From Halobaculum sp. MBLA0147 (lineage in GTDB: Archaea > Halobacteriota > Halobacteria > Halobacteriales > Haloferacaceae): 64,000 nt of DNA. A model generated the notes under the pieces. That model did not search any database, had not been told where the DNA came from, and was given only the letters and a program-made list of their open reading frames with translations. The position numbers were made by a program, and so were the translations under genes. Positions 1 through 64,000 of this stretch are shown here, one piece after another. Numbering within the stretch: position 1 is the first letter of the stretch; the number at the start of each line of letters is the position of its first letter. The stretch lies in assembly GCF_041361345.1 (NCBI RefSeq), contig NZ_JBGKAD010000001.1, positions 372,001 through 436,000 on the forward strand, in the 5' to 3' direction.

Positions 1-81
1 TGGAGCGGGCTGTTCGGGACGCACGACCAACGCGAGGGGATGGCTGCGTTCCTCGAAGATCGAGAACCGGAGTTCGAGTAG
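1..81 (+). CDS. C-terminal end of an enoyl-CoA hydratase/isomerase (crotonase) family protein, 5' truncated
   Basis: Only the last 26 codons and the TAG stop are in the window. The peptide ends with FGTHDQREGMAAFLEDREP followed by EFE, which matches the usual crotonase C-terminus, where a DQ-EGM-AFLE-KR-P-F pattern closes the protein. Crotonases hydrate or isomerise acyl-CoA thioesters, and this one is probably part of fatty acid or amino acid degradation. The active site lies outside the window, so substrate and catalytic competence cannot be judged. It converges on the leftward TrkA-like gene with only 9 nt between the stops. Confidence 0.6.
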   Translation, partial: WSGLFGTHDQREGMAAFLEDREPEFE

Positions 82-90
82 TTCGGTCTC

Positions 91-744
91 TCACCCGCGC
101 AACAAGTTGACGACCTCGTCGGCCACGTCCGGTTCGACGGCGACGACGTAGCGTCGACCGGGCGTCAGCGTCGTGTCCGGGCGAGCGATACGTTCCCCGT
201 CGTGGTCCGAGATCACGAGCGTCCCGGCTGGGAACCGGACTTCCGACAACTGCCTGTTGGCTGCGGGGGCACCCTCTGCGACGCGGATCTCCATGATGTC
301 GAGTTCGCCGGTCACGTCGGCCAGTGTCTCGACACCACCAGCGAGCACCTGGTTGGCCGCCGCGCGACCGCCGGCACGCTCCGGGAACACGACGGCGTCG
401 ACGAACTCGCCGTAGCGTTCCTGGCCCGGCGAGTCGATGCGACACACCGTCCGAACACCCTGCTGGAACTCGCGGGCGATCACACAGACAGCGAGGTTGA
501 CGCCGCTGTCACCGGTGAGTGCGGCGACCACGTCCGCGTCGTCGACACCCGCCTGTTCGAGTACGTCCGGGTCGCTGGCGTCGCCTCGGACGACGGTGGC
601 GACGTACTCGTCGGCGACCCTGTCACAGCGGTCCCCGTCCGACTCGACGACGGTCACGTCGTGGCCGTAGCCACGGAGCCGCTGGACGGTCTCGAACCCG
701 ACTCGTCCCGCACCCGCGACGACGACGTTCAGCTTCCCCGGCAT
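91..744 (-). CDS. TrkA-family RCK regulatory subunit (NAD-binding plus TrkA-C domain)
   Basis: A 217-residue cytoplasmic protein. The N-terminal Rossmann fold (residues 5-120) starts with the nucleotide-binding motif VVAGAGRVG, and VVESD ends the second strand with the acidic residue expected for NAD(H) binding. Residues about 135-217 form a TrkA-C (RCK-C) ligand-binding domain. Such proteins normally gate K+ transporters. Here the ATG shares one base with the stop codon of an upstream APC amino acid permease, so the two are almost certainly cotranscribed and translationally coupled. The inference is that it regulates the permease rather than a Trk/Ktr channel, because no channel gene is nearby. 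Haloarchaea often carry such permease/RCK pairs. Confidence 0.87.
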   Translation of the reverse strand: MPGKLNVVVAGAGRVGFETVQRLRGYGHDVTVVESDGDRCDRVADEYVATVVRGDASDPDVLEQAGVDDADVVAALTGDSGVNLAVCVIAREFQQGVRTVCRIDSPGQERYGEFVDAVVFPERAGGRAAANQVLAGGVETLADVTGELDIMEIRVAEGAPAANRQLSEVRFPAGTLVISDHDGERIARPDTTLTPGRRYVVAVEPDVADEVVNLLRG

Positions 745-2318
745 CACCCTCCACCTTCCTCGTCCCGCGTGTTCACCGTTTCGGCAGTGCCCGTGATCTG
801 GCGGTCGCCACCGTGGTCGACACCCGTCGCGTCGACTGACGCCTCGGCGCCGACGTCCCGGGTGCTCGCCGTCTCTCGCTCCGGAACACCACCGTCCGTC
901 GCCACCTCCGCGTCGGGGTCGCCACCGGGACCGCCACCACCGGGGACACCCTCGCCGCCGGACTCGTCGTCGCGCAACGACTCCAGTCCGTAGTAGGTCA
1001 CGACACCGAGCCCGAGCCAGACGGCACCCAACCCCCACGTGAACGGGTCGATGAACACACCCAACACGAGGTTGAGGACGATCCCCAGCACCGGCGCGGC
1101 GGGGTACAGCGGCATCTCGAAGGGTCGGTTGAGGTTCGGCCGCTGGCGACGGAGCCGGATCACGCTCCCGTTGACCACGACGAACGACAACAGGAAGAAC
1201 AGCGACGAGAGGTTCCCGACCTGCCGGATCGGGACGAACGCGACGGACAACACCATCACGACTGCGCTGGCGAGGATCGCCGCCGCGGGCGTCCCGAAGC
1301 GGTGGTGGATCTGGCCGAACCTCGGGAGCAGTCGCCCGTCCCGTCCCATCGAGAACGCGACCCGACTGGAGGCGATCACGACGGCGTTCAACGCGGTCAA
1401 CGTCGAGAACACCGCGCCGAAGACGATCAGCGCCTCGCCGCCGCCGATCAGCGGGAACTCCGGCATGAACCCACCCGCCGCCGCCGCGATCCCCGTCTCG
1501 CCGGCCGAGCCGAGACGCTCGGCACCCAGGGTTCCGATAGCGACCCCCACGACGGAGAGGTAGACGATCACCGTCGCGCCCAGCGAGAGGAAGATCGCCC
1601 GCGGGATGTTCTCGCGGGGGTTCTCGACCTCCTCGGTGACGGTCGTGATGAGGTCGTACCCCTCGAAGGCGATGAACGTCAACCCCATCGCGGGGAGGAT
1701 GTCTACCGGCGACTTCCCCGTCGGGAACAGCGGCTGGAACTCCGCCGTCGAGAAGACGGGTGCGGTGACGCCGAAGAAGACGAAGACGACGAGGATCAGC
1801 ACCTTCGTGATCGTGAACACGGTCTCGGCCGACCCGGCGGCGGCGGTCGAGGCGGTGTTCAACAGGACCAGGAGGATCACCGCACCCAATGCGAGCCCGG
1901 TGATCGTCGTCTGGGCGACGGCCTCCGGCGGCGGCACGGTCCCCGTGAGGTAGACGTGTGCCAACTCCACCGCGTTGGGCGCGAACCCCAGTGCGTACAG
2001 CGCGCCGGCGATCATGTACGCGAACCAGAGCATCCACCCCATCAGGAAGGAGACGAGGTCGCCGAACACCTCGTTGACGAAGGCGTACCCCCCGCCGCTC
2101 TTCGGGATCGCACTCGCGAGTTCCGCGTACGACAGCCCCGTGAAGGTAGTCACCACCCCGTTCAACGCGAACACCAGGATCGCCGCCGGCCCGGCGGTCT
2201 CCGCCGCGAGCCCGGTCAACACGAAGATGCCGGCGCCGATCATGGCGCCCATCCCGATCATCGTCGCGTCCAACAGCCCCAGCTCGGCCTCCGGCGATCT
2301 GTCGCCGTGCGAACTCAT
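744..2318 (-). CDS. APC-superfamily amino acid permease
   Basis: A 524-residue polytopic membrane protein. The first membrane segment carries the family signature GMGAMIGAGIFVLTG (about residues 18-32), and about 12 hydrophobic segments follow. The last roughly 70 residues are a Gly/Asp/Glu-rich cytoplasmic tail. The start was placed at the ATG at 2318 because the frame further upstream encodes an Arg/Ser-rich stretch that does not look like protein and the first helix begins shortly after this Met. The role is probably uptake or exchange of an amino acid; specificity cannot be read from sequence. It is followed without a gap by an RCK subunit gene, which may couple transport to the nucleotide state of the cell. 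Confidence 0.88.
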   Translation of the reverse strand: MSSHGDRSPEAELGLLDATMIGMGAMIGAGIFVLTGLAAETAGPAAILVFALNGVVTTFTGLSYAELASAIPKSGGGYAFVNEVFGDLVSFLMGWMLWFAYMIAGALYALGFAPNAVELAHVYLTGTVPPPEAVAQTTITGLALGAVILLVLLNTASTAAAGSAETVFTITKVLILVVFVFFGVTAPVFSTAEFQPLFPTGKSPVDILPAMGLTFIAFEGYDLITTVTEEVENPRENIPRAIFLSLGATVIVYLSVVGVAIGTLGAERLGSAGETGIAAAAGGFMPEFPLIGGGEALIVFGAVFSTLTALNAVVIASSRVAFSMGRDGRLLPRFGQIHHRFGTPAAAILASAVVMVLSVAFVPIRQVGNLSSLFFLLSFVVVNGSVIRLRRQRPNLNRPFEMPLYPAAPVLGIVLNLVLGVFIDPFTWGLGAVWLGLGVVTYYGLESLRDDESGGEGVPGGGGPGGDPDAEVATDGGVPERETASTRDVGAEASVDATGVDHGGDRQITGTAETVNTRDEEGGG

Positions 2319-2400
2319 CGTCGGTCCACCACGATCTGTGGCACACTGGCGACGCCGGGGACTTAGTTCGTGTGACGGATCCGACGCGCGTCGGACACTT

Positions 2401-3651
2401 TCACTCCCGTGGTGTCGGATCGGCCGCCGGCTCGGGGGGTTCGTCACCCGCGTCCGGGTCGGAGACCTGTGTGTACACCAACACCAGGGCGAGCACGCCG
2501 AGCCCGGCGACGAAGGCGAACGGGGCGACGTAGCCGATCCCTGCCAACACGCCGGAGACGAGCGGGCCGATGGCGGTGCCGAGCCCGAACCCGGTGGTGA
2601 GGATCGACAGCGTCGAGCCGGACTGCCCCTCGCCGGCGAGATCGCCCGCCAGCGCGAGCGACACCGGGAACACGAGCGCGACGGCGAGTCCCTGGACGGT
2701 GCGGGCGACGATCATCCCGACGCTCGTCGTGACGAACCCCTGCACGAGCGTCGAGGGAATCAACAGGACCAGTCCGCCGAGCACGAACAGTCGGCGGCCG
2801 TACCTGTCGGAGGCGTTCCCGATGGGAATCTGGAAGACGACGTTCGCCAACACCGCCGCCCCGAACTGGACGCCGAAGAGGAACGTCGTCTGGTTCAACC
2901 GCTCGTTGATCTGCCCCTCCAGCGTGGCGAACAGCGCGATCCCCATCGCCATCACGACGGTCGCGACGCCGAGGGTGAAGACCGGATCCAACAGCGTGTC
3001 GTCGCCGGTGACGCTGAGTTCCACGTCGTCGGCCGCCGCGGCACGCGTCTCCGTCGGGTCCTCGACGAGCAGGACGACCAGGAGGAACCCGAGCGCCGCC
3101 CCGACGACGGCGACCGCGAACGCCGTGTCGAAGCCGTACGCCTCCTTGACGCCGCCGGCGACGAGCGGACCGACCCCGAACCCGATCAGGCGGAACGTGT
3201 TGAACACGCCGAAGTTCCCGCCGCGCTCGGCCGCGTCGCCCACCTCGTTGACCAGCGCCACCGTCGCGGGGATCGTCAGCGCCGCGCCGATCCCCTGGAG
3301 CGCGCGCAAGCCGGCGAGGGCCGCGTAGCTGTCCGCGAACGGGTAGCCCGCACTGCCGACACCCAACACGGCGAGGCCGGCGAGGACGAACGCCCGTCGC
3401 CGCCCGAAACGGTCGGAGAGGCGTCCCGTGAGCGGCTGGAGCCCACTGTTGAGGAAGCCGAACAGCGAGAGCACGATCCCGATCAGCAGGGTGGTCGACA
3501 GCGAGGCGCCGGCGACCTCGGCGCCACCCTCGCCGACGACGCTGGCGACGTACGACGGCAACACGACGATGAGGAAGGAGTTCCCCAACGAGTCGGCCAT
3601 CCGTGCGAACGCCAGCGCGAACACGCGCCTGTCCGTGTCGAGAACGCCCAT
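2401..3651 (-). CDS. Major facilitator superfamily transporter
   Basis: A 416-residue membrane protein with 12 predicted helices. It has the MFS motif A in both halves: LSDRFGRRRAFVLAG between helices 2 and 3, and ASDRYGRRLFVLGG in the second half. A cytoplasmic acidic loop of about 35 residues separates the two six-helix bundles, and the C-terminus is an acidic, Pro-rich tail. The best fit is a drug/H+ antiporter-like or sugar-efflux-like MFS protein, but the substrate is unknown. The gene stands alone, 82 nt upstream of the leftward permease start. Confidence 0.88.
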   Translation of the reverse strand: MGVLDTDRRVFALAFARMADSLGNSFLIVVLPSYVASVVGEGGAEVAGASLSTTLLIGIVLSLFGFLNSGLQPLTGRLSDRFGRRRAFVLAGLAVLGVGSAGYPFADSYAALAGLRALQGIGAALTIPATVALVNEVGDAAERGGNFGVFNTFRLIGFGVGPLVAGGVKEAYGFDTAFAVAVVGAALGFLLVVLLVEDPTETRAAAADDVELSVTGDDTLLDPVFTLGVATVVMAMGIALFATLEGQINERLNQTTFLFGVQFGAAVLANVVFQIPIGNASDRYGRRLFVLGGLVLLIPSTLVQGFVTTSVGMIVARTVQGLAVALVFPVSLALAGDLAGEGQSGSTLSILTTGFGLGTAIGPLVSGVLAGIGYVAPFAFVAGLGVLALVLVYTQVSDPDAGDEPPEPAADPTPRE

Positions 3652-3795
3652 CTACGATACGTCAGGGACGCGAGGGTGTTACCCGTTTGGGAGGCGGCGA
3701 CCCCTCTCGTCGCCACAGTCCGGAACGACTCCGCGATCGACCGGGAGTCGCCCGATCCGTCACACCCTTCAGGGTCCACGCGTTACCCGGCGAGC

Positions 3796-4119
3796 ATGAA
3801 GTTCTGCGACGACTGCGGTTCGATGATGAAGGCGGACGGAGACGTGTGGGTGTGTGGCTCCTGTGGCGCGGAGGAGCTGCGCGACGAGGCAGAGGAGGCG
3901 TCGATGTCAGTCACCGAGGGGCAAGAGGAGACCGAGGTGGTCGACGTGTCGGACGTGGACGACGCCCAGATCGGTCCCACCACGGAGATCCGCTGTCCCG
4001 AGTGTGGCAACGACCGCGCGAGCTACGAGATGAAACAGATCCGCGCCGCCGACGAGTCCGAGACGCGGTTCTTCACCTGTACCGAGTGCGAGCACAAGTG
4101 GCGCGAGGACGACCACTGA
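3796..4119 (+). CDS. tfs: Transcription factor S (TFIIS/RPB9-like transcript cleavage factor)
   Basis: A 107-residue protein, the normal length for archaeal TFS. The N-terminal zinc ribbon uses CDDC (C4, C7) and CGSC, and the C-terminal zinc ribbon uses CPEC and CTEC. Between the last two Cys pairs, the hairpin RAADESET carries the adjacent Asp-Glu pair that TFS inserts into the RNA polymerase active centre to stimulate cleavage of backtracked RNA. The two ribbons are joined by an acidic linker longer than in thermophilic homologues, consistent with halophilic adaptation. The catalytic DE pair suggests an active cleavage factor and not an inhibitory TFS4-type paralogue. Confidence 0.93.
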   Translation: MKFCDDCGSMMKADGDVWVCGSCGAEELRDEAEEASMSVTEGQEETEVVDVSDVDDAQIGPTTEIRCPECGNDRASYEMKQIRAADESETRFFTCTECEHKWREDDH

Positions 4120-4178
4120 TTCCGGGTCCGCCGGGCGGGCCGACCGGCGTGTCCGACCGCTCGCGCGCCGTCCGGTGC

Positions 4179-4186
4179 GTTTAATC
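4179..4186 (+). promoter_or_regulatory. TATA-like box for the CaCA antiporter gene
   Basis: The AT-rich run GTTTAATC stands out in GC-rich flanks and is centred about 27 nt before the GTG at 4210, the spacing expected for a leaderless haloarchaeal transcript. It supports the GTG start. Confidence 0.5.
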
Positions 4187-4209
4187 CGCCGGTCGTCGAC
4201 ACGCCGACC

Positions 4210-5229
4210 GTGGCGTCACTACTCGTCGCGTCGGGGTTGGCACTGGTCGGGACGGTGATCGTCTGGCTCGCCGGCGGGCGACTGGAGGAGTCCAGCGCCG
4301 CGCTCGGTCGCTACTACGGGCTCCCACAGGTCGTGCAGGGGGCCGTGATCGCGGCCATCGGCTCGTCGTTCCCCGAGTTGTCCAGTTCCGTCCTCGCCGT
4401 GGTCCGACACGGGTCGTTCGATCTGGGTGTCGGTGCGGTCGTCGGGTCGGCGATCTTCAACATCCTCGTGATTCCGGGGATCGCCGCCCTGTCCGGGCGT
4501 GGGCTGGACGCCGACCGCGACGTGGTGTACAAGGAGGCACAGTTCTACATGCTGTCGGTGGCGGTGGTGCTGCTCGTGTTCTCGTTCGGGTTGATCTACT
4601 ACCCCGGCGGGACCGGTGCGGGTGGAGTCGGACTGGCGACGATCACCCCCGGACTGGCGCTGATCCCCGTGGGACTGTACGCCGTCTACGTGTTCATCCA
4701 GTGGCAGGACGTGGGCGACGCGAACGTCGAGCGCGACACGCAGGTGTCCGCGGGCCGGGCGTGGCTGGTGCTCGCGGGGTCGCTGATCGCCATCTTACTG
4801 GGCGTCGAGGCACTCGTCGTCGCCGCGGAGGACTTCGGCGAGATCTTCGACACGCCGTCGTTCTTCTGGGGGCTGACGGTGATCGCCGCCGGGACGAGTC
4901 TCCCGGACACGGTCGTCTCCGTGCGTGCGGCCGAGGCCGGGCGCGGGCCGACGAGTCTCGCGAACGTGCTCGGCTCGAACGTGTTCGACCTGTTGATCGC
5001 CATCCCGGCGGGTGTGATCCTCGCCGGTGGGACAGTCGTGAGCTACGGCGCCGCGGTGCCGATGATGGCGATGCTCACCGTCGCCACCCTGTTGTTCCTC
5101 CTCGTCACGCGGACGGATCTGGTGTTGACGACGCGGGAGGGCGGGCTGCTCCTCGGAGCCTACGCCGCGTTCCTCGGGTGGGTCCTCGCCGAGGCCCTGG
5201 ACGTGACGGCGCTGATACCGGGGGTGTGA
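4210..5229 (+). CDS. Calcium/sodium antiporter of the CaCA superfamily (YrbG-like)
   Basis: A 339-residue membrane protein starting at GTG. The two inverted alpha-repeats are clear: GSSFPELSSSVLAV with GSAIFNILV in the first half, and GTSLPDTVVSVRAA with LGSNVFDLL in the second. These supply the acidic and polar residues that bind Ca2+ and Na+ in the NCX family. About ten hydrophobic segments are visible. The likely role is export of Ca2+ (or another cation) in exchange for Na+ across the cytoplasmic membrane. The second repeat has SLPDT where many family members have a Glu at the ion-binding position. The Asp may alter selectivity, but this is common in K+-independent branches. Monocistronic. 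Confidence 0.88.
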   Translation: MASLLVASGLALVGTVIVWLAGGRLEESSAALGRYYGLPQVVQGAVIAAIGSSFPELSSSVLAVVRHGSFDLGVGAVVGSAIFNILVIPGIAALSGRGLDADRDVVYKEAQFYMLSVAVVLLVFSFGLIYYPGGTGAGGVGLATITPGLALIPVGLYAVYVFIQWQDVGDANVERDTQVSAGRAWLVLAGSLIAILLGVEALVVAAEDFGEIFDTPSFFWGLTVIAAGTSLPDTVVSVRAAEAGRGPTSLANVLGSNVFDLLIAIPAGVILAGGTVVSYGAAVPMMAMLTVATLLFLLVTRTDLVLTTREGGLLLGAYAAFLGWVLAEALDVTALIPGV

Positions 5230-5263
5230 GCGACTCGGCGGCGTCCTCCCGGAGCGAGCCGAC

Positions 5264-6031
5264 TCAGCTCAACCCGGCACTGGGCTCCGTCCCCGCGTCG
5301 AGTTCCGGCGGCACGTCCACGTCTGCGACCCGATCGTGGAGGTGTGGCGCGTCCGTACTCGGGGCGTTCACGTCCGTCGACACCGGGTACGCGACCAACT
5401 CGTCGTCGGGGTACGGGGTGAGTAGGTCGGTGTGGACGGGCGCCACCCCGTCGTCCGCTTCTGGCGGGTCCGCGTGGAGCCAGTCGTCCTCGCGGTCCGG
5501 CGGGAGGACGACGGCCATCCTGTGGTGGAGTCGCGAGAGCAAGTCGTTCGGCTCCGTCGTGACGATCGTGAACGTCTCGCGGACGTCGTCGTCTCCGTCC
5601 CCGTCGCCGACGCCGAACTCGCCGAGCCCGGACTGTCTGGTCGGCGGAGACCACCGCTCCCAGAGTCCGGCGACGGCGAACGGTCGGTCGTCCGCGAACG
5701 CCACCCGGAACGGCTGGTTGTGGCCGTCGACCTCGGTCCACTCGTAGAACCCGGTGACGGGGACGAGACAGCGGCGGGCGCGGTAGGCGTCGGCGAACGA
5801 CCGCTTCTCCGTCAGTGTCTCCGCACGGGCGTTGATCAGGTCGAACGACTCGTCGGCCCACGATGGTGTCAACCCCCACTCCATCCGCCGCACCTCCCCG
5901 CCGTCCGTGATCACCGGGAGTTCCTGTCCCGGCGCACAGTTGTACCGCGGCTCGAAGTCCTCCGGGAACGCGACGCCGAACCGGTCGGCCAGTGTCGACG
6001 GCGTGGCGTGCAGCGAGTAGCGTCCGCACAT
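5264..6031 (-). CDS. SRAP-domain protein (YedK/HMCES family, abasic-site shield)
   Basis: A 255-residue protein starting MCGRYSL. Removal of the initiator Met would expose Cys2, the residue that forms the thiazolidine cross-link with abasic sites in single-stranded DNA. Other family hallmarks are PRYNCAPGQ, the GFYEW motif with its Glu, and LLSRLHHRMAVVL with the catalytic His. Known SRAP proteins protect or process abasic sites during replication. The loop after AVAGLWERW contains an acidic insertion (DGDGDDD) typical of halophiles. It stands alone between the antiporter gene (convergent) and purB. Confidence 0.9.
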   Translation of the reverse strand: MCGRYSLHATPSTLADRFGVAFPEDFEPRYNCAPGQELPVITDGGEVRRMEWGLTPSWADESFDLINARAETLTEKRSFADAYRARRCLVPVTGFYEWTEVDGHNQPFRVAFADDRPFAVAGLWERWSPPTRQSGLGEFGVGDGDGDDDVRETFTIVTTEPNDLLSRLHHRMAVVLPPDREDDWLHADPPEADDGVAPVHTDLLTPYPDDELVAYPVSTDVNAPSTDAPHLHDRVADVDVPPELDAGTEPSAGLS

Positions 6032-6105
6032 GAGATACGACCCGTACGGGAGCCGTCGACAAGTAGGGTTCGGCTCTCCAGGATCGAGTCTCCGCTTGGC
6101 GACGG

Positions 6106-7512
6106 CTACTCCGTCGCCTCGGTGTCGAGGTCGTCGACGAGCCCCGACCCGACGCCGACGTACGTCTCCGGCGACAACGCCTGCAGTTCCTCGCGGACGG
6201 ACGCGGAGACGTCCAACTCCGCGAACAGGTCGTGGAAGTCCTCGAGCGTCACCCGTTCCCCACGGGTGAGTTCCTTCACACGTTCGTAGGCCGCAGTGTC
6301 GCCCTCGCGTCGGAGGATCGTCTGGACCGCCTCGCCGATCACCGCGGGGTTCGCCGCGAGGTCCTCACGCATCACCTGCTCGTTGGGGACGACCTTCGCC
6401 AACCCGTCGGCGGTCTTCGAGTAGCCGATCAGACAGTGTGCCAGCGCCGCGCCGACGTTCCGCTTGACCGTCGAGTCCGAGAGGTCGCGTTGGAGTCGCG
6501 AGGTGGTGACGTACTCCGCGAGGAACGACAAGTCACTGTTCGCCTTCGAGAGGTTCCCCTCGCCGTTCTCGAAGTCGATGGGGTTCACCTTGTGTGGCAT
6601 CGTGGAGGAGCCGGTTTCGCCCTCGGTCGGCTCCTGCCCGAGGTAGCGGTCCGAGACGTACAGCCACACGTCCCGATCCACGTCGAGCAGCACCTGGTTC
6701 GCACCCCGCAGGGCGTCGAACAGGCGCGCGAGGTCGTCACACGGGTTCACCTGCGTCGCCAGCGGGGTGTGGTCGAGCCCCAGCGAGGCGACGAACGACC
6801 GCGAGAACGACCGCCAGTCCACGTCCGGGTAAGCGGCGTCGTGGGCCGCGTACGTGCCGGAGGCACCGGCGAGTTTGCCGGCGAGCCCGTCGGCCGCCCG
6901 CGTGACGCGAGCGGTCGCCCTCCCGAGTCGCGCCGCGTACACCGCGAGTTCCTTCCCGTAGGTGGTCGGCGTGGCGGGCTGTCCGTGGGTCCGGGCGAGC
7001 ATCGGGAGGTCGCGGTACTCGCGTGCCTCCGCGGCGAGTGTGTCGCGCACCCCGCGCAGTTCCGGCAGGAGAACCTCCTCGACGGCGGGTTTCACCAACA
7101 GTCGCTGTGCGAGGTTGTTCACGTCCTCGCTGGTGAGACCGAAGTGGATCCACGGGTGGAGTCGCTCCGGGAGCCGCGTCCGGAGGAAGTACTCGACGGC
7201 CTTCACGTCGTGGTTCGTCGCCTCGTACCCCGCCGCGCCCTCGGTCTCCAACCGCTTGACCAGGCGCGCGTCGTCGGCGTCGAACTCCACGACGACGGCA
7301 CGCACCGTCTCGCGGTCCGCCGCCGACAGTGAGAGATCGACGCCCGGCTCGTCCGCGAGTGCGAGCAGGTACGCGACCTCCACCCGGACCCGCTCGCGGA
7401 TCAGCCCCGACTCGCTCGCGTACGGCACCAGCGGCTCCGTCCGTCCGGCGTACCGCCCGTCCAGCGGCGACACCGCCGCGAGCGGGTCGTCCCGGGGGAG
7501 GTCCGTCGTCAC
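6106..7512 (-). CDS. purB: Adenylosuccinate lyase
   Basis: The enzyme cleaves SAICAR to AICAR and adenylosuccinate to AMP. The fumarase/lyase signature GSSTMPHKVNPIDFENGEGN, the N-terminal AVSPLDGRYA and the His-containing RTHGQPATPTTYG are all present. The start is uncertain. The GTG at 7512 gives 468 residues, the normal family length, beginning just before the conserved SPLDGRY. The frame stays open through an ATG at 7609-7611 and a GTG at 7672-7674, which would add 33-54 acidic, Ser/Ala-rich residues. An AT-rich GTGTAACA on the minus strand near 7710 fits the longest version. The gene is divergent from purNH, which acts directly after the first PurB reaction product, so the shared intergenic region probably coordinates purine synthesis. 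Confidence 0.92.
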   Translation of the reverse strand: MTTDLPRDDPLAAVSPLDGRYAGRTEPLVPYASESGLIRERVRVEVAYLLALADEPGVDLSLSAADRETVRAVVVEFDADDARLVKRLETEGAAGYEATNHDVKAVEYFLRTRLPERLHPWIHFGLTSEDVNNLAQRLLVKPAVEEVLLPELRGVRDTLAAEAREYRDLPMLARTHGQPATPTTYGKELAVYAARLGRATARVTRAADGLAGKLAGASGTYAAHDAAYPDVDWRSFSRSFVASLGLDHTPLATQVNPCDDLARLFDALRGANQVLLDVDRDVWLYVSDRYLGQEPTEGETGSSTMPHKVNPIDFENGEGNLSKANSDLSFLAEYVTTSRLQRDLSDSTVKRNVGAALAHCLIGYSKTADGLAKVVPNEQVMREDLAANPAVIGEAVQTILRREGDTAAYERVKELTRGERVTLEDFHDLFAELDVSASVREELQALSPETYVGVGSGLVDDLDTEATE

Positions 7513-7748
7513 CGATCCGAGGTCGTCGACGAACGTCTCGGTGCCCGCCGAGTCACCACCGGCTTGGACCGACTCCGTCTCCTCGCCCGCACCCTCGTCC
7601 GTGTCGTCCATACTCGCCGGTGCCGCCGCCGCGTCCAAAGTCGTTCCGGTCCCCCGTTCCACGAACGTGCTCACTCAGTCCACGTGAGGGGGTCCGAACC
7701 TCCAGTCTGTTACACGTACGTGTGCATCCGTCGGACCCGTACCACAAC

Positions 7749-7757
7749 GGTTTACCG
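7749..7757 (+). promoter_or_regulatory. TATA-like box for purNH
   Basis: GGTTTACCG is centred about 27 nt upstream of the ATG at 7780, the normal leaderless spacing. It supports choosing this ATG over in-frame codons further upstream. Confidence 0.5.
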
Positions 7758-7779
7758 GGCGGCGGCCGGGCGTGTGGGT

Positions 7780-9441
7780 ATGCAAGTCGCCGGGATGGCG
7801 AGCAACAGGGGCCGGAACCTCCGACGGATCGCAGACTTCGCGCCGGGCGGTGCGGAACTGGCCGTGGTCGTGACCAACGACGCCGACGCACCGGTGTTGG
7901 AGGCCGCCGCGGAGCGTGGAATCCCGACGGAGGTCGTCGAGCGACCTGCCGACCAGGACCGGGAAGTCCACGAACGGCGCATCCTCGACGCGCTGGCCGA
8001 CTACGACGTCGAGTTGGTGTGTCTCGACGGCTACATGCGCGTGCTCACGCCGACGTTCCTCGAGTCCGCGCCGACGACACTGAACGTCCACCCGTCGCTG
8101 TTGCCCGCCTTCCCGGGGCAGGACGCCCACGAGCAAGTACTGGACGCCGGCGTCCGCGTCTCCGGGTGCACGGTCCACGTCGTGACGGAGGCCGTCGACG
8201 CCGGCCCGGTCGTCACCCAGGAGGCGGTCCCGGTGTACGCCGACGACGACGTGGAGACGCTGAAGGCGCGCGTCTTGGAGGAGGGAGAGTACGCCGCCTA
8301 CCCGCGTGCCGTCCGCTGGTTCGCGGAGGGACGCGTCGAGGTCGACTACGACGTGGGCGAGGTGCGCGTCGCGGGCGACACGGACGGCACGGTGCGGATC
8401 GAGGGTGGTGAGACGGTCGACGGCCCGACTGGTACCGACCCGACGCCGACCGCGTTCCCGAGTCGCCGGCTGACGGCCACGGAACACGTCCGCGACCTGC
8501 GGTACGGGGAGAACCCACACCAGGACGCCGCGCTGTACGCCGACGGACGCGAGGCGGGCGCGACGGTGGTCCACGCCGACCAGTTGAACGAGGGTGCGAA
8601 GGCGCTGTCGTACAACAACTACAACGACACGGACGCGGCGGTCGAACTCGTCCGGGAGTTCGACGATCCCGCGGCGGCGGTGATCAAACATACCAACCCG
8701 GCGGGGTGTGCGACGGCGGACACGCTGGCGGACGCCTACGCCGACGCGCTGGCGACGGACCCGAAGTCCGCCTTCGGCGGTATCGTCGCGCTCAACCGCG
8801 AGTGTGACGCCGCCACCGCCGAGCAGGTCACCGACTCGTTCAAGGAGGTCGTCGCCGCGCCGAGTTACACCGACGACGCGCTGGCGGTGCTTCGCGAGTC
8901 GGACAACCTCCGCGTGTTGGAGTTGGGTGACTCCGACGACCAGCCGTTCGGCCGCGACGCGGCGGCCGACACCACCGAGGTGAAGCTCGCGGGTGGGCGA
9001 CTCGTGCAGGACCGCGACCGGCAGGCCCCGACGGTCGCGGACCTGGAGGTCGTCACGGAGCGCGAGCCCACCGACGAGGAGCTGGAGAGTCTGCTGTTCG
9101 CCTGGCGGACGATCAAACACGTCAAGTCGAACGCCATCCTGTTCGCGGACGGCACGGAGACGGTCGGTGTGGGCGCCGGCCAGGTGTCTCGCGTCGACGC
9201 GGTGGAGTTGGCCGCGAAGAAGGCCGCCCAGGACGCCGAGGGGAAGGACAGCGAGGGCGCGGTGATGGCCTCGGACGCCTTCTTCCCGTTCCCGGACGGC
9301 ATCGAGGCGGCCGTCGACGCCGGGATCGAGGCCGTGATCCAGCCCGGCGGGAGCGTGAACGACGACGACGTGATCGCCGCCGCCGACGAGCACGACGTGG
9401 CGATGGTGCTCACCGGCTCGCGGGCGTTCCGGCACGACTAG
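7780..9441 (+). CDS. purH: PurN-AICAR transformylase fusion (GAR and AICAR formyltransferase activities)
   Basis: A 553-residue two-domain enzyme. Residues 1-180 are a PurN-type formyltransferase starting VAGMASNRGRNLRRIA, with the folate-site segment TLNVHPSLLPAFPG and VDAGPVV supplying the catalytic Asn, His and Asp region. Residues about 225-553 are the AICAR transformylase half of PurH, with YGENPHQDAALY, the Lys-His pair in VIKHTNPAGC, KSAFGGIVALN and GGSVNDDDVI. The MGS-like IMP cyclohydrolase domain of bacterial PurH is absent, so ring closure must be done by another protein, in archaea typically PurO. Haloarchaea are known to carry this PurN/PurH arrangement. Purine ring steps 3 and 9 are joined in one chain. 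A T-run after the stop may end transcription. Confidence 0.92.
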   Translation: MQVAGMASNRGRNLRRIADFAPGGAELAVVVTNDADAPVLEAAAERGIPTEVVERPADQDREVHERRILDALADYDVELVCLDGYMRVLTPTFLESAPTTLNVHPSLLPAFPGQDAHEQVLDAGVRVSGCTVHVVTEAVDAGPVVTQEAVPVYADDDVETLKARVLEEGEYAAYPRAVRWFAEGRVEVDYDVGEVRVAGDTDGTVRIEGGETVDGPTGTDPTPTAFPSRRLTATEHVRDLRYGENPHQDAALYADGREAGATVVHADQLNEGAKALSYNNYNDTDAAVELVREFDDPAAAVIKHTNPAGCATADTLADAYADALATDPKSAFGGIVALNRECDAATAEQVTDSFKEVVAAPSYTDDALAVLRESDNLRVLELGDSDDQPFGRDAAADTTEVKLAGGRLVQDRDRQAPTVADLEVVTEREPTDEELESLLFAWRTIKHVKSNAILFADGTETVGVGAGQVSRVDAVELAAKKAAQDAEGKDSEGAVMASDAFFPFPDGIEAAVDAGIEAVIQPGGSVNDDDVIAAADEHDVAMVLTGSRAFRHD

Positions 9442-9443
9442 AG

Positions 9444-9590
9444 ACCGACCTTTTTCACTCCTCGGGGTGGCCGCCTGCGGCGGCCACCCGAGGAAAAAAG
9501 CTCGATCAAAAAGGGCCGCGAGCGCGCCGTGCGGCGCGCTCGCGGTGGCTTACGGTGCCGTGACCGCAACCGCGACCGCCCCGCACCGCT
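9444..9590 (+). repeat. Two-hairpin intergenic repeat, copy A
   Basis: A block of about 145 bp that recurs in direct orientation at 15159. It starts with ACCGACCTTTTTCACTC. Hairpin 1 (9460-9493) has 15-bp arms around a TGC loop. An A-run and CTCGATCAAAAAG follow, then hairpin 2 (9518-9543), a perfect 11-bp stem with loop GTGC. It begins 3 nt after the purNH stop, between convergent genes, so it could serve as a bidirectional terminator. No ORF in it is credible. Confidence 0.8.
9450..9456 (+). terminator. Putative intrinsic (T-run) terminator of purNH
   Basis: A run of five T (9451-9455), flanked by C, lies 9 nt after the stop codon in a GC-rich background. Short T-runs are sufficient for termination in many archaea. 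The run is part of the two-hairpin repeat. Confidence 0.4.
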
Positions 9591-9856
9591 ACCGCACCGC
9601 GACCGCCCCGCACCGCACCGTACCGCCACCGCCCCGCACCGTACCGCCACCGCCCCGCACCGCACCGCCCTGCACCGCACCGCAACCGCGACCGCCCCGT
9701 CCCGCAACCGCTCTCCTCCGCGACCACCCCGCTCCGTACCGTCCCGCGACCGCGCGCCCCGCTCACACCACCGCCACGACCCCCACACCGCTCGCCACCG
9801 GAGTCCCGCACCGCAGAGGTTCGATACGCGGAGAGAACGACCCCCGGTACCGATGG
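9560..9856. repeat. Degenerate CCGCACCG/ACCGC low-complexity tract
   Basis: Follows hairpin repeat A and fills the gap up to the leftward zinc-protein gene. The plus strand is dominated by irregular repeats of CCGCACCG, CCGCGACCG and CCGCCCCG. One strand is C-rich and nearly G-poor up to about 9700, then it grades into less ordered sequence. Open frames here translate to Arg/Pro/His-rich strings and are not genes. A similar tract follows copy B at 15280. Confidence 0.65.
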
Positions 9857-10552
9857 TCAACTCTCGTCTCCACCGCTGGCGTCGTACCGCTCCGCAGCCG
9901 TCGAGAACGCCGCCTCCTCCAACTCCGTACTCCGCCGAGACTCCCGCTCCGCGATCGCCTCCGCGTCCGGCTCCACGTCGTCGTCCACCCGCGCCCACCC
10001 GTCGTGAACCTTCGCGTGACACCACCGGCACAACGCCACCGTAATCTCGTGGGCCGGCGTCTCGTCGTCGGACGGCACGGACCCGTCCGACGACTCGGTC
10101 GCTCCCGCCGCACCGCCACCCTGCCCGCCGCTCGTCACCTCGTCGGGGAGCACACCCGAACTGAAGCCTCCGAGGTCGAGTCCGCTGCCCGCCGTCTCTG
10201 GCTCTCCGTTTCCACCACCGTCGCTGCCAGAACTCCCGTACTGCAGGTGGTGTTCCTCGATCAACGGCCGGGAGTCGTCGTGGGCCATCCGAACCTCGGG
10301 GAGCCCACAGCGAGCACACTCCTTCCCGTCGGTCGTCGAGCGGTAGTGTGGACAGTCCCGAAAGTCGGCGTCGTCGGCCGCGGCGACACAGGCGTAGTCG
10401 GCCGCCCGGCGCTCGCGGGCGAACTCGCGGTCCGCTCCGGCGTGGTCCAGCGCGTACCGACACCGCCCGTCGCCGGTCAGGTGGTCGCACCGCCCGGCGT
10501 GGTCGTAGGGGTCGTCCACGCCGACCGGCGTCCCCTCGGGCGTCTCCTCCAT
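9857..10552 (-). CDS. HNH-like zinc protein of haloarchaeal type (possibly the DUF7097 family)
   Basis: A 231-residue acidic protein. Conserved-looking blocks are PYDHAGRCDHLTGDGRC, CPHYRSTTDGKECARCGLPE, LIEEHHLQYG, and, after a Gly/Ser/Asp-rich linker (about residues 120-175), HEITVALCRWCHAKVH. The arrangement CxxC, then HH, then CxxC-AxxH resembles an HNH nuclease zinc/metal site, and N-terminal Cys/His pairs could bind a second zinc. I recognise it as a conserved haloarchaeal protein, and the DUF7097 assignment is from memory. Nuclease activity is inferred only. The start was set at the ATG followed by EETPEGTPVG, because upstream codons are Arg/Ser-rich and overlap a tandem repeat. The gene follows the methyltransferase gene on the same strand. 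Confidence 0.7.
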   Translation of the reverse strand: MEETPEGTPVGVDDPYDHAGRCDHLTGDGRCRYALDHAGADREFARERRAADYACVAAADDADFRDCPHYRSTTDGKECARCGLPEVRMAHDDSRPLIEEHHLQYGSSGSDGGGNGEPETAGSGLDLGGFSSGVLPDEVTSGGQGGGAAGATESSDGSVPSDDETPAHEITVALCRWCHAKVHDGWARVDDDVEPDAEAIAERESRRSTELEEAAFSTAAERYDASGGDES

Positions 10553-10636
10553 ACACGCCCTGCGGCCCACTGGGACTTCAACGCTCGGCGTTCGACGCAG
10601 GCGGGACACCACTCCGACGTTCCTGGCGGCGACGCA

Positions 10637-10700
10637 CCCGACGGAGACGGCGACGGAACGCCGGATCACCCGACGGAGACGGCGACGGATCGCCGGATCA
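10637..10700. repeat. 32-bp tandem duplication starting at the methyltransferase stop codon
   Basis: Two adjacent 32-bp units, 10637-10668 and 10669-10700, differ at one base (GGAACG versus GGATCG). On the minus strand each unit starts with TGATCCGGCG. The TGA of the first unit is the stop codon of the Rsm22-like gene, so the duplication repeats the stop codon itself. Confidence 0.85.
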
Positions 10701-12134
10701 GCCGACGAAGTCGACGACCGTCTCGCCGTCACAGACGAGGTTGTACGCGCCCTCGTCGTCGTTCCACAGTACGAGCACGTTCTCGAAGGACAACACGCTC
10801 CCGTACGCCGCCGTCGCCAGGTCGTCGTTCAACACCGTCTCGTTCGTGAGCACGGCGTAGTGGTCCACCGTCTGTGAGCCGTCTCCGACTCGGTACAGCG
10901 GGTTCCCGTCCCCCTCCGCGAGGTTCCGCGAGAGCTTACACGCCAACAGGTTCACGCGGTTCGTGACGTGCGTCTCCGACTCCGCGAGTCTCGCGTGTCG
11001 CTCCGCGTTCGCCCGCACCGGCAGCCGCCGCTCCCCGTCCGGTCGGATCAGCGCGTACGCGAACCGGACGCTCGTGTTGCGGAACTGGTCGGCGTCCAGC
11101 TCCTCGCGGTCCGGGAACTCGTCTGGGTCCGCCGCCTCGGCGAGTCGCGCCTGCGTCGCCGGCACCGCGATCGGCTCGCGTTCGTCGAACGACCACCCGC
11201 GGTCCGACGGCACCGCGTCCGGCCACAGCCGCGACGGCGGCGCGAACACCGAGCGGCCCGTCTCCGGGGTCGCAACCGCCCGCTCAACCGTCCGGAGTTC
11301 CGTCGCCGTGGCGAGGTCCGCCGGCGCGAGTAGGAGACACGTCCCGTCGTCGGCCAGCGTCTCGCAGTACCGCTCGACCGTCGCCGTCGGCTCCGCCAAC
11401 TCCGAGAGCACGTTCCCGAACAGCAGGAGGTCGACCGCATCCACGCTGCCGGGGTCGAACGCCTCGGCGGTCGTCCGGTGGATCGTCGTCCGGAAGTTGC
11501 GCCCGGTCTCGTCGAGCACCCGCTCCAACACGTCTGCGTTCGCGCTCGGCTCGACGGCGTGGTACTCCACCACCGCGTCGTCCGGGAGGTAGTCGTGGAG
11601 TGCGACCGCCGGCCCACCCGTCCCGGCACCTACGTCGAGCACGCGGAGTCGTCGCGGCAGCAGCCCCCGCTCGGCCAGCGGGTCGAGCGCGTAGCCGGTC
11701 GCGGCGTAGAAGTCGCCCGCGTGGTAGACCGCGTACGCCAGCGCCGCCTCCGCGTCGTACGACACGTCCTCGCCGCGGTAGTAGGTCTCCTTCAATTCGC
11801 GAATCCGCTCGCGGAGCCGGTAGCCGCTCTCGCCCGTCGCCCAGTCGCGCCCGAACCGCTCGATCAACAGGTCCTCGACGGCACGGTCGTACCGCTCGGG
11901 GTACGCTGTCGGGGCCCACCCGGGAGCCGGTGCCGGCTCCTCGTCGACCGGGACGAAAGTGCCCTCGTCCGTCTCGCGGAGGCCCAGCTCGAACGCCTCC
12001 TCGCGCAGTGCAGTCCTGACGACCGCCGGGTGTGGCTGGGACTCGAGGTACTCGTACACCTCCTCGGGGTCGATGGGCCGCACGTTCTGGAGGTACTTCG
12101 CCGTCTCGCGCAGCGACTCGCGGTCGACGCTCAC
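10698..12134 (-). CDS. SAM-dependent methyltransferase, Rsm22 (small-ribosomal-subunit) type
   Basis: A 478-residue protein. Residues about 165-300 are a class I Rossmann methyltransferase with motif I VLDVGAGTGGP and the acidic motif II EYHAVEPSANAD. The following segment LLLFGNVLSELAEP resembles the Rsm22/mtS15 branch, whose members are linked to ribosome small-subunit assembly. The first roughly 150 residues are a helical, acidic domain that contains LRERIRELKETYYRGEDVSY. The C-terminal about 130 residues carry FRNTSVRFAYALIRPDG. The canonical Rsm22 Fe-S Cys cluster is not apparent, so the function is inferred. Its ATG overlaps the stop of the upstream TyrA-like gene by 4 nt, indicating coupling. 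Confidence 0.75.
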   Translation of the reverse strand: MSVDRESLRETAKYLQNVRPIDPEEVYEYLESQPHPAVVRTALREEAFELGLRETDEGTFVPVDEEPAPAPGWAPTAYPERYDRAVEDLLIERFGRDWATGESGYRLRERIRELKETYYRGEDVSYDAEAALAYAVYHAGDFYAATGYALDPLAERGLLPRRLRVLDVGAGTGGPAVALHDYLPDDAVVEYHAVEPSANADVLERVLDETGRNFRTTIHRTTAEAFDPGSVDAVDLLLFGNVLSELAEPTATVERYCETLADDGTCLLLAPADLATATELRTVERAVATPETGRSVFAPPSRLWPDAVPSDRGWSFDEREPIAVPATQARLAEAADPDEFPDREELDADQFRNTSVRFAYALIRPDGERRLPVRANAERHARLAESETHVTNRVNLLACKLSRNLAEGDGNPLYRVGDGSQTVDHYAVLTNETVLNDDLATAAYGSVLSFENVLVLWNDDEGAYNLVCDGETVVDFVG

Positions 12135-12964
12135 GGTCGATCACCGCCGTCCGGCTCGGCCTCTTCGTCGGCCTCCCGACGCGGATCGAGCCCGTCTACA
12201 CGCTCGCGTGCCCGCTCGAACAGCGCCGCGAACCGCTCGTCGTCGCCCGTCTCCGCCGCCTCGGCGATCTCGGCTGCCGCGTCCGCCACCGCGTCCGCGC
12301 CGTCGAACGTCGCCTGGATGTCCGCGTACACTCGCGGGTCGCCCTCCGTGACGGTCCGGACGAGTTCCGCGAGGTCGCCAGAGACGGGCGTGTGGAAGCG
12401 GTCGTCGACGGACTCCGTCGCCAGCGCGTACGCCAGCACCGCGGCGTGGGCGCCGGACTGGACGCTCTCCATCGCCGTGTCGTGGGCAGCGGCGGTCGTC
12501 TCGAACACCTCGTTGCCGGCATCGGCCATCGCCGTCCGAACCCGTCCGACGGTCTCGCCTGCCTCGCCGGGGACGTAGGCGATCCGCCCGGGTGCTCGCG
12601 GCGGCGCGAACAGCGGGTGGAAGCTCGCGTACTCCGAGACGGCGTGGCGCTCCATCGCACGCAGCGGCGTCTCCATCGTCCCGGCCACGTCGACCACCGC
12701 GCCGGTCGCGTTCGGGGCGTGACTCCGGACCGCGCTCCCGACCGCGGGGATGGGCACCGCGAGCGCGACCACGTCGAACGACTCCCCGGTCTCCGAGGCG
12801 ACGGCCCGCGTCGACAGCGTCTCGTGTGTCCGTCCGACCTCGCGCGCGGCCGCCTCCGCCGCCGCCGCGTCCCGGTCCGCGAACGCCGCCGCGTCGACGG
12901 CCGGCGCGAGCGTGTCGGCGAGCCAGCGCCCCATCTCGCCGGCTCCGACCACTAGTAGTTGCAC
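12131..12964 (-). CDS. tyrA: Prephenate dehydrogenase-like NAD(P)-binding protein
   Basis: A 277-residue protein starting at GTG, which puts the dinucleotide motif LLVVGAGEMGRW at the extreme N-terminus as expected. The catalytic-domain motif YASFHPLFAP carries the His typical of TyrA, and DVVALAVPIPAVGSAVRS matches the Rossmann core. The family oxidatively decarboxylates prephenate (or arogenate) to the tyrosine precursor. Length and motifs fit archaeal TyrA without a fused chorismate mutase. The acidic tail (about the last 30 residues) is halophile-like. It is translationally coupled to the downstream methyltransferase, which is not an obvious pathway partner. Confidence 0.82.
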   Translation of the reverse strand: MQLLVVGAGEMGRWLADTLAPAVDAAAFADRDAAAAEAAAREVGRTHETLSTRAVASETGESFDVVALAVPIPAVGSAVRSHAPNATGAVVDVAGTMETPLRAMERHAVSEYASFHPLFAPPRAPGRIAYVPGEAGETVGRVRTAMADAGNEVFETTAAAHDTAMESVQSGAHAAVLAYALATESVDDRFHTPVSGDLAELVRTVTEGDPRVYADIQATFDGADAVADAAAEIAEAAETGDDERFAALFERARERVDGLDPRREADEEAEPDGGDRP

Positions 12965-13064
12965 GTGTCGTGCTACTCGCGGGGACCGAGAAAGGGTGTC
13001 GGTCCACGGCGCCACACGCCGTCCTCCGCCGGAGAGTCGGGTGGGCGACACCGCAGCGAGGGAC

Positions 13065-13886
13065 CTACTCGATCGAGAGCCCGGCGTGCCAGCGGTCCGC
13101 GCCGGCTTCGGCCTTCACTTCGTCCATCTTCGCGAGCAGCTTCACCGCCAGACTGGCCGTCTCGGCGGCGCGGTTCTCCCCCTCCACCTGGAACTCGCCG
13201 GTCTCGCGGTTCGCGTACACCGTACAGACGGCGCCGGCACGCAGCCCGAAGATGCTCGCGAGCGTGACGATGGCGGACGCCTCCATCTCGATGTTGCGCA
13301 CCTTCGCCTCCTGCAGCTCCTCGACGAGCGTGTCCATCTCCGGCGCCTCGTAGCCGTCGAACCCCGGCCGCCCCTGTCCGGCGTAGAAGCTGTCGGCGGA
13401 CATCGTCACGCCGGTGTGGTAGTCGTAGCCGAGTCGCTCGGCGGCGGCGACCAGCGCCGTCACGACCTCGTAGTCCGCCGCGGCAGGGTAGTCTTCGCGG
13501 ACGTACGCGTGGCTCGTCCCCTCCTGGCGCACCGCGCCGGTGGTGATCACCAGATCGCCGACCTCCATGTCCGGCTGGATCGCGCCACACGAGCCGACAC
13601 GGAGGAAGGTGTCGACGCCGACGCGGGCCAACTCCTCTACGGCGATGGCCGCCGAGGGCGCGCCGATCCCCGTCGAGGTGACGGAGATCTCCGTCCCCTC
13701 GTAGGTACCGGTGAGCGTGCGGTACTCGCGGTGCCGGGCCCGTTCCTCCGCGTCGTCCCAGAACGCCGTGATCGTCTCGACACGGTCCGGATCTCCCGGC
13801 AGGAGGACCGTGTCGGCGACGTCCTCGGGCGACACTTCGAGGTGGTACTGCTCGTCGTCGTTCGGGTCCTCGCTGTCGTCGACCAT
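13065..13886 (-). CDS. Uridine/purine nucleoside phosphorylase family protein
   Basis: A 273-residue enzyme of the PNP/UDP phosphorylase family (hexameric NP-I fold). Diagnostic segments are VLLPGDPDRVETI (phosphate-loop region), RVGSCGAIQPDMEVGDLVI and VRNIEMEASAIVTL, where the Glu-Met-Glu contacts the ribose. It phosphorolyses a nucleoside to base and ribose-1-phosphate. The overall pattern fits archaeal uridine phosphorylase best, but base specificity is not certain. The start at 13886 (MVDDSEDPNDD) was preferred over one 27 nt upstream, because the extra residues are non-acidic. Monocistronic. Confidence 0.87.
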   Translation of the reverse strand: MVDDSEDPNDDEQYHLEVSPEDVADTVLLPGDPDRVETITAFWDDAEERARHREYRTLTGTYEGTEISVTSTGIGAPSAAIAVEELARVGVDTFLRVGSCGAIQPDMEVGDLVITTGAVRQEGTSHAYVREDYPAAADYEVVTALVAAAERLGYDYHTGVTMSADSFYAGQGRPGFDGYEAPEMDTLVEELQEAKVRNIEMEASAIVTLASIFGLRAGAVCTVYANRETGEFQVEGENRAAETASLAVKLLAKMDEVKAEAGADRWHAGLSIE

Positions 13887-13988
13887 ACCCCTCCGGTTCC
13901 ACCCGACGGGCAAGGGGATTTCGGTCGGCTCGCTGTGCGGGACTGGACCGGCCGGCCGACGTGTGGTCCGACTCCGCGTCGGACCGTC

Positions 13989-15113
13989 TCACCGCCGTAC
14001 GTCGTCGTACACGTCCGCCAACACGTCGACCGCGTGTTCGGCGCTCGCGGTGTCGCGCTCGCCGAGACAGTTCTCGCGCAGCCGGTCGCGCTCGGCGAGC
14101 GCCCGGTCGACGGCGTCCGCGAACGCTGCCGTGTCGCCCCGCGGGAAGTGGAGGCCGTCATCCCCGTCGTCGACCGTCTCGGCCAACGCGCCGGCGTCGA
14201 CGCCCACCACCGGTGTCCCACACGCCGTCGCCTCCAGCGCGACGAGTCCCTGCGTCTCCACGGGCGACGGGAACAGGAACGCGTCCAACACGGAGTAGAA
14301 CGTCGGCAGTGCCTCGCGGTCCAGGAACCCGAGGAAGCGCGCGTCTACGTCGTGCTCCTCACAGGCGGCCCGCACGGCCTCGCGTGCCGGCCCCTCGCCG
14401 CCGAACACCACCGTCGCGTCCGTCTCGGCCGCGGCGACTGCCGGCGGGATCTCGGTCAGGTCCTTCTCGTAGCCGTGGCGACCGGTGTACCCGACCAGCG
14501 GGCCGTCCGGCAGGTCGTGTCGGTCGCGGAACGCCGCCCGCGCCGCCTCGTCGGCGGGTGCGAAGAACGACGCGTCGACGCCGTTCGGCACGATCCGCAC
14601 GGGTGTCTCGACGCCGATCTCTCGGAGGTGGTCGCGAGCGGGCTCGGAGGGGGCGACCACCACGTCCGCGCGGTTCATGAACCACCGTTCGTAGGTGCGG
14701 GCGCTCCCCTCGACGACGGTCGCCAGCGGCCCCTTCGCGAGGTAGTCGGCGTACTCCGCCGTCGGCGTGTGGTACGACGCCACCAGCGGCACGTCGCGCC
14801 GTCGCGCGAGGTACAGCGCCGACAGCCCCAGCCCGAACGGCGTGTGTGCGTGGACCACCTCCGGGTCGGAGCGCCGGACGGCGTCGGGCACGCCGGGGAG
14901 CCCGAACCGGAACCCCTCGTAGAACGGGAAGCCGAAGCTCGTCGTCGGGTGTTCGCCCGCCGTCGGGTCGGGGTCGTACGTCGGCGCCTCCGGGAACACC
15001 ACGTCCATCCGCCCACCGCGGTCGCGCCACCGCTCGCGCCACGTCTGGACGGTGTACGTGACCCCGTTCACCGTCGGCAGGTACGTGTCGGTGAAGGCCG
15101 CGACGGTCTGCAT
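13989..15113 (-). CDS. GT4-family glycosyltransferase
   Basis: A 374-residue GT-B fold protein. The N-terminal half carries TDTYLPTVNGVTYTVQTW and VHAHTPFGLG, and the C-terminal half carries the nucleotide-sugar site with VFGGEGPARE and the EX7E signature in SPVETQGLVALEATACGTP. The N-terminal motif resembles alpha-mannosyl/glucosyl transferases that act on lipid or diacylglycerol acceptors in archaea and bacteria. The acceptor cannot be assigned here. There is no signal peptide and no membrane segment, so it is probably a cytosolic or peripheral enzyme. Its start faces the copy B hairpin repeat. Confidence 0.88.
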   Translation of the reverse strand: MQTVAAFTDTYLPTVNGVTYTVQTWRERWRDRGGRMDVVFPEAPTYDPDPTAGEHPTTSFGFPFYEGFRFGLPGVPDAVRRSDPEVVHAHTPFGLGLSALYLARRRDVPLVASYHTPTAEYADYLAKGPLATVVEGSARTYERWFMNRADVVVAPSEPARDHLREIGVETPVRIVPNGVDASFFAPADEAARAAFRDRHDLPDGPLVGYTGRHGYEKDLTEIPPAVAAAETDATVVFGGEGPAREAVRAACEEHDVDARFLGFLDREALPTFYSVLDAFLFPSPVETQGLVALEATACGTPVVGVDAGALAETVDDGDDGLHFPRGDTAAFADAVDRALAERDRLRENCLGERDTASAEHAVDVLADVYDDVRR

Positions 15114-15137
15114 CTGCCCCACGGTTCCGCACCTCGG

Positions 15138-15146
15138 GTGTAAACG
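15138..15146 (-). promoter_or_regulatory. TATA-like box for the glycosyltransferase gene
   Basis: On the minus strand GTTTACAC is centred about 28 nt upstream of the ATG at 15113. This leaves the whole copy B repeat upstream of the core promoter. Confidence 0.45.
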
Positions 15147-15158
15147 CTTCTGATAGGC

Positions 15159-15300
15159 ACCGACCTTTTTCACTCCTCGGGGTGGCCGCCGCAGGCGGCC
15201 ACCCGAGGGAAAAACTCGATCAAAAGGGGCCGCGAGCGCGCCGTGCGGCGCGCTCGCGGTGGCTTGCGGTGCCGTGACCGCAACCGCGACCGCCCCGCAC
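15159..15300 (+). repeat. Two-hairpin intergenic repeat, copy B
   Basis: Nearly identical to the element at 9444, in the same orientation: ACCGACCTTTTTCACTC, hairpin 1 with loop GCA, an A-run, CTCGATCAAAAG and the same 11-bp hairpin 2 with loop GTGC. It then runs on with GCCGTGACCGCAACCGCGAC. It lies between divergent genes, unlike copy A, so a pure terminator role is unlikely. The hairpin 1 loop is the reverse complement of the loop in copy A (GCA versus TGC). Confidence 0.8.
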
Positions 15301-15600
15301 CGCCCCGCGACCGCCACCGCAACCGCCCCGCACTGCAACCGCCACCGCGCTGCTCCGTCCTCACGACCGCCTCGCCACCGCAACCGCCACCGCGCTGCTC
15401 CGTCCCCACGACCGCTACCGCCACCGCAACCGCCCCGCACCGCAACCACACCACCCCGCCACCACTCTCCGTCTCACCACCCAGCGCTACTCCACACCAC
15501 CACCACCACACTACTCCGCCACTGCGACCGCTCCGCGACCCCCGATCTCGTCACGACCTGCCCACGACCCGACCCCACAGGAGTTAACGTCGCGCCCGCA
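15280..15600. repeat. Degenerate ACCGCAACCGCC low-complexity tract in a gene-free gap
   Basis: Fills the rest of the 500-bp gap between the divergent glycosyltransferase and CinA-fusion genes. The plus strand has irregular ACCGCNACCGC and CACCACCACC repeats. It includes two near-identical stretches around CCGCGCTGCTCCGTCC that recur about 50 bp apart (near 15346 and 15393). From about 15550 the composition returns to normal, and GGAGTTAACG near 15581-15590 may be the promoter of the following gene. No credible gene is seen. Confidence 0.6.
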
Positions 15601-15614
15601 GTAACTCGGGCGAG

Positions 15615-16892
15615 ATGCAGGTAGCCATCGTGACGGTCGGGGACGAACTCCTCGCTGGGGACACCGTGAACACGAACGCCTCCTGGCTCGCGGGAGAGTT
15701 GACCGACCGCGGCGTCGCAGTCGAGCGGATCACCACGGTCCCGGACCGCGAACCCGTCGTCGCCGAGGTCGTCAACCGCCACCGCGCCGCCCACGACGCC
15801 GTCCTCGTCACCGGCGGCGTCGGGCCGACCCACGACGACGTGACGATGGCCGCCGTCGCCGCCGCCGTCGGCCGCGAACTGGAACCCAACGCCGAGGCTC
15901 GCGAGTGGCTCACTACCTACGGCGGCTACGCGGCCGACGAGTTGGACGCGGGGACCACCGCCCTCCCAGCCGACGCCCGCGTCCTCCACAACGAGGTCGG
16001 CGTCGCACCCGGCTGTGTCGTCGAAGACGTGTACGTGTTCCCCGGCGTCCCGGACGAGATGCAGGCGATGTTCGACGGCGTCGCCGAGGAGTTCGCCGGC
16101 ACCGTCGACCACGTCGCCGTCGTCGAGACACCCGAACCGGAGTCGGAACTGCTCGACCGCCTCGCGACCGTCCGCGAGGAGTTCGACGTGACCGTCGGCT
16201 CGTACCCCGGCGAGTACGTCCGCGTGAAGTTCTCCGGCCCCGACACCGAGACTGTCGAGGCCGCCGCCGAGTGGCTCCGCGAGCGTGTCGAGTCACTTGA
16301 GGCGGCGGAGTCCACACCCACTCCGACGGCGCGTGACGGCGGATTCAACTACGCGCGCACCCACCGTGGAGTCGTGACCGACGTACCCGAGACGCCGACG
16401 GACGACCCGACGGACCACTACCCCGACTTGGACCACGAGCGCTACGTCGAGCGGACGCTGGAACTCGCCCGCGAGGCCGCCAAGCGCGGCGACAATCCCT
16501 ACGGCTCGCTGCTCGTCGACCCCGAGGCCGAGGACGGCCCCACCGTCGTCGCCGAGGCGCGCAACACCGTCGTCACCGACGAGGACCTCCGTGGCCACCC
16601 GGAGCTGACACTCGCGGCCCGCGCCCGCAGCGACCTGCCGGCGGCGGTCCGCGAGCGGACGATCATGTACACGAGCACGGAGCCGTGTCCGATGTGTGCC
16701 GGCGGGATCGCACACAGCGGCCTCGCGGCCGTCGTCCACAGCGTCTCCCAGGAACACGCCGCCCAGTTCGCCGGTCGGGACGACGTGCTCCCCTCGCGCG
16801 TCGTCTACGACCGGACCGGGGCGGACACCGTCTCGCTCGGCCCCGTCACGCCCGAGGCTGGCATTGCCGTCCACCACGACCACTCCGAGTGA
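15615..16892 (+). CDS. Fusion of a CinA N-terminal (molybdopterin-binding fold) domain with a nucleoside deaminase domain
   Basis: A 425-residue open frame with two recognisable domains. Residues 1-230 match the CinA/MoaB-like COG1058 domain: VTVGDELLAGDTVNTNASWLA, TGGVGPTHDDVTMAAVA and VYVFPGVPDEM. Residues about 270-425 are a CDA-fold deaminase: DNPYGSLLVD, the zinc His and catalytic Glu in GHPELTLAARA (H328, E330) and STEPCPMCAGG (C358, C361). HPE instead of HAE occurs in some deaminases and keeps both key residues. A GTG at 16374 could start the deaminase alone. The combined function is unknown. CinA-type proteins act on pyridine nucleotides, and deaminases of this branch act on bases or nucleosides. 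A sequencing frameshift that joins two genes cannot be excluded from the text alone. Confidence 0.8.
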   Translation: MQVAIVTVGDELLAGDTVNTNASWLAGELTDRGVAVERITTVPDREPVVAEVVNRHRAAHDAVLVTGGVGPTHDDVTMAAVAAAVGRELEPNAEAREWLTTYGGYAADELDAGTTALPADARVLHNEVGVAPGCVVEDVYVFPGVPDEMQAMFDGVAEEFAGTVDHVAVVETPEPESELLDRLATVREEFDVTVGSYPGEYVRVKFSGPDTETVEAAAEWLRERVESLEAAESTPTPTARDGGFNYARTHRGVVTDVPETPTDDPTDHYPDLDHERYVERTLELAREAAKRGDNPYGSLLVDPEAEDGPTVVAEARNTVVTDEDLRGHPELTLAARARSDLPAAVRERTIMYTSTEPCPMCAGGIAHSGLAAVVHSVSQEHAAQFAGRDDVLPSRVVYDRTGADTVSLGPVTPEAGIAVHHDHSE

Positions 16893-16955
16893 GGGTCCCC
16901 GCACAACGAGTAGCGACCACAGACCGCCGAGCCGCGCGTGGGCAGCGGCGTGGGG

Positions 16956-18530
16956 TCAGTCGTCGCCGACGGTCGGCTCGCCGGGGTCCCCGGGCTCGGC
17001 GTCGCCGGACTCCGACTCGTCTGCCTCCGTCGCGTCGTCGCCGAGGGCCGGGCCGGGCTCGTCGCGCACGTCCGCGTCGCGCCAGGTGCCGCGCTGGTAC
17101 CAACCCCACGCGATGATCGCACCGAGCGTGTTCGACACCGCGAACGCGATCCAGATCCCGATGGTTCCGAGCGACTCGATCCCCAACACCGCCGGCGGGC
17201 GGACCGCGAAGTACGCCAGCGGGAGGCGGATCACACCCAACATCGAGATCGAGATTGCCGCCGCGGTGAGCGTCTTCCCCGCACCGCGGAGACTCCCGTT
17301 GTAGGATCGCATCACGCCGATGAAGCCGAACGTCGGCGCGACCCACCGTAGGAACTCCTCCGTGACGCGGATCACCTCGGGGTCGTTCGTGAACACCGCC
17401 GCGATGGGTGCGGCGGCGACCCACGTCACCACGCCGACGCCGAGCAGGATCGCGAACATCACCCGACTGGCGAGTTTGGCCGCGGCGGCCGCGCGGTCGG
17501 GTTTCTCCGCGCCGATGTTCTGGCCCGTCATCGTCTCGACGCCCCGCGCGACCGCGATGGCGGGGAGGAAGACGACGGAGAACACCCGGACGGCGATCCC
17601 GAAGCCGGCGACCACCGTCGTCGGGAAGAAGCCGACGACGACCAACATCAGGTTCACCGACAGCGCGCGACCGGTGCCCTCCACGGAGGCCGGGATCCCG
17701 ATCCGCACGAGCTTGCGAGCGTACCCGAAGTCCGGCACCATCTCCCGGAGGTGGATCTGGACCCCACGACTCCCGCGCAGCATGATCGCGATCCCGACGA
17801 CGAACGCCAACCCGCGGGAGAACACCGTCGCGTACGCCGCCCCCGCGACACCGTTCCCCGTGTAGCCGGTCAGCGAGAACAGTGTCGCCTCTAGTCCACC
17901 GAGCCCGAGCATCCCGAACAGCGGGTTCGACTCGAACCCGAAGATGAGGAACGGGTCCGCGACGATGTTGAACACGACCGTCCCGAACATCACCAGCATC
18001 GGCGTGATCGTGTCCCCGTAGCCGCGCATCAGCGAGATGAACACGAAGAAGCCGAACATCACCGGCAGTCCGGCGGAGATCACCCGCATGTAGTCGCCGA
18101 CGAGCGGCGCGACGGCCGGCTGTGCGCCGAGGATCCCCGCGAACGACTCCACGCCGAGGAACCCGACCGCGCCGAACAGCGACGCGACGAGGATCGCGAA
18201 CGTCACCGTCTGCGAGGCGGCGTACTCCGCCTTCCCGGGCTCCTCTGCGCCGGTGTGTTGGGCGACGAGGATCGACCCCGCGACGGAGACGCCCATCCCG
18301 AAGGCGATCAACAGGAACACCATCGGGAAGGCGAACGAGATCGCCGCCAACGCCTCCGTGCTGTACTGGCCGAGCCAGAACGTGTCCGCGAGGTTGTACG
18401 CCGTCTGGAGGAGGTTGGTGACGACGATCGGCAGGGAGAGGTAGAACAGCGGCTTGCCGATCTCGCCGCTCGTCAGGTCGAACTCGTCGCGACCCTTGAA
18501 CAACCCGCTCACCCGCTCGCGGAGGCTCAC
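16956..18530 (-). CDS. MATE-family multidrug/Na+ (or H+) antiporter
   Basis: A 524-residue, 12-helix membrane protein with the two MatE halves. The first begins LSLPIVVTNLLQTAYNLADT and the second includes IGIPASVEGTGRAL and TMTGQNIGAE. The C-terminal 60 residues are a polar acidic tail. MATE proteins export cationic organic compounds using ion gradients. Its start overlaps the stop of the TetR gene by 4 nt (18527-18530), so exporter and regulator form one transcriptional unit, probably controlled from the palindrome at 19452. Confidence 0.9.
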   Translation of the reverse strand: MSLRERVSGLFKGRDEFDLTSGEIGKPLFYLSLPIVVTNLLQTAYNLADTFWLGQYSTEALAAISFAFPMVFLLIAFGMGVSVAGSILVAQHTGAEEPGKAEYAASQTVTFAILVASLFGAVGFLGVESFAGILGAQPAVAPLVGDYMRVISAGLPVMFGFFVFISLMRGYGDTITPMLVMFGTVVFNIVADPFLIFGFESNPLFGMLGLGGLEATLFSLTGYTGNGVAGAAYATVFSRGLAFVVGIAIMLRGSRGVQIHLREMVPDFGYARKLVRIGIPASVEGTGRALSVNLMLVVVGFFPTTVVAGFGIAVRVFSVVFLPAIAVARGVETMTGQNIGAEKPDRAAAAAKLASRVMFAILLGVGVVTWVAAAPIAAVFTNDPEVIRVTEEFLRWVAPTFGFIGVMRSYNGSLRGAGKTLTAAAISISMLGVIRLPLAYFAVRPPAVLGIESLGTIGIWIAFAVSNTLGAIIAWGWYQRGTWRDADVRDEPGPALGDDATEADESESGDAEPGDPGEPTVGDD

Positions 18531-19378
18531 TCCGCCACCTCCTCGTTCGGAGACGACTCGTCACGCGAAGCCTGCTCGTCGGCGGGGGCCTGCTCGTCAC
18601 GCGGGGGCTGCCCGTCCGTCCCGTCCGACTCCGTGACCGCGGCGACGCTCGGTGGGTCGAGTCGCGCCGCCGTCTCGTCGGTCACCAGCTCGCGGAGGTA
18701 CGTCTCCAGGTGTCGCCGCATCGCCCCCACGTCGTTGCCCGCCGCGGCCGAGCGCGTCCAGGTCCCGTGGAGGTAGGTGGTGACGAACGACGCGACCGAC
18801 TCGGGGTCCGTCTCCGGCGGGAACTCACCGGCCTCGATTCCGTCGGTGACGAGCCGCTCGACCTGCTCGGTGGCACGCGCGTCGATCCGCGCGAGCCCGT
18901 CCCGGAGCCCCTCGCGGTACGGTGCCTGTGCCTTCATCTCCAAGAACGCCGTCGTGAACTGCGTCGGTTCGGCGTCGCCGTCTCCGCCGCCCGCCCGCTC
19001 GTCCGCGTCGCCGGGTCCCCCGTCTCCGCTCTCGTCGGCCGTCGACAACACCGTCCGGATCAGAGCGAGTAGCCGCTCGGCCGGCGAGTCGCCGGGCGGG
19101 TCGGCGGTGCGCTCCACGAAGTCCGCGTGGAGGTACGAGAGGAACTGTCGGAACAGGTCGTCGCGTCCCTCGTAGTGGTAGTGGAGCGCCGCCTTGCTGT
19201 TGTCCGTCCGGTCGGCGATGTCCTGCATCGTCACGTCGGCGAAGCCGTGTTCACACACGGCGCAGTACGTCGCCTCCATGATCGCCCGTTGCGTGTCGTC
19301 GAACGCCGCGCCGGGCGAGTCGTCTCCCGCTCGATCCGTCGCTCCGTCGTCCGTCGTAGTCGTGTCCGTGTCTGTCAT
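18527..19378 (-). CDS. TetR/AcrR-family transcriptional regulator
   Basis: A 283-residue protein. The N-terminal helix-turn-helix (about residues 30-75) reads IMEATYCAVCEHGFADVTMQ then DIADRTDNSKAALHYHYEGRDD, a textbook TetR DNA-binding domain. The ligand domain follows. It is longer than usual because of an acidic Gly/Asp insertion (about residues 110-135) and a disordered tail with QAPADEQASRDESS repeats. It is coupled to the downstream MATE exporter and lies 73 nt from an 18-bp palindrome. This fits an autoregulated, ligand-induced efflux operon. The inducer is unknown. Confidence 0.9.
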   Translation of the reverse strand: MTDTDTTTTDDGATDRAGDDSPGAAFDDTQRAIMEATYCAVCEHGFADVTMQDIADRTDNSKAALHYHYEGRDDLFRQFLSYLHADFVERTADPPGDSPAERLLALIRTVLSTADESGDGGPGDADERAGGGDGDAEPTQFTTAFLEMKAQAPYREGLRDGLARIDARATEQVERLVTDGIEAGEFPPETDPESVASFVTTYLHGTWTRSAAAGNDVGAMRRHLETYLRELVTDETAARLDPPSVAAVTESDGTDGQPPRDEQAPADEQASRDESSPNEEVAE

Positions 19379-19672
19379 CCTGCCTCCGCGACCGCCCCGG
19401 ACGCGGGGACCGACCGCGCGTGTCCGGAGCGAGTCTGCCGCACGACTACTTACTGACTGGCCAGTCAGTCAAAGGTTACGGTCGGGGAGTCGTGTGTCGA
19501 GCGGTCACACACCGACCCACCCGCCAACCCACCCACTCGGCGGCCGAGTACCGCGGCGCGACCGACGGGTGCCACGACGCGACGGCGTGGGCGTCGGGGA
19601 CGACGCCCGTCCCGATCGGGGGAGTCGTGCGGTGACGGCGTCTCCGAGTCGACGACGGGTCGACCGGGCCGA
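19379..19672. other. Gap holding the TetR-MATE control region
   Basis: About 290 bp between the TetR gene and the leftward AlkA-like gene. The only clear features are the operator at 19452 and adjacent AT-rich bases. The stretch 19490-19670 shows CACCGACCCACCCGCCAACCCACCC-like simple sequence and no plausible gene. Confidence 0.5.
19452..19469. promoter_or_regulatory. Perfect 18-bp palindromic operator for the TetR-MATE operon
   Basis: ACTGACTGGCCAGTCAGT is its own reverse complement over all 18 bases. It lies 74 nt upstream of the TetR start codon, next to AT-rich bases (TACTT before it, TCAAAG after it) that could form the promoter. TetR dimers bind such palindromes, and autoregulation is the usual arrangement. 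Confidence 0.8.
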
Positions 19673-20302
19673 TCAGTCGACGAGCTGCCAGAGGTAGAGG
19701 CTCGCGTACGACCGGTACGGGGCCCACCGCTCGGCGCGGTCGCGGATCGTCGCCCGCTCGGTGTCCGCGTCGAGGTCGTCGAACACCGCACGCGCACCCT
19801 TCCTGATCCCGAGGTCGCCGACCGGGAACACGTCCGGGCGGCCGTACGAGAACAGCAGTTGCATGTTCGCCGTCCACTCGCCGACGCCCGTGATGGCCGT
19901 CAAGCGCTCGCGGATCGTCTCGTTCGACGCCTCGTCGAGCGCGTCGAGGTCGCAGTCCGGGTCCGCGAACGCGGCGGCGATCTCGTGGACGTACCGCGCC
20001 TTCTGTCGCGACAGTCCGGCATCGCGCAACACCTCGCGGTCGGTCGCACGGACGGCCGCCGGCTCCGGCTCGACGGCCGCGAACAGCCGCTCGCGGGTGG
20101 CCGCCGCGGACGCCGTCGACACCTGCTGGCGGCAGATCGACACCAGCAGTCGCTCGAACGGGTCGTCGGCCGGATCGAGCGCCAGCGGACCGTGCTGCTC
20201 GACGACGTTGCCCAGTACCTCGTCGTCCCGCAGCGTCGCCGCCGCCTCGCGTGCCGTCGCGGCGTCGGCCGCGTCCGGCGGGGAGACTTGTTCCGCCGGC
20301 AC
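19673..20302 (-). CDS. AlkA-like DNA-3-methyladenine glycosylase (HhH-GPD)
   Basis: A 209-residue base-excision repair glycosylase. The helix-hairpin-helix is LTAITGVGEWTANMQ, and the catalytic Asp follows in FPVGDLGIRKG, both in the order typical for AlkA/MpgII-type enzymes. The N-terminal AlkA beta-domain is absent, as in compact archaeal homologues, and no Fe-S cluster Cys motif follows, which argues against an Endo III/MutY assignment. It would remove alkylated purines from DNA. It ends 3 nt downstream of the KaiC-like gene stop region and is probably cotranscribed with it. Confidence 0.87.
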   Translation of the reverse strand: MPAEQVSPPDAADAATAREAAATLRDDEVLGNVVEQHGPLALDPADDPFERLLVSICRQQVSTASAAATRERLFAAVEPEPAAVRATDREVLRDAGLSRQKARYVHEIAAAFADPDCDLDALDEASNETIRERLTAITGVGEWTANMQLLFSYGRPDVFPVGDLGIRKGARAVFDDLDADTERATIRDRAERWAPYRSYASLYLWQLVD

Positions 20303-20305
20303 GGC

Positions 20306-21892
20306 TCACTCCCCGTCGACCGTCGGGTACTCGTCCGGGTACGACGCTTCACTCATCGGGTTCTCGCGGTCCGTCGGCGGCGCCTGCACCCGGAGGTACG
20401 GCGGCTCCTCGAGGTACTCCACGAGACTCGTCGTCCCGACGGCCCCACACGGCGACTTCTGGAGCCGGACGTACTGGAGCCCGTCGTCGGCCAGCCACGT
20501 CTCCACCACCTGCTCGGCGGTCGTCTCCAGGAACGCCGAGGTCTCCTCCGTCGCCGTCCGCGGGTTGTGGACGTGGACGAAGGTGTCGCCGGGCTGGATC
20601 AGCGCCGCCTCCTCGTGGTACCGGATCGTCCGCGTCTCGCTCGGCCCGAAGGTGTTGACCAGCGCGTCGGCGTCGACTACCGCCGTCAGGTCGCCGTCCC
20701 CGACCCGCTCGCGGATCTCGTCGAACGCTGTCGTGTACTCGGCGGCCGAGTCGGGACTGTACACCACCGCCCGCTCGCCGTCCCACGTCCCGACCGGGTC
20801 GACGACGTGGAGACTCCCCTCTTCGAGTGCCGTCTCCGCGTCGTGGTCGTGACTCGCCAACAGCGTCTCCAACCCGTCCGGACGGAGGTGGATCGTCGGC
20901 ACGACCGCCACCGGGTCGTCGCGGCGCAGCGCCGCGTCGAGGAACTGGCCGAGGAACGTCGCGAGGTTCGCACGCCCGTCGTGTTGGAACAACACCCCCG
21001 CACCGGCGACGAGGCCGCCGCCGACCAACTCGTCGAACCCCGGCACGCCGACCGGGTGGTGGCCGTGGGTCTTCACCGCCGGGGGTTGACTCCGACGCCC
21101 CGGCGCGGCGCGCACGCCGAACTCGCTGCCGATCTCCAACTCCACGCGGCGCGTGTCGTGGTCGACCCCACGCATCTTCTCGATCTCGACGAAGCGGTGG
21201 GTGTCCTCTCGGACGGGTTCGCGCGTGAGCGCGATCACGCCGTGCGTGGCGTACCGCAGCAGGTCCGAGACGGCACTGTCGCCGGTCCCCTCGGCGGTGA
21301 ACAGCGCCGTCGCGGACCCCTCGTCGGTCAACAGCGTGATCAACTCCAGGATCACACGACGGTACCGCGGCCCGTCGGTGAACCCCGCCAGTCCGTCGAC
21401 GGAGTCCAAGACGATCCGGTCGTACTCCGTGTACCGGCCGAGTTCGTTGACGATGGCGTTGGCCGACAGCGGCTCGGAGAACTCGCCGAACGACAACTCC
21501 GGACCGAGACTGGCGTCGTCGTCGAGTCGCTGGAGCGTGAGTTCGGCCTCGCCGTCGTCGTCGCCGGCCGCCTCCGCCATCGAGCGCCCCGGCGCGGCGT
21601 GCAACGAGAGGAAGTCGAAGTCCGCGTCGTCCGTCGCGAACGGGAGGTCGGCGAACGACTCCCGCACGTCCGAGAGGGTCTGCTCGGTCGAGACGTACAG
21701 GCAGTCCTCCCCCGCGGCGATGCCGGTGTCGAGGAACTGTACCGCAAGCGTCGACTTCCCCGTCCCGGGGCCGCCCGTGAGCAACACGGCCTGCTCGCGC
21801 GGGAGCCCCCCTCGCAACATCCGGTCCAGTACCTCGTCGCCGAGGCTCGCGCGTCCGTCGGTCACGGACTCGATTTCGGCGGCGTGCCGCAT
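20306..21892 (-). CDS. KaiC/RadA-like tandem ATPase with a degenerate second domain
   Basis: A 528-residue protein with two RecA-fold halves. The first (residues about 10-260) has Walker A GGPGTGKST, Walker B-like DRIVLDSVDGLAG and the KaiC-family VSTEQTLSDVRESF. The second (about 275-500) starts with GVPGFDELVGGGLVAG, as KaiC domains do, but the P-loop position reads LFQHDGRANL and lacks the Gly-Lys-Ser/Thr. It therefore probably does not bind ATP and may be structural or sensory. Haloarchaea have many KaiC-like proteins of unknown role, some tied to signalling or DNA repair. The next gene is a DNA glycosylase. Confidence 0.82.
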   Translation of the reverse strand: MRHAAEIESVTDGRASLGDEVLDRMLRGGLPREQAVLLTGGPGTGKSTLAVQFLDTGIAAGEDCLYVSTEQTLSDVRESFADLPFATDDADFDFLSLHAAPGRSMAEAAGDDDGEAELTLQRLDDDASLGPELSFGEFSEPLSANAIVNELGRYTEYDRIVLDSVDGLAGFTDGPRYRRVILELITLLTDEGSATALFTAEGTGDSAVSDLLRYATHGVIALTREPVREDTHRFVEIEKMRGVDHDTRRVELEIGSEFGVRAAPGRRSQPPAVKTHGHHPVGVPGFDELVGGGLVAGAGVLFQHDGRANLATFLGQFLDAALRRDDPVAVVPTIHLRPDGLETLLASHDHDAETALEEGSLHVVDPVGTWDGERAVVYSPDSAAEYTTAFDEIRERVGDGDLTAVVDADALVNTFGPSETRTIRYHEEAALIQPGDTFVHVHNPRTATEETSAFLETTAEQVVETWLADDGLQYVRLQKSPCGAVGTTSLVEYLEEPPYLRVQAPPTDRENPMSEASYPDEYPTVDGE

Positions 21893-21934
21893 GTAGTTGT
21901 CGGGGCCAGTTCTCGCTGCCGATACCGGTCACCC

Positions 21935-22109
21935 GCCGCCACCGAGACCGAGACGACGCCCGGGAACCCGCCGCCACCGAGACCGAGACGACGCCCGGGA
22001 ACCCGCCGCCACCGAGACCGAGACGACGCCCGGGAACCCGCCGCCACCGAGACCGAGACGACGCCCGGGAACCCGCCGCCACCGGGACCGAGACAACGCC
22101 CGGGAACCC
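21935..22109. repeat. Five tandem 35-bp repeats in a divergent promoter region
   Basis: Units begin at 21935, 21970, 22005, 22040 and 22075. The first four are identical, the fifth has two changes (GGGACC and ACAAC), and a partial unit follows at 22110. Each unit contains GAGACGACGCCCGGGAAC. The 35-bp period is not a multiple of three, so it does not encode a periodic protein. It fills the gap between the start of the KaiC-like gene (21892) and that of the HAD/hydratase gene (22172). Confidence 0.9.
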
Positions 22110-22140
22110 GCCGTACGTTCCCGTCACGCCGGAGGGAAAC

Positions 22141-22147
22141 GTTGAAT
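22141..22147 (+). promoter_or_regulatory. TATA-like box for the HAD/enoyl-CoA hydratase gene
   Basis: AAAC followed by GTTGAAT lies about 27 nt upstream of the ATG at 22172, right after the 35-bp repeats. The repeats therefore sit immediately upstream of the core promoter. Confidence 0.4.
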
Positions 22148-22171
22148 CCCCCGCGTTGCGACCGTCCGGAC

Positions 22172-24157
22172 ATGGACGCGTCAGACGTAGACACGATCGC
22201 AGTGCTGGGTGCCGGGAACATGGGCCACGGGATCGCGGAGGTCGCCGCGCTCGCCGGCTACGACGTGGCGCTCCGGGACATCGACGAGGAGTTGGTCCAG
22301 GAGGGGTACGACAGCATCGAGTGGTCGCTCCAGAAACTCGCCGAGAAGGACCGGATCGGCGACGACGAGGCCGAGGCGGCACTCGACCGCGTGGAGGCGG
22401 TCGTCCCCGTCGAAGACGCCGTCGGCGACGCGGACCTCGTGATCGAGGCCGTCCCCGAGAAGATGGAGATCAAGGCCGACGTGTGGGGCGAGGTCGAAGA
22501 ACACGCCCCCGAGCACACGCTGTTCGCGTCGAACACCTCCAGCATCTCGATCACGGACCTCTCCGAGCAGACGGCCCGTCCCGAGCAGTTCTGCGGGATG
22601 CACTTCTTCAACCCGCCGGTGCGGATGGACCTCGTCGAGGTCATCTCCGGCGGGCACACGAGCGAGGAGACGACGGACGTGGTCGCGGCCGTCGCCGAGG
22701 AGATGGGGAAGACGCCGGTCCACGTCCGGAAGGACTCGCCGGGGTTCGTCGTCAACCGCGTGCTGGTGCCGCTGATGAACGAGGCGGCGTGGCTCGTCCA
22801 CGAGGGCGAGGCGACGATCGCCGAGGTCGACGCGACGACGAAGTTCGACCTCGGCTTGCCGATGGGGAGCTTCGAACTCGCCGACCAGGTCGGGATCGAC
22901 GTGGGCTACCACGTGTTGGAGTACATACACGCGGAGTTGGGTGACGCCTACGAGCCGTGTCCGCTGCTCGCCGAGAAGGTGGAGGCGGAGGAGCTGGGCA
23001 AGAAGACCGGCAGCGGCTTCTACGACTACGAGGACGGCGAGGGCGCGGAGATCCCGGCCGACGCCGGCCGCGAGGACGTGCGCGACCGCCTACTCGCGCT
23101 GATGGCCAACGAGGTCGCCGGCCTGATCGGGAACGACGTGGCGGACGCCGCAGACGTCGACCGCGCGGTCAAACTCGGCGCCGGCTTCCCGGACGGCCCG
23201 GCGAAGCTGGCGGACGACCACGGGATCGCCGCCCTGGTCGAGACGCTCGACGAGGCTCACGAGGCGACGGACGCGCCGCGGTACGAGGCGGTCTCGTACC
23301 TCCGCGAGTTGGGTGAGGCCGGCGGCATCTTCCACGACACCGCGGACGACGGAGAGGAGACCGCCGCAGGCTACGAGTTCGACACGCTCGACGTGACCGT
23401 CGACGGGCGGGTGGGTCACGTCGAACTCGACCGCCCGCACCGGATGAACACGATCAGCGCGGAGCTGTTGGACGACCTCGCGGACGCGGTCGACGAGTTG
23501 GAGGCGGACGACGACGTGCGTGCGATCCTGCTCACCGGCGCTGGCGACCGCGCCTTCTCGGCGGGCGCCGACGTGCAGAGTATGGCCGCCGGCGGCGGCG
23601 ACCCACTGGAGGGGACGGAGCTGTCGAAGACCGGCCAGGAGACGTTCGGGAAGCTGGAGGCCGCGGACCTGCCGGTGTTGGCGGCCATCGACGGCTACTG
23701 TCTCGGCGGCGGGATGGAACTGGCGACGTGTGCGGACATGCGAATCGCCTCCGACCGGTCGGAACTCGGGCAGCCGGAGCACAACCTCGGACTGTTGCCG
23801 GGCTGGGGCGGCACCCAGCGGCTGAAACACGTCGTCGGCGAGGGTCGCGCGAAGGAGATCATCTTCACGGCCGAGCGGTACGACGCGGAGACGATGGCCG
23901 ACTACGGCTTCCTCAACGAGGTCCACGCGCCCGACGAGTTGCACGACCGCGCCTGGGAACTCGCACGCGACCTCGCGGCCGGCCCGCCGGTCGCACAGCG
24001 GTACACCAAGCGCGCGATGTTGGCCGGGCGCGACGACACGGACGCCGGCCTCGCGGTGGAGTCGCAGGCGTTCGGCCAGCTGATGAACACCGAGGACCTG
24101 ATGGAGGGTGTGATGGCGTTCATGGGCGACGACGACCCCGAGTTCGAGGGGAAGTGA
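22172..24157 (+). CDS. 3-hydroxyacyl-CoA dehydrogenase/enoyl-CoA hydratase fusion
   Basis: A 661-residue bifunctional beta-oxidation enzyme. Residues 1-185 are the NAD domain with VLGAGNMGHGIAEVAALAG, and the catalytic His is in CGMHFFNPPVRM. 3HCDH C-terminal domains occupy about 188-285 and 300-380. The crotonase domain is about 395-655 with RAFSAGADVQSM and the oxyanion-hole segment AAIDGYCLGGGMELATCADM. It hydrates enoyl-CoA and oxidises the resulting 3-hydroxyacyl-CoA. The dehydrogenase-first order is the reverse of bacterial FadB but is common in archaea. Monocistronic. Confidence 0.93.
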   Translation: MDASDVDTIAVLGAGNMGHGIAEVAALAGYDVALRDIDEELVQEGYDSIEWSLQKLAEKDRIGDDEAEAALDRVEAVVPVEDAVGDADLVIEAVPEKMEIKADVWGEVEEHAPEHTLFASNTSSISITDLSEQTARPEQFCGMHFFNPPVRMDLVEVISGGHTSEETTDVVAAVAEEMGKTPVHVRKDSPGFVVNRVLVPLMNEAAWLVHEGEATIAEVDATTKFDLGLPMGSFELADQVGIDVGYHVLEYIHAELGDAYEPCPLLAEKVEAEELGKKTGSGFYDYEDGEGAEIPADAGREDVRDRLLALMANEVAGLIGNDVADAADVDRAVKLGAGFPDGPAKLADDHGIAALVETLDEAHEATDAPRYEAVSYLRELGEAGGIFHDTADDGEETAAGYEFDTLDVTVDGRVGHVELDRPHRMNTISAELLDDLADAVDELEADDDVRAILLTGAGDRAFSAGADVQSMAAGGGDPLEGTELSKTGQETFGKLEAADLPVLAAIDGYCLGGGMELATCADMRIASDRSELGQPEHNLGLLPGWGGTQRLKHVVGEGRAKEIIFTAERYDAETMADYGFLNEVHAPDELHDRAWELARDLAAGPPVAQRYTKRAMLAGRDDTDAGLAVESQAFGQLMNTEDLMEGVMAFMGDDDPEFEGK

Positions 24158-24243
24158 CGACGATCGACTGAGCACCCTTCGACGGCACCACATCACAGTC
24201 GCGAACCGCGGCACCGTGTGGCGGTCTCCCGACGTTCCGATGG

Positions 24244-24252
24244 GGTTAAGAG
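24244..24252 (+). promoter_or_regulatory. TATA-like box for tRNA-Glu
   Basis: GGTTAAGAG lies about 30 nt before the mature tRNA 5' end in otherwise GC-rich sequence. Confidence 0.45.
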
Positions 24253-24278
24253 TACGGCCGCCACACCAGTTGACGCAG

Positions 24279-24353
24279 GCTCGGTTGGTGTAGTCCGGCC
24301 AATCATGTTGGCCTTTCGAGCCGACGACCAGGGTTCAAATCCCTGACCGAGCA
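24279..24353 (+). tRNA. tRNA-Glu (anticodon TTC)
   Basis: A full cloverleaf can be drawn. The acceptor GCTCGGT pairs with ACCGAGC, with discriminator A. The anticodon stem TTGGC pairs with GCCGA around loop CTTTCGA, which gives anticodon TTC. The T arm CAGGG pairs with CCCTG around TTCAAAT. The D arm is weak, with one U-U mismatch, but has the GG pair in the loop. The 3' CCA is not encoded and no intron is present. Confidence 0.93.
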
Positions 24354-24468
24354 GTTCTCGAGGGAAGTACGTCGGACCACGAGTCGCGACTCTCGACCGC
24401 GATCTCGTTCCGAATCGACTCCCAGTCGAGAGTCATCCGACCGCAAAACGACGGTGGGCGAACGCCCG

Positions 24469-26865
24469 CTACTCCCCCGTCTCGCCGTCTGCCGAGTTCG
24501 CGTCCGGATCCCCGCCGTCTGGCGCACGCACCTCACCGTCACCCTGCGGAGCGGGCGGGTCCGCGTCTGCCGGATCCTCGGCCGTTCCGTCCGCGGTCGT
24601 CTCGGACGCCGACCCCTCGGCGTCGCCGTCTCGATCCGGCGCCACCTCGAACTGCGCGACGGTGTTCGAGAGGTCTCCGGCGTCGGCGGCGAGCTGTTCG
24701 GCGGTGCGGCTCACCTGTCCCGTGGCGGTCGTCTGCTGTTCGGCCGCACTCGCCACGTCCTCGGCCTCGGCGGCCGTCCGCTCCGCGATGGCGGTCACCT
24801 CGTCGACAGTGGCGGCGACCTCCTCCGTCGTCGTCGCCTGATCCTCCGTCGCGCGGGTCACGTCCTGGATCCCGTCGTTGACCTCCGCGACCACCTCGTC
24901 GATGTCGTAGAACGTCTCGATGGCCCGCTCGACGGTGTCGTTGGAGGTCTCCAACTGGTCGCTGGCGGCGCGCATCCGCTCGACGGTCCGCTCGCTCTGA
25001 GCCTCGATGTCCTCGATCAACGACTCGATGTCGTCGGCGCGGTCCCCCGCCTCCTCGGCGAGCTGTTTGATCTCGTCGGCGACGACCGCGAAGCCGTCCC
25101 CGTCCGTGTCCGTCCGCGCGGCTTCGACGTTGGCGTTCAACGCCAGCATGTTCGTCTGGTCGGCCACGTCCGCGATCACGTCCGCGAACTCGCCGATGTC
25201 GGCGACCTGCTCGACGAGTTCCTCGACGGCTCCGACCGCCTCGTCCGTCTCGGCTTTGATCTCTTCGAGCGCCTCGGAGGCGTCCTCGGCCGCCTCGCGC
25301 CCCTCGCGGCGGTACTGCCCGGCGCGTTCGGCGTTGTCCGCGACCTCGGTCATCGTCGCCGCGACCTCCTCGACGGTCGCCGAGAGGTCCTCCATCTCGT
25401 CGCCGACGGACTGGAGGCGGTCGCGCTGGTCGTCGGCGTCCGCGGTGATCTCCCCGACGGTGTCGGAGACGTCCGCGGCGGCGTCCTCGATCTCGTCGGC
25501 GCTGGCCGCCAACTCCTCCATCGAGGCGGCCACGTCGTCCGCGAACCGCTGGACGGCGCCCAGTGTCGACTCCAGGTCACCGACGACGTCGTTGAGCGTC
25601 TCGCCCATCTGGGCCATCCCCTCGTGGTCGCTCTCGGGGTCGACGCGGGTGGTGAAGTCGCCGTCCGCCAGCCGTTCCAGCGCGGCGGCGTACGCGTCCG
25701 CCTTCGTCGTGAGGTGCTCCGAGAGCGCCTCCGCCTCCTCACGGGCCGACTCCGCGTCCTCGCGAGCGGACTGGGCGCGGTCGATCTCCGTCTTCAGATT
25801 CCGTCGCATCGTGTCGAGTCCCTCGGCCAGGTCACCGAGTTCGTCGCCGCGAGTGCGCTCGATCTCGGTGTCGAGTTCGCCGTCCCGGAGCCGACGGACC
25901 TCGACACCCAGCGACGCCATCCGACGCGCTGCGGGGCGTTCGACGACGAGCGCGTAGCCGCCGAGGAGAACCCCGACGAGGGTCAGGAGGACGAGCAGGT
26001 CGCGCCAGACGAGGTTCACCGTCGAGAACAGCGCGCCGGGCCGGCCGTACGAGACCACGACCCAGTCTGCGCCGTCGACCTTGTCGTAGCTGGAGAGGGT
26101 CGTCTCACCGAGCGAACTCTCCTCGGGCGAGAGTCGGAGCGTCGCCGCCGCACCCGGATTCGCCAACCCGGTCTCGACGGCCGGCGAGTCGACGCCCGCA
26201 CCGCCGATGTGTTGTGAGCCGACGAAGTTCGGGTTCGCCGAGTCGTACACGACTTCGCCCTGTCCGTTGACTACTCGCGTCCGCGTGTCGTCGAGGACAC
26301 CCTCGAGTTCGTTCTGGACGAACGAGAGCGGCGTCGTGTGAACGACGACGTCGCCGGTTGCGGTCTTGGCGAACACCACCCAGGCGCGGTCGCCGCCGGC
26401 AGTACTCAGCCGGACCACCGTCTCGCCGTTCTCGAACTCCGATGGGAGTTGGTATCCCAGCGTCGAGGCACTCATCCCCTGGACGTCGCCGTCGGTGGCG
26501 ATCTCGATCTGCCCCGACTCACCGTCGACCAGCAGGATGCGTCCCGTCGCGTTCGAGCGAGCGGCCTGTCTCACGAACGACTGTCGCAGCGCCTGGGTGG
26601 CGCTCTCGGACATCCCGGCCTGTCCGCGGACGGAGTCGACCGTCCCCGCGAGCGACTGTGTCCGTCCACGGAGGTCACGCAGGAGCGTCGAGACGGTGTC
26701 TTCCTGCAGGTCCGACTCCGCGGCGAGCGTGTTCCGCTTGTCGGTCCTGATCTCGTCTTGGATGCCGGTGACGAGCACGGCGCCGACACTCCCACCGACC
26801 ACGACGACGATCAGGAACCCGACCAGCACCTTCCCGCCGTAGCTGTTCCGTGGATCCAGTCTCAT
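24469..26865 (-). CDS. Membrane chemotaxis transducer (methyl-accepting protein, Htr type)
   Basis: A 798-residue receptor. TM1 spans about residues 12-34, an extracellular sensor of about 260 residues follows (Cache-like, including VHTTPLSFVQNELEGVL), then TM2 (WRDLLVLLTLVGVLLGGY) and two HAMP-like segments (one before and one after the EALSEHL coil, with LADGDFTTRVDP). The cytoplasmic coiled coil carries the conserved hairpin tip [17 protein letters not shown], which contacts CheA/CheW, and flanking Glu/Gln-rich methylation helices. The C-terminus is a 70-residue acidic Pro/Gly tail. The ATG at 26865 (MRLDPRNSYG) puts TM1 near the N-terminus. The ligand is unknown, and no chemotaxis operon is in the window. 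Confidence 0.92.
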   Translation of the reverse strand: MRLDPRNSYGGKVLVGFLIVVVVGGSVGAVLVTGIQDEIRTDKRNTLAAESDLQEDTVSTLLRDLRGRTQSLAGTVDSVRGQAGMSESATQALRQSFVRQAARSNATGRILLVDGESGQIEIATDGDVQGMSASTLGYQLPSEFENGETVVRLSTAGGDRAWVVFAKTATGDVVVHTTPLSFVQNELEGVLDDTRTRVVNGQGEVVYDSANPNFVGSQHIGGAGVDSPAVETGLANPGAAATLRLSPEESSLGETTLSSYDKVDGADWVVVSYGRPGALFSTVNLVWRDLLVLLTLVGVLLGGYALVVERPAARRMASLGVEVRRLRDGELDTEIERTRGDELGDLAEGLDTMRRNLKTEIDRAQSAREDAESAREEAEALSEHLTTKADAYAAALERLADGDFTTRVDPESDHEGMAQMGETLNDVVGDLESTLGAVQRFADDVAASMEELAASADEIEDAAADVSDTVGEITADADDQRDRLQSVGDEMEDLSATVEEVAATMTEVADNAERAGQYRREGREAAEDASEALEEIKAETDEAVGAVEELVEQVADIGEFADVIADVADQTNMLALNANVEAARTDTDGDGFAVVADEIKQLAEEAGDRADDIESLIEDIEAQSERTVERMRAASDQLETSNDTVERAIETFYDIDEVVAEVNDGIQDVTRATEDQATTTEEVAATVDEVTAIAERTAAEAEDVASAAEQQTTATGQVSRTAEQLAADAGDLSNTVAQFEVAPDRDGDAEGSASETTADGTAEDPADADPPAPQGDGEVRAPDGGDPDANSADGETGE

Positions 26866-26924
26866 GTACGTTCGTCTCACCGGGCCACAGTAGAGAGGGG
26901 TACAAGAATGTGGCCGAACCACTA

Positions 26925-26945
26925 CTACACGCGATAATTACACCA
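26925..26945 (-). promoter_or_regulatory. AT-rich promoter candidate for the membrane transducer
   Basis: GTGTAATTATCGCG on the minus strand is the most AT-rich segment in this gap, about 65-75 nt before the transducer ATG. If used, it gives a leader of about 40 nt and not a leaderless transcript. Confidence 0.35.
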
Positions 26946-27046
26946 CACCACACAGCCGTACACCCGACCGGACGGCGAGTCGTGGCGTCGTCACCCGCTC
27001 GTGTCGCTCCTCCGCGCAGTCCCGTCACTCGCTCCACACGGCGGTG

Positions 27047-27985
27047 TCACCCGTCGAGGTGACTGCGGAGTTCGGCCGTCACCGCACTCGCTCGTTCGAG
27101 GTGGACCCAGTGTGAGGCGCTGGGGTACCGTTCCAGTCGCCCGTCGACACAGAAGTCGAGACTCTCGGCGGCCATCTCGGGGACCAGCGCGTCGTCGTCC
27201 TCGCCCCAGCAGATCAGTGTCGGCTGCGCGACGCGCTCGCTTGGCGGGTCCATCCCGTAGCGTGCCGCGGCACGGTACCAGTTCACCATTCCAGAGACGC
27301 CCCCAGGCCCGCCGGTCCAGGCGGCACGGTAGCGATCCAGGTCGCCGTCGGAGAAGGTCCCCTCGTGGGCGGAGCCGTCGAGCACGCGCGCCAGCCCCGC
27401 GGCGTCGTTCGCACCCAACCCGAACTCGGGGAGCTTCGGCACTTGGAAGGCGGCGACGTACCACGAGCGGAGCATCTGGCGCGGGTTCGACCGCAGTGTT
27501 CGCCCGAACACGGTCGGGTGTGGGACGTTACAGACCGCGAGGCGGTCGACGCGGTCCGGGTGTCGTAAGGCGAGGTCCCACGCCACCGCCGCACCCCAGT
27601 CGTGGCCGACGACGTGTGCCGACTCGCGACCGGCCCACTCGATCACGTCACACACGTCCGCCGACAGTCGCTCGACACGGTACGCACGCACCGAGTCGGG
27701 GGCGTCACTCAGGTTGTAGCCGCGCTGGTCCGGGACGACGACTCGGTACCCGGCGTCGACCAACGGTTCCAGTTGTTCGCGCCACCCGTACCAGAAGTCG
27801 GGGAACCCGTGGAGCAACACGACGAGCGGATCGCCGGGGTCGCCGGCGGCGACGGCGTGGAGCCGTACCCCGTCGGGGTCGCTCGTCTCGATCCACACCG
27901 ACTCGGCGCTGGCGACGCTCGCCAGCGTCGCGTCGGTCGCCGGCCGTCCGGGCGCCGTCTCGCGGTGGTCTGCCTGTGTCTCCAT
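27047..27985 (-). CDS. Alpha/beta hydrolase, epoxide hydrolase-like
   Basis: A 312-residue hydrolase. The oxyanion motif is LLHGFPDFWYGWREQ, the nucleophile elbow VVGHDWGAAVAWDLAL has Asp at the nucleophile position, and the catalytic His is in SASHWVHLE. Asp with the HGFP/DFWYGW pattern is typical for epoxide hydrolases and haloalkane dehalogenases, and HGFPD with a nearby cap domain favours epoxide hydrolase. The likely acid residue lies in CWGEDDDALVPE. The first 30 residues are a polar extension that precedes the fold. Substrate is unknown. Confidence 0.85.
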   Translation of the reverse strand: METQADHRETAPGRPATDATLASVASAESVWIETSDPDGVRLHAVAAGDPGDPLVVLLHGFPDFWYGWREQLEPLVDAGYRVVVPDQRGYNLSDAPDSVRAYRVERLSADVCDVIEWAGRESAHVVGHDWGAAVAWDLALRHPDRVDRLAVCNVPHPTVFGRTLRSNPRQMLRSWYVAAFQVPKLPEFGLGANDAAGLARVLDGSAHEGTFSDGDLDRYRAAWTGGPGGVSGMVNWYRAAARYGMDPPSERVAQPTLICWGEDDDALVPEMAAESLDFCVDGRLERYPSASHWVHLERASAVTAELRSHLDG

Positions 27986-28115
27986 CGAGCGACGACAGCG
28001 GCGGGCGAGCGAAGAGTGTGGCGGTCCGAGTCGTTCGCGGCCCACTCCGGACGGACCGGTTCGAGCACCTCACACCGGCCGAAACGGTGAATACGTGGTT
28101 CGACGTAGCCGAGAC

Positions 28116-28541
28116 GTGAACCTCCGCAGTCTCCTCACCGTCCGTGCGGCTACGCTCCCGTCGGTGGCGCTGGTGGCCGCCGCAGCACTGGCCGGGCTCC
28201 TCGCGTGGCCGGCACTCCCGGCCGAGATGGCGATTCACTTCAACGGGGGGACTCCGGACAACTTCGTCCCGCGGTGGCAGGGCGTGTTCGCGGCGCCGGC
28301 ACTCGGCCTCGCGGCCGTCCTGTTCACGCGGGCGGTGGGTGACTCAAGTGGCGACCCCGCCGTGACGGCCGTCGCGATGTTGTTCACCGGGGTCGTGATC
28401 GCCTACGTTCAGGCGCTGGTCCTCCTGTGGAACCTCGGTGTCCGTCTCGACCCGACGACTGCGGTGCTCCCGGTGCTCGTCGCCGCCGGTGTGCTCGTGT
28501 GGTTCAAGTACCGCGGTCGGGCGTTGCCGACGGCCGACTGA
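28116..28541 (+). CDS. Small four-helix membrane protein with a DUF1648-like motif
   Basis: A 141-residue protein. The first helix ends in LPAEMAIHFNGGTPDNFVPRW, which resembles the DUF1648 signature (LP-IPxHFxxxGxPD) of SdpI-like and related membrane proteins. Three further hydrophobic segments follow, and the protein ends KYRGRALPTAD. The GTG at 28116 lies about 25 nt after GTGAATACG and would give a leaderless transcript. Another in-frame GTG occurs 21 nt upstream. Function is unknown: DUF1648 proteins occur in immunity (SdpI) and membrane roles, and no toxin partner is visible here. Confidence 0.68.
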   Translation: MNLRSLLTVRAATLPSVALVAAAALAGLLAWPALPAEMAIHFNGGTPDNFVPRWQGVFAAPALGLAAVLFTRAVGDSSGDPAVTAVAMLFTGVVIAYVQALVLLWNLGVRLDPTTAVLPVLVAAGVLVWFKYRGRALPTAD

Positions 28542-28627
28542 GAGTCGGTCGGTCTCGTGCCCGACAGAACTCGGGCCGCCGCTCGTCTCTGGGAGGTCGC
28601 TCGGCTCGGCCGAGTCGGGTCCCGGGA

Positions 28628-28912
28628 TCACTCGAACACGGTCCCCTCCTCGCGGAGTCGTTCGAGGTCCTCGGCGACGGCGACGGCCTGGGCCGGCGAC
28701 AGGGCGATCTGGACCTCGTTGCCGTCGTCGTCGGCCGCGGTCACCTTCACCTGACTGTCGCCGAACGCGCGGGCGCCGGCCTCCTCGGGGTCGAACAGCT
28801 TCGCGGTGGCCGCCTTCGTCTTCGGTCCCACGTGTTTGAGCGTCCCCTCGTCGATCTCGACGAGGAAGTTCTCGATGTCGAGTGCGAGCACGTTCTCGGG
28901 TGCGACGGGCAC
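28628..28912 (-). CDS. Conserved haloarchaeal hypothetical protein
   Basis: About 94 residues beginning VPVAPENVLALDIENFLVE, then TLKHVGPKTKAATAKLFDPE and a C-terminal ALSPAQAVAVAEDLERLREE. It is acidic and has no membrane segment or Cys motif. I do not recognise a named family with confidence. The start is unclear. No ATG exists in frame. The GTG at 28912 and a TTG at 28918 are candidates, and the frame stays open upstream through WGDRRLW, which could still be coding. An AT-rich CGATAAGTG at about 29000 may serve the divergent GH31 gene, this one, or both. Confidence 0.55.
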   Translation of the reverse strand: MPVAPENVLALDIENFLVEIDEGTLKHVGPKTKAATAKLFDPEEAGARAFGDSQVKVTAADDDGNEVQIALSPAQAVAVAEDLERLREEGTVFE

Positions 28913-28999
28913 CCACAAGCGTCTGTCGCCCCACTCGACGAGGCAAGCCCGTCCGGTCGCGTGGGGTGACGGAGAGACGGACAGGCCGCGGGCGGCGCA

Positions 29000-29006
29000 C
29001 TTATCG
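29000..29006 (+). promoter_or_regulatory. TATA-like box for the GH31 gene
   Basis: CTTATCG lies 24-30 nt upstream of the GTG at 29030, the leaderless spacing, and supports the GTG start. Confidence 0.45.
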
Positions 29007-29029
29007 GCGACTCGGCCGAAGGCGGTGGC

Positions 29030-31912
29030 GTGTACCAGATCGGACTCGCCGGGGTGTCGACGGCCGCGTGGGACGGGCAGCGACTGACCTGTCGCTGTGA
29101 GACTGCACGCGAGGACGGACCCGGCGCGGCGACGGAGGTCGACGACGGTCGATCCCCTGTGCTGTCGGCGGAGGTGCTCTCGCCCGACGCCGTCCGCCTG
29201 CGACTCCGCCCCGACCCAGAGGTCGTCCCACCCGACGAGTCGGCGCTCGGACTGGACTACGACGCGATCCGCGAGGCGACGGACCCGGTCGTCACCGGTG
29301 TCGACGAGGACGGAGACGACTCGGGGGGCGGAACGGGACGCGGAGACGGAGACGACTCGGGGGGCGGAACGGGAGACGGAGACGGTAACTCGTCGCGGAT
29401 CGCCGTCGAGACCGAGGGGCTGGCCGTCTCGGTCGACCCCGAGACCGCACACCTGCGCGTCCGCGACACGACACGCGACCGGACGCTGTTCGAGACACAG
29501 CGTGAGCTGACGGACAGCCGCGACCAGCCCGTCGTGCCGCCGACCGGGTTCCGCGAGACGCGACGCGACGAGTGGCCGCTGTCGGTGACGGACACCGGAC
29601 TGGCGCTGCGACTCCCACCGGACGAACACCTCTACGGCTGTGGCGAGCAGTTCGGCGCGGTGGACCACCGCGGCGACCGGATCGAGGCGCGGGTGCGACA
29701 GCCGAACGGCGTCGTCGGCGACGACACGTACCTGCCGGTGCCGTTCTGCCTCTCTGACGAGGGGTACGGCGTCTTCGTGGACACGACGACGGACGTGACC
29801 TTCGACTTCGGCGACACGGCACCGGGGACGACGAGTCTCCGCGTCGCGGACAGCGCGCTCTCGGTGGTCGTGTTCCGGGGGCCCGACCCCGCCGACGTGC
29901 TCGAACGCTACACCGCAGTGACGGGACGTCCGCCGCGACTCCCGGCGTGGAGCTTCGGCGTCTGGTGGTCGCGCAACTCCTACGAGTCCGCCGAGGAGGT
30001 CCGGACCGTCGCCCGCCGGCTGCGTGCCGCCGGGCTCCCCGGTGACCTCCTCCACGTCGACCCGGAGTGGACGGACCTCGCCGAGTTGGATCTGCGGTGG
30101 GATCGCGAGGCGTTCCCGGAACCGGAGCGACTGCTGTCGGACCTGCACGACGACGGGTTCCACGTCTCCGTCTGGGAGTACCCGTACGTGAAGGTGGGGT
30201 CGGAGCCGTTCGCGACGGCACGGGCGGCGGGCTACCTCGTCGAGGACGGCCACGGGCGCCCGCTCGTGTTGCGCCGTCCGAGCGTGAGCGACACCCGTGC
30301 AGGGATCGTCGACTTCACCGATCCGGACGCCGTCGCGTGGTGGCGCGACCACCACCGGCGACTACTCGACCAGGGTGTCGACGTGTTCAAGACGGACTTC
30401 GGCGAGTACCTCCCGGACGAGGCGGTGTTGGCCGACGGCACCACCGGCCGCGCGGTCCACAACCGCTACCCGCTGGACTACCAGCGGGCCGTCGCCGGGG
30501 CGTTCGCGAGAGACGACGGCCCCGAGAACGTCGACGACGGACCCGAGAGAGTCGACGACGAACCTGACGGAGTCGACGACGAGTCCCCCGACAGAGTCGT
30601 CGGCGGGGAGACACCGATCCTCTGGTCGCGGTCGGGGTGGGCCGGCGCCCAGCGGTTCCCGGTCCACTGGGGCGGAGACGCCCACGCGACGGACGACTCC
30701 TTCGCAGCCAGCGTCCGCGGTGGCGTGAGTCTCGCGCTCTCGGGGTTCGGCTACTGGAGCTGTGACTTGGGCGGCTACAAACCGACGCCGTCGACGGACC
30801 TGTACCGGCGGTGGGCACAGTGGGGGCTGCTCGCGCTGTCACACCCGCGGTTCCACGGCAAGACCCCGCGCGAGCCGTGGCACTACGGGCCCGGAACCGT
30901 CGAGACGGTCCGGCGGTACGCGCGACTCCGCTACCGACTGTTGCCGTACCTCTACAGTCGCGGGGTGGCGGCCGCCGACACCGGGGTGCCGGTCCTCCGG
31001 CCGATGCCGTTGGCGTTCCCGGATGCGGATCTCCCGCCGAGTCTGGGTGGCCAACACGCCGTCGGCGACGCCCTCGTCGTCGCGCCGGACGTGGACCCGG
31101 AGCGTCCGCTGTCCGTCTACCTCCCCGCAGGCGAGTGGGTGGGCCACTGGAGTGGGCGGCGCGTCGAGGGTCCGACGACGCTCGACCTCGCGGCACCACG
31201 CGCGGAACTGCCGGCGTTCTGGCGGGCCGGCAGTCTCGTCCCCGAGGGCGAGCCGGGGAGTCACGTCGCAGACTGCGAGACGGACCCGCTCACGCTGCGG
31301 ACGTACGTCGCGACGACCCGGCCCGACTCTGAATCGGGGACGGGCGGAGACGACACCGCCTCGGAGACGAGCGGAGACGACACCGCGCCGGAGACGAGCG
31401 GGGACGACACCGCCTCGGATACGCGCGGAGACGATACCGCGCCGGACGCGGAGTCGGGCGAGACGCACGGCCACCCGCCCGGCGACCCACGCGCCACGAC
31501 GGCGGCGACACGGTGGTTCGACACCGAGCGGGACGCGTTCCGGTGGCTCGCGGTCGCGGTCGACGACGGCGCGGAGACGGTGACGGTCCGACTCCCGGCC
31601 GAGGCGACACGGACGTACCGCGTCGCACTGGAGGGCGTCGCGTCGGTGCCCGATCGGGTCGTCGTCGAGCGGTACGGCGACGAGGCGGCGACCGTCGCGT
31701 CCGCACCCACGGGGGCGACCGGTGGCGGGCGCGAGACGGAGGAACCACTGTCGTCGCGGGACCCACGCGAGACCCGAACGTACGACTCCGCGGAGCTGGA
31801 CGCGACCGTCGAGTCGTCCCGCGATCCACAGACGGATGCGGCCGATCCAGACCTCGGCCCCAGTGTCGGGACACGCGTCGTGTTCGCGGTGCCACCCGAC
31901 GACGTAGAGTGA
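29030..31912 (+). CDS. GH31 family alpha-glycosidase
   Basis: A 960-residue enzyme with no signal peptide. An N-terminal beta-sandwich (about residues 125-290) includes LPPDEHLYGCGEQFGAVDHR. The (beta/alpha)8 domain follows, with nucleophile D456 in VFKTDFGEYLP and acid/base D550 in HWGGDAHATDDSF, both GH31 signatures. C-terminal beta domains end near residue 770. GH31 enzymes hydrolyse alpha-glucosides or alpha-xylosides, and WWSRNSYES fits the alpha-xylosidase/glucosidase branch. Three in-frame tandem repeats add acidic low-complexity stretches at about residues 94-117, 495-523 and 772-807. The middle one interrupts the catalytic domain. GTG start. It precedes a sulfatase-fold gene on the same strand. 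Confidence 0.9.
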   Translation: MYQIGLAGVSTAAWDGQRLTCRCETAREDGPGAATEVDDGRSPVLSAEVLSPDAVRLRLRPDPEVVPPDESALGLDYDAIREATDPVVTGVDEDGDDSGGGTGRGDGDDSGGGTGDGDGNSSRIAVETEGLAVSVDPETAHLRVRDTTRDRTLFETQRELTDSRDQPVVPPTGFRETRRDEWPLSVTDTGLALRLPPDEHLYGCGEQFGAVDHRGDRIEARVRQPNGVVGDDTYLPVPFCLSDEGYGVFVDTTTDVTFDFGDTAPGTTSLRVADSALSVVVFRGPDPADVLERYTAVTGRPPRLPAWSFGVWWSRNSYESAEEVRTVARRLRAAGLPGDLLHVDPEWTDLAELDLRWDREAFPEPERLLSDLHDDGFHVSVWEYPYVKVGSEPFATARAAGYLVEDGHGRPLVLRRPSVSDTRAGIVDFTDPDAVAWWRDHHRRLLDQGVDVFKTDFGEYLPDEAVLADGTTGRAVHNRYPLDYQRAVAGAFARDDGPENVDDGPERVDDEPDGVDDESPDRVVGGETPILWSRSGWAGAQRFPVHWGGDAHATDDSFAASVRGGVSLALSGFGYWSCDLGGYKPTPSTDLYRRWAQWGLLALSHPRFHGKTPREPWHYGPGTVETVRRYARLRYRLLPYLYSRGVAAADTGVPVLRPMPLAFPDADLPPSLGGQHAVGDALVVAPDVDPERPLSVYLPAGEWVGHWSGRRVEGPTTLDLAAPRAELPAFWRAGSLVPEGEPGSHVADCETDPLTLRTYVATTRPDSESGTGGDDTASETSGDDTAPETSGDDTASDTRGDDTAPDAESGETHGHPPGDPRATTAATRWFDTERDAFRWLAVAVDDGAETVTVRLPAEATRTYRVALEGVASVPDRVVVERYGDEAATVASAPTGATGGGRETEEPLSSRDPRETRTYDSAELDATVESSRDPQTDAADPDLGPSVGTRVVFAVPPDDVE
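29309..29380 (+). repeat. In-frame 36-bp tandem duplication in the GH31 gene
   Basis: Two units encode DGDDSGGGTGRG and DGDDSGGGTGDG (residues 94-117). This is a low-complexity acidic linker before the sugar-binding N-terminal domain. Confidence 0.85.
30512..30598 (+). repeat. In-frame 21-bp tandem repeat in the GH31 catalytic domain
   Basis: Four units encode DDGPENV, DDGPERV, DDEPDGV and the longer DDESPDRV. They sit between the nucleophile and acid/base Asp residues, in a loop of the barrel. Confidence 0.8.
31343..31450 (+). repeat. In-frame 27-bp tandem repeat near the GH31 C-terminus
   Basis: Four units encode GGDDTASET, SGDDTAPET, SGDDTASDT and RGDDTAPDA. They form a hydrophilic spacer inside the C-terminal region. 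Confidence 0.85.
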
Positions 31913-32003
31913 CTCCGTCGGCCGACCCGACACCACACCGCGAACTGAACCGCCTCGACGCGACACCGAAACCCCAAAGCGCACCGCCGCCCACGCGACG
32001 GTA

Positions 32004-33401
32004 GTGAGTCGACCCAACGTCCTACTGGTCGTCCTCGACTCGGTGCGTGCGGCCAACACGTCGTTGCACGACCACCGGCGGACGACGACGCCGTTCCTCG
32101 AAGACCTGGCCGACGAGGCCACCGTCTACGGCCAGGCGCGAGCCCCGAGCACGTGGAGTCTCCCCTCGCACGCCAGTGTCTGGACCGGGCGGTCGGCACC
32201 GGACCACGGCATCGAGATCACCACCGAGGCCGTCCAGGGCCACAGCGTCTGGGACGCACTGTCCGGTGCCGGGTACGACACCGGCGTGTTCTCCTCGAAC
32301 GTCTACGTGACAGACCACCCGGTCGGGTTGGGGGAGCCGTTCGACACGGTCTGCGGGGTACCCGGCGACGTGCCCGAGGCGCACGCGCTCCCGGGTGAGT
32401 TGGACGACGAGGCACCGGACGGGTTCTGGTACGCCGAGCAGTTCCACGAGTGGGTCGATGACCGCGACGGCCCGTGGGCGGCCTGTGTCAACGTCATGGA
32501 CGGCCACCGCCCGTACCTCCCACACGAGCGGTTCGACGAGTGGGGCGACGAGGAGGCGTGGCAGGTCCAACGCGAGATCGGTCGCGGACAGTTCGTCTGG
32601 CAGTTCTACGGCGGGCGCTACCCGACCTGGTACCTCGCCGCACTCGAACGGCTCTACGACGGCGCGATCCGCCAGGCCGACGCGGTCGCCCGACGAGTCC
32701 TCGCCGGACTGTCCGAGCGCGACGCCCTGGACGACACCCTCGTCGTCGTCACGAGTGACCACGGCGACGGGTTGGGCGAACCCTCACCCGTACCCGGCGG
32801 GCCGGACTCCATCGCACACACGCTCGGCACCCACGAACACCTGACGCACGTCCCGCTGCTCGTCCGTCCGCCCGGTGGCGGCGGGGGTCGCGTGGTGGAC
32901 GACCTCGCCACGCTGGCCCGCTTCCCGGCAGCCGTCCAGCGGCACGTCCCCGCCGTCGCGGGGTTCGACGACACGGACGGCGGTGTCGAGGGTGCGGAGG
33001 AGGGACAGAGAGGGGGAGGTTCGGCCGGCGAACCGGTGTTCACCGCGCCCGACGGGGAGTCCCTCACCTACCGACGCCCGATCGACGGGCCGAAACTGGA
33101 GACAGCGCGGGAGTTCTGTGGCGACGACCACGAACGGTACGTCGGCGACTCCGCGGCGCTGTACCGCGACCTTCCCGGGAGTGGCGTCGAGAAGGTCGCG
33201 ATCTGGCGCGGCGAGGCGGTCCGCGTCCACGCCCACGACGCCCAGGGGCGCATCCGGACGGGTGCGGCCGACCCGGCGGTCGTCACCGACCGGATCGCCG
33301 CCGAACGTGACGGTGAGTCGCTGGCGGTGCCACGCGAGCAGGACGAGGCGGAACTCCCCGAGGAGGTGCTGCGCCACCTCGAGAACATCGGCTACAAGTA
33401 G
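32004..33401 (+). CDS. Sulfatase-fold (alkaline phosphatase superfamily) protein, Ser variant
   Basis: A 465-residue cytosolic protein starting at GTG. Metal-site Asp12 is in LLVVLDS, and the later metal motif is VVTSDHGDGLG. The position of the modified Cys in true sulfatases reads S52-L-P-S-H56 in STWSLPSHASVWTG. Cys is replaced by Ser, and the following Arg of C-x-P-S-R by His. A formylglycine sulfatase is therefore doubtful. A Ser/Thr-nucleophile phosphotransferase, phosphodiesterase or phosphatase is more likely. No signal peptide. It is closely related to the reverse-strand protein at 34075. Haloarchaea often place such proteins among glycan genes. Confidence 0.83.
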   Translation: MSRPNVLLVVLDSVRAANTSLHDHRRTTTPFLEDLADEATVYGQARAPSTWSLPSHASVWTGRSAPDHGIEITTEAVQGHSVWDALSGAGYDTGVFSSNVYVTDHPVGLGEPFDTVCGVPGDVPEAHALPGELDDEAPDGFWYAEQFHEWVDDRDGPWAACVNVMDGHRPYLPHERFDEWGDEEAWQVQREIGRGQFVWQFYGGRYPTWYLAALERLYDGAIRQADAVARRVLAGLSERDALDDTLVVVTSDHGDGLGEPSPVPGGPDSIAHTLGTHEHLTHVPLLVRPPGGGGGRVVDDLATLARFPAAVQRHVPAVAGFDDTDGGVEGAEEGQRGGGSAGEPVFTAPDGESLTYRRPIDGPKLETAREFCGDDHERYVGDSAALYRDLPGSGVEKVAIWRGEAVRVHAHDAQGRIRTGAADPAVVTDRIAAERDGESLAVPREQDEAELPEEVLRHLENIGYK

Positions 33402-33468
33402 GTCGTCGCCTCGTGACGGGGTCACGGGAGCGGGACCCGCGCCCGCTCGTCACCGCGAGAACGGACGG

Positions 33469-33475
33469 CTTTTCG
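33469..33475 (+). promoter_or_regulatory. TATA-like box for the dihydrofolate reductase gene
   Basis: GCTTTTC lies about 26 nt upstream of the ATG at 33498. Confidence 0.4.
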
Positions 33476-33497
33476 TCGGCGGGCACCTCCGAACGGT

Positions 33498-33992
33498 ATG
33501 GAGATCCAGGCAGTCGTCGCGGTCGCGCGGACCGGCGCCGTCGGGCGCGACGGGCAGGTCCCGTGGGAGTACCCCGAGGACTTCCGGCAGTACAAGGAAC
33601 GGGTCCGTGGCACGCCGGTCGTCGTCGGGCGATCAACCTTCGAGATGATGGACCCCATCGACGACAGCGAGAACTTCGTACTCACCTCCGACACCACCCG
33701 CACCGCGGACCACGAGCGCGTGACGTTCGTGAACTCCCGTCGGGAGGCGGTCGAACGCGCGGCGGCGACCGGCGCGGACACGCTGTCCGTGATCGGTGGT
33801 GGCGGTGTATACCGGACGTTCCTCCCGTTCACGGACCGCGCGTTCGTCTCCGAACTCCCCGAACACCTGGAGGGTGACGCCGACTTCCCGTACCTCGGTG
33901 CCGGCTGGCGCGTCGCCGAACGACACTCGTACGACCGCTTCACCCTCGTCGAGTGGGTCAACGAGGAACCGAAACCTCACTCGGAGTTGTAG
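33498..33992 (+). CDS. folA: Dihydrofolate reductase
   Basis: A 164-residue enzyme. The N-terminal strand QAVVAVARTGAVGRDGQVPW precedes EYPEDFRQYKE, which holds the acidic residue that protonates dihydrofolate. TPVVVGRSTFEMM is the adenine-binding Arg/Ser/Thr loop, and SVIGGGGVYRTFL is the nicotinamide Gly-Gly motif. It reduces dihydrofolate to tetrahydrofolate with NADPH. The size and motifs are those of known haloarchaeal DHFRs. It stands between two opposed sulfatase-fold genes with its own promoter. Confidence 0.92.
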   Translation: MEIQAVVAVARTGAVGRDGQVPWEYPEDFRQYKERVRGTPVVVGRSTFEMMDPIDDSENFVLTSDTTRTADHERVTFVNSRREAVERAAATGADTLSVIGGGGVYRTFLPFTDRAFVSELPEHLEGDADFPYLGAGWRVAERHSYDRFTLVEWVNEEPKPHSEL

Positions 33993-34074
33993 CCGCCCCC
34001 GTCACCGGCTGGGATCGCACCGTGTCCTCGCGACGCCAGGCGACTCCCGCAGCGCCACGAGGGTCACGCAGCGA

Positions 34075-35427
34075 TCACCGGTAGCCGAGCGCGTCGAGTC
34101 TGTCCTCCAGGTCGTCCGCGAACTCGTTGTCCGAGGCGTCGGCGAACTCCGTGATCTCGTCGAGTGGGTCACCCAGCGTCACCGCCTCGCCGACCACCTC
34201 GTCGCGTGCCGCGAGCACCGCGTCGGCGTCGATCTCGCCGCGATCCTCCGCCTCGCGGCGGCCGCGGCGCAGCGTCTCGTAGGCGTCCGCCCCCCAGCGT
34301 GCCCGTTTCACCACTCTGTCGCCCGGCCGGTCGTCGTACACCACGTCCGTCCGCTTCGCGTACGGCGCCGCGGAGCCACAGATCCGTTCCGCCTCCTCGC
34401 GCATCGCGGCGGTGATCGGCCGCTGGCTCGCGATCGCACGGCCCTCGTCGGCGACGAACGCGCCGCCGTCGACCGGCCGCTCGTCCAGTGCTAGCGCACG
34501 CACCACGTCGGGGAACCGCGACAGCGTGGCGAGGTCGTGGACGCGTCGCCCGGCGCGCTGGCCCGGCGCGCGGACGACCAACGGGATGTGGAACAGTTCG
34601 TCGTGAGTCCCGAGCCGGTGGCTGACGGCCGGCGGCTCCGCCGCGAGTGCGGTCGGCTCGCCGAGTCCTTCCCCGTGGTCGGAGGTGAACACCACGAGCG
34701 TGTCGTCTAGCTCGTCGCGCTCGGCGAGCCCGGCGACGATCCGCTCGAAGATCGCGTCCGCCTGGCGGATCGCGCCATCGTAGATCGTCTCCAACAGTTG
34801 CGCGAACCCCAACGAGAGGTTCCCCGCGAAGAACTCCCAGTGCCACTTGTACCCCATCTCCTCCTGGAGCGCTCGCACGGAGTCGTCGCTCCACTCGTCG
34901 TACTCTGCGACCGGCTCGTACGGCCGGTGGGTGTCCATCAGGTTGACGCAGGCGGCCCACGGGCCGTCGCGCTCGCCGGTCCACTCCAGCAGTCGTTCGG
35001 CGTAGTGGAACCCGTTGGGCCACTCGCCGAGGTTCCCTCCAGTGTCGTACGCCGCGTCCCACTCGTCTGGCGTCCCCTCGGCGTGCTCGAACGGCCGGTC
35101 GAGCCCGCTCTCGTGGGCCGTGAGGAACGGGTTGTCGGAGAACAACCCCGTGTCGTACCCCCGGTCGGCCAACGTCTCCCAGATCGTGTGCCCGAGCTGG
35201 AGGCGGTCCGTGATCTCGAACTCGTGGGCCGCCGCCTCGTGGCCGGTGAACATGGTGACGTGACTCGGGACGGTCCAGTTGCTCGGCGAGCGCGCCTGTG
35301 TGTAGACCGTCGCCTCGGCGGCGAACTCTTCGAGGAACGGGGTGGTCTCCCGGCGGTACCCCAACAGCGAGGTGTTGGCCGCCCGGAGACTGTCCGCGAC
35401 GACTAACAGTACGTTGGTGTCCGTCAC
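34075..35427 (-). CDS. Sulfatase-fold (alkaline phosphatase superfamily) protein, Thr variant
   Basis: A 450-residue paralogue of the protein at 32004. Both share the pattern VLLVV-DS-RAANTSL, and many segments align (FLEEFAAEATVYTQAR against FLEDLADEATVYGQAR). At the nucleophile site it reads T52-V-P-S-H56 in SNWTVPSHVTMFTG. Cys is replaced by Thr, as in lipoteichoic-acid-synthase-type phosphotransferases, and Arg by His. Metal motifs D12 and FTSDHGEGLGEP are intact. A hydrolase or phosphotransferase acting on glycans or lipid-linked sugars is inferred. No signal peptide. Convergent with the DHFR gene, with 82 nt between. Confidence 0.83.
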   Translation of the reverse strand: MTDTNVLLVVADSLRAANTSLLGYRRETTPFLEEFAAEATVYTQARSPSNWTVPSHVTMFTGHEAAAHEFEITDRLQLGHTIWETLADRGYDTGLFSDNPFLTAHESGLDRPFEHAEGTPDEWDAAYDTGGNLGEWPNGFHYAERLLEWTGERDGPWAACVNLMDTHRPYEPVAEYDEWSDDSVRALQEEMGYKWHWEFFAGNLSLGFAQLLETIYDGAIRQADAIFERIVAGLAERDELDDTLVVFTSDHGEGLGEPTALAAEPPAVSHRLGTHDELFHIPLVVRAPGQRAGRRVHDLATLSRFPDVVRALALDERPVDGGAFVADEGRAIASQRPITAAMREEAERICGSAAPYAKRTDVVYDDRPGDRVVKRARWGADAYETLRRGRREAEDRGEIDADAVLAARDEVVGEAVTLGDPLDEITEFADASDNEFADDLEDRLDALGYR

Positions 35428-35549
35428 ACCCCCAGACAGGGGCGACGGCGGCTTATGCTCCTCGCACCGCGGCGCGACCGGGGGTGACGGGGGACGGAGT
35501 GTGCCCCCGACAGTCGTGTGTCGGTGGCGTGGTCAGTGTCGCCCCGCGA

Positions 35550-36527
35550 TCACATGTAGCCGAGGTCGCGCAGCCGTTCCATCAGGTCCTCCTTGTCCTG
35601 GGCGCGGCCGGCGCGCTCGGTCGTGTTCTCCATGTCCTGCAGCCAGGCGGGCTCCTCGGCGGACTTGTCCGTCGAGATCTCCGAGCCCAGCGAGCGGAAC
35701 CCGGCGAAGTACTTCGGCGAGACCGGGATGTCCTCGTGGTCGAGGCCGTTCGGCAGGTCGTCGTAGTCCTGCGGGACGTAGCCGTCCTCCGGGAACTCCG
35801 CGACCGTGTCCGGGACGACGAAGTACCAGAAGGCGTCCCACACGTCGGCCTCCTCGAACTGGAGGATCGGCTGGATGCGGTCGTGCGGCGGGTAGATGTC
35901 CGGGTCGTGACGCGGTGAGAAGAACGTCTCGTCCGCGCGGGCCTCCTGTTCGTCCCAGCGGATCCCCGAGATGATCCCGTCGATCTCCTCGTCTTCCAGC
36001 GTCTGGTTCAGCGCCACCGTCTTCAGCAGGTGGTTGCCGACGTACGTGTCCAGCAGGAACGGGAACGTGTCCTCCTCGTACTCCAAGATGTTCCGGATGT
36101 GGTGCTGGTTGTGTTCCGACAGGTCGTCGACCGGGATGTCGTCACCCGGGTCGAGCCCGTTCTCGTCGACGTAGTCGCCCACGTCCGTGTTGCGGGCGTA
36201 CTTGACCTCGAGGTCCCACTCGTCGGCCCACCGCTCGACGAAGTCCATCAGCTCGTCGAAGTGCTGGAAGTGGTCGATGAACACCGTCGTCGGCAGCTCC
36301 AGGTCGTCGCGGTTCTCGACGATCTCCTTGACGAAGTACAGTGTCAGCGTCGAGTCCTTCCCGCCGGTCCACATCACCGCGGGGTTGTCGTACTGTTCGA
36401 GCCCCTCCTCGACCACTTCGAGGGCCTTCTCGATCTTGTGCTCGATGCTCGGGTACTCGTCGGGCGACTCGCCCTCGCCGTCCGTGTAGTCGACGTCGAG
36501 GTAGTCTGGGAAGTCGTCTCGCGTCAT
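35550..36527 (-). CDS. PP-loop (CysD/CysH-like) adenylyl-transfer protein
   Basis: A 325-residue protein with the PP-loop WTGGKDSTLTLYFV (about residues 53-66), used to bind ATP or PAPS. The C-terminus TTERAGRAQD-KEDLMERLRDLGYM resembles CysD, whose proteins end RAxD-SMEKKKxEGYF. It lacks the ECGLH catalytic Cys motif of PAPS/APS reductase (CysH). It therefore fits an ATP sulfurylase small-subunit-like or other adenylating PP-loop protein better than a reductase, though databases often call haloarchaeal homologues PAPS reductase family. No CysN GTPase is adjacent. It could serve sulfur assimilation or sulfation precursor synthesis, as suggested by the sulfatase-fold neighbour. Confidence 0.72.
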   Translation of the reverse strand: MTRDDFPDYLDVDYTDGEGESPDEYPSIEHKIEKALEVVEEGLEQYDNPAVMWTGGKDSTLTLYFVKEIVENRDDLELPTTVFIDHFQHFDELMDFVERWADEWDLEVKYARNTDVGDYVDENGLDPGDDIPVDDLSEHNQHHIRNILEYEEDTFPFLLDTYVGNHLLKTVALNQTLEDEEIDGIISGIRWDEQEARADETFFSPRHDPDIYPPHDRIQPILQFEEADVWDAFWYFVVPDTVAEFPEDGYVPQDYDDLPNGLDHEDIPVSPKYFAGFRSLGSEISTDKSAEEPAWLQDMENTTERAGRAQDKEDLMERLRDLGYM

Positions 36528-36551
36528 GTGGTAATGACATCTAATTAGCAG

Positions 36552-36560
36552 GGTAAAGTG
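36552..36560 (-). promoter_or_regulatory. TATA-like box for the PP-loop gene
   Basis: ACTTTACCC on the minus strand lies about 27 nt upstream of the ATG at 36527, followed by an AT-rich CTAATTAG. Confidence 0.45.
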
Positions 36561-36653
36561 TCTTTTGGAGTCCGTTCGCCCCTCGGCACCGGAGCGTCCG
36601 CGTCGCTGTAGACCCGTCGAACCGTCGACACCGCGAGACCGCGCCGAGAGGAG

Positions 36654-37223
36654 TCAGCCGCTGATGAAGTCGTTGTCGCGCCAGTCGACGCCGTTGCCGT
36701 CCCCGTCGCCGTTGGCGGGTGACTCGACGACCTCGACGGAGGCGGGACGCGGCTCACCCTCCACGATCCGGGTGGCGGTCAACTCGCCGTCCTCCTCGGT
36801 GATCGCCGTCAGCGTCCCCTTCTCGGAGAGCAGCGCGATCTGCTTCAACACGACGAACATCGGGTACTGGAGCGCGGTGTTCTGCAACACCGTCTCGCGG
36901 TCGCCCTTGAAGCAGGCGAACTCGACGAGTTCGGAGGGGATCTCCTCTTCCTCCTCCTGCATCCACCCGCCGCCGGGCTTCGGCGGTTCCTCCTCGTAGA
37001 CACGCGTCTCGCTCACGCTGGCCTTCAGCTGGGCGGTCGGCGTGTACTTGCTGATGTCGTCCTCGTTCTCCGCGACCGCACGCAGGATCAACGTGTTGTT
37101 GCGACGCGACACGTCCACGTCCTCGACGCCGTCCGGGAGATCCGGGTCGTCGTCGAAATAATCGTGTACGTCTTCGAGGGGCAGTTCGAGTGTCGAGTGG
37201 AGTCGGTATACGCGGCCTGACAT
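36654..37223 (-). CDS. Conserved haloarchaeal protein (DUF7110-like, from memory)
   Basis: A 189-residue acidic soluble protein starting MSGRVYRLHSTLELPLEDVH. Blocks include RRNNTLILRAVAEND-like sequence, YTPTAQLKASVSETRVYEEEPP, and a C-terminal LVEFACFKGDRETVLQNTALQYPMFVVL. The first block may be a small beta-rich domain and the second an alpha region, separated by a Pro/Gly/Glu linker. I recognise it as widespread in haloarchaea but know no function. Its upstream region contains AT-rich CATAAAGG and GATAAAG about 60-85 nt before the start, suggesting a short untranslated leader. Confidence 0.68.
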   Translation of the reverse strand: MSGRVYRLHSTLELPLEDVHDYFDDDPDLPDGVEDVDVSRRNNTLILRAVAENEDDISKYTPTAQLKASVSETRVYEEEPPKPGGGWMQEEEEEIPSELVEFACFKGDRETVLQNTALQYPMFVVLKQIALLSEKGTLTAITEEDGELTATRIVEGEPRPASVEVVESPANGDGDGNGVDWRDNDFISG

Positions 37224-37483
37224 GTGTTGGTTGGGTGGACTGCTAGCGGGGCCGTCCCGGTGCGACCACCGCTCGGTCGTCTGCACTCGCGGTACGGTAC
37301 GTGCCCCAGACCTTTATGAGCTACTTTATCGCGTGTTAATCTCTACCACGGTATGGGGGAGCGGTTCGTGACGGTACCGGTGTCGCTACCGCGCGGTCGT
37401 CTCGGTGGCGAACCGTCGGTGTCGGCCGGCGAACGACCGTGCTCTCGGCGGCCGGAGTCGTCCGTTCGCCGCCGATTCGGCGG
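37224..37483. other. Gap with AT-rich promoter region and no gene
   Basis: Contains CTTTATGAGCTACTTTATCG and TGTTAATC (37310-37340), the likely leftward promoter of the 36654 gene. The rest is GC-rich sequence without a credible ORF. Confidence 0.4.
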
Positions 37484-37831
37484 TCACTCGCCGGTGAGTG
37501 TCGCCTCGAGTTCGCCGCGTTCGTCGAGTTCCGCGAGTACGTCGCTGCCGCCGACGAACTCCCCGTCGACGAAGGTCTGCGGGATCGTCTCCCAGTCGGA
37601 GTGGTCCGACAGCGCGTCGCGGTACTCGTCCAGGGCGGGGAGCACGTCGACGGTCTCGAACTCGTCGACGTACTGGGCGATCAACTGGAGCGCGCGCTTC
37701 GAGTAGCCACACTGCGGCATCAGTCGGTTCCCCTTCATGAACAGGACCACGTCGTTCTCGGCGATGACCTCGTCGACGCGCTGGGCCACGTCGGTGTCGG
37801 CCTCCGCCTCGCCGTCTGGCTGGAAACTCAT
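37484..37831 (-). CDS. Monothiol glutaredoxin (Grx4/GrxD type)
   Basis: A 115-residue protein. The active site is LMPQCGYSKRA with C41. CGYS replaces the canonical CGFS of Fe-S cluster-carrying monothiol glutaredoxins. Other family motifs are VVLFMKGN, WETIPQTFVDGEFVGGSDVL and the GG-D pair of the glutathione site. The known role is Fe-S cluster transfer with a bound thiol cofactor. Haloarchaea use gamma-glutamylcysteine rather than glutathione, and gshA lies in this same window. Monocistronic. Confidence 0.87.
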   Translation of the reverse strand: MSFQPDGEAEADTDVAQRVDEVIAENDVVLFMKGNRLMPQCGYSKRALQLIAQYVDEFETVDVLPALDEYRDALSDHSDWETIPQTFVDGEFVGGSDVLAELDERGELEATLTGE

Positions 37832-37983
37832 ACCCGTACGTTCGCTCCAGACGGGGTTAGGTGTTGTGTCGTCCGGACGGTGTCGGCTCGCTCGGGAGGT
37901 GCCGTGTGCTCGGGCGCCCACCCGGGGGAACGAACGAACCGCGGCGGCGAGAACGGCGGAGTGAGACAGGGTCCCGTCGGTCG

Positions 37984-38550
37984 TCAGTTGCGGTCGATGG
38001 CGGAGAAGGCGGACTCCACGTCGTCGAAGTCCTGAACCGTCTGATCCAGGTTCCCGCGGAGTTCTTCGGCGCGTTCCTTCAGCTCCTGGTACTGCTCGTT
38101 GTCCTCCAACTCGTAGGAGGGCTTCTGTGCCTCCAGGACGCCGATCTTCGAGACGATGGCGAAGTACTCGTCCATCTCGTCGTCGTACGTCTGCCCGACG
38201 AGCTGTTGCTCGATGGCGTCGAACAGCGCCTCCTTCTCGACCGGCTTGCAGAGGTAGTCGTCGAACGGCATGTCGACGATGTCGAAGTCCGGGTCCACCG
38301 CGGTCACCATGATGACGGAACAGTCCAAGCCCCGTTCGCGCATCTGCTCCAACACCTCGCCGCCGGAGTAGTCCGGCATCCGCCGGTCGAGTAACACCAC
38401 GTCGACCGACTCGTCGACGGTCGCCAACGCCTCTTCGCCGCCGTACGCCTTCCGCACGTCGTCGTACTCCATCTGGAGCCGGAGTGCGTAGGCGTCCGCG
38501 ACCTGTTGCTCGTCGTCGACGACCAACACGGTGGGACCCTGGTCGGACAT
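37984..38550 (-). CDS. Response regulator with HalX output domain
   Basis: A 188-residue protein. The receiver domain (residues 5-120) has acidic pocket D12-D13 (VVDDE), phosphoacceptor D55 in VVLLDRRMPD and Lys in LCKPVEKE. Residues about 125-188 match the HalX domain found at the C-terminus of haloarchaeal receivers, a coiled segment with IGVLEAQKPSYELEDN. HalX proteins lack a known DNA-binding domain. The nearest histidine kinase is at 49039, across the giant surface protein gene. The upstream TATA box at 38581 indicates a leaderless or short-leader transcript. Confidence 0.9.
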   Translation of the reverse strand: MSDQGPTVLVVDDEQQVADAYALRLQMEYDDVRKAYGGEEALATVDESVDVVLLDRRMPDYSGGEVLEQMRERGLDCSVIMVTAVDPDFDIVDMPFDDYLCKPVEKEALFDAIEQQLVGQTYDDEMDEYFAIVSKIGVLEAQKPSYELEDNEQYQELKERAEELRGNLDQTVQDFDDVESAFSAIDRN

Positions 38551-38580
38551 TGCGTGTCTATACACCGGGTCAGGGGAGAG

Positions 38581-38590
38581 ATATATTTTT
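38581..38590 (-). promoter_or_regulatory. TATA box for the response regulator
   Basis: AAAAATATAT (minus strand) is the strongest AT run near the gene, about 27-35 nt before the ATG at 38550. Confidence 0.6.
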
Positions 38591-38669
38591 CCGTGTGCTT
38601 CTCTCCACCGCTCGGGACCGCCGACGGAGACGACGGGCTCGCCGCGCGGTCGCTCTCTCGACCGACACC

Positions 38670-38765
38670 GTCGACCACATCCGCTCACATCTCGTCGACC
38701 ACACACGCTCACACACCGTCGACCACACCCGCTCACACCCCGTCGACCACACACGCTCACACCTC
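38670..38765. repeat. Four tandem 24-bp repeats upstream of the response regulator
   Basis: Units start at 38670, 38694, 38718 and 38742, each opening GTCGACCAC and ending with CTCACA plus two to four variable bases. Period 24. They lie about 85 nt upstream of the regulator TATA box, inside a gap of nearly 480 bp. Confidence 0.85.
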
Positions 38766-39032
38766 CCGCCGGATCTCGGGCGGCCGGACGCAGCGTGGGA
38801 CCGAACGGACGGATACGGCCGTCTCACACCGGGCACCGTGACAGGTTTTATCACCCCGTGATCCTATCGTCTCTGATAACAGCTTTGTGGTGGTCAGGGT
38901 GTCAGAGCCGACGCACACACACCGGTCGCGCTCAGGGGGCGCGGCCACACGGCGGGGGGCTCGCGAGTGGGGGGTGACGAACGGACGTGTTCGAGTCGGG
39001 CACGTCCCCGGCGGTAGGTCGGTACCGGCGGT
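38766..39032. other. Upstream region of the giant surface protein gene
   Basis: Contains GGTTTTATCACC (38843-38854) and CTGATAACAG (38874-38883), AT-rich elements that could be its promoter. They are 150 nt or more from the start codon, so a long leader or additional upstream start is possible. No other gene is credible here. Confidence 0.4.
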
Positions 39033-42000
39033 GTGCCCGTCCGTGATCACACGTCGCGAGCGTGGAGGCGACTCGTGACATCCACGCGCCGGCTCGCGGT
39101 CGTCGTGGTCGCGTGGCTGACGGTGACGGCGACGGTCGTCCCGTTCGTCGCCGTCCCGGTCGGGACAGTGACCGCGGCCAACGACGGCTGTACGGCACTG
39201 ACGACGGCCGGTAACGACGACGGGATCACGGTCTCCGAGTCCGGCTGTTACGTGTTGGGTCAGGACGTCACGGACGACACCGAGGCACCGACGGTGACGG
39301 TGACGGCAGACGACGTGGTGATCGACGGCGGTGGGAACGTCCTGTCGGCGGCAGCGGTGTCGACGCCGACCGCGACGCCGACGGCCACACCGACCCAGTC
39401 GCCCGTCGACGGCGAACGGGTGGGTGTCTACGTCGACGGCGCGCGCGACGTGACCGTGCGGAACATCTCGACGAGCGGGTACGACACGGCAGTGTACGTC
39501 CAGAACGGACTGAACGTCTCGCTCGCGAGCGTCGCCACGACTGCGTCCGCGCAAGCGGGCGCTGTCGGTGTAGACGGCGCGGAGACCGTCTCGCTCGTGA
39601 ACGCGACCGTCGGCGACGTGTCGGTCGGGTCGGGGTCGGTGAACGTCTCGCTGCGTGGGGTGACTGCCGAGACCGTCGCCGCCAGCGGTGACGGAATCGT
39701 CAACCTGTCGATTCGCGCGAGCGACGTAGGGGAACTCCGGACGAGTGGGTCTGTGGCAGGGGTGAGTCTCCGGAACAGTTCCGCGTCCGCGGTCGACTTC
39801 GCGACCGGGCTCGACGGTGCACTCGTCGTCGACAGTCGTGTGACCGATGGCGGCGTCGAAGCGACGGGCGTGACGGACCTGATCGTCCTCCGGACTGCCG
39901 TAGAGCGCTCGTACGGCCCCGCAGTCGACCTGGAGTCGACCACTCGCGCCACGGTGAGAGCCGTGCAGATAGAGGACGTCCGAACGGCCGAGTCCGTCGC
40001 CGGCGTCGGGATCCGCGTGCGCGGTGACGCCACGGGGACCCGTGTCACCGACACGACGATTCGAGGTGTGCCGGGAACCGGAATCGTCCTGTCGGCCGAC
40101 GGGACACTGGTCCGGAACGTCACCGTCACCGAGACCAGCGAGACCACCGTCGGTCGCAACCCGCAACCACCGACCGCCGACGGCGACGCCGTCCTCGTGA
40201 ACGGGAGCGGCGACTCGCAGTTCGTCGAGACACGGCTGACGGACGTGACGGTGACCGGCACCGCGGGTTCCGCACTCGACGTGACCGGTGTGGAGAGACT
40301 CCTGTTCACGGACGGACAGATCCGCGACACGAACGAGTCGGCGGTCCGTGTCCGCCGGTCCGCGAACGTCACGGTGAACGACACCACCGTCTCGTGGCCC
40401 GAGGCACCCGCTCCGTCGCCCGGATTCGTCTACGTCGACGACAGCGACGGCAACTTGAAGTCGTACGACCGCGGCGGCGACGTGACGGACTACGGCGTCG
40501 GCGACGCGGGCGTGATCGGCCCACGCGCCTTCCTCGACGACGACGAGCGGCGCGAGGTCCCGTACGTCGACACGAGTGGGAACGTGGAGTTGGTCGACGC
40601 GACCGGCGGCGTCGTGGAACTGTTGGGGAGCGGCGAGGGACCGGCCGAGCCGGAGACCTCCAAGAGCAAGCTCGCGGTCGGCGACTGGGACCACGACGGT
40701 GCGACGGACGTGTTCTTCGCGGGCGACGACGGCGCCCTCTACCGCACCGACTGGAACGAGCGTGGGACGGCGGAGGTGATCTCGACGACCACGTCGGTCG
40801 AGTCCGTGCTCGGCGTGGCGGACGTGACTGGGGATGGCGTCCCCGAAATCGTCTACCTCTCACCCAGCGACAGCAACGAACTCCGTGCGGTGAACGCGAC
40901 CGGCGGCGACACGGAGCTCGCGGACGTCGGGAGTCTGGGCGTCGACAACCAATACGGGATCGGTGGCCTCGCACGGGTCGACGGCGAGTGGGTCGCGCCG
41001 CGCGTGAGCGGCGGGAATTCGCCGGAACTGCAGGTGTTCGACGGGAACGGGACCGTCGAGCAGTTGTCGGGAGTCGGTCTCTCGCTCCCGAAGACGGCAC
41101 CCGCTGGGGTGAACCTGTCGGGCGACGCGACGCCCGAGTTCGTCTACCCCACGTCGGCGGGCGGTGTCTCCGTGCTCGACCGGAACGGCGACACGGTCGC
41201 GGTGGAGTTGGGTGTGAACCCGAACCCGTCCGTCGGACTGGCGAGTCGAGCGAGCACACTGGCGGACGGCCGTCGCGTCACCGGTGACGGGGTCGCAGTG
41301 TGGAACTCGACCGGCGACCAGACGACACACGTCGTGGACGTGACCGTCGACGGCGTCGGGACGGTGTCGCCGGCCGTCCGGAACGTCTCGCTGCAGGCCG
41401 AGCGGCGTCTCCCGCGGCCGCCGACGGACACGGTCGTCGCCGCGGACGGTGGCCTGCGCGTGCGGCCCACCGACGCCGACTCGGTGTTCGCGCCCGCCTT
41501 CGGGTACGCGCCGACGGCACTCGTCGGCGTCGCCGAGACGACGACGGCAGTCGGTGCGTACGACACGGCAGCCGGCAGTTGGCGCGTCGGTGCCGACGCC
41601 CTACGGACGGAGCGATCCACGCGGTTCGACACGGTGCGCACGACGGACGCCGTCGGGGTTCCGGCCGTCGTCGCTCCTCTGGCGGGAGCGACCGGCACAC
41701 GCGACACGCGGCGGCCACGAGTGACGGCGTTCGACGCGACGGCGAACCAGACCCTCTCCGTCGAGTTGACCACCGACGAGGTGCTCCCGGACCCAGTCCA
41801 GAACGGCGCCTCGTCGCTGCGGGTCGTCGTCGCCGAGCGGAACGTCTCCGAGAACGACTCGTCGCCGTTCGCGACGCTCCGTCGCGGCGACTTCGAGGAG
41901 TCCGTGACGCAGACCGACGACGGCGTCCGGGCGACGTACACGACGACTGTCGACCTGGGCGGGCTGAACGAGACGACCGACACGCTGGACGTGGTGACGC

Positions 42001-45000
42001 TGATCCTACGCGACGACATCGGCAACTGGGCGCCGGTCCGTCCGTCCGAGACGGTCACGGTGAACCAGATCGACGGAGGCGAAGACGGCGACGAGGGAGA
42101 CGGCGACGGCGACGACGGCGACGGTCCGACGACGCTCGTGGTCGACGCGGACGGAACGTCGACGTACGACTCGGTGAGTCTGGCGCTGCTCGAGGCCGAG
42201 AGTGGTGATCGCGTCGAGGTCCGACCGGGTGTCTACACGGAGTCGATCGGGGTCGACGAGAACGTCACACTCGCCTTCGACGACGGCGCGGTGCTGGACG
42301 GGACGGGGGTCGACCGCCGGTCGGGAATCCTGATCGGCCCGGCCGCCGCGCCGACCGTCGCGGGTGCGACGGTCCGGAACTTCGACACCGGTGTCGCCGC
42401 CGCCGGGACGGCTGGCGACTGGACGCTGCGGAACCTCACGGTCCGTGGCGGTGAGTTCGGTGTGTACGCGGCGGAGACGACGGGGAACTGGACGGTCCGG
42501 AACGCCACCGTCCTGGAACCCGCCGTCGACGGGCTCCTCGCGGCACGGAGCACCGGTGAGTGGACCACCGACGACCTCACCGTCCGGAACGCGAGCGACG
42601 ACGGCGTGGACGCCGAGAACACCTCCGGCGACTGGACGGCGACGGACCTCACGGTGGTCGGCGTCGGCGACGACGGCGTCGAGGTCGACCGAACCACGGG
42701 CGACTGGACGGTCCGGAACCTCACCGTCGACGGTGCAGAGACGGGCGGTGTCGACGCGACCGGATCGACCGGTGCGTGGACACTCCAGGACGCAGTCGTC
42801 AGTGACGTAGACGACGCGTCTGCGGTCGTCGCGTTCCAGACGACGGGCAACTGGACGGTGAGTGGGCTCGACGCGGCACGTCTGGGTGGAAACGGATTGT
42901 ACGTCGAGGACACGAGTGGGGCGTGGACCGCGAGCGACCTGTCGATCCGAGAGACGGCACTTCCGGGTGTGTTCGCCGAGAACGCGTCCGGTGACTGGCG
43001 GCTTCGGAACGTCACCGTTCGCGACGCTGACGACGACGGGCTCGAGGTCGACGACTCCGGTGGCGACTGGTCCGCACGGGACGTGACCGTCGTCGGCGCT
43101 GCATTCGACGGCGTCTCCGTCGAGGGGACGACGGGTGACTGGTCGATGGCGAACGTCTCCGTCCGCTCGGCCGGGATCCACGGGGTCGACGCAGACGGGA
43201 GTACCGGCGACTGGCGGCTCCAGAACGTCACCGCGACAGAACTCCCCGACGGCTCCGGCGTCACGGCGGTCGACGCTCGTGGCGACTGGACTCTGTCCGG
43301 TCTGGACGCCACACAGTTGGGGGGGAACGGCCTGTACGCCGAGAACGCGACCGGTGACTGGACCGCGAGAGACCTGTCGGTGAGTGCCACCACTCTCCCG
43401 AGCGTCTTCGTCGCGAACACGAGCGGCGACTGGCTGATCGAGACGGCACGACTCGACACACCGGGGGCTGCCGGCGTCTACGCCACCGGGTCGGCCGGCG
43501 ACTGGCGGATCGCCGACGCGACCGTCCGTGCCACCACGCCGTTGCTCGCGAACGAGTCCGGCGGCAACTGGACCGTCCGCCGGAGTCGTCTCGTCGCGGT
43601 CGTCGACGGCCCGGTCCGTGGTGGCGGAGTCGACGACGGATCGGCAGACAGTGTCTCCTCTCCGCGTGGCGTCGCGGTGTACGCCCCGAACACGACCGGC
43701 GAGTGGCGAGTGACGCGGACGGATCTCCCGCAGACGGGCGGCGCCGTACCACGGATCGTCGCCGTCGGGGGAGAACGACTCGCGTCGGCGACGCGTAACT
43801 GGTGGGGTCGACCGAGCGGCGCGAGGCCGACCGACTGTGTCGGGCTCGTCGCCTGCGGCGCCCCGACGGCGGAGCCGACGGACGCGGCCGGCTTCGGTTC
43901 GGTGGACGTGCCAGAGCGGACGACCCCCGGCGAGACGCTCACCACGACCGTGGAGATCCAGAACGGCGAACTGCGCTCGCGGACGCTCCGCGTCGACGCG
44001 AACCTGACGAGCGGCGGCGTCGCGAGCGAGACGGTGACCGTGCCGGCCGGCGAGTCGACGACGGTGGCCCTGACCCTCTCGACCGAGGGCCTCGAGGCTC
44101 GCGAACGGCCGTACTCGATCCGGTTCGGACTGTCGACGGAGACCGAGACGGGACGACGGACACTAGGCGTGCGTCGGGAACGCGTCGCCGTCCCGCCCGG
44201 TCGACTCGCGGTACGTGGTCTCCAGCGGCGCGTGACGGCGAGGGCGAACGCGACCCTCTCGACGAAAGTCGTCAACCCCGGCAGTGCCGCCGCGTCCGGT
44301 ACGGTCGAGTTGCTCGTCGACACGGACGGTGACGGCTCGCTGCGCGACGAGTCGGTCGTCGCGGCCGAGCAGGCCGTACTCGACCCGCAGGCGAACCAGA
44401 CGGTGACGTTCCCACTGCCGGAGTCGATCGACGACGCCGAGCGGCCACTGGTGCGAATCGAGACGCCGACGGATCGACGGACGAGGCGGCTCCGGATCAG
44501 CCAACCCGGCCGACTCGTCGTCGCGTCCGCGACGGTGCCGCCGACGAGCCCCGCCGATGGCGACGTTGTCGTGCCGGTGCGGGTCCGGAACCCCGGTGAC
44601 AGTGCGGCGACCGGGAGCGTCGCACTCCGGGTCGCGCCGAGCGGCGAGCCGGTCGACGGCCGCGACCCGGTCGCGACGGCGGACGTGACCGTCCCACCGA
44701 GACAGAACCGGACCGTGTCGCTCCGGTTCGCGACGGGTGACAGAGCGGCCGGTGACTACACTCTCGCCGTCACCAACGGCCAGAGTTCCCTGACACGCGA
44801 GACGACGGTCGCGTCCGGAACCCCGGCCCTGGCGCTCCCGTCTGCGGTCGCGGTCGGAACGGTCGACCGTGGGACGACCACGACGGAGACCGTGACGGTC
44901 GAGAACGACGGCGAGGCGCCGTTGAACGTGACCGGCGTCGCGGTGGTCGGTGCAGACGGAGTGAACGGCGGTGCCACGAGCGGGGCGAGCGGGACCCCGG

Positions 45001-48000
45001 CAGCGAGTCGGGGGCGCGGCCCCGACACCGGAACCGTGGTCTCGGCGACGCTGGCGGACGCCGAGGCGGGCGAGACGGTGACCGTCCCGGCGGGCGAGTC
45101 GACGACGGTCTCGGTGACCGTCGCCGCCGGTGGCGCGGAGGCCGGGCCGGTCCAGGCGCGGCTCCGTGTCGAGAGTACCGACCCGGACGATCCGACGGCG
45201 ACGGTGAACGTGACGGGACGCGTGACCGGTCCCGCGGCGGTCGCGAACCGCCAGCGGGTCCGGTTCTTCTCCCGGGCTGTCGGCTCCACGACCACGCAGA
45301 CGGTGTTGCTCGAGAACCCCGGAACGGAGTCGCTCGACGTGAGCGACGTGCGGATCACGGACGGGGGAGCGGCCTTCTCCGTCCGCTCGTCGCCCGACTC
45401 GATCCCGACCGACGACGCCGGCGAGGTGACCGTCGCCTTCACTCCCGCCGCGAGCGGCGACGTGTCGGGGACACTCGTCGTGGAGACGGACGACCCGACC
45501 GCGGAGACGATCGAGGTGTCGCTGGCCGGTCGTGGGCGACAGGCCGAGGTGACGCTGTCGCGGTCCACGGTCGCCTTCGGTGCGGTCGGGTCCGAGAGTG
45601 CACCCACGGAGACCGTCGTCGTGGCGAACGACGGCGGCGCGCCGGCGACCGTCGAGAACGTCACCCTGACCGGCGAAGCGAACGTCTCGCTGGTGTCGAC
45701 GAACCTGACGGGCGAGTTGGTCCCCGGCGAGCGGCGACCGGTGACGGTGCGGTTCTCGCCGGAAGCCGAGGGTGCTCGGTCCGCGACGCTGCGGATCGAG
45801 ACCGACGGGCCGCAGGGGGCGTTCACCGTCCCCGTCTCGGGGACCGGGCAGGTCGCGGACGCGCGGGCCGTGTCGTCGACGGTGACGACCGGGACCGTCG
45901 GCGTCGGCTCCTCGACGCTCCTGTCGGTCCCGATCGCGAACGACGGTGACGAGACACTCGTGATCCGGAACGCGACGGCAGCGGGTGGTGACGACGGTGC
46001 GTTCGCCGTCGTGACTGCCGACGGGGTCCGCGTCCCGCCCGACGAGCGGCGGACGGTGAGTGTCGCGTTCGCGCCGACGACGACCGGTGAACGCAACACC
46101 ACGCTCCTGATCGGGACGAACGATCCCGACGGAGCGACCCGCGTGGACCTCGGCGGGATCGGTGCGGCGGCCGACGTGGTGTCGGACCCGGCGTCGGTCG
46201 CGTTCGGGCCGACGCCGACCGACACGCGCGTCACCCGTAACGTCACCGTCCGCAACGACGGCGGCGTGGCGGCCTCGATCGCGGACGTGCGGACGACGGC
46301 GGCGTCGGCGGACGCCTTCTCGGTGGTCTCGGCCCCGACCGGCGAGACGCTGGCTGCCGGCGAGTCGGCGACCGTCGAGGTGGCGTTCCGGCCGACGGCC
46401 CGCGGCGAACGGACCGGCGTCGTCGAGATCGCCAACGGGACGGAGACGCTGACGACGGTGTCGCTGGGCGGTGTCGGCGCGGTGCCGAACGCGACGCTGA
46501 ACACCACCACCGTCCAGTTCGCCGACACGCGAGTGCTCGGCGAGTCGCGCGGGACGGTGCTCGTCTCGAACGACGGGAACGCACCGCTGAACCTCACCGA
46601 CACGACGATCGACGGCGACGCGAGCGCGTTCCGGGTCGTCGCCGCGCCCGACCGTGTGCCGGCGGGTGCGACCGACCGGATCGTCGTCGCGTTCACCCCG
46701 CTGACGGCGGGGAGCGAGGGCGGCGCGGCGAGTCGGGCGGCGACACTGTCGCTGTCGAGTGACGATCCGACCGGGACACCCACCGTCTCGCTCGGCGGGA
46801 CTGCGGAGACGGTCGTCGCCGATGTCACGCCGGGGAACCTCACCTACGGGAGCGTCGCCGTCGGCGAGTCGACGCGCGCGAACGTGACGATCTCCAACGA
46901 CCGCGACGCCTCGGCGCCGCTGACGCTGACTGGCGCGAGTGTCGTCGGACCCAACGCCGGCGCGTACTCGTCGACTGGGGCGAACGCCACGACGCTGACG
47001 ACCGGGGGAGACATCGTCCTCGCACCCGGCGAGTCGACGACGCTGAACGTGACACTGGCACCGTCGTCGGGTGGACGGAAGTTCGGCCGGCTGCGGGTGT
47101 TCACCGACGACCCGAAGACCCAACAACTGGACGTGTTCCTCTCGAACACGGAGACGATCATCGACGTCGACACTACGACGGGGACCGGCGAGAGCGCCGG
47201 GGAACCGGGCGCAGAGATCACCGTCCGCAACGCCTCCGCGGACACGACGGTGCCCGCGAACGTCTCCTCGCCGGCGGCGCTGCGGGCCGACGTGGGGATC
47301 GAGAATCTCAACGTCTCCGTCGACACCGGCGGGAACTTCTCGGTGAACTTCTCGCAGGCGGACGACCCGCCCGCGCGGAACGCGCCGAACTTCTCCGGCC
47401 CGAACGGGACGAACGTGGACCCGGTGAAGTACGTCCGGGTGAACAAGACGCTCACCGACGATCAGATCGACAACGCCACGTTCCGACTCCGCGTGAGCAA
47501 GGTGCAGGTCGCCGAGAGCGGGACGGACCCCGAGGAGATCAGCCTCTACCGGTTCGTCGACGACGAGTGGGTGGAGTTGAACGGCACGCTGGTCGAGGAG
47601 ACGACGACCCACTACGTGTACAGTGTCGTCACGCCCGGGTTCTCCGACTTCGCGGCCGGCGCGAAGAAGCCGGACTTCGAGGTGTCGCGGGCCGACGTGC
47701 CGCCGGGCGACGTGCAGGTGACGGCGATCAGAGTCGGCGACCAAGTGGACATCCTCGTCCGGATCACCAACGAGAAGGGTGCCGCCGACGGGACGTTCAC
47801 GACGAAGCTCCTGTTGGACGGCGAGGTCGTCCAGACGCGAGACGTGACGGTCGCCGCCGGTGGGACCAGACAGATCCGCTTCGTGCGGACCTTCGACGAG
47901 TCGGGACTGTTCTCCGTCGAGGTCAACGGCGTGCAGGCGGGTGGCGTCCGCGTCGGCTCCGGCGGTGGCGGTGGGGGCGGTGTCGGCGGCGGCGGTGGCG

Positions 48001-48863
48001 GCGACGCCGAACTGACGTTCCCGTCGACCGACCTGCCGACGGTCCCGGTGACACCCGGCGAGGCGGTGTCGTTGTCCGTCGACGTAGAGAACCCGGGCAG
48101 TACGCCGGCCACGTTCGACGCGCCGCTGACGATCGAGGGTGTCGTCGTCGACGACAGACTGGTCTCGATTCCGGCGGGCGAACGCGTCACCGTCGAGTAC
48201 ACGCGGTCGTTCGCCCGTCCGGGGAACTACTCCGTCTCCATCGGCGAGGCGAACGTGGGGACGGTCAGTGTCGTCGACCCGGCGACGCTCGACTCGACAC
48301 CGACGCCGACACCCGGCAGGAACGAGACGACGACCCCGAGCGGTGAGACACCGAGCGGGACGGCGACCACTCCGAGGCCGGACGGCGAGGGGACGCCGGC
48401 CGAGGGCGACGCGACGGCCACACCGGGCGGTCCGCGGCCGACCGTCGTCGAGGCGTTCGTCGAGACGGAGGAGGCGACCGTCGGAGAGACGGTCGACGTG
48501 ACGGCCATCGTCGAGAACACCGGCGACGGCGACGGGGAACTCACCGTGCCGCTGGTGATCAACGGCGTCACCGTCGCGACACGGAGCGTCGAGGTGCCGG
48601 CCGGCGAGAGTGTCCGCGTGGAGTTCGAGCGGCGCTTCCAGACGACGGGCACCTTCGAGTTACAGGTCGCGAACACCGTCGTCGGAGAGCTGGTCGTCAC
48701 CGAGGCGACCCCGGTCGAGTCGGGGACGGCGACGACGGCCGACCGCACTCCCACCGGCACGACCACCGGCACCGAGACGGCCGCACCCGGGTTCGGCCCG
48801 CTCGTGGCACTCGGCGGCCTGCTCGCCGCCGCGCTGCTCGCGCGCCGTCGCGGGGCGAACTGA
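39033..48863 (+). CDS. Giant secreted surface protein with beta-helix and HYDIN-like repeats and PGF-CTERM anchor
   Basis: 3,276 residues from this GTG. An in-frame GTG 42 nt later would put the signal peptide STRRLAVVVVAWLTVTATVV nearer the N-terminus. Right-handed beta-helix repeats span about residues 90-460. An FG-GAP/VCBS-like part follows (about 470-770, with DWDHDGATDVFF and DVTGDGVPEIVY). A second beta-helix of about 18 repeats holding (S/T)GDWT(V/L)RN motifs covers 1126-1563. Ig/CARDB-like and HYDIN/choice-of-anchor-D repeats run about 1600-2710, then a PGF-pre-PGF domain (2713-2882), CARDB domains, a Gly linker and the tail PGFGPLVALGGLL with RRR. That tail predicts archaeosortase processing and lipid anchoring in the cell envelope. 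Many N-x-S/T sites. The role is inferred as adhesin or polymer-interacting protein. Confidence 0.88.
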   Translation: MPVRDHTSRAWRRLVTSTRRLAVVVVAWLTVTATVVPFVAVPVGTVTAANDGCTALTTAGNDDGITVSESGCYVLGQDVTDDTEAPTVTVTADDVVIDGGGNVLSAAAVSTPTATPTATPTQSPVDGERVGVYVDGARDVTVRNISTSGYDTAVYVQNGLNVSLASVATTASAQAGAVGVDGAETVSLVNATVGDVSVGSGSVNVSLRGVTAETVAASGDGIVNLSIRASDVGELRTSGSVAGVSLRNSSASAVDFATGLDGALVVDSRVTDGGVEATGVTDLIVLRTAVERSYGPAVDLESTTRATVRAVQIEDVRTAESVAGVGIRVRGDATGTRVTDTTIRGVPGTGIVLSADGTLVRNVTVTETSETTVGRNPQPPTADGDAVLVNGSGDSQFVETRLTDVTVTGTAGSALDVTGVERLLFTDGQIRDTNESAVRVRRSANVTVNDTTVSWPEAPAPSPGFVYVDDSDGNLKSYDRGGDVTDYGVGDAGVIGPRAFLDDDERREVPYVDTSGNVELVDATGGVVELLGSGEGPAEPETSKSKLAVGDWDHDGATDVFFAGDDGALYRTDWNERGTAEVISTTTSVESVLGVADVTGDGVPEIVYLSPSDSNELRAVNATGGDTELADVGSLGVDNQYGIGGLARVDGEWVAPRVSGGNSPELQVFDGNGTVEQLSGVGLSLPKTAPAGVNLSGDATPEFVYPTSAGGVSVLDRNGDTVAVELGVNPNPSVGLASRASTLADGRRVTGDGVAVWNSTGDQTTHVVDVTVDGVGTVSPAVRNVSLQAERRLPRPPTDTVVAADGGLRVRPTDADSVFAPAFGYAPTALVGVAETTTAVGAYDTAAGSWRVGADALRTERSTRFDTVRTTDAVGVPAVVAPLAGATGTRDTRRPRVTAFDATANQTLSVELTTDEVLPDPVQNGASSLRVVVAERNVSENDSSPFATLRRGDFEESVTQTDDGVRATYTTTVDLGGLNETTDTLDVVTLILRDDIGNWAPVRPSETVTVNQIDGGEDGDEGDGDGDDGDGPTTLVVDADGTSTYDSVSLALLEAESGDRVEVRPGVYTESIGVDENVTLAFDDGAVLDGTGVDRRSGILIGPAAAPTVAGATVRNFDTGVAAAGTAGDWTLRNLTVRGGEFGVYAAETTGNWTVRNATVLEPAVDGLLAARSTGEWTTDDLTVRNASDDGVDAENTSGDWTATDLTVVGVGDDGVEVDRTTGDWTVRNLTVDGAETGGVDATGSTGAWTLQDAVVSDVDDASAVVAFQTTGNWTVSGLDAARLGGNGLYVEDTSGAWTASDLSIRETALPGVFAENASGDWRLRNVTVRDADDDGLEVDDSGGDWSARDVTVVGAAFDGVSVEGTTGDWSMANVSVRSAGIHGVDADGSTGDWRLQNVTATELPDGSGVTAVDARGDWTLSGLDATQLGGNGLYAENATGDWTARDLSVSATTLPSVFVANTSGDWLIETARLDTPGAAGVYATGSAGDWRIADATVRATTPLLANESGGNWTVRRSRLVAVVDGPVRGGGVDDGSADSVSSPRGVAVYAPNTTGEWRVTRTDLPQTGGAVPRIVAVGGERLASATRNWWGRPSGARPTDCVGLVACGAPTAEPTDAAGFGSVDVPERTTPGETLTTTVEIQNGELRSRTLRVDANLTSGGVASETVTVPAGESTTVALTLSTEGLEARERPYSIRFGLSTETETGRRTLGVRRERVAVPPGRLAVRGLQRRVTARANATLSTKVVNPGSAAASGTVELLVDTDGDGSLRDESVVAAEQAVLDPQANQTVTFPLPESIDDAERPLVRIETPTDRRTRRLRISQPGRLVVASATVPPTSPADGDVVVPVRVRNPGDSAATGSVALRVAPSGEPVDGRDPVATADVTVPPRQNRTVSLRFATGDRAAGDYTLAVTNGQSSLTRETTVASGTPALALPSAVAVGTVDRGTTTTETVTVENDGEAPLNVTGVAVVGADGVNGGATSGASGTPAASRGRGPDTGTVVSATLADAEAGETVTVPAGESTTVSVTVAAGGAEAGPVQARLRVESTDPDDPTATVNVTGRVTGPAAVANRQRVRFFSRAVGSTTTQTVLLENPGTESLDVSDVRITDGGAAFSVRSSPDSIPTDDAGEVTVAFTPAASGDVSGTLVVETDDPTAETIEVSLAGRGRQAEVTLSRSTVAFGAVGSESAPTETVVVANDGGAPATVENVTLTGEANVSLVSTNLTGELVPGERRPVTVRFSPEAEGARSATLRIETDGPQGAFTVPVSGTGQVADARAVSSTVTTGTVGVGSSTLLSVPIANDGDETLVIRNATAAGGDDGAFAVVTADGVRVPPDERRTVSVAFAPTTTGERNTTLLIGTNDPDGATRVDLGGIGAAADVVSDPASVAFGPTPTDTRVTRNVTVRNDGGVAASIADVRTTAASADAFSVVSAPTGETLAAGESATVEVAFRPTARGERTGVVEIANGTETLTTVSLGGVGAVPNATLNTTTVQFADTRVLGESRGTVLVSNDGNAPLNLTDTTIDGDASAFRVVAAPDRVPAGATDRIVVAFTPLTAGSEGGAASRAATLSLSSDDPTGTPTVSLGGTAETVVADVTPGNLTYGSVAVGESTRANVTISNDRDASAPLTLTGASVVGPNAGAYSSTGANATTLTTGGDIVLAPGESTTLNVTLAPSSGGRKFGRLRVFTDDPKTQQLDVFLSNTETIIDVDTTTGTGESAGEPGAEITVRNASADTTVPANVSSPAALRADVGIENLNVSVDTGGNFSVNFSQADDPPARNAPNFSGPNGTNVDPVKYVRVNKTLTDDQIDNATFRLRVSKVQVAESGTDPEEISLYRFVDDEWVELNGTLVEETTTHYVYSVVTPGFSDFAAGAKKPDFEVSRADVPPGDVQVTAIRVGDQVDILVRITNEKGAADGTFTTKLLLDGEVVQTRDVTVAAGGTRQIRFVRTFDESGLFSVEVNGVQAGGVRVGSGGGGGGGVGGGGGGDAELTFPSTDLPTVPVTPGEAVSLSVDVENPGSTPATFDAPLTIEGVVVDDRLVSIPAGERVTVEYTRSFARPGNYSVSIGEANVGTVSVVDPATLDSTPTPTPGRNETTTPSGETPSGTATTPRPDGEGTPAEGDATATPGGPRPTVVEAFVETEEATVGETVDVTAIVENTGDGDGELTVPLVINGVTVATRSVEVPAGESVRVEFERRFQTTGTFELQVANTVVGELVVTEATPVESGTATTADRTPTGTTTGTETAAPGFGPLVALGGLLAAALLARRRGAN
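42410..43725 (+). repeat. About 18 tandem 23-24-residue beta-helix repeats within the giant protein gene
   Basis: Each unit holds a G-(D/N/E/A)-W core followed by two strands, for example TTGDWTVRNLTV, TSGAWTASDLSI and STGDWRLQNVTA. The Trp-containing turn and repeated Val/Leu/Asn pattern indicate a regular solenoid. Confidence 0.75.
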
Positions 48864-48909
48864 GACGGCAGACGACCGCAGCCACCGGCGTCGGTCGTCT
48901 GCGGGTGCC

Positions 48910-49057
48910 GGCGTCTCTCCGTCGGCGTCAGTCGTCGGCGGGTGTCGGCGTCTCTCCGTCGGCGTCAGTCGTCGGCGGGTGTCGGCGTCTCTCCGTCGGC
49001 GTCAGTCGTCGGCGGGTGTCGGCGTCTCTCCGTCGGCGTCAGTCGTCGGCGGGTGTC
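48910..49057. repeat. Four tandem 37-bp repeats spanning the histidine kinase stop codon
   Basis: Units start at 48910, 48947, 48984 and 49021, each opening GGCGTCTCTCCGTCGGCG, with a partial fifth at 49058. On the minus strand a unit encodes GETPTPADD followed by TGA, which is exactly the kinase C-terminus and stop. The other copies repeat this end further downstream. They lie between the giant gene and the kinase. Confidence 0.9.
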
Positions 49058-50775
49058 GGCGTCTCTCCGTCGGCGCCCGTCGCCTCGGCCGCCGTCGCCT
49101 CGCCGTCCGTCACGGCACCCGTCACCGGCTCGCTCGGGGGGTCGAGCGTCACCGTCACGACCGACCCACGGGGTTCGTTGTCGTCGAATCGCAGGTCGCC
49201 ACCGGACCGGTCGACGACCCAGTAGACGAGCCACAGCCCGAGTCCGCTCCCGTGTTCCAGCGAGGTCTCGCGGCCCTTCGTCAGCACGTTCCGTTCCTGT
49301 TCCGGGATTCCCGGACCCCCGTCGGCGACGGAGAGGTACACCGTGTCCTCGCCGACGCCGACCGACACGTCGACGATCGGGTCCTCGGAGTCGTCGTGTT
49401 TGGCCGCGTTCTCGACGACGTTCTCGACGGCCAACTCCAGTGCGGGGCTGGCCTCCGCGGTCGCCGTCTCCGGCACGTCGGTCCGGACGGTCACGTCCGG
49501 GAACTCCGCGGACTGTTCGTCGGCGGTCCGACGGGCGACCTCCGCCACGTCGATCGGCTCCGTCTCGTCGGCGGAGTCGAGTGCGTTCTGGATCTGTCTG
49601 GCCTTCTCGGAGAGGGAAGTGAGTTTCCGGCCGGTGTCCGCGATGGTGTCGGCGGCCATCTCCACTTGCTCGTTCTCCGTCATGCTCCCGGCGATGTCGG
49701 CGTAGTTGAGGATCACGGACATCTCGTTGCGGAGGTTGTGTCGGATCACGCGGTACAACACCTCCAGGCGCTGTTGTCTGTCGCGGAGCTTCGCCTCGCG
49801 GTCGCGGATCCCCTCGGACATGCGGTTGTACCCCTCCGAGATCTCCTCCCACTCCTCCCCGGCGGTGAGGTCGATCTGGTGGTCGTACGCGCCCGACTGG
49901 AGCCGCTCGAACGCGTCGACGAGTCGTTCGGCCTGACGCATCGAGGTGTTGTACTGCCAGTAGCCGAAGCCGACGATCGACGAGAGGACGACGAACAGCC
50001 CGACCCCCTGTGCGATCCCGAGGAACTGGAGTTGACTGTTCAGGTCGGAGGCGTCGCGCGCGACGTACACCTGCCACCCGGTCGACTCGACGGTCGCCCG
50101 TTCCGTGATCTGTGACCCGGTGGCGGTGCCGGCACCGTACACCTGTGTCCCGTCGGCGACGACTCGCACTTCCCGTTCCGAGCCGGCCAGCGGCGTCAGC
50201 GGGTTGAAGAAGGACTGGCGGTTGAGCGTCACCGCGGCGACGAACATCCCCTCCATCCGGCCGTCGAGGATGATCGGCGATGCCACCTCGACGAAGTACC
50301 GCTGGTTCTCGGCCGCGCCCTCGCGTTCCTCGACGTCCGTCACGCAGGTGGCGCCGGTCTCGACGACACAGCGGTAGTAGTCCGTGTCGGCGGCGCTGGT
50401 CCCCTCGTTCTCGCGCAACACGGACTCGGCGATGGCGCCGTCGCTCTCGAAGGCCGTGATCGTCCCGTCCACGTCCACCACCTGCACGGCGAACACGTTC
50501 GACTGCGCACTGCGACGGAGGAACTGGTTGGCGAACGGTTCCGGGTTCTCCAGGTCCTCCCGGTCCGCCCGACTCGTCACGTAGCCGACGAGGTTCTTCT
50601 TCTCGCGGACGTTCTCCTCGATGCCGCCGGCAGCGAGGTTGGTCGCCCGAGTGAGGTCGTCGCGAACGTCCTCGCGCTGTTGCCCCTTGAAGTACTCCAA
50701 CCCCCCGTACGTCGCCCCGCTGAGGACGACCGTGACCACCAGCAGGACGATCGCGAGTTTCGTCCGAAGACGCAT
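49039..50775 (-). CDS. Membrane sensor histidine kinase
   Basis: A 578-residue protein. TM1 spans about 7-25, an extracellular dCache-like sensor about 30-250 (with a Cys pair at C136 and C144), TM2 252-274 and HAMP about 275-325. The dimerisation helix has H346 in YRVIRHNLRNEMSVI, the haloarchaeal HisKA-like site. The ATPase has NVVENAAKHDDSED (N box), VADGGPGIPEQER (G1) and HGSGLGLWLVYWVV (G2). It lacks a fused receiver. The C-terminal nine residues, GETPTPADD, form part of the 37-bp tandem repeat that carries the stop codon. The giant surface gene lies downstream in convergent orientation. A partner regulator may be the HalX protein at 37984. Confidence 0.9.
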   Translation of the reverse strand: MRLRTKLAIVLLVVTVVLSGATYGGLEYFKGQQREDVRDDLTRATNLAAGGIEENVREKKNLVGYVTSRADREDLENPEPFANQFLRRSAQSNVFAVQVVDVDGTITAFESDGAIAESVLRENEGTSAADTDYYRCVVETGATCVTDVEEREGAAENQRYFVEVASPIILDGRMEGMFVAAVTLNRQSFFNPLTPLAGSEREVRVVADGTQVYGAGTATGSQITERATVESTGWQVYVARDASDLNSQLQFLGIAQGVGLFVVLSSIVGFGYWQYNTSMRQAERLVDAFERLQSGAYDHQIDLTAGEEWEEISEGYNRMSEGIRDREAKLRDRQQRLEVLYRVIRHNLRNEMSVILNYADIAGSMTENEQVEMAADTIADTGRKLTSLSEKARQIQNALDSADETEPIDVAEVARRTADEQSAEFPDVTVRTDVPETATAEASPALELAVENVVENAAKHDDSEDPIVDVSVGVGEDTVYLSVADGGPGIPEQERNVLTKGRETSLEHGSGLGLWLVYWVVDRSGGDLRFDDNEPRGSVVTVTLDPPSEPVTGAVTDGEATAAEATGADGETPTPADD

Positions 50776-50919
50776 CGTTCTGTTCGGTCACGGTGGTCCA
50801 CCGAGTTAGTTCTACTGTCGCGGGTACCCCAGCGGCGAGCTCGCGGACGCGTCCGTCCGGACCGACCCGCAGCTCGCTCGAAACGCGGTCCCGACCACGC
50901 AGGATGCCGCGAGAGGACG

Positions 50920-50927
50920 GCTTATCC
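50920..50927 (+). promoter_or_regulatory. TATA-like box for the esterase gene
   Basis: GCTTATCC is centred about 27 nt upstream of the GTG at 50950, supporting a leaderless transcript and this start. Confidence 0.45.
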
Positions 50928-50949
50928 GCTCGCGACGCCGAGGTCGGGT

Positions 50950-51672
50950 GTGAACGGACCCGACGAGACGGTCGACGACACGGTGGACACGAGCGGTGTC
51001 GCGGGGCCACACGGCGGACAGCCGGTCGTGCGACGCGGGCCGCCGCTCGCGGAGGCACGGGCGGTCGTGGTCTGTCTCCACGGCCGTGGAGCGACGGCGC
51101 AGGGAATCCTCGGCGTGACCGCCGAGTTCGAGACGCCCGGCGTGACGGCGCTCGCACCGGCGGCGGCCGGACGGACGTGGTACCCGCGGCCGTTCACCGC
51201 GCCGACGGCGGAGAACCAGCCCCACCTCGACTCGGCGCTGTCGCTGGTCGGGACCGTCGTCTCGACGGCCGTCGACGCCGTCGGGGCCGAGCGGGTCGTG
51301 TTGCTCGGCTTCTCGCAGGGCGCCTGTCTGGCGACGGAGTGGGCCGCACGGAACCCGACGCGGTACGGCGGCGTCGTCGGCTTCTCCGGTGGCTTGATCG
51401 GCCCGCCGGGGACGGAGTTCGCATACGAGGGGTCGTTCGCGCGCACGGGCGAGGGATCCACAGACGGGTCACCCGACACCACACCGGTGTTCCTCGGCTG
51501 TTCGGACGAGGACCCGCACATCCCCGCTTCGCGGGTCCACGAGACCCGAGACGCACTCGCCGCGATGGACGCCGACGTGGACGAACGCCTCTACCCGGGG
51601 ATGGGCCACGGCGTGAACGAGGAGGAGCTGGCCGCCGCCGCCGAGATCGTCGCGCGGGCGGCCGGAGAGTGA
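50950..51672 (+). CDS. Phospholipase/carboxylesterase family alpha/beta hydrolase
   Basis: A 240-residue hydrolase starting at GTG. Oxyanion-hole CLHGRGATAQGI, nucleophile Ser in LLGFSQGACLATEW, Asp in FLGCSDEDPHIP and His in YPGMGHGVNEEE complete a Ser-Asp-His triad. The pattern matches the PLPC/carboxylesterase (YpfH-like) family. The likely substrates are esters or lysophospholipids. The first 30 residues form an acidic extension without signal features, so it is cytosolic. Convergent with radB. Confidence 0.87.
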   Translation: MNGPDETVDDTVDTSGVAGPHGGQPVVRRGPPLAEARAVVVCLHGRGATAQGILGVTAEFETPGVTALAPAAAGRTWYPRPFTAPTAENQPHLDSALSLVGTVVSTAVDAVGAERVVLLGFSQGACLATEWAARNPTRYGGVVGFSGGLIGPPGTEFAYEGSFARTGEGSTDGSPDTTPVFLGCSDEDPHIPASRVHETRDALAAMDADVDERLYPGMGHGVNEEELAAAAEIVARAAGE

Positions 51673-51710
51673 AGCGGATCCCGACCCCACGGGCCGCCAT
51701 CTCGGACGGC

Positions 51711-52403
51711 TCAGACCTCGCGCACGTCTTCGACCCCGCTGTCGGTGATCTGGAACTGCGCGCGCTCGCCGGCCGGTTCCGAGCGGTGTTTCTCGACGGT
51801 CGCGCGGCGCTTGCCGCCGCGGAACCGTTCGAGCCCGACGACGACGCCGGTCCAGTGTTCGAGGGTGTTCCCGCCGAGCGGGCGCGTCCGGTCGGCGTCC
51901 GGGTCGGAGTACACCTGGTTGGTGACGAGCACCGCGAGGTCGTGACGTTTCGCCAGCGAGAGTAGGTGTGTCACCTGGCGGGCGACCTTCCGCAGGGTCT
52001 CGCCTTCCCGACCCTCGCCGGTGCGTTCCAGGCGGTAGAACCCCGTCGCGGAGTCGAGGACGATCAACTCGACGCGCTCGGCGAACTCCTCGGCGTCGCG
52101 GACGGCCTCCTCTTGTTGCTCGAAGCCGACGGCCTCCGAGACGATCAGCCGTTCCGTCACCGACTCGACGGCCTCGTCGGTGCGTGCCGCCGCGATGTCG
52201 CGGAACCGCTCGACCGAGAGGTCCTCGGTGTCGACGTACAGTACGCGCCCGCCGTCGGCGGCGACCTCGACGGCCGTCGTCAACGCGACGTTCGTCTTCC
52301 CCGAGGCCGGCGGGCCGTACAACTGCGTCACCACGCCGCGCCCCACGCCGCCACCGAGGACGGCGTCCAGCGCGTCACATCCCGTCGTGAGGGGTTCGGA
52401 CAC
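51711..52403 (-). CDS. radB: DNA repair and recombination protein RadB
   Basis: A 230-residue RecA-fold protein starting at GTG. The N-terminus has SEPLTTGCDALDAVLGGGV, Walker A is LYGPPASGKTN (residues 28-38), Walker B is VELIVLDSATGFYR, and the end carries KRRATVEKHRSEP. It lacks the helix-hairpin-helix N-terminal domain of RadA, which defines RadB. RadB is a RadA paralogue that assists homologous recombination and repair in euryarchaea. Length matches the family. Monocistronic. Confidence 0.93.
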   Translation of the reverse strand: MSEPLTTGCDALDAVLGGGVGRGVVTQLYGPPASGKTNVALTTAVEVAADGGRVLYVDTEDLSVERFRDIAAARTDEAVESVTERLIVSEAVGFEQQEEAVRDAEEFAERVELIVLDSATGFYRLERTGEGREGETLRKVARQVTHLLSLAKRHDLAVLVTNQVYSDPDADRTRPLGGNTLEHWTGVVVGLERFRGGKRRATVEKHRSEPAGERAQFQITDSGVEDVREV

Positions 52404-52557
52404 GCCACAGAGTGAGGCGGCTCCCCACAAGAACCTTCGCGACCCGAGTCCGCTTCTCGCTCGGAGTCGCCCGGAGGCACCACGGAGCACACCGGAGTGT
52501 CAAGTGGTCGTTTGAGTCTCGCGAACCTTCTCGTCGGGAGGGGGTGTACGGCCGCGT

Positions 52558-53652
52558 GTGACCCGAACACTGTCCACCGTGGTCGTGGCCCTCCTGTTGG
52601 TCGTCGCCGGCTGTGCGGGTGCCGGCGGCGGCGACGCCGGTGGTCCCCAGTCGTACGAGGCGTCGAAGGAACGGAGCAGCGGTGCTGCAGGCGACGGAGC
52701 GAGCGCGGGTGCGTCCGGCGACGACGGTACGAACGCAGAGGCGACCGGCGGCGAGGTGGGCGCCGAAGACGGCGGTGCGACCGCCCCGGCGATACAGAAC
52801 CGCGAGTTGATCCGTACCGCCGAACTCACCGTCCGCGTCGAGAGCTTCGACCGCGCCCGGTCGCGGCTGGCGGCGTACGCCCGCTCGACCGGCGGGTTCG
52901 TCGGTGACTCGCGGCGCGAGGTCCGCGGGAGCGGCAACGAGACGTGGGTCGTCGGCACCGTCGTCTTGCGTATCCCGGCGTCGAACTACTCCGGTGCGTT
53001 GGCGGTCGTCGACGAGACTGGCGAGGTGCGCGCGTCGAGCCAACAGACACGCGACGTGACCGACCAGGTCGTCGACTTGGAGGCGCGACTGGAGAACCTC
53101 CGTGCCGAACGTGACCGGCTGCGAGAACTGTACCGGCAGGCGAACGACACAGAGTCGGTGCTGGCGGTCCAGCGAGAACTCTCTCGCGTCCAGCAGGACA
53201 TCGAGCGCACGGAGGCACAACTCCGCCAACTCGAACGGAGAGTCGCGTTCACGACCATCACCGTGAACCTGGAGGAGCCGCGGCCCGACGATCCGAGTCC
53301 GGACCGGCAGGCGTGGTACGAGACGGGCGTCGTCGCGGCGTTCCTCCAGTCCGTCGACGGCGTGGTCGTCACGCTCCGCGCCGGGGTGGTGCTGGCCGCC
53401 TACGCCCTCCCGTACCTCCTCGTCGCCGCGGTCCCGCTCGGTGGCGGACTCGTCGCCGCCCGTCGTTACCGGCGGCGGCGCACCGAGAGAGCAGTCGAGA
53501 CGGCCGAACCCGTCGACGAACCGGGTCACGGTGACGGTGGCAGTGACGACGATGGCATCGACGGTGACACCCCGCCCGATAGCGACGAGCAGCCGTCCGA
53601 CGACGGTGGCGAGACTGGGGAGGACGACGCCACGAACGACGACACGTCCTGA
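52558..53652 (+). CDS. DUF4349-domain lipoprotein
   Basis: A 364-residue protein starting at GTG. A lipobox LLVVAGC ends at C19, so it is predicted to be lipid-anchored on the outside. An acidic Gly/Ala linker follows (about 25-75). The DUF4349 region (about 80-250) includes IRTAELTVRVESFDRA, DVTDQVVDLEARLENL and a coiled coil EAQLRQLERRVAFTTI. A membrane helix near 285-305 (LAAYALPYLLVAAVPLG) precedes an Arg-rich stop-transfer and an acidic tail. Homologues are bacterial and archaeal envelope proteins of unknown exact role. The coiled coil suggests oligomerisation. Confidence 0.85.
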   Translation: MTRTLSTVVVALLLVVAGCAGAGGGDAGGPQSYEASKERSSGAAGDGASAGASGDDGTNAEATGGEVGAEDGGATAPAIQNRELIRTAELTVRVESFDRARSRLAAYARSTGGFVGDSRREVRGSGNETWVVGTVVLRIPASNYSGALAVVDETGEVRASSQQTRDVTDQVVDLEARLENLRAERDRLRELYRQANDTESVLAVQRELSRVQQDIERTEAQLRQLERRVAFTTITVNLEEPRPDDPSPDRQAWYETGVVAAFLQSVDGVVVTLRAGVVLAAYALPYLLVAAVPLGGGLVAARRYRRRRTERAVETAEPVDEPGHGDGGSDDDGIDGDTPPDSDEQPSDDGGETGEDDATNDDTS

Positions 53653-53898
53653 GCGACGCCCTCGTCGTCGCTCCGTCTCCGAGCGTTCTACCGAGCGAAA
53701 CGTATTTGAACGTGGTATGCCGAGCCTCTCTCGGGGACGGCCTCTCTCCACACCCACACACACGCTCACCGTCCCCGGCCGCTTCGTACCGAGTCCGCCG
53801 AGTCGCGACGTTGCACGTTCCCGTGGGACCCGTGAGTTCGTACACGGCGCCGTCCACACGAGCCGAGAGGGTCTCCGCGAACCGGCCACGACCCTCGA
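53653..53898. other. Convergent gap with an isolated AT-rich element
   Basis: CGTATTTGAACG at 53701-53712 is AT-rich like a promoter. An ATG follows at 53717, but the open frame after it is Arg/Ser/Thr-rich and overlaps the IMPase-like gene on the other strand. No gene is called. Confidence 0.35.
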
Positions 53899-54768
53899 CT
53901 ACAGCGTCTCGGGGAGTGTCTCCTGGAGTGTCGCCAGCCGTTCCTCGGTCGGCGCCGCGAGGAAACAGTCGCCGTCCCACGCCGTCGCCGCGCCGGCCTC
54001 CGACGCCAGCAGTGCGCCGGGTGCCTGCTCGCGCTCGTCCGGGTGAACACAGACGACTCCCGCGAGCGACCCACGGGCGAACAGCGTCCAGTCGAGACAC
54101 GGCGCCCAACTCTCGAGGACGCGCTTCGACCGGTCGGCGAGTCGTTCCCGGACCGTCTCGGCGGCCCGACGCAGGCGCTCGTCGCGTACTGCGTCGATTC
54201 CCAACACCAGCGAGACGGTCGAGCGAGCCAGCGGGCGATCGTGGTCCGCCGCGAGTCGTCGCCGCCCGACGTGGGCGCCCTCCCCGCGAACCGCGACGGC
54301 ACACTCCTCGGGGAGTGGCTCGTACACGGCGGCCGCGAGCAGGTCGCCGTCGGCGGCTCTCCCGTCGGCACCCGTGCCGGTCCGTCCGTCCGCGTCTGAG
54401 GCGCGGCGACGAGGTTCGTCCGCGTCGGACGCGAGACGGCGCGCGGTGACCGCGACGGCGAACGCCGGGTGCCCGACGGCGTAGTTGTTCGTCCCGTCGA
54501 GCGGGTCGACCAGCCACTCGACGGGGCCACCCGTGATCGGTTCGCGCTCCTCGCTGTCGACCGCGTGCCCGGGGTACCGCTCGCGGATCGTCTCGACCGC
54601 TCGTCGTTCGGCACGACGGTCCGCGGCCGCCTTCACGTCGTCTTCCCCGTACGTCGCGTCGACGCCGTCTCTGAACCCGTCCCGTAGCGTGTCGCCCGCG
54701 GCCCGCGCCGCCGTCTCGGCCGTCTCGGCCAGCACCGACGGCGCCGGCACTTCGTCGGAGTCGGTCAC
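53899..54768 (-). CDS. Inositol monophosphatase-family protein
   Basis: About 289 residues from the GTG at 54768. The ATG at 54843 would add 25 residues, but a TATA-like GGTTGAAACC centred about 27 nt before the GTG favours the shorter form. The lithium-sensitive phosphatase metal sites are the Glu region in VDSEEREP and WLVDPLDGTNNYAVG (D-P-L-D-G-T). The third site is in ESWAPCLDWTLFARG. Substrates in this fold include inositol phosphate, fructose-1,6-bisphosphate and PAP, and cannot be distinguished here. An acidic Arg/Gly insertion near 130-150 is halophile-like. Confidence 0.82.
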   Translation of the reverse strand: MTDSDEVPAPSVLAETAETAARAAGDTLRDGFRDGVDATYGEDDVKAAADRRAERRAVETIRERYPGHAVDSEEREPITGGPVEWLVDPLDGTNNYAVGHPAFAVAVTARRLASDADEPRRRASDADGRTGTGADGRAADGDLLAAAVYEPLPEECAVAVRGEGAHVGRRRLAADHDRPLARSTVSLVLGIDAVRDERLRRAAETVRERLADRSKRVLESWAPCLDWTLFARGSLAGVVCVHPDEREQAPGALLASEAGAATAWDGDCFLAAPTEERLATLQETLPETL

Positions 54769-54789
54769 CCGCGAGAGTGGGTCGCGATC

Positions 54790-54801
54790 CGGTTTCAACC
54801 C
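54790..54801 (-). promoter_or_regulatory. TATA-like box for the IMPase-like gene
   Basis: GGGTTGAAACCG on the minus strand lies 22-33 nt upstream of the GTG at 54768. It supports that start over the more upstream ATG. Confidence 0.45.
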
Positions 54802-54873
54802 TCGGTCGGCGGGAGCCGGCCGGTCCCACCGCGAGGCGACCATTCATGTCGGTCGCCACCCACTCGCGAGCGA

Positions 54874-57111
54874 ATGCCAGACACGGACCTCGACGCGGTG
54901 CCGCTGGACGCGTACTACGACCTGACACAGATCTCGGCGGTCGCGCAGTCACCGGACGGCGACCGGGTGGCGTTCGTCACCACGGAGTTCGACCCCGACG
55001 CCGACGAGCCCGTCACCTCGTTGTTCGTCGCGCCGACGGACGGGAGTCGTGACCCACACCGCCTGACACGAGTCACGGGCGCGGGGTCACCGCAGTGGAG
55101 CCCGAGTGGCGACCGACTCGCCTTCCTCGCCGCACGCGACCGCGACACGGCCGACCGCGTCGGGCGCGAGCGCTACGACGCGGACGCAGACTCGGGCGAC
55201 ACCGACGACGGCGAGGCGGACTCGGACGCCGACGACGAGACGGGGTCGGACGGCCACGACGCCGACGACAGTGACGACCCCGACGGCGGCCCGGACGCGG
55301 CCGAGACCGACGACGAGCCGACGCGACAGGTGTGGCTGTTCGACCTCGCGCTCGGGGGCGACGCGCGACAGGTGACCGACTTCGACGAGGGAGCCGGCGA
55401 GTTCGACTGGGGGCCCGACGGGGAGCGACTCGTCGTCGCGGCGCGGGACCCGACCGAGGCCGAACGGTCGTACCTCGACGCCCGCGAGGCTGGCGGCCCC
55501 GTCGAGACCGAGCGACTCCAGCACAAACTCGACGGCGTCGGCTACCTCGACACCGTCGACACGTACCTCCACGTGGTCGACGTGGCGACGGGGGAGACGG
55601 ACCGCCTCGACGAGGCGTACGGCGGCGGCGCGTTCGAGGATCTCGCCGGACTCCAGCCCGACTGGGGCTCGCACGGGCGAATCGCGTTCTGTTCGTGTCG
55701 CACCGAGCGCCCAGACGACACGCAGGTCGTCGACGTGTACAGCGTCGCGCCGGACGGGAGCGACCTCCGGAAGCTGACGGACTCGACGCTGTCGGCCGCG
55801 AACCCGACCTGGTCCCCGAGCGGCGAGGAGTTGGCGTTCGCCGCGAGCGACCCCGAGAACTGGTGTGTGCCGACACAGGTGTACCGCCACGACGGGTCAC
55901 AGGGTGCCGAGTCGCTGACCGCCGACCTGGATCGCACACTCGCCCGCGGTGCGGACCTCCACTGGGCGGATGAGCGAACGTTGTTCACCCGCATCGGCGA
56001 CGAGGGGCAGACGCGACTGCTCCGCGTCGAGACGGACGGGACGACGGAGCGCGCCTTCGCGGCGCAGGGCGACGGACGCGCGCTCCAGGGGTTCGACCAC
56101 GGCGACGAGCGGAGCACGCTCCTCCTGTCACACCCGAGCGACGGCCAGGACGTGTTCGCGGTCGACACCGCGGATCTCGACGCCGGTGGTGACACCGCGG
56201 ACGCCACCGCGGCTTCACCCGCAGAGCCGGACTCGCTCACGCGCCTGTCGACGGTGAACGAACACCTGACGGGTGACCACCGGATGCCCGAGGCGCGGCG
56301 GGTCACCTACGAGAGTGACGGCCACGAGATCGAGGGGATCGTCTACAGCGATCCGGACGTGGCGCTCGACGACGGCGACCACCCGCTCGTGGTCGCGATC
56401 CACGGCGGCCCGGTGAGCTACGACGAGCCGGTGTTCTCGTTCGCGCACGCCGCACTCACCTCGCGCGGCTACGTCGTCTTCCGGCCGAACTACCGCGGCG
56501 GCTCCTCGTACGGTCGCGACTTCTGTGAGGCGCTGCACGGCCGGTGGGGCACCGTCGAGGTCGACGACATCGTGGCCGGTGTGCGGGACCTGACGGCCCG
56601 CGGGTGGGCCGACGGCGACCGGGTGTTCGGCTACGGCTTCTCGTACGGCGGGATCGCACAGGGGTTCCTCGTCACGCAGACGGACGTGTTGACCGCCGCC
56701 GCTCCGGAGCACGGGATCTACGACCTCCGCTCTGCGTTCGGGACCGACGACAGTCACACCTGGACGACGATGGAGTACGGGCTCCCGTGGGAGGTGCCCG
56801 AGGAGATCGACGCCTCCTCGGCCATCACGGACGCGGGCGAGATCGACACGCCGCTGCTCGTCACCGCCGGTGGCCGCGACTGGCGGTGTCCGCCGAGTCA
56901 GTCCGAGCAGCTGTACGTCGCCGCCCGGAAACAGGACGTGCCGGCGCGACTGGTGATCTACGAGGAGGAACACCACGACGTCGGCGACCCCGACCGCGCG
57001 ATCCACCGCCTGGAGGAGGTGCTGGCGTGGTACGAGCGGTTCGACCCGGCGGTGGAGACGGACGAGGCGGGCGACCCGGGTGACAGACACGAGGTCGTCC
57101 ACGGAGACTGA
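54874..57111 (+). CDS. S9 family (prolyl oligopeptidase/acylaminoacyl) peptidase
   Basis: A 745-residue serine peptidase. The N-terminal part is a beta-propeller with WD40-like PD40 repeats, for example SPQWSPSGDRLAFLAARD and ANPTWSPSGEELAFAAS. The C-terminal alpha/beta hydrolase begins near residue 500 with nucleophile S590 in FGYGFSYGGI. The Asp is D669 in VTAGGRDWRCPPSQ, and the His is in EEEHHDVG (H700 or H701). It cleaves short peptides, perhaps N-acylated ones. A roughly 45-residue Asp/Glu/Ser-rich insertion (about 105-150) lengthens one propeller blade loop. No signal peptide, so the enzyme is intracellular. Divergent from the IMPase-like gene. Confidence 0.9.
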   Translation: MPDTDLDAVPLDAYYDLTQISAVAQSPDGDRVAFVTTEFDPDADEPVTSLFVAPTDGSRDPHRLTRVTGAGSPQWSPSGDRLAFLAARDRDTADRVGRERYDADADSGDTDDGEADSDADDETGSDGHDADDSDDPDGGPDAAETDDEPTRQVWLFDLALGGDARQVTDFDEGAGEFDWGPDGERLVVAARDPTEAERSYLDAREAGGPVETERLQHKLDGVGYLDTVDTYLHVVDVATGETDRLDEAYGGGAFEDLAGLQPDWGSHGRIAFCSCRTERPDDTQVVDVYSVAPDGSDLRKLTDSTLSAANPTWSPSGEELAFAASDPENWCVPTQVYRHDGSQGAESLTADLDRTLARGADLHWADERTLFTRIGDEGQTRLLRVETDGTTERAFAAQGDGRALQGFDHGDERSTLLLSHPSDGQDVFAVDTADLDAGGDTADATAASPAEPDSLTRLSTVNEHLTGDHRMPEARRVTYESDGHEIEGIVYSDPDVALDDGDHPLVVAIHGGPVSYDEPVFSFAHAALTSRGYVVFRPNYRGGSSYGRDFCEALHGRWGTVEVDDIVAGVRDLTARGWADGDRVFGYGFSYGGIAQGFLVTQTDVLTAAAPEHGIYDLRSAFGTDDSHTWTTMEYGLPWEVPEEIDASSAITDAGEIDTPLLVTAGGRDWRCPPSQSEQLYVAARKQDVPARLVIYEEEHHDVGDPDRAIHRLEEVLAWYERFDPAVETDEAGDPGDRHEVVHGD

Positions 57112-57118
57112 CGCGGGA

Positions 57119-57170
57119 CTCGACTCCCTGGAACCCGACTCCGTGGAACCCGACTCCCTGGAACCCGACT
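57119..57170. repeat. 15-bp tandem repeat just after the S9 peptidase stop codon
   Basis: Three units CGACTCC(C/G)TGGAACC start at 57121, 57136 and 57151, and part of a fourth follows. The block starts about 10 nt after the stop of the peptidase gene. Confidence 0.75.
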
Positions 57171-57185
57171 CCACGAGGTACTCCG

Positions 57186-57209
57186 GCTCTGCTCACTACC
57201 GAGCAGAGC
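57186..57209. terminator. Hairpin between the S9 peptidase and the lipoprotein gene
   Basis: GCTCTGCTC pairs with GAGCAGAGC across a 6-nt loop, and an alternative stem ACTACCG/CGGTAGT overlaps it. It could be a processing or termination structure. No T-run follows, so an intrinsic terminator is uncertain. Confidence 0.35.
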
Positions 57210-57270
57210 GGTAGTCGCGGATCGAACCCCGAGTAGAAGACACTTGTACCCGGAGACGAGCGGTCGAATC

Positions 57271-58476
57271 GTGGATCGACGAGCGTTCCTCGCCGCCGCC
57301 GGTGTGACGGTGACGGCCGGCTGTTCGCTCCGAGAGTCGTCCGAGGTCGCCTGTCCGTCACACGACGCGGCGGTGACACCGCGTGTGAGAGCCACCGCCG
57401 ACGCTTCCATCGGGGACACGTCCGGCCACTGGCCGACGCCGGTCGGCCCGGCCGACGGCACCCGCGCTCTCCCCGAGGCGGACTACGGCGATCCCGTCGG
57501 CTTCGTGTGGCGCCGCGAGGTCGACGCCCGTCCCGGTGGCCCGACACCGGTCCTCGTCGACGAGACGGTCTACCTCGTCGACGCGGCGAAACGACTCGTC
57601 GCGCTGTCGCTGCGAGACGGGCGACTGCTGTGGCGTGACGAGACTGTCGCCGTCGACGGGCCCGTCGCCGCCGGGCGGGAACTGTTGTACCTGCGACGCG
57701 ACGGGAGCCTCGTCGCGTTCGACCCGGACGACCGGCGCGTCGTCTGGACGTTCGAGCCACCCGGCGACGGTGCGTCGCTCTCGCTGCCGGTACCAGACGG
57801 CGAGTTGGTATTCCTCCACGACGACTCGACGGACGAACTGTTCGCACTCGACCAGACCGGCCAGCGAGTGTGGCGGGCGTCGACAACGGTGTGTCCGGCC
57901 GTCGGCGAGGGGACGGTCGTCGTCAGGTCGGACGGCGAACTCCGGGCACTCCGTCGAGACACCGGGCGACGGACGTGGCGGCAGCGCGTCGACGGACCAG
58001 ACGCACACCGACTCGCCGTCCGCGACGGTCGCGTGTTCGGCACCGACAACGGCGTGCTGGCACTCGACCGGCAGACTGGAGCCGAACTGTGGACACACGA
58101 CCCGGCCGGCGGACGGACGGACCGACCGGCCGTGGGGGCCCAGCAGGTCTACGTCCCGACCGCGCAGTTCCAGTGGTACGGGCGGCGTCTGTACACCTAC
58201 GATCTCGGAGGCCCCGACCCGACCGCCTGCCGTCGGACCGCGTCGTTCGTCGCCGGCGGTCCCGTCGTCGTGACCGACGACCACGTGGTCGTGGCCGGCG
58301 GTGCCGAACAGGACGACGGCTCCACCCGGAACCGTCTCTGGGCGCTCGACCACGACGGTGACCCCGTCTGGCGTGTCGCGGGAACGGACACGGAAGCGCG
58401 AGCACTGTGCGCGGGCCGTCGCGCACTCCTGTTCGTCGAGGGCGAACGGATCACCGCGGTCGGCTTCGCAGGGTGA
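57271..58476 (+). CDS. Tat lipoprotein with PQQ-like beta-propeller
   Basis: A 401-residue protein. The N-terminus DRRAFLAAAGVTVTAGCS has the twin Arg and the lipobox Cys of haloarchaeal Tat-exported lipoproteins. The rest is a PQQ-binding-like propeller with repeats such as VALSLRDGRLLWRDE, FALDQTGQRVWRAS and LALDRQTGAELWTHD. The GTG at 57271 gives a compact signal. A TTG 27 nt upstream is possible. Such proteins bind or scaffold on the outer surface. No dehydrogenase or PQQ synthesis gene is nearby, so an enzymatic role is not claimed. Confidence 0.83.
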   Translation: MDRRAFLAAAGVTVTAGCSLRESSEVACPSHDAAVTPRVRATADASIGDTSGHWPTPVGPADGTRALPEADYGDPVGFVWRREVDARPGGPTPVLVDETVYLVDAAKRLVALSLRDGRLLWRDETVAVDGPVAAGRELLYLRRDGSLVAFDPDDRRVVWTFEPPGDGASLSLPVPDGELVFLHDDSTDELFALDQTGQRVWRASTTVCPAVGEGTVVVRSDGELRALRRDTGRRTWRQRVDGPDAHRLAVRDGRVFGTDNGVLALDRQTGAELWTHDPAGGRTDRPAVGAQQVYVPTAQFQWYGRRLYTYDLGGPDPTACRRTASFVAGGPVVVTDDHVVVAGGAEQDDGSTRNRLWALDHDGDPVWRVAGTDTEARALCAGRRALLFVEGERITAVGFAG

Positions 58477-58725
58477 GCGCCGGCTACGACGCGCTGTCCC
58501 CGCTTCGAGACGTTCCGGTCCGACCCGTTCCGTCCGATTCGGCTCGTCCGACCGGACTCGCGCCTCGAAGAGCCACTTCCGTCGGAAGACGTCGAAAACC
58601 ACCTCGTCTTCGGGTGACGACCGAGGCCAGTGAGTTCGGTCGACCCTCGCCACCCTGCCGACGGTCGGCTGGCTGCGGTCCCGCGTCAGACTCGACTGCC
58701 GGTCACGTGGCGGCGCGGCGGACGA
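58477..58725. other. Convergent gap, no gene seen
   Basis: About 250 bp of GC-rich sequence with short inverted segments such as CGGTCCGACC. No credible gene, repeat or promoter is visible. Confidence 0.4.
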
Positions 58726-60192
58726 TCACTCGTCGCTGGTTAACTCGCGGACCGACTGATCGAGGTCGGCAGCCATCTCCGTCTGTCGTTCCGTCGCGGC
58801 CGCGATCTCGGTGACGGCCTCGGAGATCGTCTCTGCTTTGTCCGCCGCCTCTTCGACCATCGACGCGATCTCCTCCGTGCTCGCGGCTTGGTCGTCCGTC
58901 GCACGCGAGACCTCCGCGATCCCGTCGTTGGCTTCGCTGACGGTCGCGACGATCTCCTCGAAGCTCTCCGTGACGCGTTCGACTCGCTCGATCCCGGCTT
59001 CGATCCTGTCGGTCGTCTCGACGAGGTTCTCGACGGTCGTCTCCGTCTCCGTCTGGATCTCGCCGACGGTCTCCTCTATGTGTCCGGCCTGCCGCTGTGA
59101 CTCCTCGGCGAGTTGTTTCACCTCGTCGGCGACGACCGCGAACCCGTCACCCGCCTCACCCGCCCGGGCGGCCTCGATCGAGGCGTTCAACGCGAGCATG
59201 TTCGTCTGCTCCGCGATGTCGTCGATCACCTCCACCACCTCGTCGATGTCGTCGACGTGTGACTGGAGCGTCTCCACGTCGTCGGCGACGGTGTCCGCCG
59301 AGTCGGCCACCGCGGTCATCACCTCCGCGGCGTCGTCGGCGGCTTCGGTCCCGTCGATCGCGAGTGACTCCGCTCGCGAACTGGTCGTCGCCACCTCGTC
59401 GGCCGTCGACGCGATCTCCTCGACGGTCGCCGACAGCGTCGAGACCTCGCTCACGACCGTCTCCGTGGTCTCGGCCTGCTCGCGGGTCAGTCCGTCGATC
59501 TCCTGGGCGTTGTCGGAGATCTGCTCGACTGCACTCGAGAGTGCTTCCACGTCCGTCCGAACCGCCTCGAGGTGATCGACCATCGCCGCACCGAGACTGT
59601 CGACGGTGTCGACGATTGCGAGGAGGTCCTCGTCCAGCAGCGAGTCGTCGCCGTCGAACGCGACGCGAGCGTCGAACCGGCCGTGTTCGTACGCGACGAT
59701 CGTCTCGACGACCGCGTCGAACAACTCCTGTAACTCCGTCCGGAAGCGTGCGGAGTCGTGGAGATCTTGGACGATCTCGACGACGCCGACGAGTTCCTCG
59801 CCACGGAACACCGGCGTCGCGAGGAACCAGATCTCCGAGCCGGCCAGTGCGCTCGTGTCCTCGTAGACGTACTCGCCGGCCAACAAGGAGTACTCGTCGT
59901 CCGGGACGCCGACGCCGTCGTACACGCGGTCGGCGTCGCGGGGTTCTCTGACGACCTTCTCGGCGAGCGTGAGTCGGTCGTCCTCGTCGTAGACGGTCGA
60001 TCCGGGTGCCTCGTCTCCGATCACGCGATCACGCGGCACGTCGAGCAGGGCCGCGATCTGCTCGTCGTACGCGACGACTCGACCGTCGGCGTCGAGGGCG
60101 AACGACGGGAGGTCGAAGGTGTCGAGAACCAACTGGAGTTCGAACTGGTGATCGGTGAGCGACGTTCCGTCGACGGCTCGTCCTGTCGACAT
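58726..60192 (-). CDS. Soluble PAS-domain chemotaxis transducer
   Basis: A 488-residue protein without membrane helices, hence cytoplasmic. A PAS domain spans about residues 20-145 ([27 protein letters not shown]). A helical region leads to the signalling domain, with tip [20 protein letters not shown] and [17 protein letters not shown]. Long methylation-type helices surround it. PAS ligands or redox signals are possible, and a haem or flavin site cannot be read. The ATG at 60192 lies about 30 nt after GGCTATTTC, a likely TATA box. A second transducer is at 24469. Confidence 0.9.
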
Positions 60193-60216
60193 ACCCACCG
60201 GGTGTCTGTCGACCGC

Positions 60217-60225
60217 TGAAATAGC
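60217..60225 (-). promoter_or_regulatory. TATA-like box for the soluble transducer
   Basis: GCTATTTCA (minus strand) is centred about 28 nt upstream of the ATG at 60192. Confidence 0.45.
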
Positions 60226-60348
60226 CACCGCACGGTTCCCCGACGTGTGGAGTCGCCACACCAACGCCACCGGCTCGACTCACGACAGCCCACGTGTGCA
60301 CGTCGGGGTCGGCGATCAGTATCGAGAACGGGCTCCGTCTCGTCTGTA

Positions 60349-61482
60349 CTACAGAATCAGATCCCGACACAGCGCGTCGAGCCCGTCCTCCGCGACGAGC
60401 CGACGCTGACGCGCACTGCCGGACTCGCGGTCGAGCAGGTCGACCAACCCGGTCGCGCCGAGGCGGTCCCGTTCGCGTTCGACGTGGTCCGGCAACGAGA
60501 CGACACTGTCGCCGTCGCGGTCGACGAAGTTCGCCTCGTGGCCCCACCGCGTCGCGCGCCACTTGTTCTCGTCCAGCAACTCGCGGCGCAGCCCACGGCC
60601 GCCGCGGTCGACGGCCGTCTCCCGTGGCGGCGCGGCGGCGGGGTCGGGAGCGCTCGGGTCGGCCTCGTCAGCGTACCGCTCCGCGAGGTCGACGACGAGT
60701 GCGTGGACGTACTCCGCGACCGCCGTCACCACGTCCGGGTCGGACTGGCCGTCCGGGACGCGCACCTCGACGGTGCCCAACTCGGTGTGTGGGCGCACGT
60801 CGAACCACAACTCCCCGCGGTCGCGGACGCGGTCCAACTCCAGCATCCGGCGCTCGTACCGGCGGAACGACTCGAAGTCGTCGAACCGCGTCGGAACGCC
60901 CGTGTTCGGGAGGTTCTCGAAGATCTTCGCCCGCGCGGAGGCGAGCCCGGTGTCGTAGCCGTTCCAGAACGGCGAGTTGGCACACAGTGCCAACAGTGGC
61001 GAGAGGAACCACCGTGCCTCGTTGGCGATCCACACCGCCGCGTCGGCGTCGGCGACCCCGACGTGGACGTGGACCCCGGCGGTCGTGTTGCGGTGTTGGG
61101 GGTAGTGGATGCGGTCGAGTTGCGACCGGTACCGCGGCTTCTCGGCGTGGTCCAACTCCCGCCACCGCGCCGCCGGGTGGAGGCCGGCACCGGCGATCCG
61201 GTAGCCGTCCGCCGCGGCGTGCTCGACCAGCGCCGCCCGCGTCTCGCGGACCTCGCTCTCGATGCGCTCGCTCGTCGGCGACGAGATGGTCGGCGTCTGC
61301 GTCTCGATCGTACACTGGAACAGTTCGTGCGAGAGGCGGTCGGCGACCCTGTCCGGAGGCGTCCGGTCGCCGTACACCAGGTCGTCGACACCCGCGACTG
61401 GCCGACCGGTCTCGTCGACGACGTAGAACTCCTCTTCGACTCCGAGACTCCCCTGTCGGTCGAACGCCTCCCGCGGGTCCAT
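60349..61482 (-). CDS. gshA: Glutamate-cysteine ligase (haloarchaeal GshA, GCS2 family)
   Basis: A 377-residue ATP-dependent ligase. The N-terminal motif [13 protein letters not shown], the [15 protein letters not shown] metal/ATP segment and [19 protein letters not shown] are typical of the GCS2/YbdK family. Haloarchaea make gamma-glutamylcysteine as their main small thiol with such an enzyme and have no glutathione synthetase, so this is a redox-buffer gene. Starts at 61482 (MDPREAFD) or six codons upstream are equally possible. It may relate functionally to the monothiol glutaredoxin at 37484. Monocistronic. Confidence 0.92.
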
Positions 61483-61634
61483 CGACACGCCGTTCGGCAC
61501 GCCGTCGGAAATACCCCCCGATGGCGGGTGTCCGTCGCGGACGACCGCCGAGTGGGGAGCCGTTGCGGCCGACGAGAGCGAGACCGACAGCCGGCCGGCG
61601 ACGGCCTCACCGCCGAACCGACGCAGGTGGATGG

Positions 61635-61643
61635 ATTTTTACC
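61635..61643 (+). promoter_or_regulatory. TATA-like box for the oxidase subunit III gene
   Basis: ATTTTTACC is centred about 27 nt upstream of the ATG at 61666, a leaderless arrangement. Confidence 0.5.
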
Positions 61644-61665
61644 CACCCGGCAGCAACCGGCGCCT

Positions 61666-62526
61666 ATGGCTACCGAAACGGACGAGCACGGGGAGGATCA
61701 CCACCTCCCGGCCGTCGAGGACTGGCCCCGCGGCTTCGGTGAGGCGTCGTGGTGGCCGTTCGTCACGGCACTGGGCGCCGCCGGACTGTACGTCGGCGCG
61801 GCGCTGTTCCTGCTGAGTCGCGGCGACACGAACGTCGTCCCGCCAGTCGCCGGCCCGGCGGTCGTCGTCGGCTCCGTGGGAGCGTTCCTCGTCGGACTGT
61901 ACGGCTGGCTCTACCACGCCTTCGTCGCGAACTTCTGGGAGCGGGGCGCCAGCGAGCACAGCGCGAACAAACTGCGGTGGGGGATGCTCGCGTTCCTCGG
62001 CTCCGAGGTGGCGACGTTCTCGGCCGGGTTCACCTACTTCTTCTTCATCCGGTCGAACCCCGGCGCGTGGCCACCTGGCGAGCTGCCGCCGCTGCTCTCC
62101 TCGCTGGTGTTGATCAACACGGCGCTGCTGTTGGTCTCCTCGGGGACGCTCCACCTCGCGCACGGCGCGATCCGGAAGGGGAAGATGGGCCGGTTCAAGG
62201 CCTGGCTCGCCGTCACGCTCCTGCTGGGCGTCGTCTTCATCGGCGGCCAGGTGTTGGAGTACTACGAGTTCATCGTCCACAAGGGATTCACCTTCACCGA
62301 CGGCGTGTTCGCCTCGGCGTTCTACGGGCTGACGGGTCTGCACGGGCTCCACGTCTCGCTGGGTGCGGTCCTGATCGGGATCGTGTTCGTCCGTGCGCTG
62401 CGGGGGCAGTACTCCGCGGACCGGCACGTCTCCGTCACCACCGCCTCGATGTACTGGCACTTCGTCGACGCCGTCTGGGTGCTGTTGGTCGTCGTCCTGT
62501 ACGTCGGCAGCGTCGTCGGCGCCTGA
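61666..62526 (+). CDS. coxC: Heme-copper oxidase (cytochrome c oxidase-type) subunit III
   Basis: A 286-residue membrane protein with about seven helices. Family marks are WGMLAFLGSEVATFSAGFTYFFF with the conserved Glu, STLHLAHGAI-like GTLHLAHGA, LTGLHGLHVSLGA and the C-terminal SMYWHFVDAVWVLLVVVLYV. The acidic, His-rich N-terminus is halophile-like. It is a non-catalytic subunit of the terminal oxidase. Subunits I and II are not in the window, so the gene is separate here. Adjacent gshA is unrelated. Confidence 0.9.
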   Translation: MATETDEHGEDHHLPAVEDWPRGFGEASWWPFVTALGAAGLYVGAALFLLSRGDTNVVPPVAGPAVVVGSVGAFLVGLYGWLYHAFVANFWERGASEHSANKLRWGMLAFLGSEVATFSAGFTYFFFIRSNPGAWPPGELPPLLSSLVLINTALLLVSSGTLHLAHGAIRKGKMGRFKAWLAVTLLLGVVFIGGQVLEYYEFIVHKGFTFTDGVFASAFYGLTGLHGLHVSLGAVLIGIVFVRALRGQYSADRHVSVTTASMYWHFVDAVWVLLVVVLYVGSVVGA

Positions 62527-62623
62527 GGACACCCGACGACTCGCGCTTCGACCCGTCTTCCTGCGTTCGTTCGCCCCGAGTCACCAGTCCTCCAGCGAGT
62601 GGTCGGTCCCTCGTCGGGACGGG

Positions 62624-63112
62624 TCACCCGTCCGCGAACCACGTCTCCGGCGACGGGAGGAGACCGCCGACGAACGCGGCGAGCAAGGCGACGTAGCCGA
62701 GCAGGCCACCGGCGGCCGACGACAGCAGCCACGTCGCGAGGCGGGCGTCTTCTCCCGCCACCTCGACCGCGAGGGCGGGCACCCCGACGGCGACCGCGCC
62801 GGTCCCGACGACTCGTACTCGCCGATCCGCCCACAGTCGTGTCGCGAGATCGGGGAAGCGAGCGAACCCGAGTTCCAGCAGGAGCGCACCACAGACGCCG
62901 AGCACGACGGCCGGTGGGTACGAGACTGCGGCGAGCGCCCCCGTGAGTGACCCCCGGAGCCACCACGCCGTCCCGAGGAGACCGGTCGCGGCGACGGCCG
63001 CGAGTCCCGCGTCGCGCCGCCGAGAGAGGTCCGGCGTCGTCTCTCTCGACTCCGCGACCCCGGAAGACGCGGACTCGGACCCGGGATCGGGGCCGGACCC
63101 GGACCCACTCAC
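62624..63112 (-). CDS. Small hydrophobic membrane protein of unknown function
   Basis: A 162-residue protein starting at GTG, with a Ser/Gly/Asp N-terminus followed by four to five hydrophobic segments (including AAVSYPPAVVLGVCGALLLE and LLSSAAGGLLGYVALLAAF). I recognise no family. The start codon overlaps the stop of the upstream DUF998 gene by 4 nt (GTGA), so it is translationally coupled to it. A joint membrane function is inferred. Confidence 0.65.
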   Translation of the reverse strand: MSGSGSGPDPGSESASSGVAESRETTPDLSRRRDAGLAAVAATGLLGTAWWLRGSLTGALAAVSYPPAVVLGVCGALLLELGFARFPDLATRLWADRRVRVVGTGAVAVGVPALAVEVAGEDARLATWLLSSAAGGLLGYVALLAAFVGGLLPSPETWFADG

Positions 63113-63732
63113 GACTCGACCGCGTCGGCGCGCGACCGGTCGGACCCACTCCGCAACGGTGTCACCGGCGACAGCGCCGTCACCCACGTCGCCAACACGA
63201 GTGCGCCGACGAACTCCGGCAGCGCCAGTCCCGGCGGGAAGAGAACCTCCTGCGCCCACGCGATCCACGCGACGGCGTGGCCGACGGCCGCGAGTCCGGC
63301 GAGTCGACCGGTCGTCCGGTCGCGCCGACAGATCCCGTCGACGGCGAGCGTGGCGGTCACACCGAGGAAGTGCGTCGCGGCGACCGGGAAGTGGAGCGGG
63401 TCACCCGAGGGGAACACACCCACCGCGCCGAGCGCGACGGCGGTGATCGCGAACAGTCCACCGCGGAGTCGCCCGCCGATCCCGTCACTCGTCGTCCAGA
63501 GCAGCCACGCGAAGGGAAGTGCCAGCAGCCCACCGGCGATCAGGGTCCCGTTGAACAGCAACTCCGTCGGCGGGGTGACACCCAGATCCGAGAAGGCGTT
63601 CGTCCGCCAGGAGAACCACGGCGCCACCAGCGTGGCGACGACGATCAGCGTCGGCGTCCCCACCGCCGAAGTGACCCCAGAGATCGCGGCGAGCCGACGC
63701 GGCGTCGCGCCGCGAGCGGTGTCACGCGACAT
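63109..63732 (-). CDS. DUF998-family membrane protein
   Basis: A 207-residue protein with about six helices. The pattern VAPWFSWRTNAFSDLGV, together with later GVFPSGDPLHFPVAATHF, is the DUF998 signature, with the Asn-x-(x)-SDLG motif at the first loop and the GxFP/His motif. Function is unknown. Its ATG lies within the last codons of the upstream ferredoxin gene (11-nt overlap), and its stop overlaps the following gene, forming a tightly packed three-gene unit. Confidence 0.83.
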   Translation of the reverse strand: MSRDTARGATPRRLAAISGVTSAVGTPTLIVVATLVAPWFSWRTNAFSDLGVTPPTELLFNGTLIAGGLLALPFAWLLWTTSDGIGGRLRGGLFAITAVALGAVGVFPSGDPLHFPVAATHFLGVTATLAVDGICRRDRTTGRLAGLAAVGHAVAWIAWAQEVLFPPGLALPEFVGALVLATWVTALSPVTPLRSGSDRSRADAVES

Positions 63733-64000
63733 CGTCGTCCGAAGCCGTCGTCTCGTCGTCTCCACCGACCGGTTCCGCGTCTCCCACACCCACCGAGTCT
63801 CGGTCGCTCGTCCCCACAGGCTCCCCGTCGCCCGCACCGACGGGGGCATCGTTGACGTGTTGGCCCCAGAACCCAGGGTACTTCGTCACCGCCACGTCCC
63901 CGAGCACTCGGGTCTGACACGCCAGTCGGAGCCCGTTCTCGGCGTCGTGAGGTGGCACCCGCAGTCGGAGGCGCTCCCGCCGCGACGGGTCCGAGACGGC
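63722..64000 (-). CDS. 2Fe-2S ferredoxin, N-terminal part outside the window
   Basis: The visible 92 C-terminal residues contain NGLRLACQTRVLGDVAVTKY and PGFWGQH, the last Cys region of a plant/halophile-type [2Fe-2S] ferredoxin domain. The first three cluster Cys lie beyond position 64000. An acidic tail of about 45 residues (with repeated GDxxPVG) follows. It probably carries electrons in a membrane or dehydrogenase system, but the partner is unknown. It overlaps the DUF998 gene, so the three genes are likely cotranscribed. Confidence 0.8.
   Translation of the reverse strand, partial: AVSDPSRRERLRLRVPPHDAENGLRLACQTRVLGDVAVTKYPGFWGQHVNDAPVGAGDGEPVGTSDRDSVGVGDAEPVGGDDETTASDDDVA

Follow-up and report, generated by a model that had tools for sequence, protein, structure and literature searches.

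A COG1058/CinA-type domain and a predicted nucleobase deaminase in a single reading frame at a rearrangement breakpoint in Halobaculum sp. MBLA0147

The COG1058 domain, the N-terminal domain of CinA, is known from several arrangements. As a stand-alone archaeal protein, represented by 3kbq, it is an ADP-ribose pyrophosphatase whose hydrolysis of ADP-ribose depends on Co2+ and K+; in bifunctional CinA (4ct8) it is followed by the NMN deamidase PncC, and in FLAD1 (8ron) a COG1058-like domain is joined to FAD synthase. A 2013 survey gives Glu11, Asp44 and Asp75 as the catalytic residues, also names glycines 67 and 68, and defines the motifs GXEX3G and GG[L/I]GPX3D (PMC3680494). In the main text of that survey, archaeal members appear as single domains only, the functionally linked enzymes PncC and FAD synthase are the partners found elsewhere, and the word ‘deaminase’ does not occur (PMC3680494). 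Among the titles listed from open-licence PubMed Central papers, none concerned a COG1058/CinA–deaminase fusion. On the deaminase side, the closest described systems are Msd (Msmeg3575) of Mycobacterium smegmatis, a stand-alone bacterial protein, and the Bacillus subtilis guanine deaminase GuaD. Msd is an enzyme that deaminates mutagenic bases.

We analyzed a 64,000-nucleotide stretch of the Halobaculum sp. MBLA0147 genome (hereafter the window) in comparison with three congeners (G001, G002 and G003). A first-pass annotation had reported that a COG1058 domain continues in one frame into a zinc deaminase, with residues H328-P-E330 and C358/C361 in place, and each of these statements was borne out by Pfam matches in both halves and by inspection of the residues (Table 1). 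MoCF_biosynth (PF00994) matched residues 4–157 (E 1.5e-33, 115.9 bits against a cut-off of 26.6), FLAD1_M residues 169–226, and MafB19-deam (PF14437) / dCMP_cyt_deam_1 (PF00383) about residues 273–381. In the COG1058 half, E11, D44, G67, G68 and D75 were all intact, in the same numbering as in the Thermoplasma protein, and the half belongs to the COG1058/CinA N-terminal family with V replacing L/I in the second motif (GGVGPTHDD). The deaminase half (residues 254–425) was a complete cytidine-deaminase-fold domain, in which HPE (328–330) and PCPMC (357–361, with C358 and C361) form the H-x-E plus P-C-x-x-C zinc site of that class of deaminases, and it retained all columns that are invariant among 20 aligned deaminase orthologues, zinc site included. 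Both active sites of the fusion are thus intact by this residue check. Each domain is recognized far beyond chance, while the open linker between them is what chance would give.

Table 1. Features of the fused gene, its junction and its flanks (window coordinates; side A, flank shared with G003; side B, flank shared with G001)
Feature	Position	Strand	Remarks
Fused ORF, 425 aa + stop	15615..16892	+	ATG to TGA, single open frame
COG1058 / CinA N-terminal domain (MoCF_biosynth + FLAD1_M), residues 1–228	15615..16298	+	Pfam, catalytic residues
Linker, 25 codons	16299..16373	+	Lower GC3, low-confidence model
Deaminase gene (172 aa + stop), beginning with GTG like its stand-alone orthologues	16374..16892	+	
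Out-of-frame TGA where G001 and G002 end cinA	16298..16300	+	
Second out-of-frame TGA, in the same off-frame as 16298	16334..16336	+	
AT-rich patch ATTCAACTA	16343..16351	+	−31 to −23 of GTG 16374; possible leaderless core promoter inside the linker
Glycosyltransferase family 4	13989..15131	−	Side A; diverges from cinA in G003, too
MATE efflux protein	16956..18530	−	Convergent neighbour of deaminase also in G001 (side B)
TetR regulator	18527..19378	−	Follows MATE on side B; likewise in G001
HhH-GPD DNA glycosylase	19673..20302	−	Follows TetR on side B; likewise in G001

The nearest solved chains of the COG1058 half were FAD synthase 8ron, Thermoplasma Ta0487 (3kbq) and CinA 4ct8. With 3kbq the window protein shares the full domain, the motifs and the catalytic residues, but it bears a C-terminal deaminase in addition, and Co2+- and K+-dependent ADP-ribose hydrolysis is for it a predicted activity. 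With bifunctional CinA it has the N-terminal domain, the two-domain layout and a C-terminal hydrolase partner in common, whereas that partner is here a zinc deaminase of another fold; assignment to bifunctional CinA (COG1058–PncC) was rejected, since Pfam gave no PncC match and the NCBIfam CinA models scored far below cut-off. FLAD1 (8ron) was the best PDB sequence match of the N-terminal half and has FLAD1_M in common with it, but its FAD synthase domain is absent from the window protein. A deaminase is an unusual partner for COG1058, as the first-pass annotation had pointed out, and the fusion point does lie near the deaminase's own GTG start.

The same annotation had called the C-terminal half a nucleoside deaminase, of which the zinc deaminase part stands and the nucleoside part fits less well. 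The best solved relatives by sequence were the Msd chains 8wlw and 5xko, followed by the guanine deaminase 1wkq. A model of this half (pLDDT 92.2, pTM 0.89) returned Msd/Msmeg3575 chains of M. smegmatis as all ten best structure matches (32–35% identity, TM 0.70–0.74; 5xkq belongs to the same protein), ranking above plant guanosine deaminase and NE0047, and several of the matched entries are titled as complexes with ammeline, 5-azacytosine or 5-azauracil. HPE is common to Msd and the window protein; Msd, however, stands alone in a bacterium, while the window deaminase is half of an archaeal fusion whose substrate is a prediction. GuaD (1wkq, 1tiy) came next to Msd by sequence, its listed structural match covering part of the domain only (119 columns). 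Since the nearest solved deaminase by both sequence and structure is the mycobacterial Msd, ‘base deaminase’ is the better label, and the half is predicted to be an Msd/GuaD-type nucleobase deaminase. The tRNA adenosine-34 deaminase TadA was ruled out by score (NF008113, 40.6 bits; cut-off 150).

The fusion was unique to this genome among 60 relatives and among the matches listed for 392 genomes of the order. Some match was found in 58 of the 60 relatives and both halves in 34 (counted by eye from the table), at separate places in all 34. In the genus, represented by four genomes, all three congeners carry the cinA half at 73–78% identity, and G001 and G003 have the deaminase as a separate gene; it had no match in G002, a genome that is 74% complete. 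Across the family the deaminase was found at 1e-20 in 80 of 119 genomes. The order search gave a match at 1e-75 in 345 of 392 genomes, and among the matches listed the source genome alone spanned both halves; the phylum search (E <= 1e-95) likewise had the source genome alone across both, but is a weak test, because only 3 of 392 genomes gave any match at so strict a threshold and diverged fusions would be missed. Matches running past residue 260 (for example in G091, 1–339) were rejected as fusions because they contain in-frame stops. Homologues that are always split at this point had been named beforehand as evidence against the annotated fusion, and split they were in every examined genome showing both halves. 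Recurrence in a second lineage, the mark of a conserved domain fusion (‘Rosetta stone’ pair), was not found among the genomes searched. By our own count, both genes lay on one contig in 14 of the 60 relatives and within 10 kb of each other only in G009 (L137, C13:155820-160969), where about 4 kb separates the deaminase from cinA and the genes between, named by eye, are a TFE-like factor and a DUF2110-like protein.

Gene order places the junction of the two halves at a rearrangement breakpoint, by synteny with G003 on side A and with G001 on side B. Upstream, the glycosyltransferase shares 85% identity with its counterpart on the upstream side of G003 cinA. Downstream, the MATE (83% identity), TetR (65%) and glycosylase (63%) genes also lie beside the deaminase in G001, so that the deaminase's neighbours belong to another locus, and cinA of G001 is 0.8 Mb away from this deaminase–MATE–TetR–glycosylase locus. 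In G001 and G003 (by ORF listing) and in G002 (by DNA match), a shared stretch with a small ORF and surE comes after cinA. The source genome has surE (81% identical to that of G001) and the small ORF at C1:2988100, adjoining menC-/menA-like genes (by eye), about 0.4 Mb from the fusion in a circular contig but not in a linear one; what used to lie downstream of cinA is therefore gone from the fusion locus. On its other side surE is flanked by a P-type ATPase gene (by eye), which in G001 is also found a few kb from surE. The gene orders of G001 and G003 differ from each other on the other flanks.

At the join itself, cinA of the congeners ends with ...RVETV* (G001), ...RVDTV* (G002) or ...RVTTVDDDE* (G003), and the window reads ...RVESLEAAESTPTPTARDGGFNYARTHRGV followed by VTDVPETP. 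The TGAs beginning at 16298 and 16334 fall in one off-frame, so that the lost cinA stop could be due to a single-base event, be it genuine or an artefact. Between CGTGTCGA and TGAG there are 7 bases in G002 and 6 in the window. A 1-nt deletion at the place that aligns with the stop of the congeners would explain the loss neatly but was demoted to one possibility, because cinA tails vary in length and an alignment of the cinA end to a stop is thus not compelling; from motif to stop the tail was 161 to 177 residues in 22 of 108 loci, the other 86 having been dropped for want of an exact GGVGPTHDD in a plus-strand frame. Codons with G or C at the third position made up 21 of 29 in 16287–16373, compared with 205 of 224 in the cinA part and 160 of 172 in the deaminase. 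An open linker is not remarkable: no in-frame stop occurred in 64% of shuffled linkers and in 79% of random window 75-mers, and as at least 25 codons were already open upstream of the start in 20 of 29 stand-alone deaminase orthologues, the fused frame was cheap to obtain. The linker had a low confidence (pLDDT about 21–25) in a model of the whole fusion, which was built from an 8-row alignment, was poor overall (pLDDT 58.5, pTM 0.38) and was used for linker confidence alone.

The first reading of the sequence had also considered the GTG at 16374 a usable start, and rightly so: it is in frame and matches, in the alignment, the start codon of the separate deaminase genes of G001 and G003, both of which read GTGAC. 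The core promoter of a leaderless transcript is expected at about −34 to −26, and A+T content upstream of the 29 deaminase orthologues peaked at −34 to −26. About 1% of shuffled linkers had an equally strong AT patch starting at −34 to −26, a figure to be read with the reservation that the 9-base AT measure was chosen after seeing the sequence and that the promoter match is weak, judged as it is only by where the patch lies and how rich in A+T it is. In Haloferax volcanii, leaderless transcripts are reported to make up 72% of the protein-coding ones, and 118 leaderless transcripts, with lower coverage, to start with GUG (PMC4983044). The AT patch, taken together with such GUG transcripts, makes a free deaminase from the internal start plausible.

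We regard an incidental, lineage-specific gene fusion at the rearrangement, with both enzymes still working independently, as the probable origin of this frame. Through the rearrangement, the deaminase gene, together with a short upstream region and its own GTG, would have come to adjoin the 3′ end of cinA, whose stop would have disappeared either in the break itself or through a 1-nt change; the GC-rich spacer was by chance free of in-frame stops. The cinA promoter would then drive a 425-aa protein made of a COG1058 pyrophosphatase for ADP-ribose and related dinucleotides, a disordered linker and a nucleobase deaminase, and the internal promoter and GTG may yield a free 172-aa deaminase alongside it. 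The two active sites would be independent, and the fusion tolerated instead of selected for coupling. If translated as read, the gene would represent a rare birth of a two-domain protein for which congeners still show both parental loci, the breakpoint and the retained start codon, and would add a third kind of COG1058 partner to PncC and FAD synthase in a group whose archaeal members the survey reports as single-domain (PMC3680494).

The main rival is a sequencing error at the join: two adjacent but separate genes could have been merged by a 1-nt sequencing or assembly error near 16290–16334, which we consider unlikely, though it deserves to be taken seriously. A one-base shift would put TGA 16298 or 16334 in frame and end cinA like its homologues, the spacing of 6 bases in the window against 7 in G002 is in line with such a shift, and the residues encoded before 16334 look like a normal cinA tail, for example that of Halobaculum saliterrae (...SESTPTTED). 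Against this, the join contains no long homopolymer but only runs of 2–3 bases, it lies in a 3.0-Mb contig of a 6-contig assembly in which 9 examined matches were without an internal stop, and the variable length of cinA tails weakens any alignment to a stop. If an indel error did create the frame, the locus is a caution against inferring function from one fused gene call. Among readings that accept the frame, the first-pass annotation had proposed a coupled enzyme for nucleotide salvage or clean-up, and a selected bifunctional enzyme, in which the pyrophosphatase and then the deaminase act on damaged or spent nucleotides, would have in its favour the two intact active sites, purifying selection on both halves, the joining of COG1058 elsewhere to the functionally linked PncC and FAD synthase (PMC3680494) and the short distance of about 4 kb between the two genes in G009. 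It seems quite improbable to us, however, as the fusion did not occur a second time in the genomes searched, the linker is modelled as disordered, and the likely substrates are unconnected (COG1058 releases nucleotides, whereas the nearest solved deaminases use, by their entry titles, free bases or guanosine). Split homologues, a junction at a breakpoint and faster evolution of the deaminase leave that proposal without support beyond the fusion itself, and the fusion says little about nucleotide salvage.

The rates of evolution bear on the readings that accept the frame. Omega was estimated from a three-species comparison of the source genome (G000), G003 and G001. For the cinA half it was 0.231 in the source lineage versus 0.209 and 0.203 in the congeners; for the deaminase half it was 0.562 (bootstrap 95% 0.273–1.684) versus 0.195 and 0.175, exceeding both congeners in 97.3% of 1000 bootstraps, a rise that owes part to a low synonymous estimate (0.233). 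Both halves are under purifying selection (omega < 1); the cinA half evolves as in the congeners, and the deaminase half evolves faster in the source lineage, with no sign of tightened selection after fusion. Such a rate (0.56 here, 0.18–0.20 in the congeners) speaks against a selected bifunctional enzyme. It could instead be expected of a deaminase half turning into a non-functional appendage of CinA, given a bootstrap interval that reaches from 0.27 to 1.68 and several changes close to a helix that is conserved elsewhere (LAARARSDL, for LAERAGREL in G003), but with the invariant columns and the zinc site kept, the frame intact to the C-terminus and a domain pLDDT of 92, such decay is very hard to credit. 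The second COG1058 paralogue (about 50% identical) that is present in all three congeners had no match in the source genome, which leaves the fused gene as the sole COG1058 orthologue there; the source genome has one further PF00383 protein (C1:700826). Purifying selection, together with the lack of another close orthologue of either half, means that the fused gene must serve both roles, and this makes some adaptation to being fused conceivable. In a newborn bifunctional enzyme, the sole COG1058 and the sole Msd-like deaminase found in the organism would share one polypeptide, the internal start would also yield free deaminase, and the faster change of the deaminase would be adaptation to tethering, for example to shared regulation or to the cleaning of bases after dinucleotide breakdown; we hold this for a doubtful, speculative alternative to the incidental fusion.

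Other PF00994 matches in the source genome, judged by eye, were a pair of neighbouring MoeA-like loci and a single MoaB-like frame. The MoaB-like protein (L136 8755-9981, minus strand; C1 near 2408793) has a long His- and Asp-rich N-terminal stretch, which may bind metal. On the cinA side of the fused gene, two genes upstream, the window carries a nucleoside phosphorylase (PNP_UDP_1, 161.8 bits) at 13068–13913 on the minus strand. An imperfect tandem array of the CCGCAACCGCC type occupies 15277–15463, between the glycosyltransferase gene and cinA, and a 305-column stretch including the array (15159–15458) is repeated at 9444–9736 with 83% identity. G002 has a stretch related to it upstream of cinA (L124 2013-2166).

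Follow-up and report, generated by a model that had tools for sequence, protein, structure and literature searches.

The window, a stretch of 64,000 nucleotides from Halobaculum sp. MBLA0147 (NZ_JBGKAD010000001.1, positions 372,001 to 436,000), contains a giant surface protein gene (39033..48863, + strand) flanked by genes for a REC-HalX response regulator and a histidine kinase, a context absent from the initial annotation. The gene forms a single open frame (3,276 aa) with a GTG start, and the earlier description of one gene spanning ~10 kb stands. No internal stop codons occur in the 39033..48863 frame, and GC at third codon positions is uniformly high over its full length (0.84–0.93), so the gene contains no hidden frameshift. 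A scan with bacterial promoter and terminator models, applied here to an archaeal host, found no signal.

The outer portion of the encoded protein consists of two solenoids and a propeller (all features of the giant gene are on the + strand). The signal peptide region (39033..39179, aa 1–49) has its hydropathy peak at aa 23–41, and the putative start is the GTG at 39033 or one at aa 15. The first beta-helix (39180..40397, aa ~50–455) is supported by a Beta_helix match in an orthologue and by an all-beta, solenoid-like model of low to moderate confidence. It is followed by an FG-GAP beta-propeller (40407..41312, aa ~459–760), where FG-GAP_3 exceeds its cut-off (29.4 vs 26.9 bits) only in a scan restricted to this segment. 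A modest-confidence model of this part matches LRP-type beta-propellers and Photorhabdus PLL lectins; the resemblance to lectins comes from a model of moderate confidence in which they are found among other propellers. Because the model of the N-terminal part is of low quality (mean pLDDT 61.5), its fold matches serve only as support for the FG-GAP assignment. A tblastn search of plasmids with the N-terminal third of the protein gave no match. An acidic Gly/Asp linker, visible in the sequence as a tandem repeat (42078..42140, aa ~1016–1036), leads into the second beta-helix (42141..43877, aa ~1037–1615), which matches Beta_helix and consists of ~18 coils of ~24 aa with a fixed tryptophan (TGDW), mostly spaced 23–25 residues apart. 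A PDB sequence search with the whole protein returned antibody scFv matches only, an artefact of their Gly-linkers aligning with the Gly-rich linker.

The inner portion consists of a stalk of about six choice-of-anchor-D/HYDIN Ig domains (44910..47252, aa ~1960–2740; Pfam and NCBIfam) and a conserved base module. The first half of the module is a PGF-pre-PGF domain (47235..47702, aa ~2735–2890; TIGR04213), and the second is a CARDB domain directly after it (47703..47942, aa ~2891–2970). The module is modelled with high confidence (pLDDT 91), with part of the model matching the CARDB structure solved for PF1109 (3idu). Two more CARDB domains and a Thr/Pro-rich linker (48012..48698, aa ~2994–3222; CARDB in three stretches) precede the PGF-CTERM sorting signal and its transmembrane segment (48771..48851, aa 3247–3273; hydropathy 3251–3269). 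Matches over cut-off include HYDIN/VesB Ig (8e-48), ASH, three CARDB, three Beta_helix and PGF-CTERM from Pfam, and six choice_anch_D (6e-57), PGF_pre_PGF (2805–2874) and PGF_CTERM (3247–3273) from NCBIfam. Together with hydropathy and fold matches, these uphold the architecture proposed by the initial annotation (signal peptide, two beta-helices, FG-GAP section, Ig-like repeats, PGF-pre-PGF and PGF-CTERM), including the HYDIN and TIGR04213 families that it had singled out for an HMM search. The observations it had named as contrary to its reading, namely a missing PGF-CTERM, missing repeats or a frameshift, were each looked for and none was found.

The C-terminus scores above cut-off for both TIGR04126 (27.6 vs 24.5 bits) and PF18204 (22.0 vs 18.8 bits), and the host genome encodes the cognate archaeosortase A (TIGR04125, E 3e-99). 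In haloarchaea, PGF-CTERM substrates of archaeosortase A are lipid-anchored surface proteins (PMC7157517). The giant protein shares with them a signal peptide, a Thr-rich C-terminal stretch, the PGF-CTERM motif with its transmembrane segment and Arg tail, and an archaeosortase A in the genome, but it is far larger and adds the beta-helices, propeller, Ig stalk and linkage to a sensor kinase. The archaeosortase A gene (G000:C1:1436011-1437254) directly adjoins another PGF-CTERM protein gene, an open frame of 873 aa. The many N-x-S/T sites reported earlier are borne out, with 69 sequons against 22.8 +/- 4.4 in shuffles. This roughly threefold excess arises in part because the repeated coil motif itself contains N-x-T; heavy glycosylation is plausible from the sequence.

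Orthologues of the giant protein are present in two of the three other genomes of the genus, while neither the kinase nor the giant was detected in the third (G001). They retain the N-terminal helix and propeller and the C-terminal half, with 43–57% identity in the longer segments. The middle varies, however: G002 (L028) has three beta-helix segments matching that of the window, where the window has one and G003 about four. Two G003 contigs (C185 and C241) end inside a 66-bp tandem array, 90% identical, in which each unit codes for a single coil, and they are therefore probably the two halves of one gene. This variation in the number of solenoids and coils suggests that the rod grows through the addition of entire solenoids as well as of individual coils. 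A scan of contigs matched a single MAG contig, JAHENP010000092.1, which is apparently identical to G002:C92. Two G002 contigs overlap by 173 aa in the C-terminal part of the giant (L028 end vs L038), of which 166 are identical, reflecting either strain variation or a second copy; on L038 a methyltransferase-like ORF, and no kinase, lies downstream of the giant C-terminus. G003 also carries a second giant surface protein (L132, G003:C415, 1-10323) of 3,441 aa, whose frame runs off the contig and which is adjoined by a PAS-type histidine kinase of 905 aa (10629-13343) unlike that of the window. The base module of this second giant (L031/L132) groups with the window protein on the partner tree, and it was left out of the pair count below. 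In the same genome the kinase gene beside the giant (L030 8465-10185) is split over two overlapping frames, through assembly error or a real frameshift.

In the window, the HalX regulator gene (37984..38550, − strand; PF00072 and PF08663; probable start Met at 38550) points away from the giant gene, and the two have a common upstream region. A short direct repeat (~gtcgaccacac-ccgctcacac, several copies) lies in this region at 38680-38765, upstream of HalX and before the giant gene. On the other side, the kinase gene (49039..50775, − strand) is convergent with the giant gene; a tandem repeat with a 37-bp unit (5.3 copies, 96% matches; 48886-49082) occupies the interval and runs into the 3' end of the kinase gene. 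The kinase has 578 aa, a HATPase_c domain (6e-17), a conserved H346 within the family alignment, and two transmembrane segments (7–25 and 251–269) that enclose an extracellular sensor (50029..50694, −, aa 28–249). This sensor is Cache-like by homology: dCache_1 is matched in 16 of 19 kinase homologues (best 1e-17), although not in the window kinase itself. The linker of the window kinase is HAMP-like, with HAMP matched in only 3 of the 19 homologues.

Full-length homologues of this kinase, in an initial search, adjoin homologues of the giant C-terminal module in G003, G009, G021, G024, G027, G029 (three times) and G052. The sensor alone was also searched against 292 Halobacteria genomes, several of them MAGs with broken contigs, and the neighbourhoods of 40 more hits were extracted. 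Neighbouring modules were detected with an HMM built from 11 sequences, which finds ordinary PGF-pre-PGF proteins as well as kinase-linked ones. The module is directly adjacent to the kinase at 16 loci (L032, L045-L054, L060, L066, L075, L077 and the window), and all 16 kinases fall in one clade of 19 (SH-aLRT 94), with three label changes on the tree against 14.5 in shuffles. Two further members (G213 and G224) have the partner within about 7 kb, bringing the total to 18 of 19; here it lies ~5 kb off, and the stretch in between contains a HalX gene, another kinase gene and an ORF whose end resembles a Bat-type HTH. The remaining member, G205, has no partner nearby.

This linkage is conserved, and it is specific to the one kinase clade. 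It spans long branches, several families and several relative orientations, with kinase and partner convergent at most loci. None of 20 generic kinase loci had a module neighbour, and none of the flanks fetched for 22 other PGF-pre-PGF proteins contained a homologous kinase or HalX. Base-module matches on plasmids (Haladaptatus, Haloferax gibbonsii), which served as further negatives, likewise had no adjoining kinase. Fisher's test of 16/19 against 0/20 gives p=2.6e-8 for a clade defined after the fact. Loci L032 and L045-L051 were picked since both matches lay close, and they are not independent of the linkage; among the ten loci found by the kinase sensor only, seven are adjacent (against 0/20, p=6e-5) and nine have the partner nearby. 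HalX is found near the pairs frequently but not constantly, and is absent near many of them.

Only the membrane-proximal part of the partners is constant. The outer part ranges from almost nothing to more than 2,700 aa, and at the loci found first most partners are of 545–610 aa, with a signal peptide followed by an outer part of low complexity or Ig type, PGF-pre-PGF plus CARDB and a C-terminal transmembrane segment. Short partners of 500–600 aa occur in several genomes and are practical for experiments. The smallest candidate (L077) has 162 aa, consisting of a signal peptide, CARDB and a transmembrane segment. The G213 and G224 partners (L153 2681-4387 and L154 8930-10624) keep the base module and have neither a C-terminal transmembrane segment nor PGF-CTERM, so they are either held in some other way or released.

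Kinase and module show signs of co-inheritance. On the module tree the kinase-linked modules cluster together, with L077 apart, and the groups {L045, L053, L047}, {L052, L054}, {L032, L066} and {L060, L075} recur on the module and kinase trees. Distances between sensors correlate with those between modules (Mantel r=0.62, p=2e-4; 0.60, p=0.003 without a near-duplicate), and part of this correlation is owed to shared species history. However, the three pairs of G029 lie at separate loci, and one of them (L047) groups with L045/L053 in both trees; species history is therefore not the full cause of the correlation.

The retention of base module and kinase gene together across many related archaea suggests a role in signalling, beyond that of a glue-like adhesin. 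The giant protein may serve a two-component signalling locus as its outer component, acting as a partner or co-receptor of the kinase, a reading that stands at about an even chance. Exported through its signal peptide and anchored by archaeosortase A through its PGF-CTERM tail, it would form a rod with the first beta-helix and propeller at the tip, followed by the TGDW beta-helix, the Ig stalk and the PGF-pre-PGF and CARDB base near the membrane. The Cache-like sensor of the neighbouring kinase would project into the same space as the base and could read its state, whether set by a ligand or surface contact at the tip, by tension or by the mere presence of the protein, with the signal passing on via HalX or another regulator. 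We infer the kinase–rod contact, the direction of signalling, a ligand and HalX as the cognate regulator. Exchange or lengthening of the outer parts between species would change what is sensed. More tentatively still, the clade may represent a haloarchaeal family of modular receptors that signal outside-in, each with a dCache-type kinase reading a separate, anchored and exchangeable rod via the constant base; with rods from a single CARDB to several thousand residues, the antenna would be swapped or lengthened and the receiver left unchanged. Against a co-receptor role stand the partnerless G205, the G002 giant contig with no kinase downstream, the inconstancy of HalX and the window kinase without dCache_1.

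In the strongest competing explanation, the surface protein is an output: the kinase would sense something else, such as a small molecule at its Cache domain, and control the neighbouring adhesin via HalX or another regulator. Linkage would arise equally if the kinase regulates a surface gene. Gene adjacency by itself fits this explanation, as do the divergent HalX and giant genes of the window and the tendency of Cache domains to bind small ligands. However, kinase and partner are convergent in most loci and have no common promoter, and a regulated target would not need the conservation that is seen in the membrane-proximal module only. HalX is missing near many pairs, and no DNA binding by it is documented (PMC5847659). 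Regulation of the giant by the kinase has a fair chance but is less likely than the co-receptor reading. The initial annotation saw a surface rod and adhesin. The long rod is a fair inference, whereas the adhesin was an assumption, its one hint being the propeller model that matches lectins among other propellers. The kinase linkage points to signalling, although a signalling role would not exclude adhesion as well. That the protein is only a giant adhesin or S-layer-spanning matrix protein, with the adjoining kinase functionally unrelated, agrees with a domain mix typical of haloarchaeal surface proteins and with the many similar PGF-pre-PGF giants that have no kinase nearby; it is nonetheless improbable given 18/19 linkage in one clade across long branches and several families, against 0/20 and 0/22 in the controls. 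It is more improbable still that the pair is an accessory island whose linkage reflects joint transfer only. The distribution is patchy, with clade members in ~18 of ~300 genomes sampled and neither kinase nor giant detected in one congeneric genome. However, orientation varies by locus, none of the ten flanking genes scanned is an integrase or transposase, and jointly transferred genes usually stay together owing to a common function.

Several bacterial kinases operate with an extracytoplasmic partner, as in LuxPQ, TorT-TorS and CpxP-CpxA. The co-receptor reading would share their logic, in that a kinase sensor reads a separate outer protein, but their partners are small and periplasmic, whereas the giant is anchored, rod-shaped and exchangeable at its tip, and its contact with the kinase is proposed only. 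To our knowledge, little has been established of the extracellular cues perceived by haloarchaeal histidine kinases, or of the role of giant archaeal surface proteins; the kinase–rod pair offers one testable hypothesis for both and a candidate function for the PGF-pre-PGF and CARDB module. It also points to a possible way for an archaeal cell with an S-layer to detect contact or matrix on the far side of that layer. A search of open-licence papers, and so weak evidence of novelty, found no published account of PGF-CTERM or PGF-pre-PGF proteins paired with histidine kinases. The locus resembles the archaeal two-component systems of Halobacteria in which a HisKA/HATPase kinase is combined with a REC-HalX regulator (census PMC5847659). 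This census places Cache kinases almost exclusively in Methanomicrobia, and its searched passages make no mention of a surface-protein partner, whereas here most members of a halobacterial kinase clade match dCache_1 and have such a partner. Taken by itself, the giant protein adds a new member to the known giant haloarchaeal surface proteins. Like halomucin of Haloquadratum walsbyi, it is a secreted, repeat-based haloarchaeal protein of very large size; compared by description, it differs in its domain set and in having a membrane anchor.
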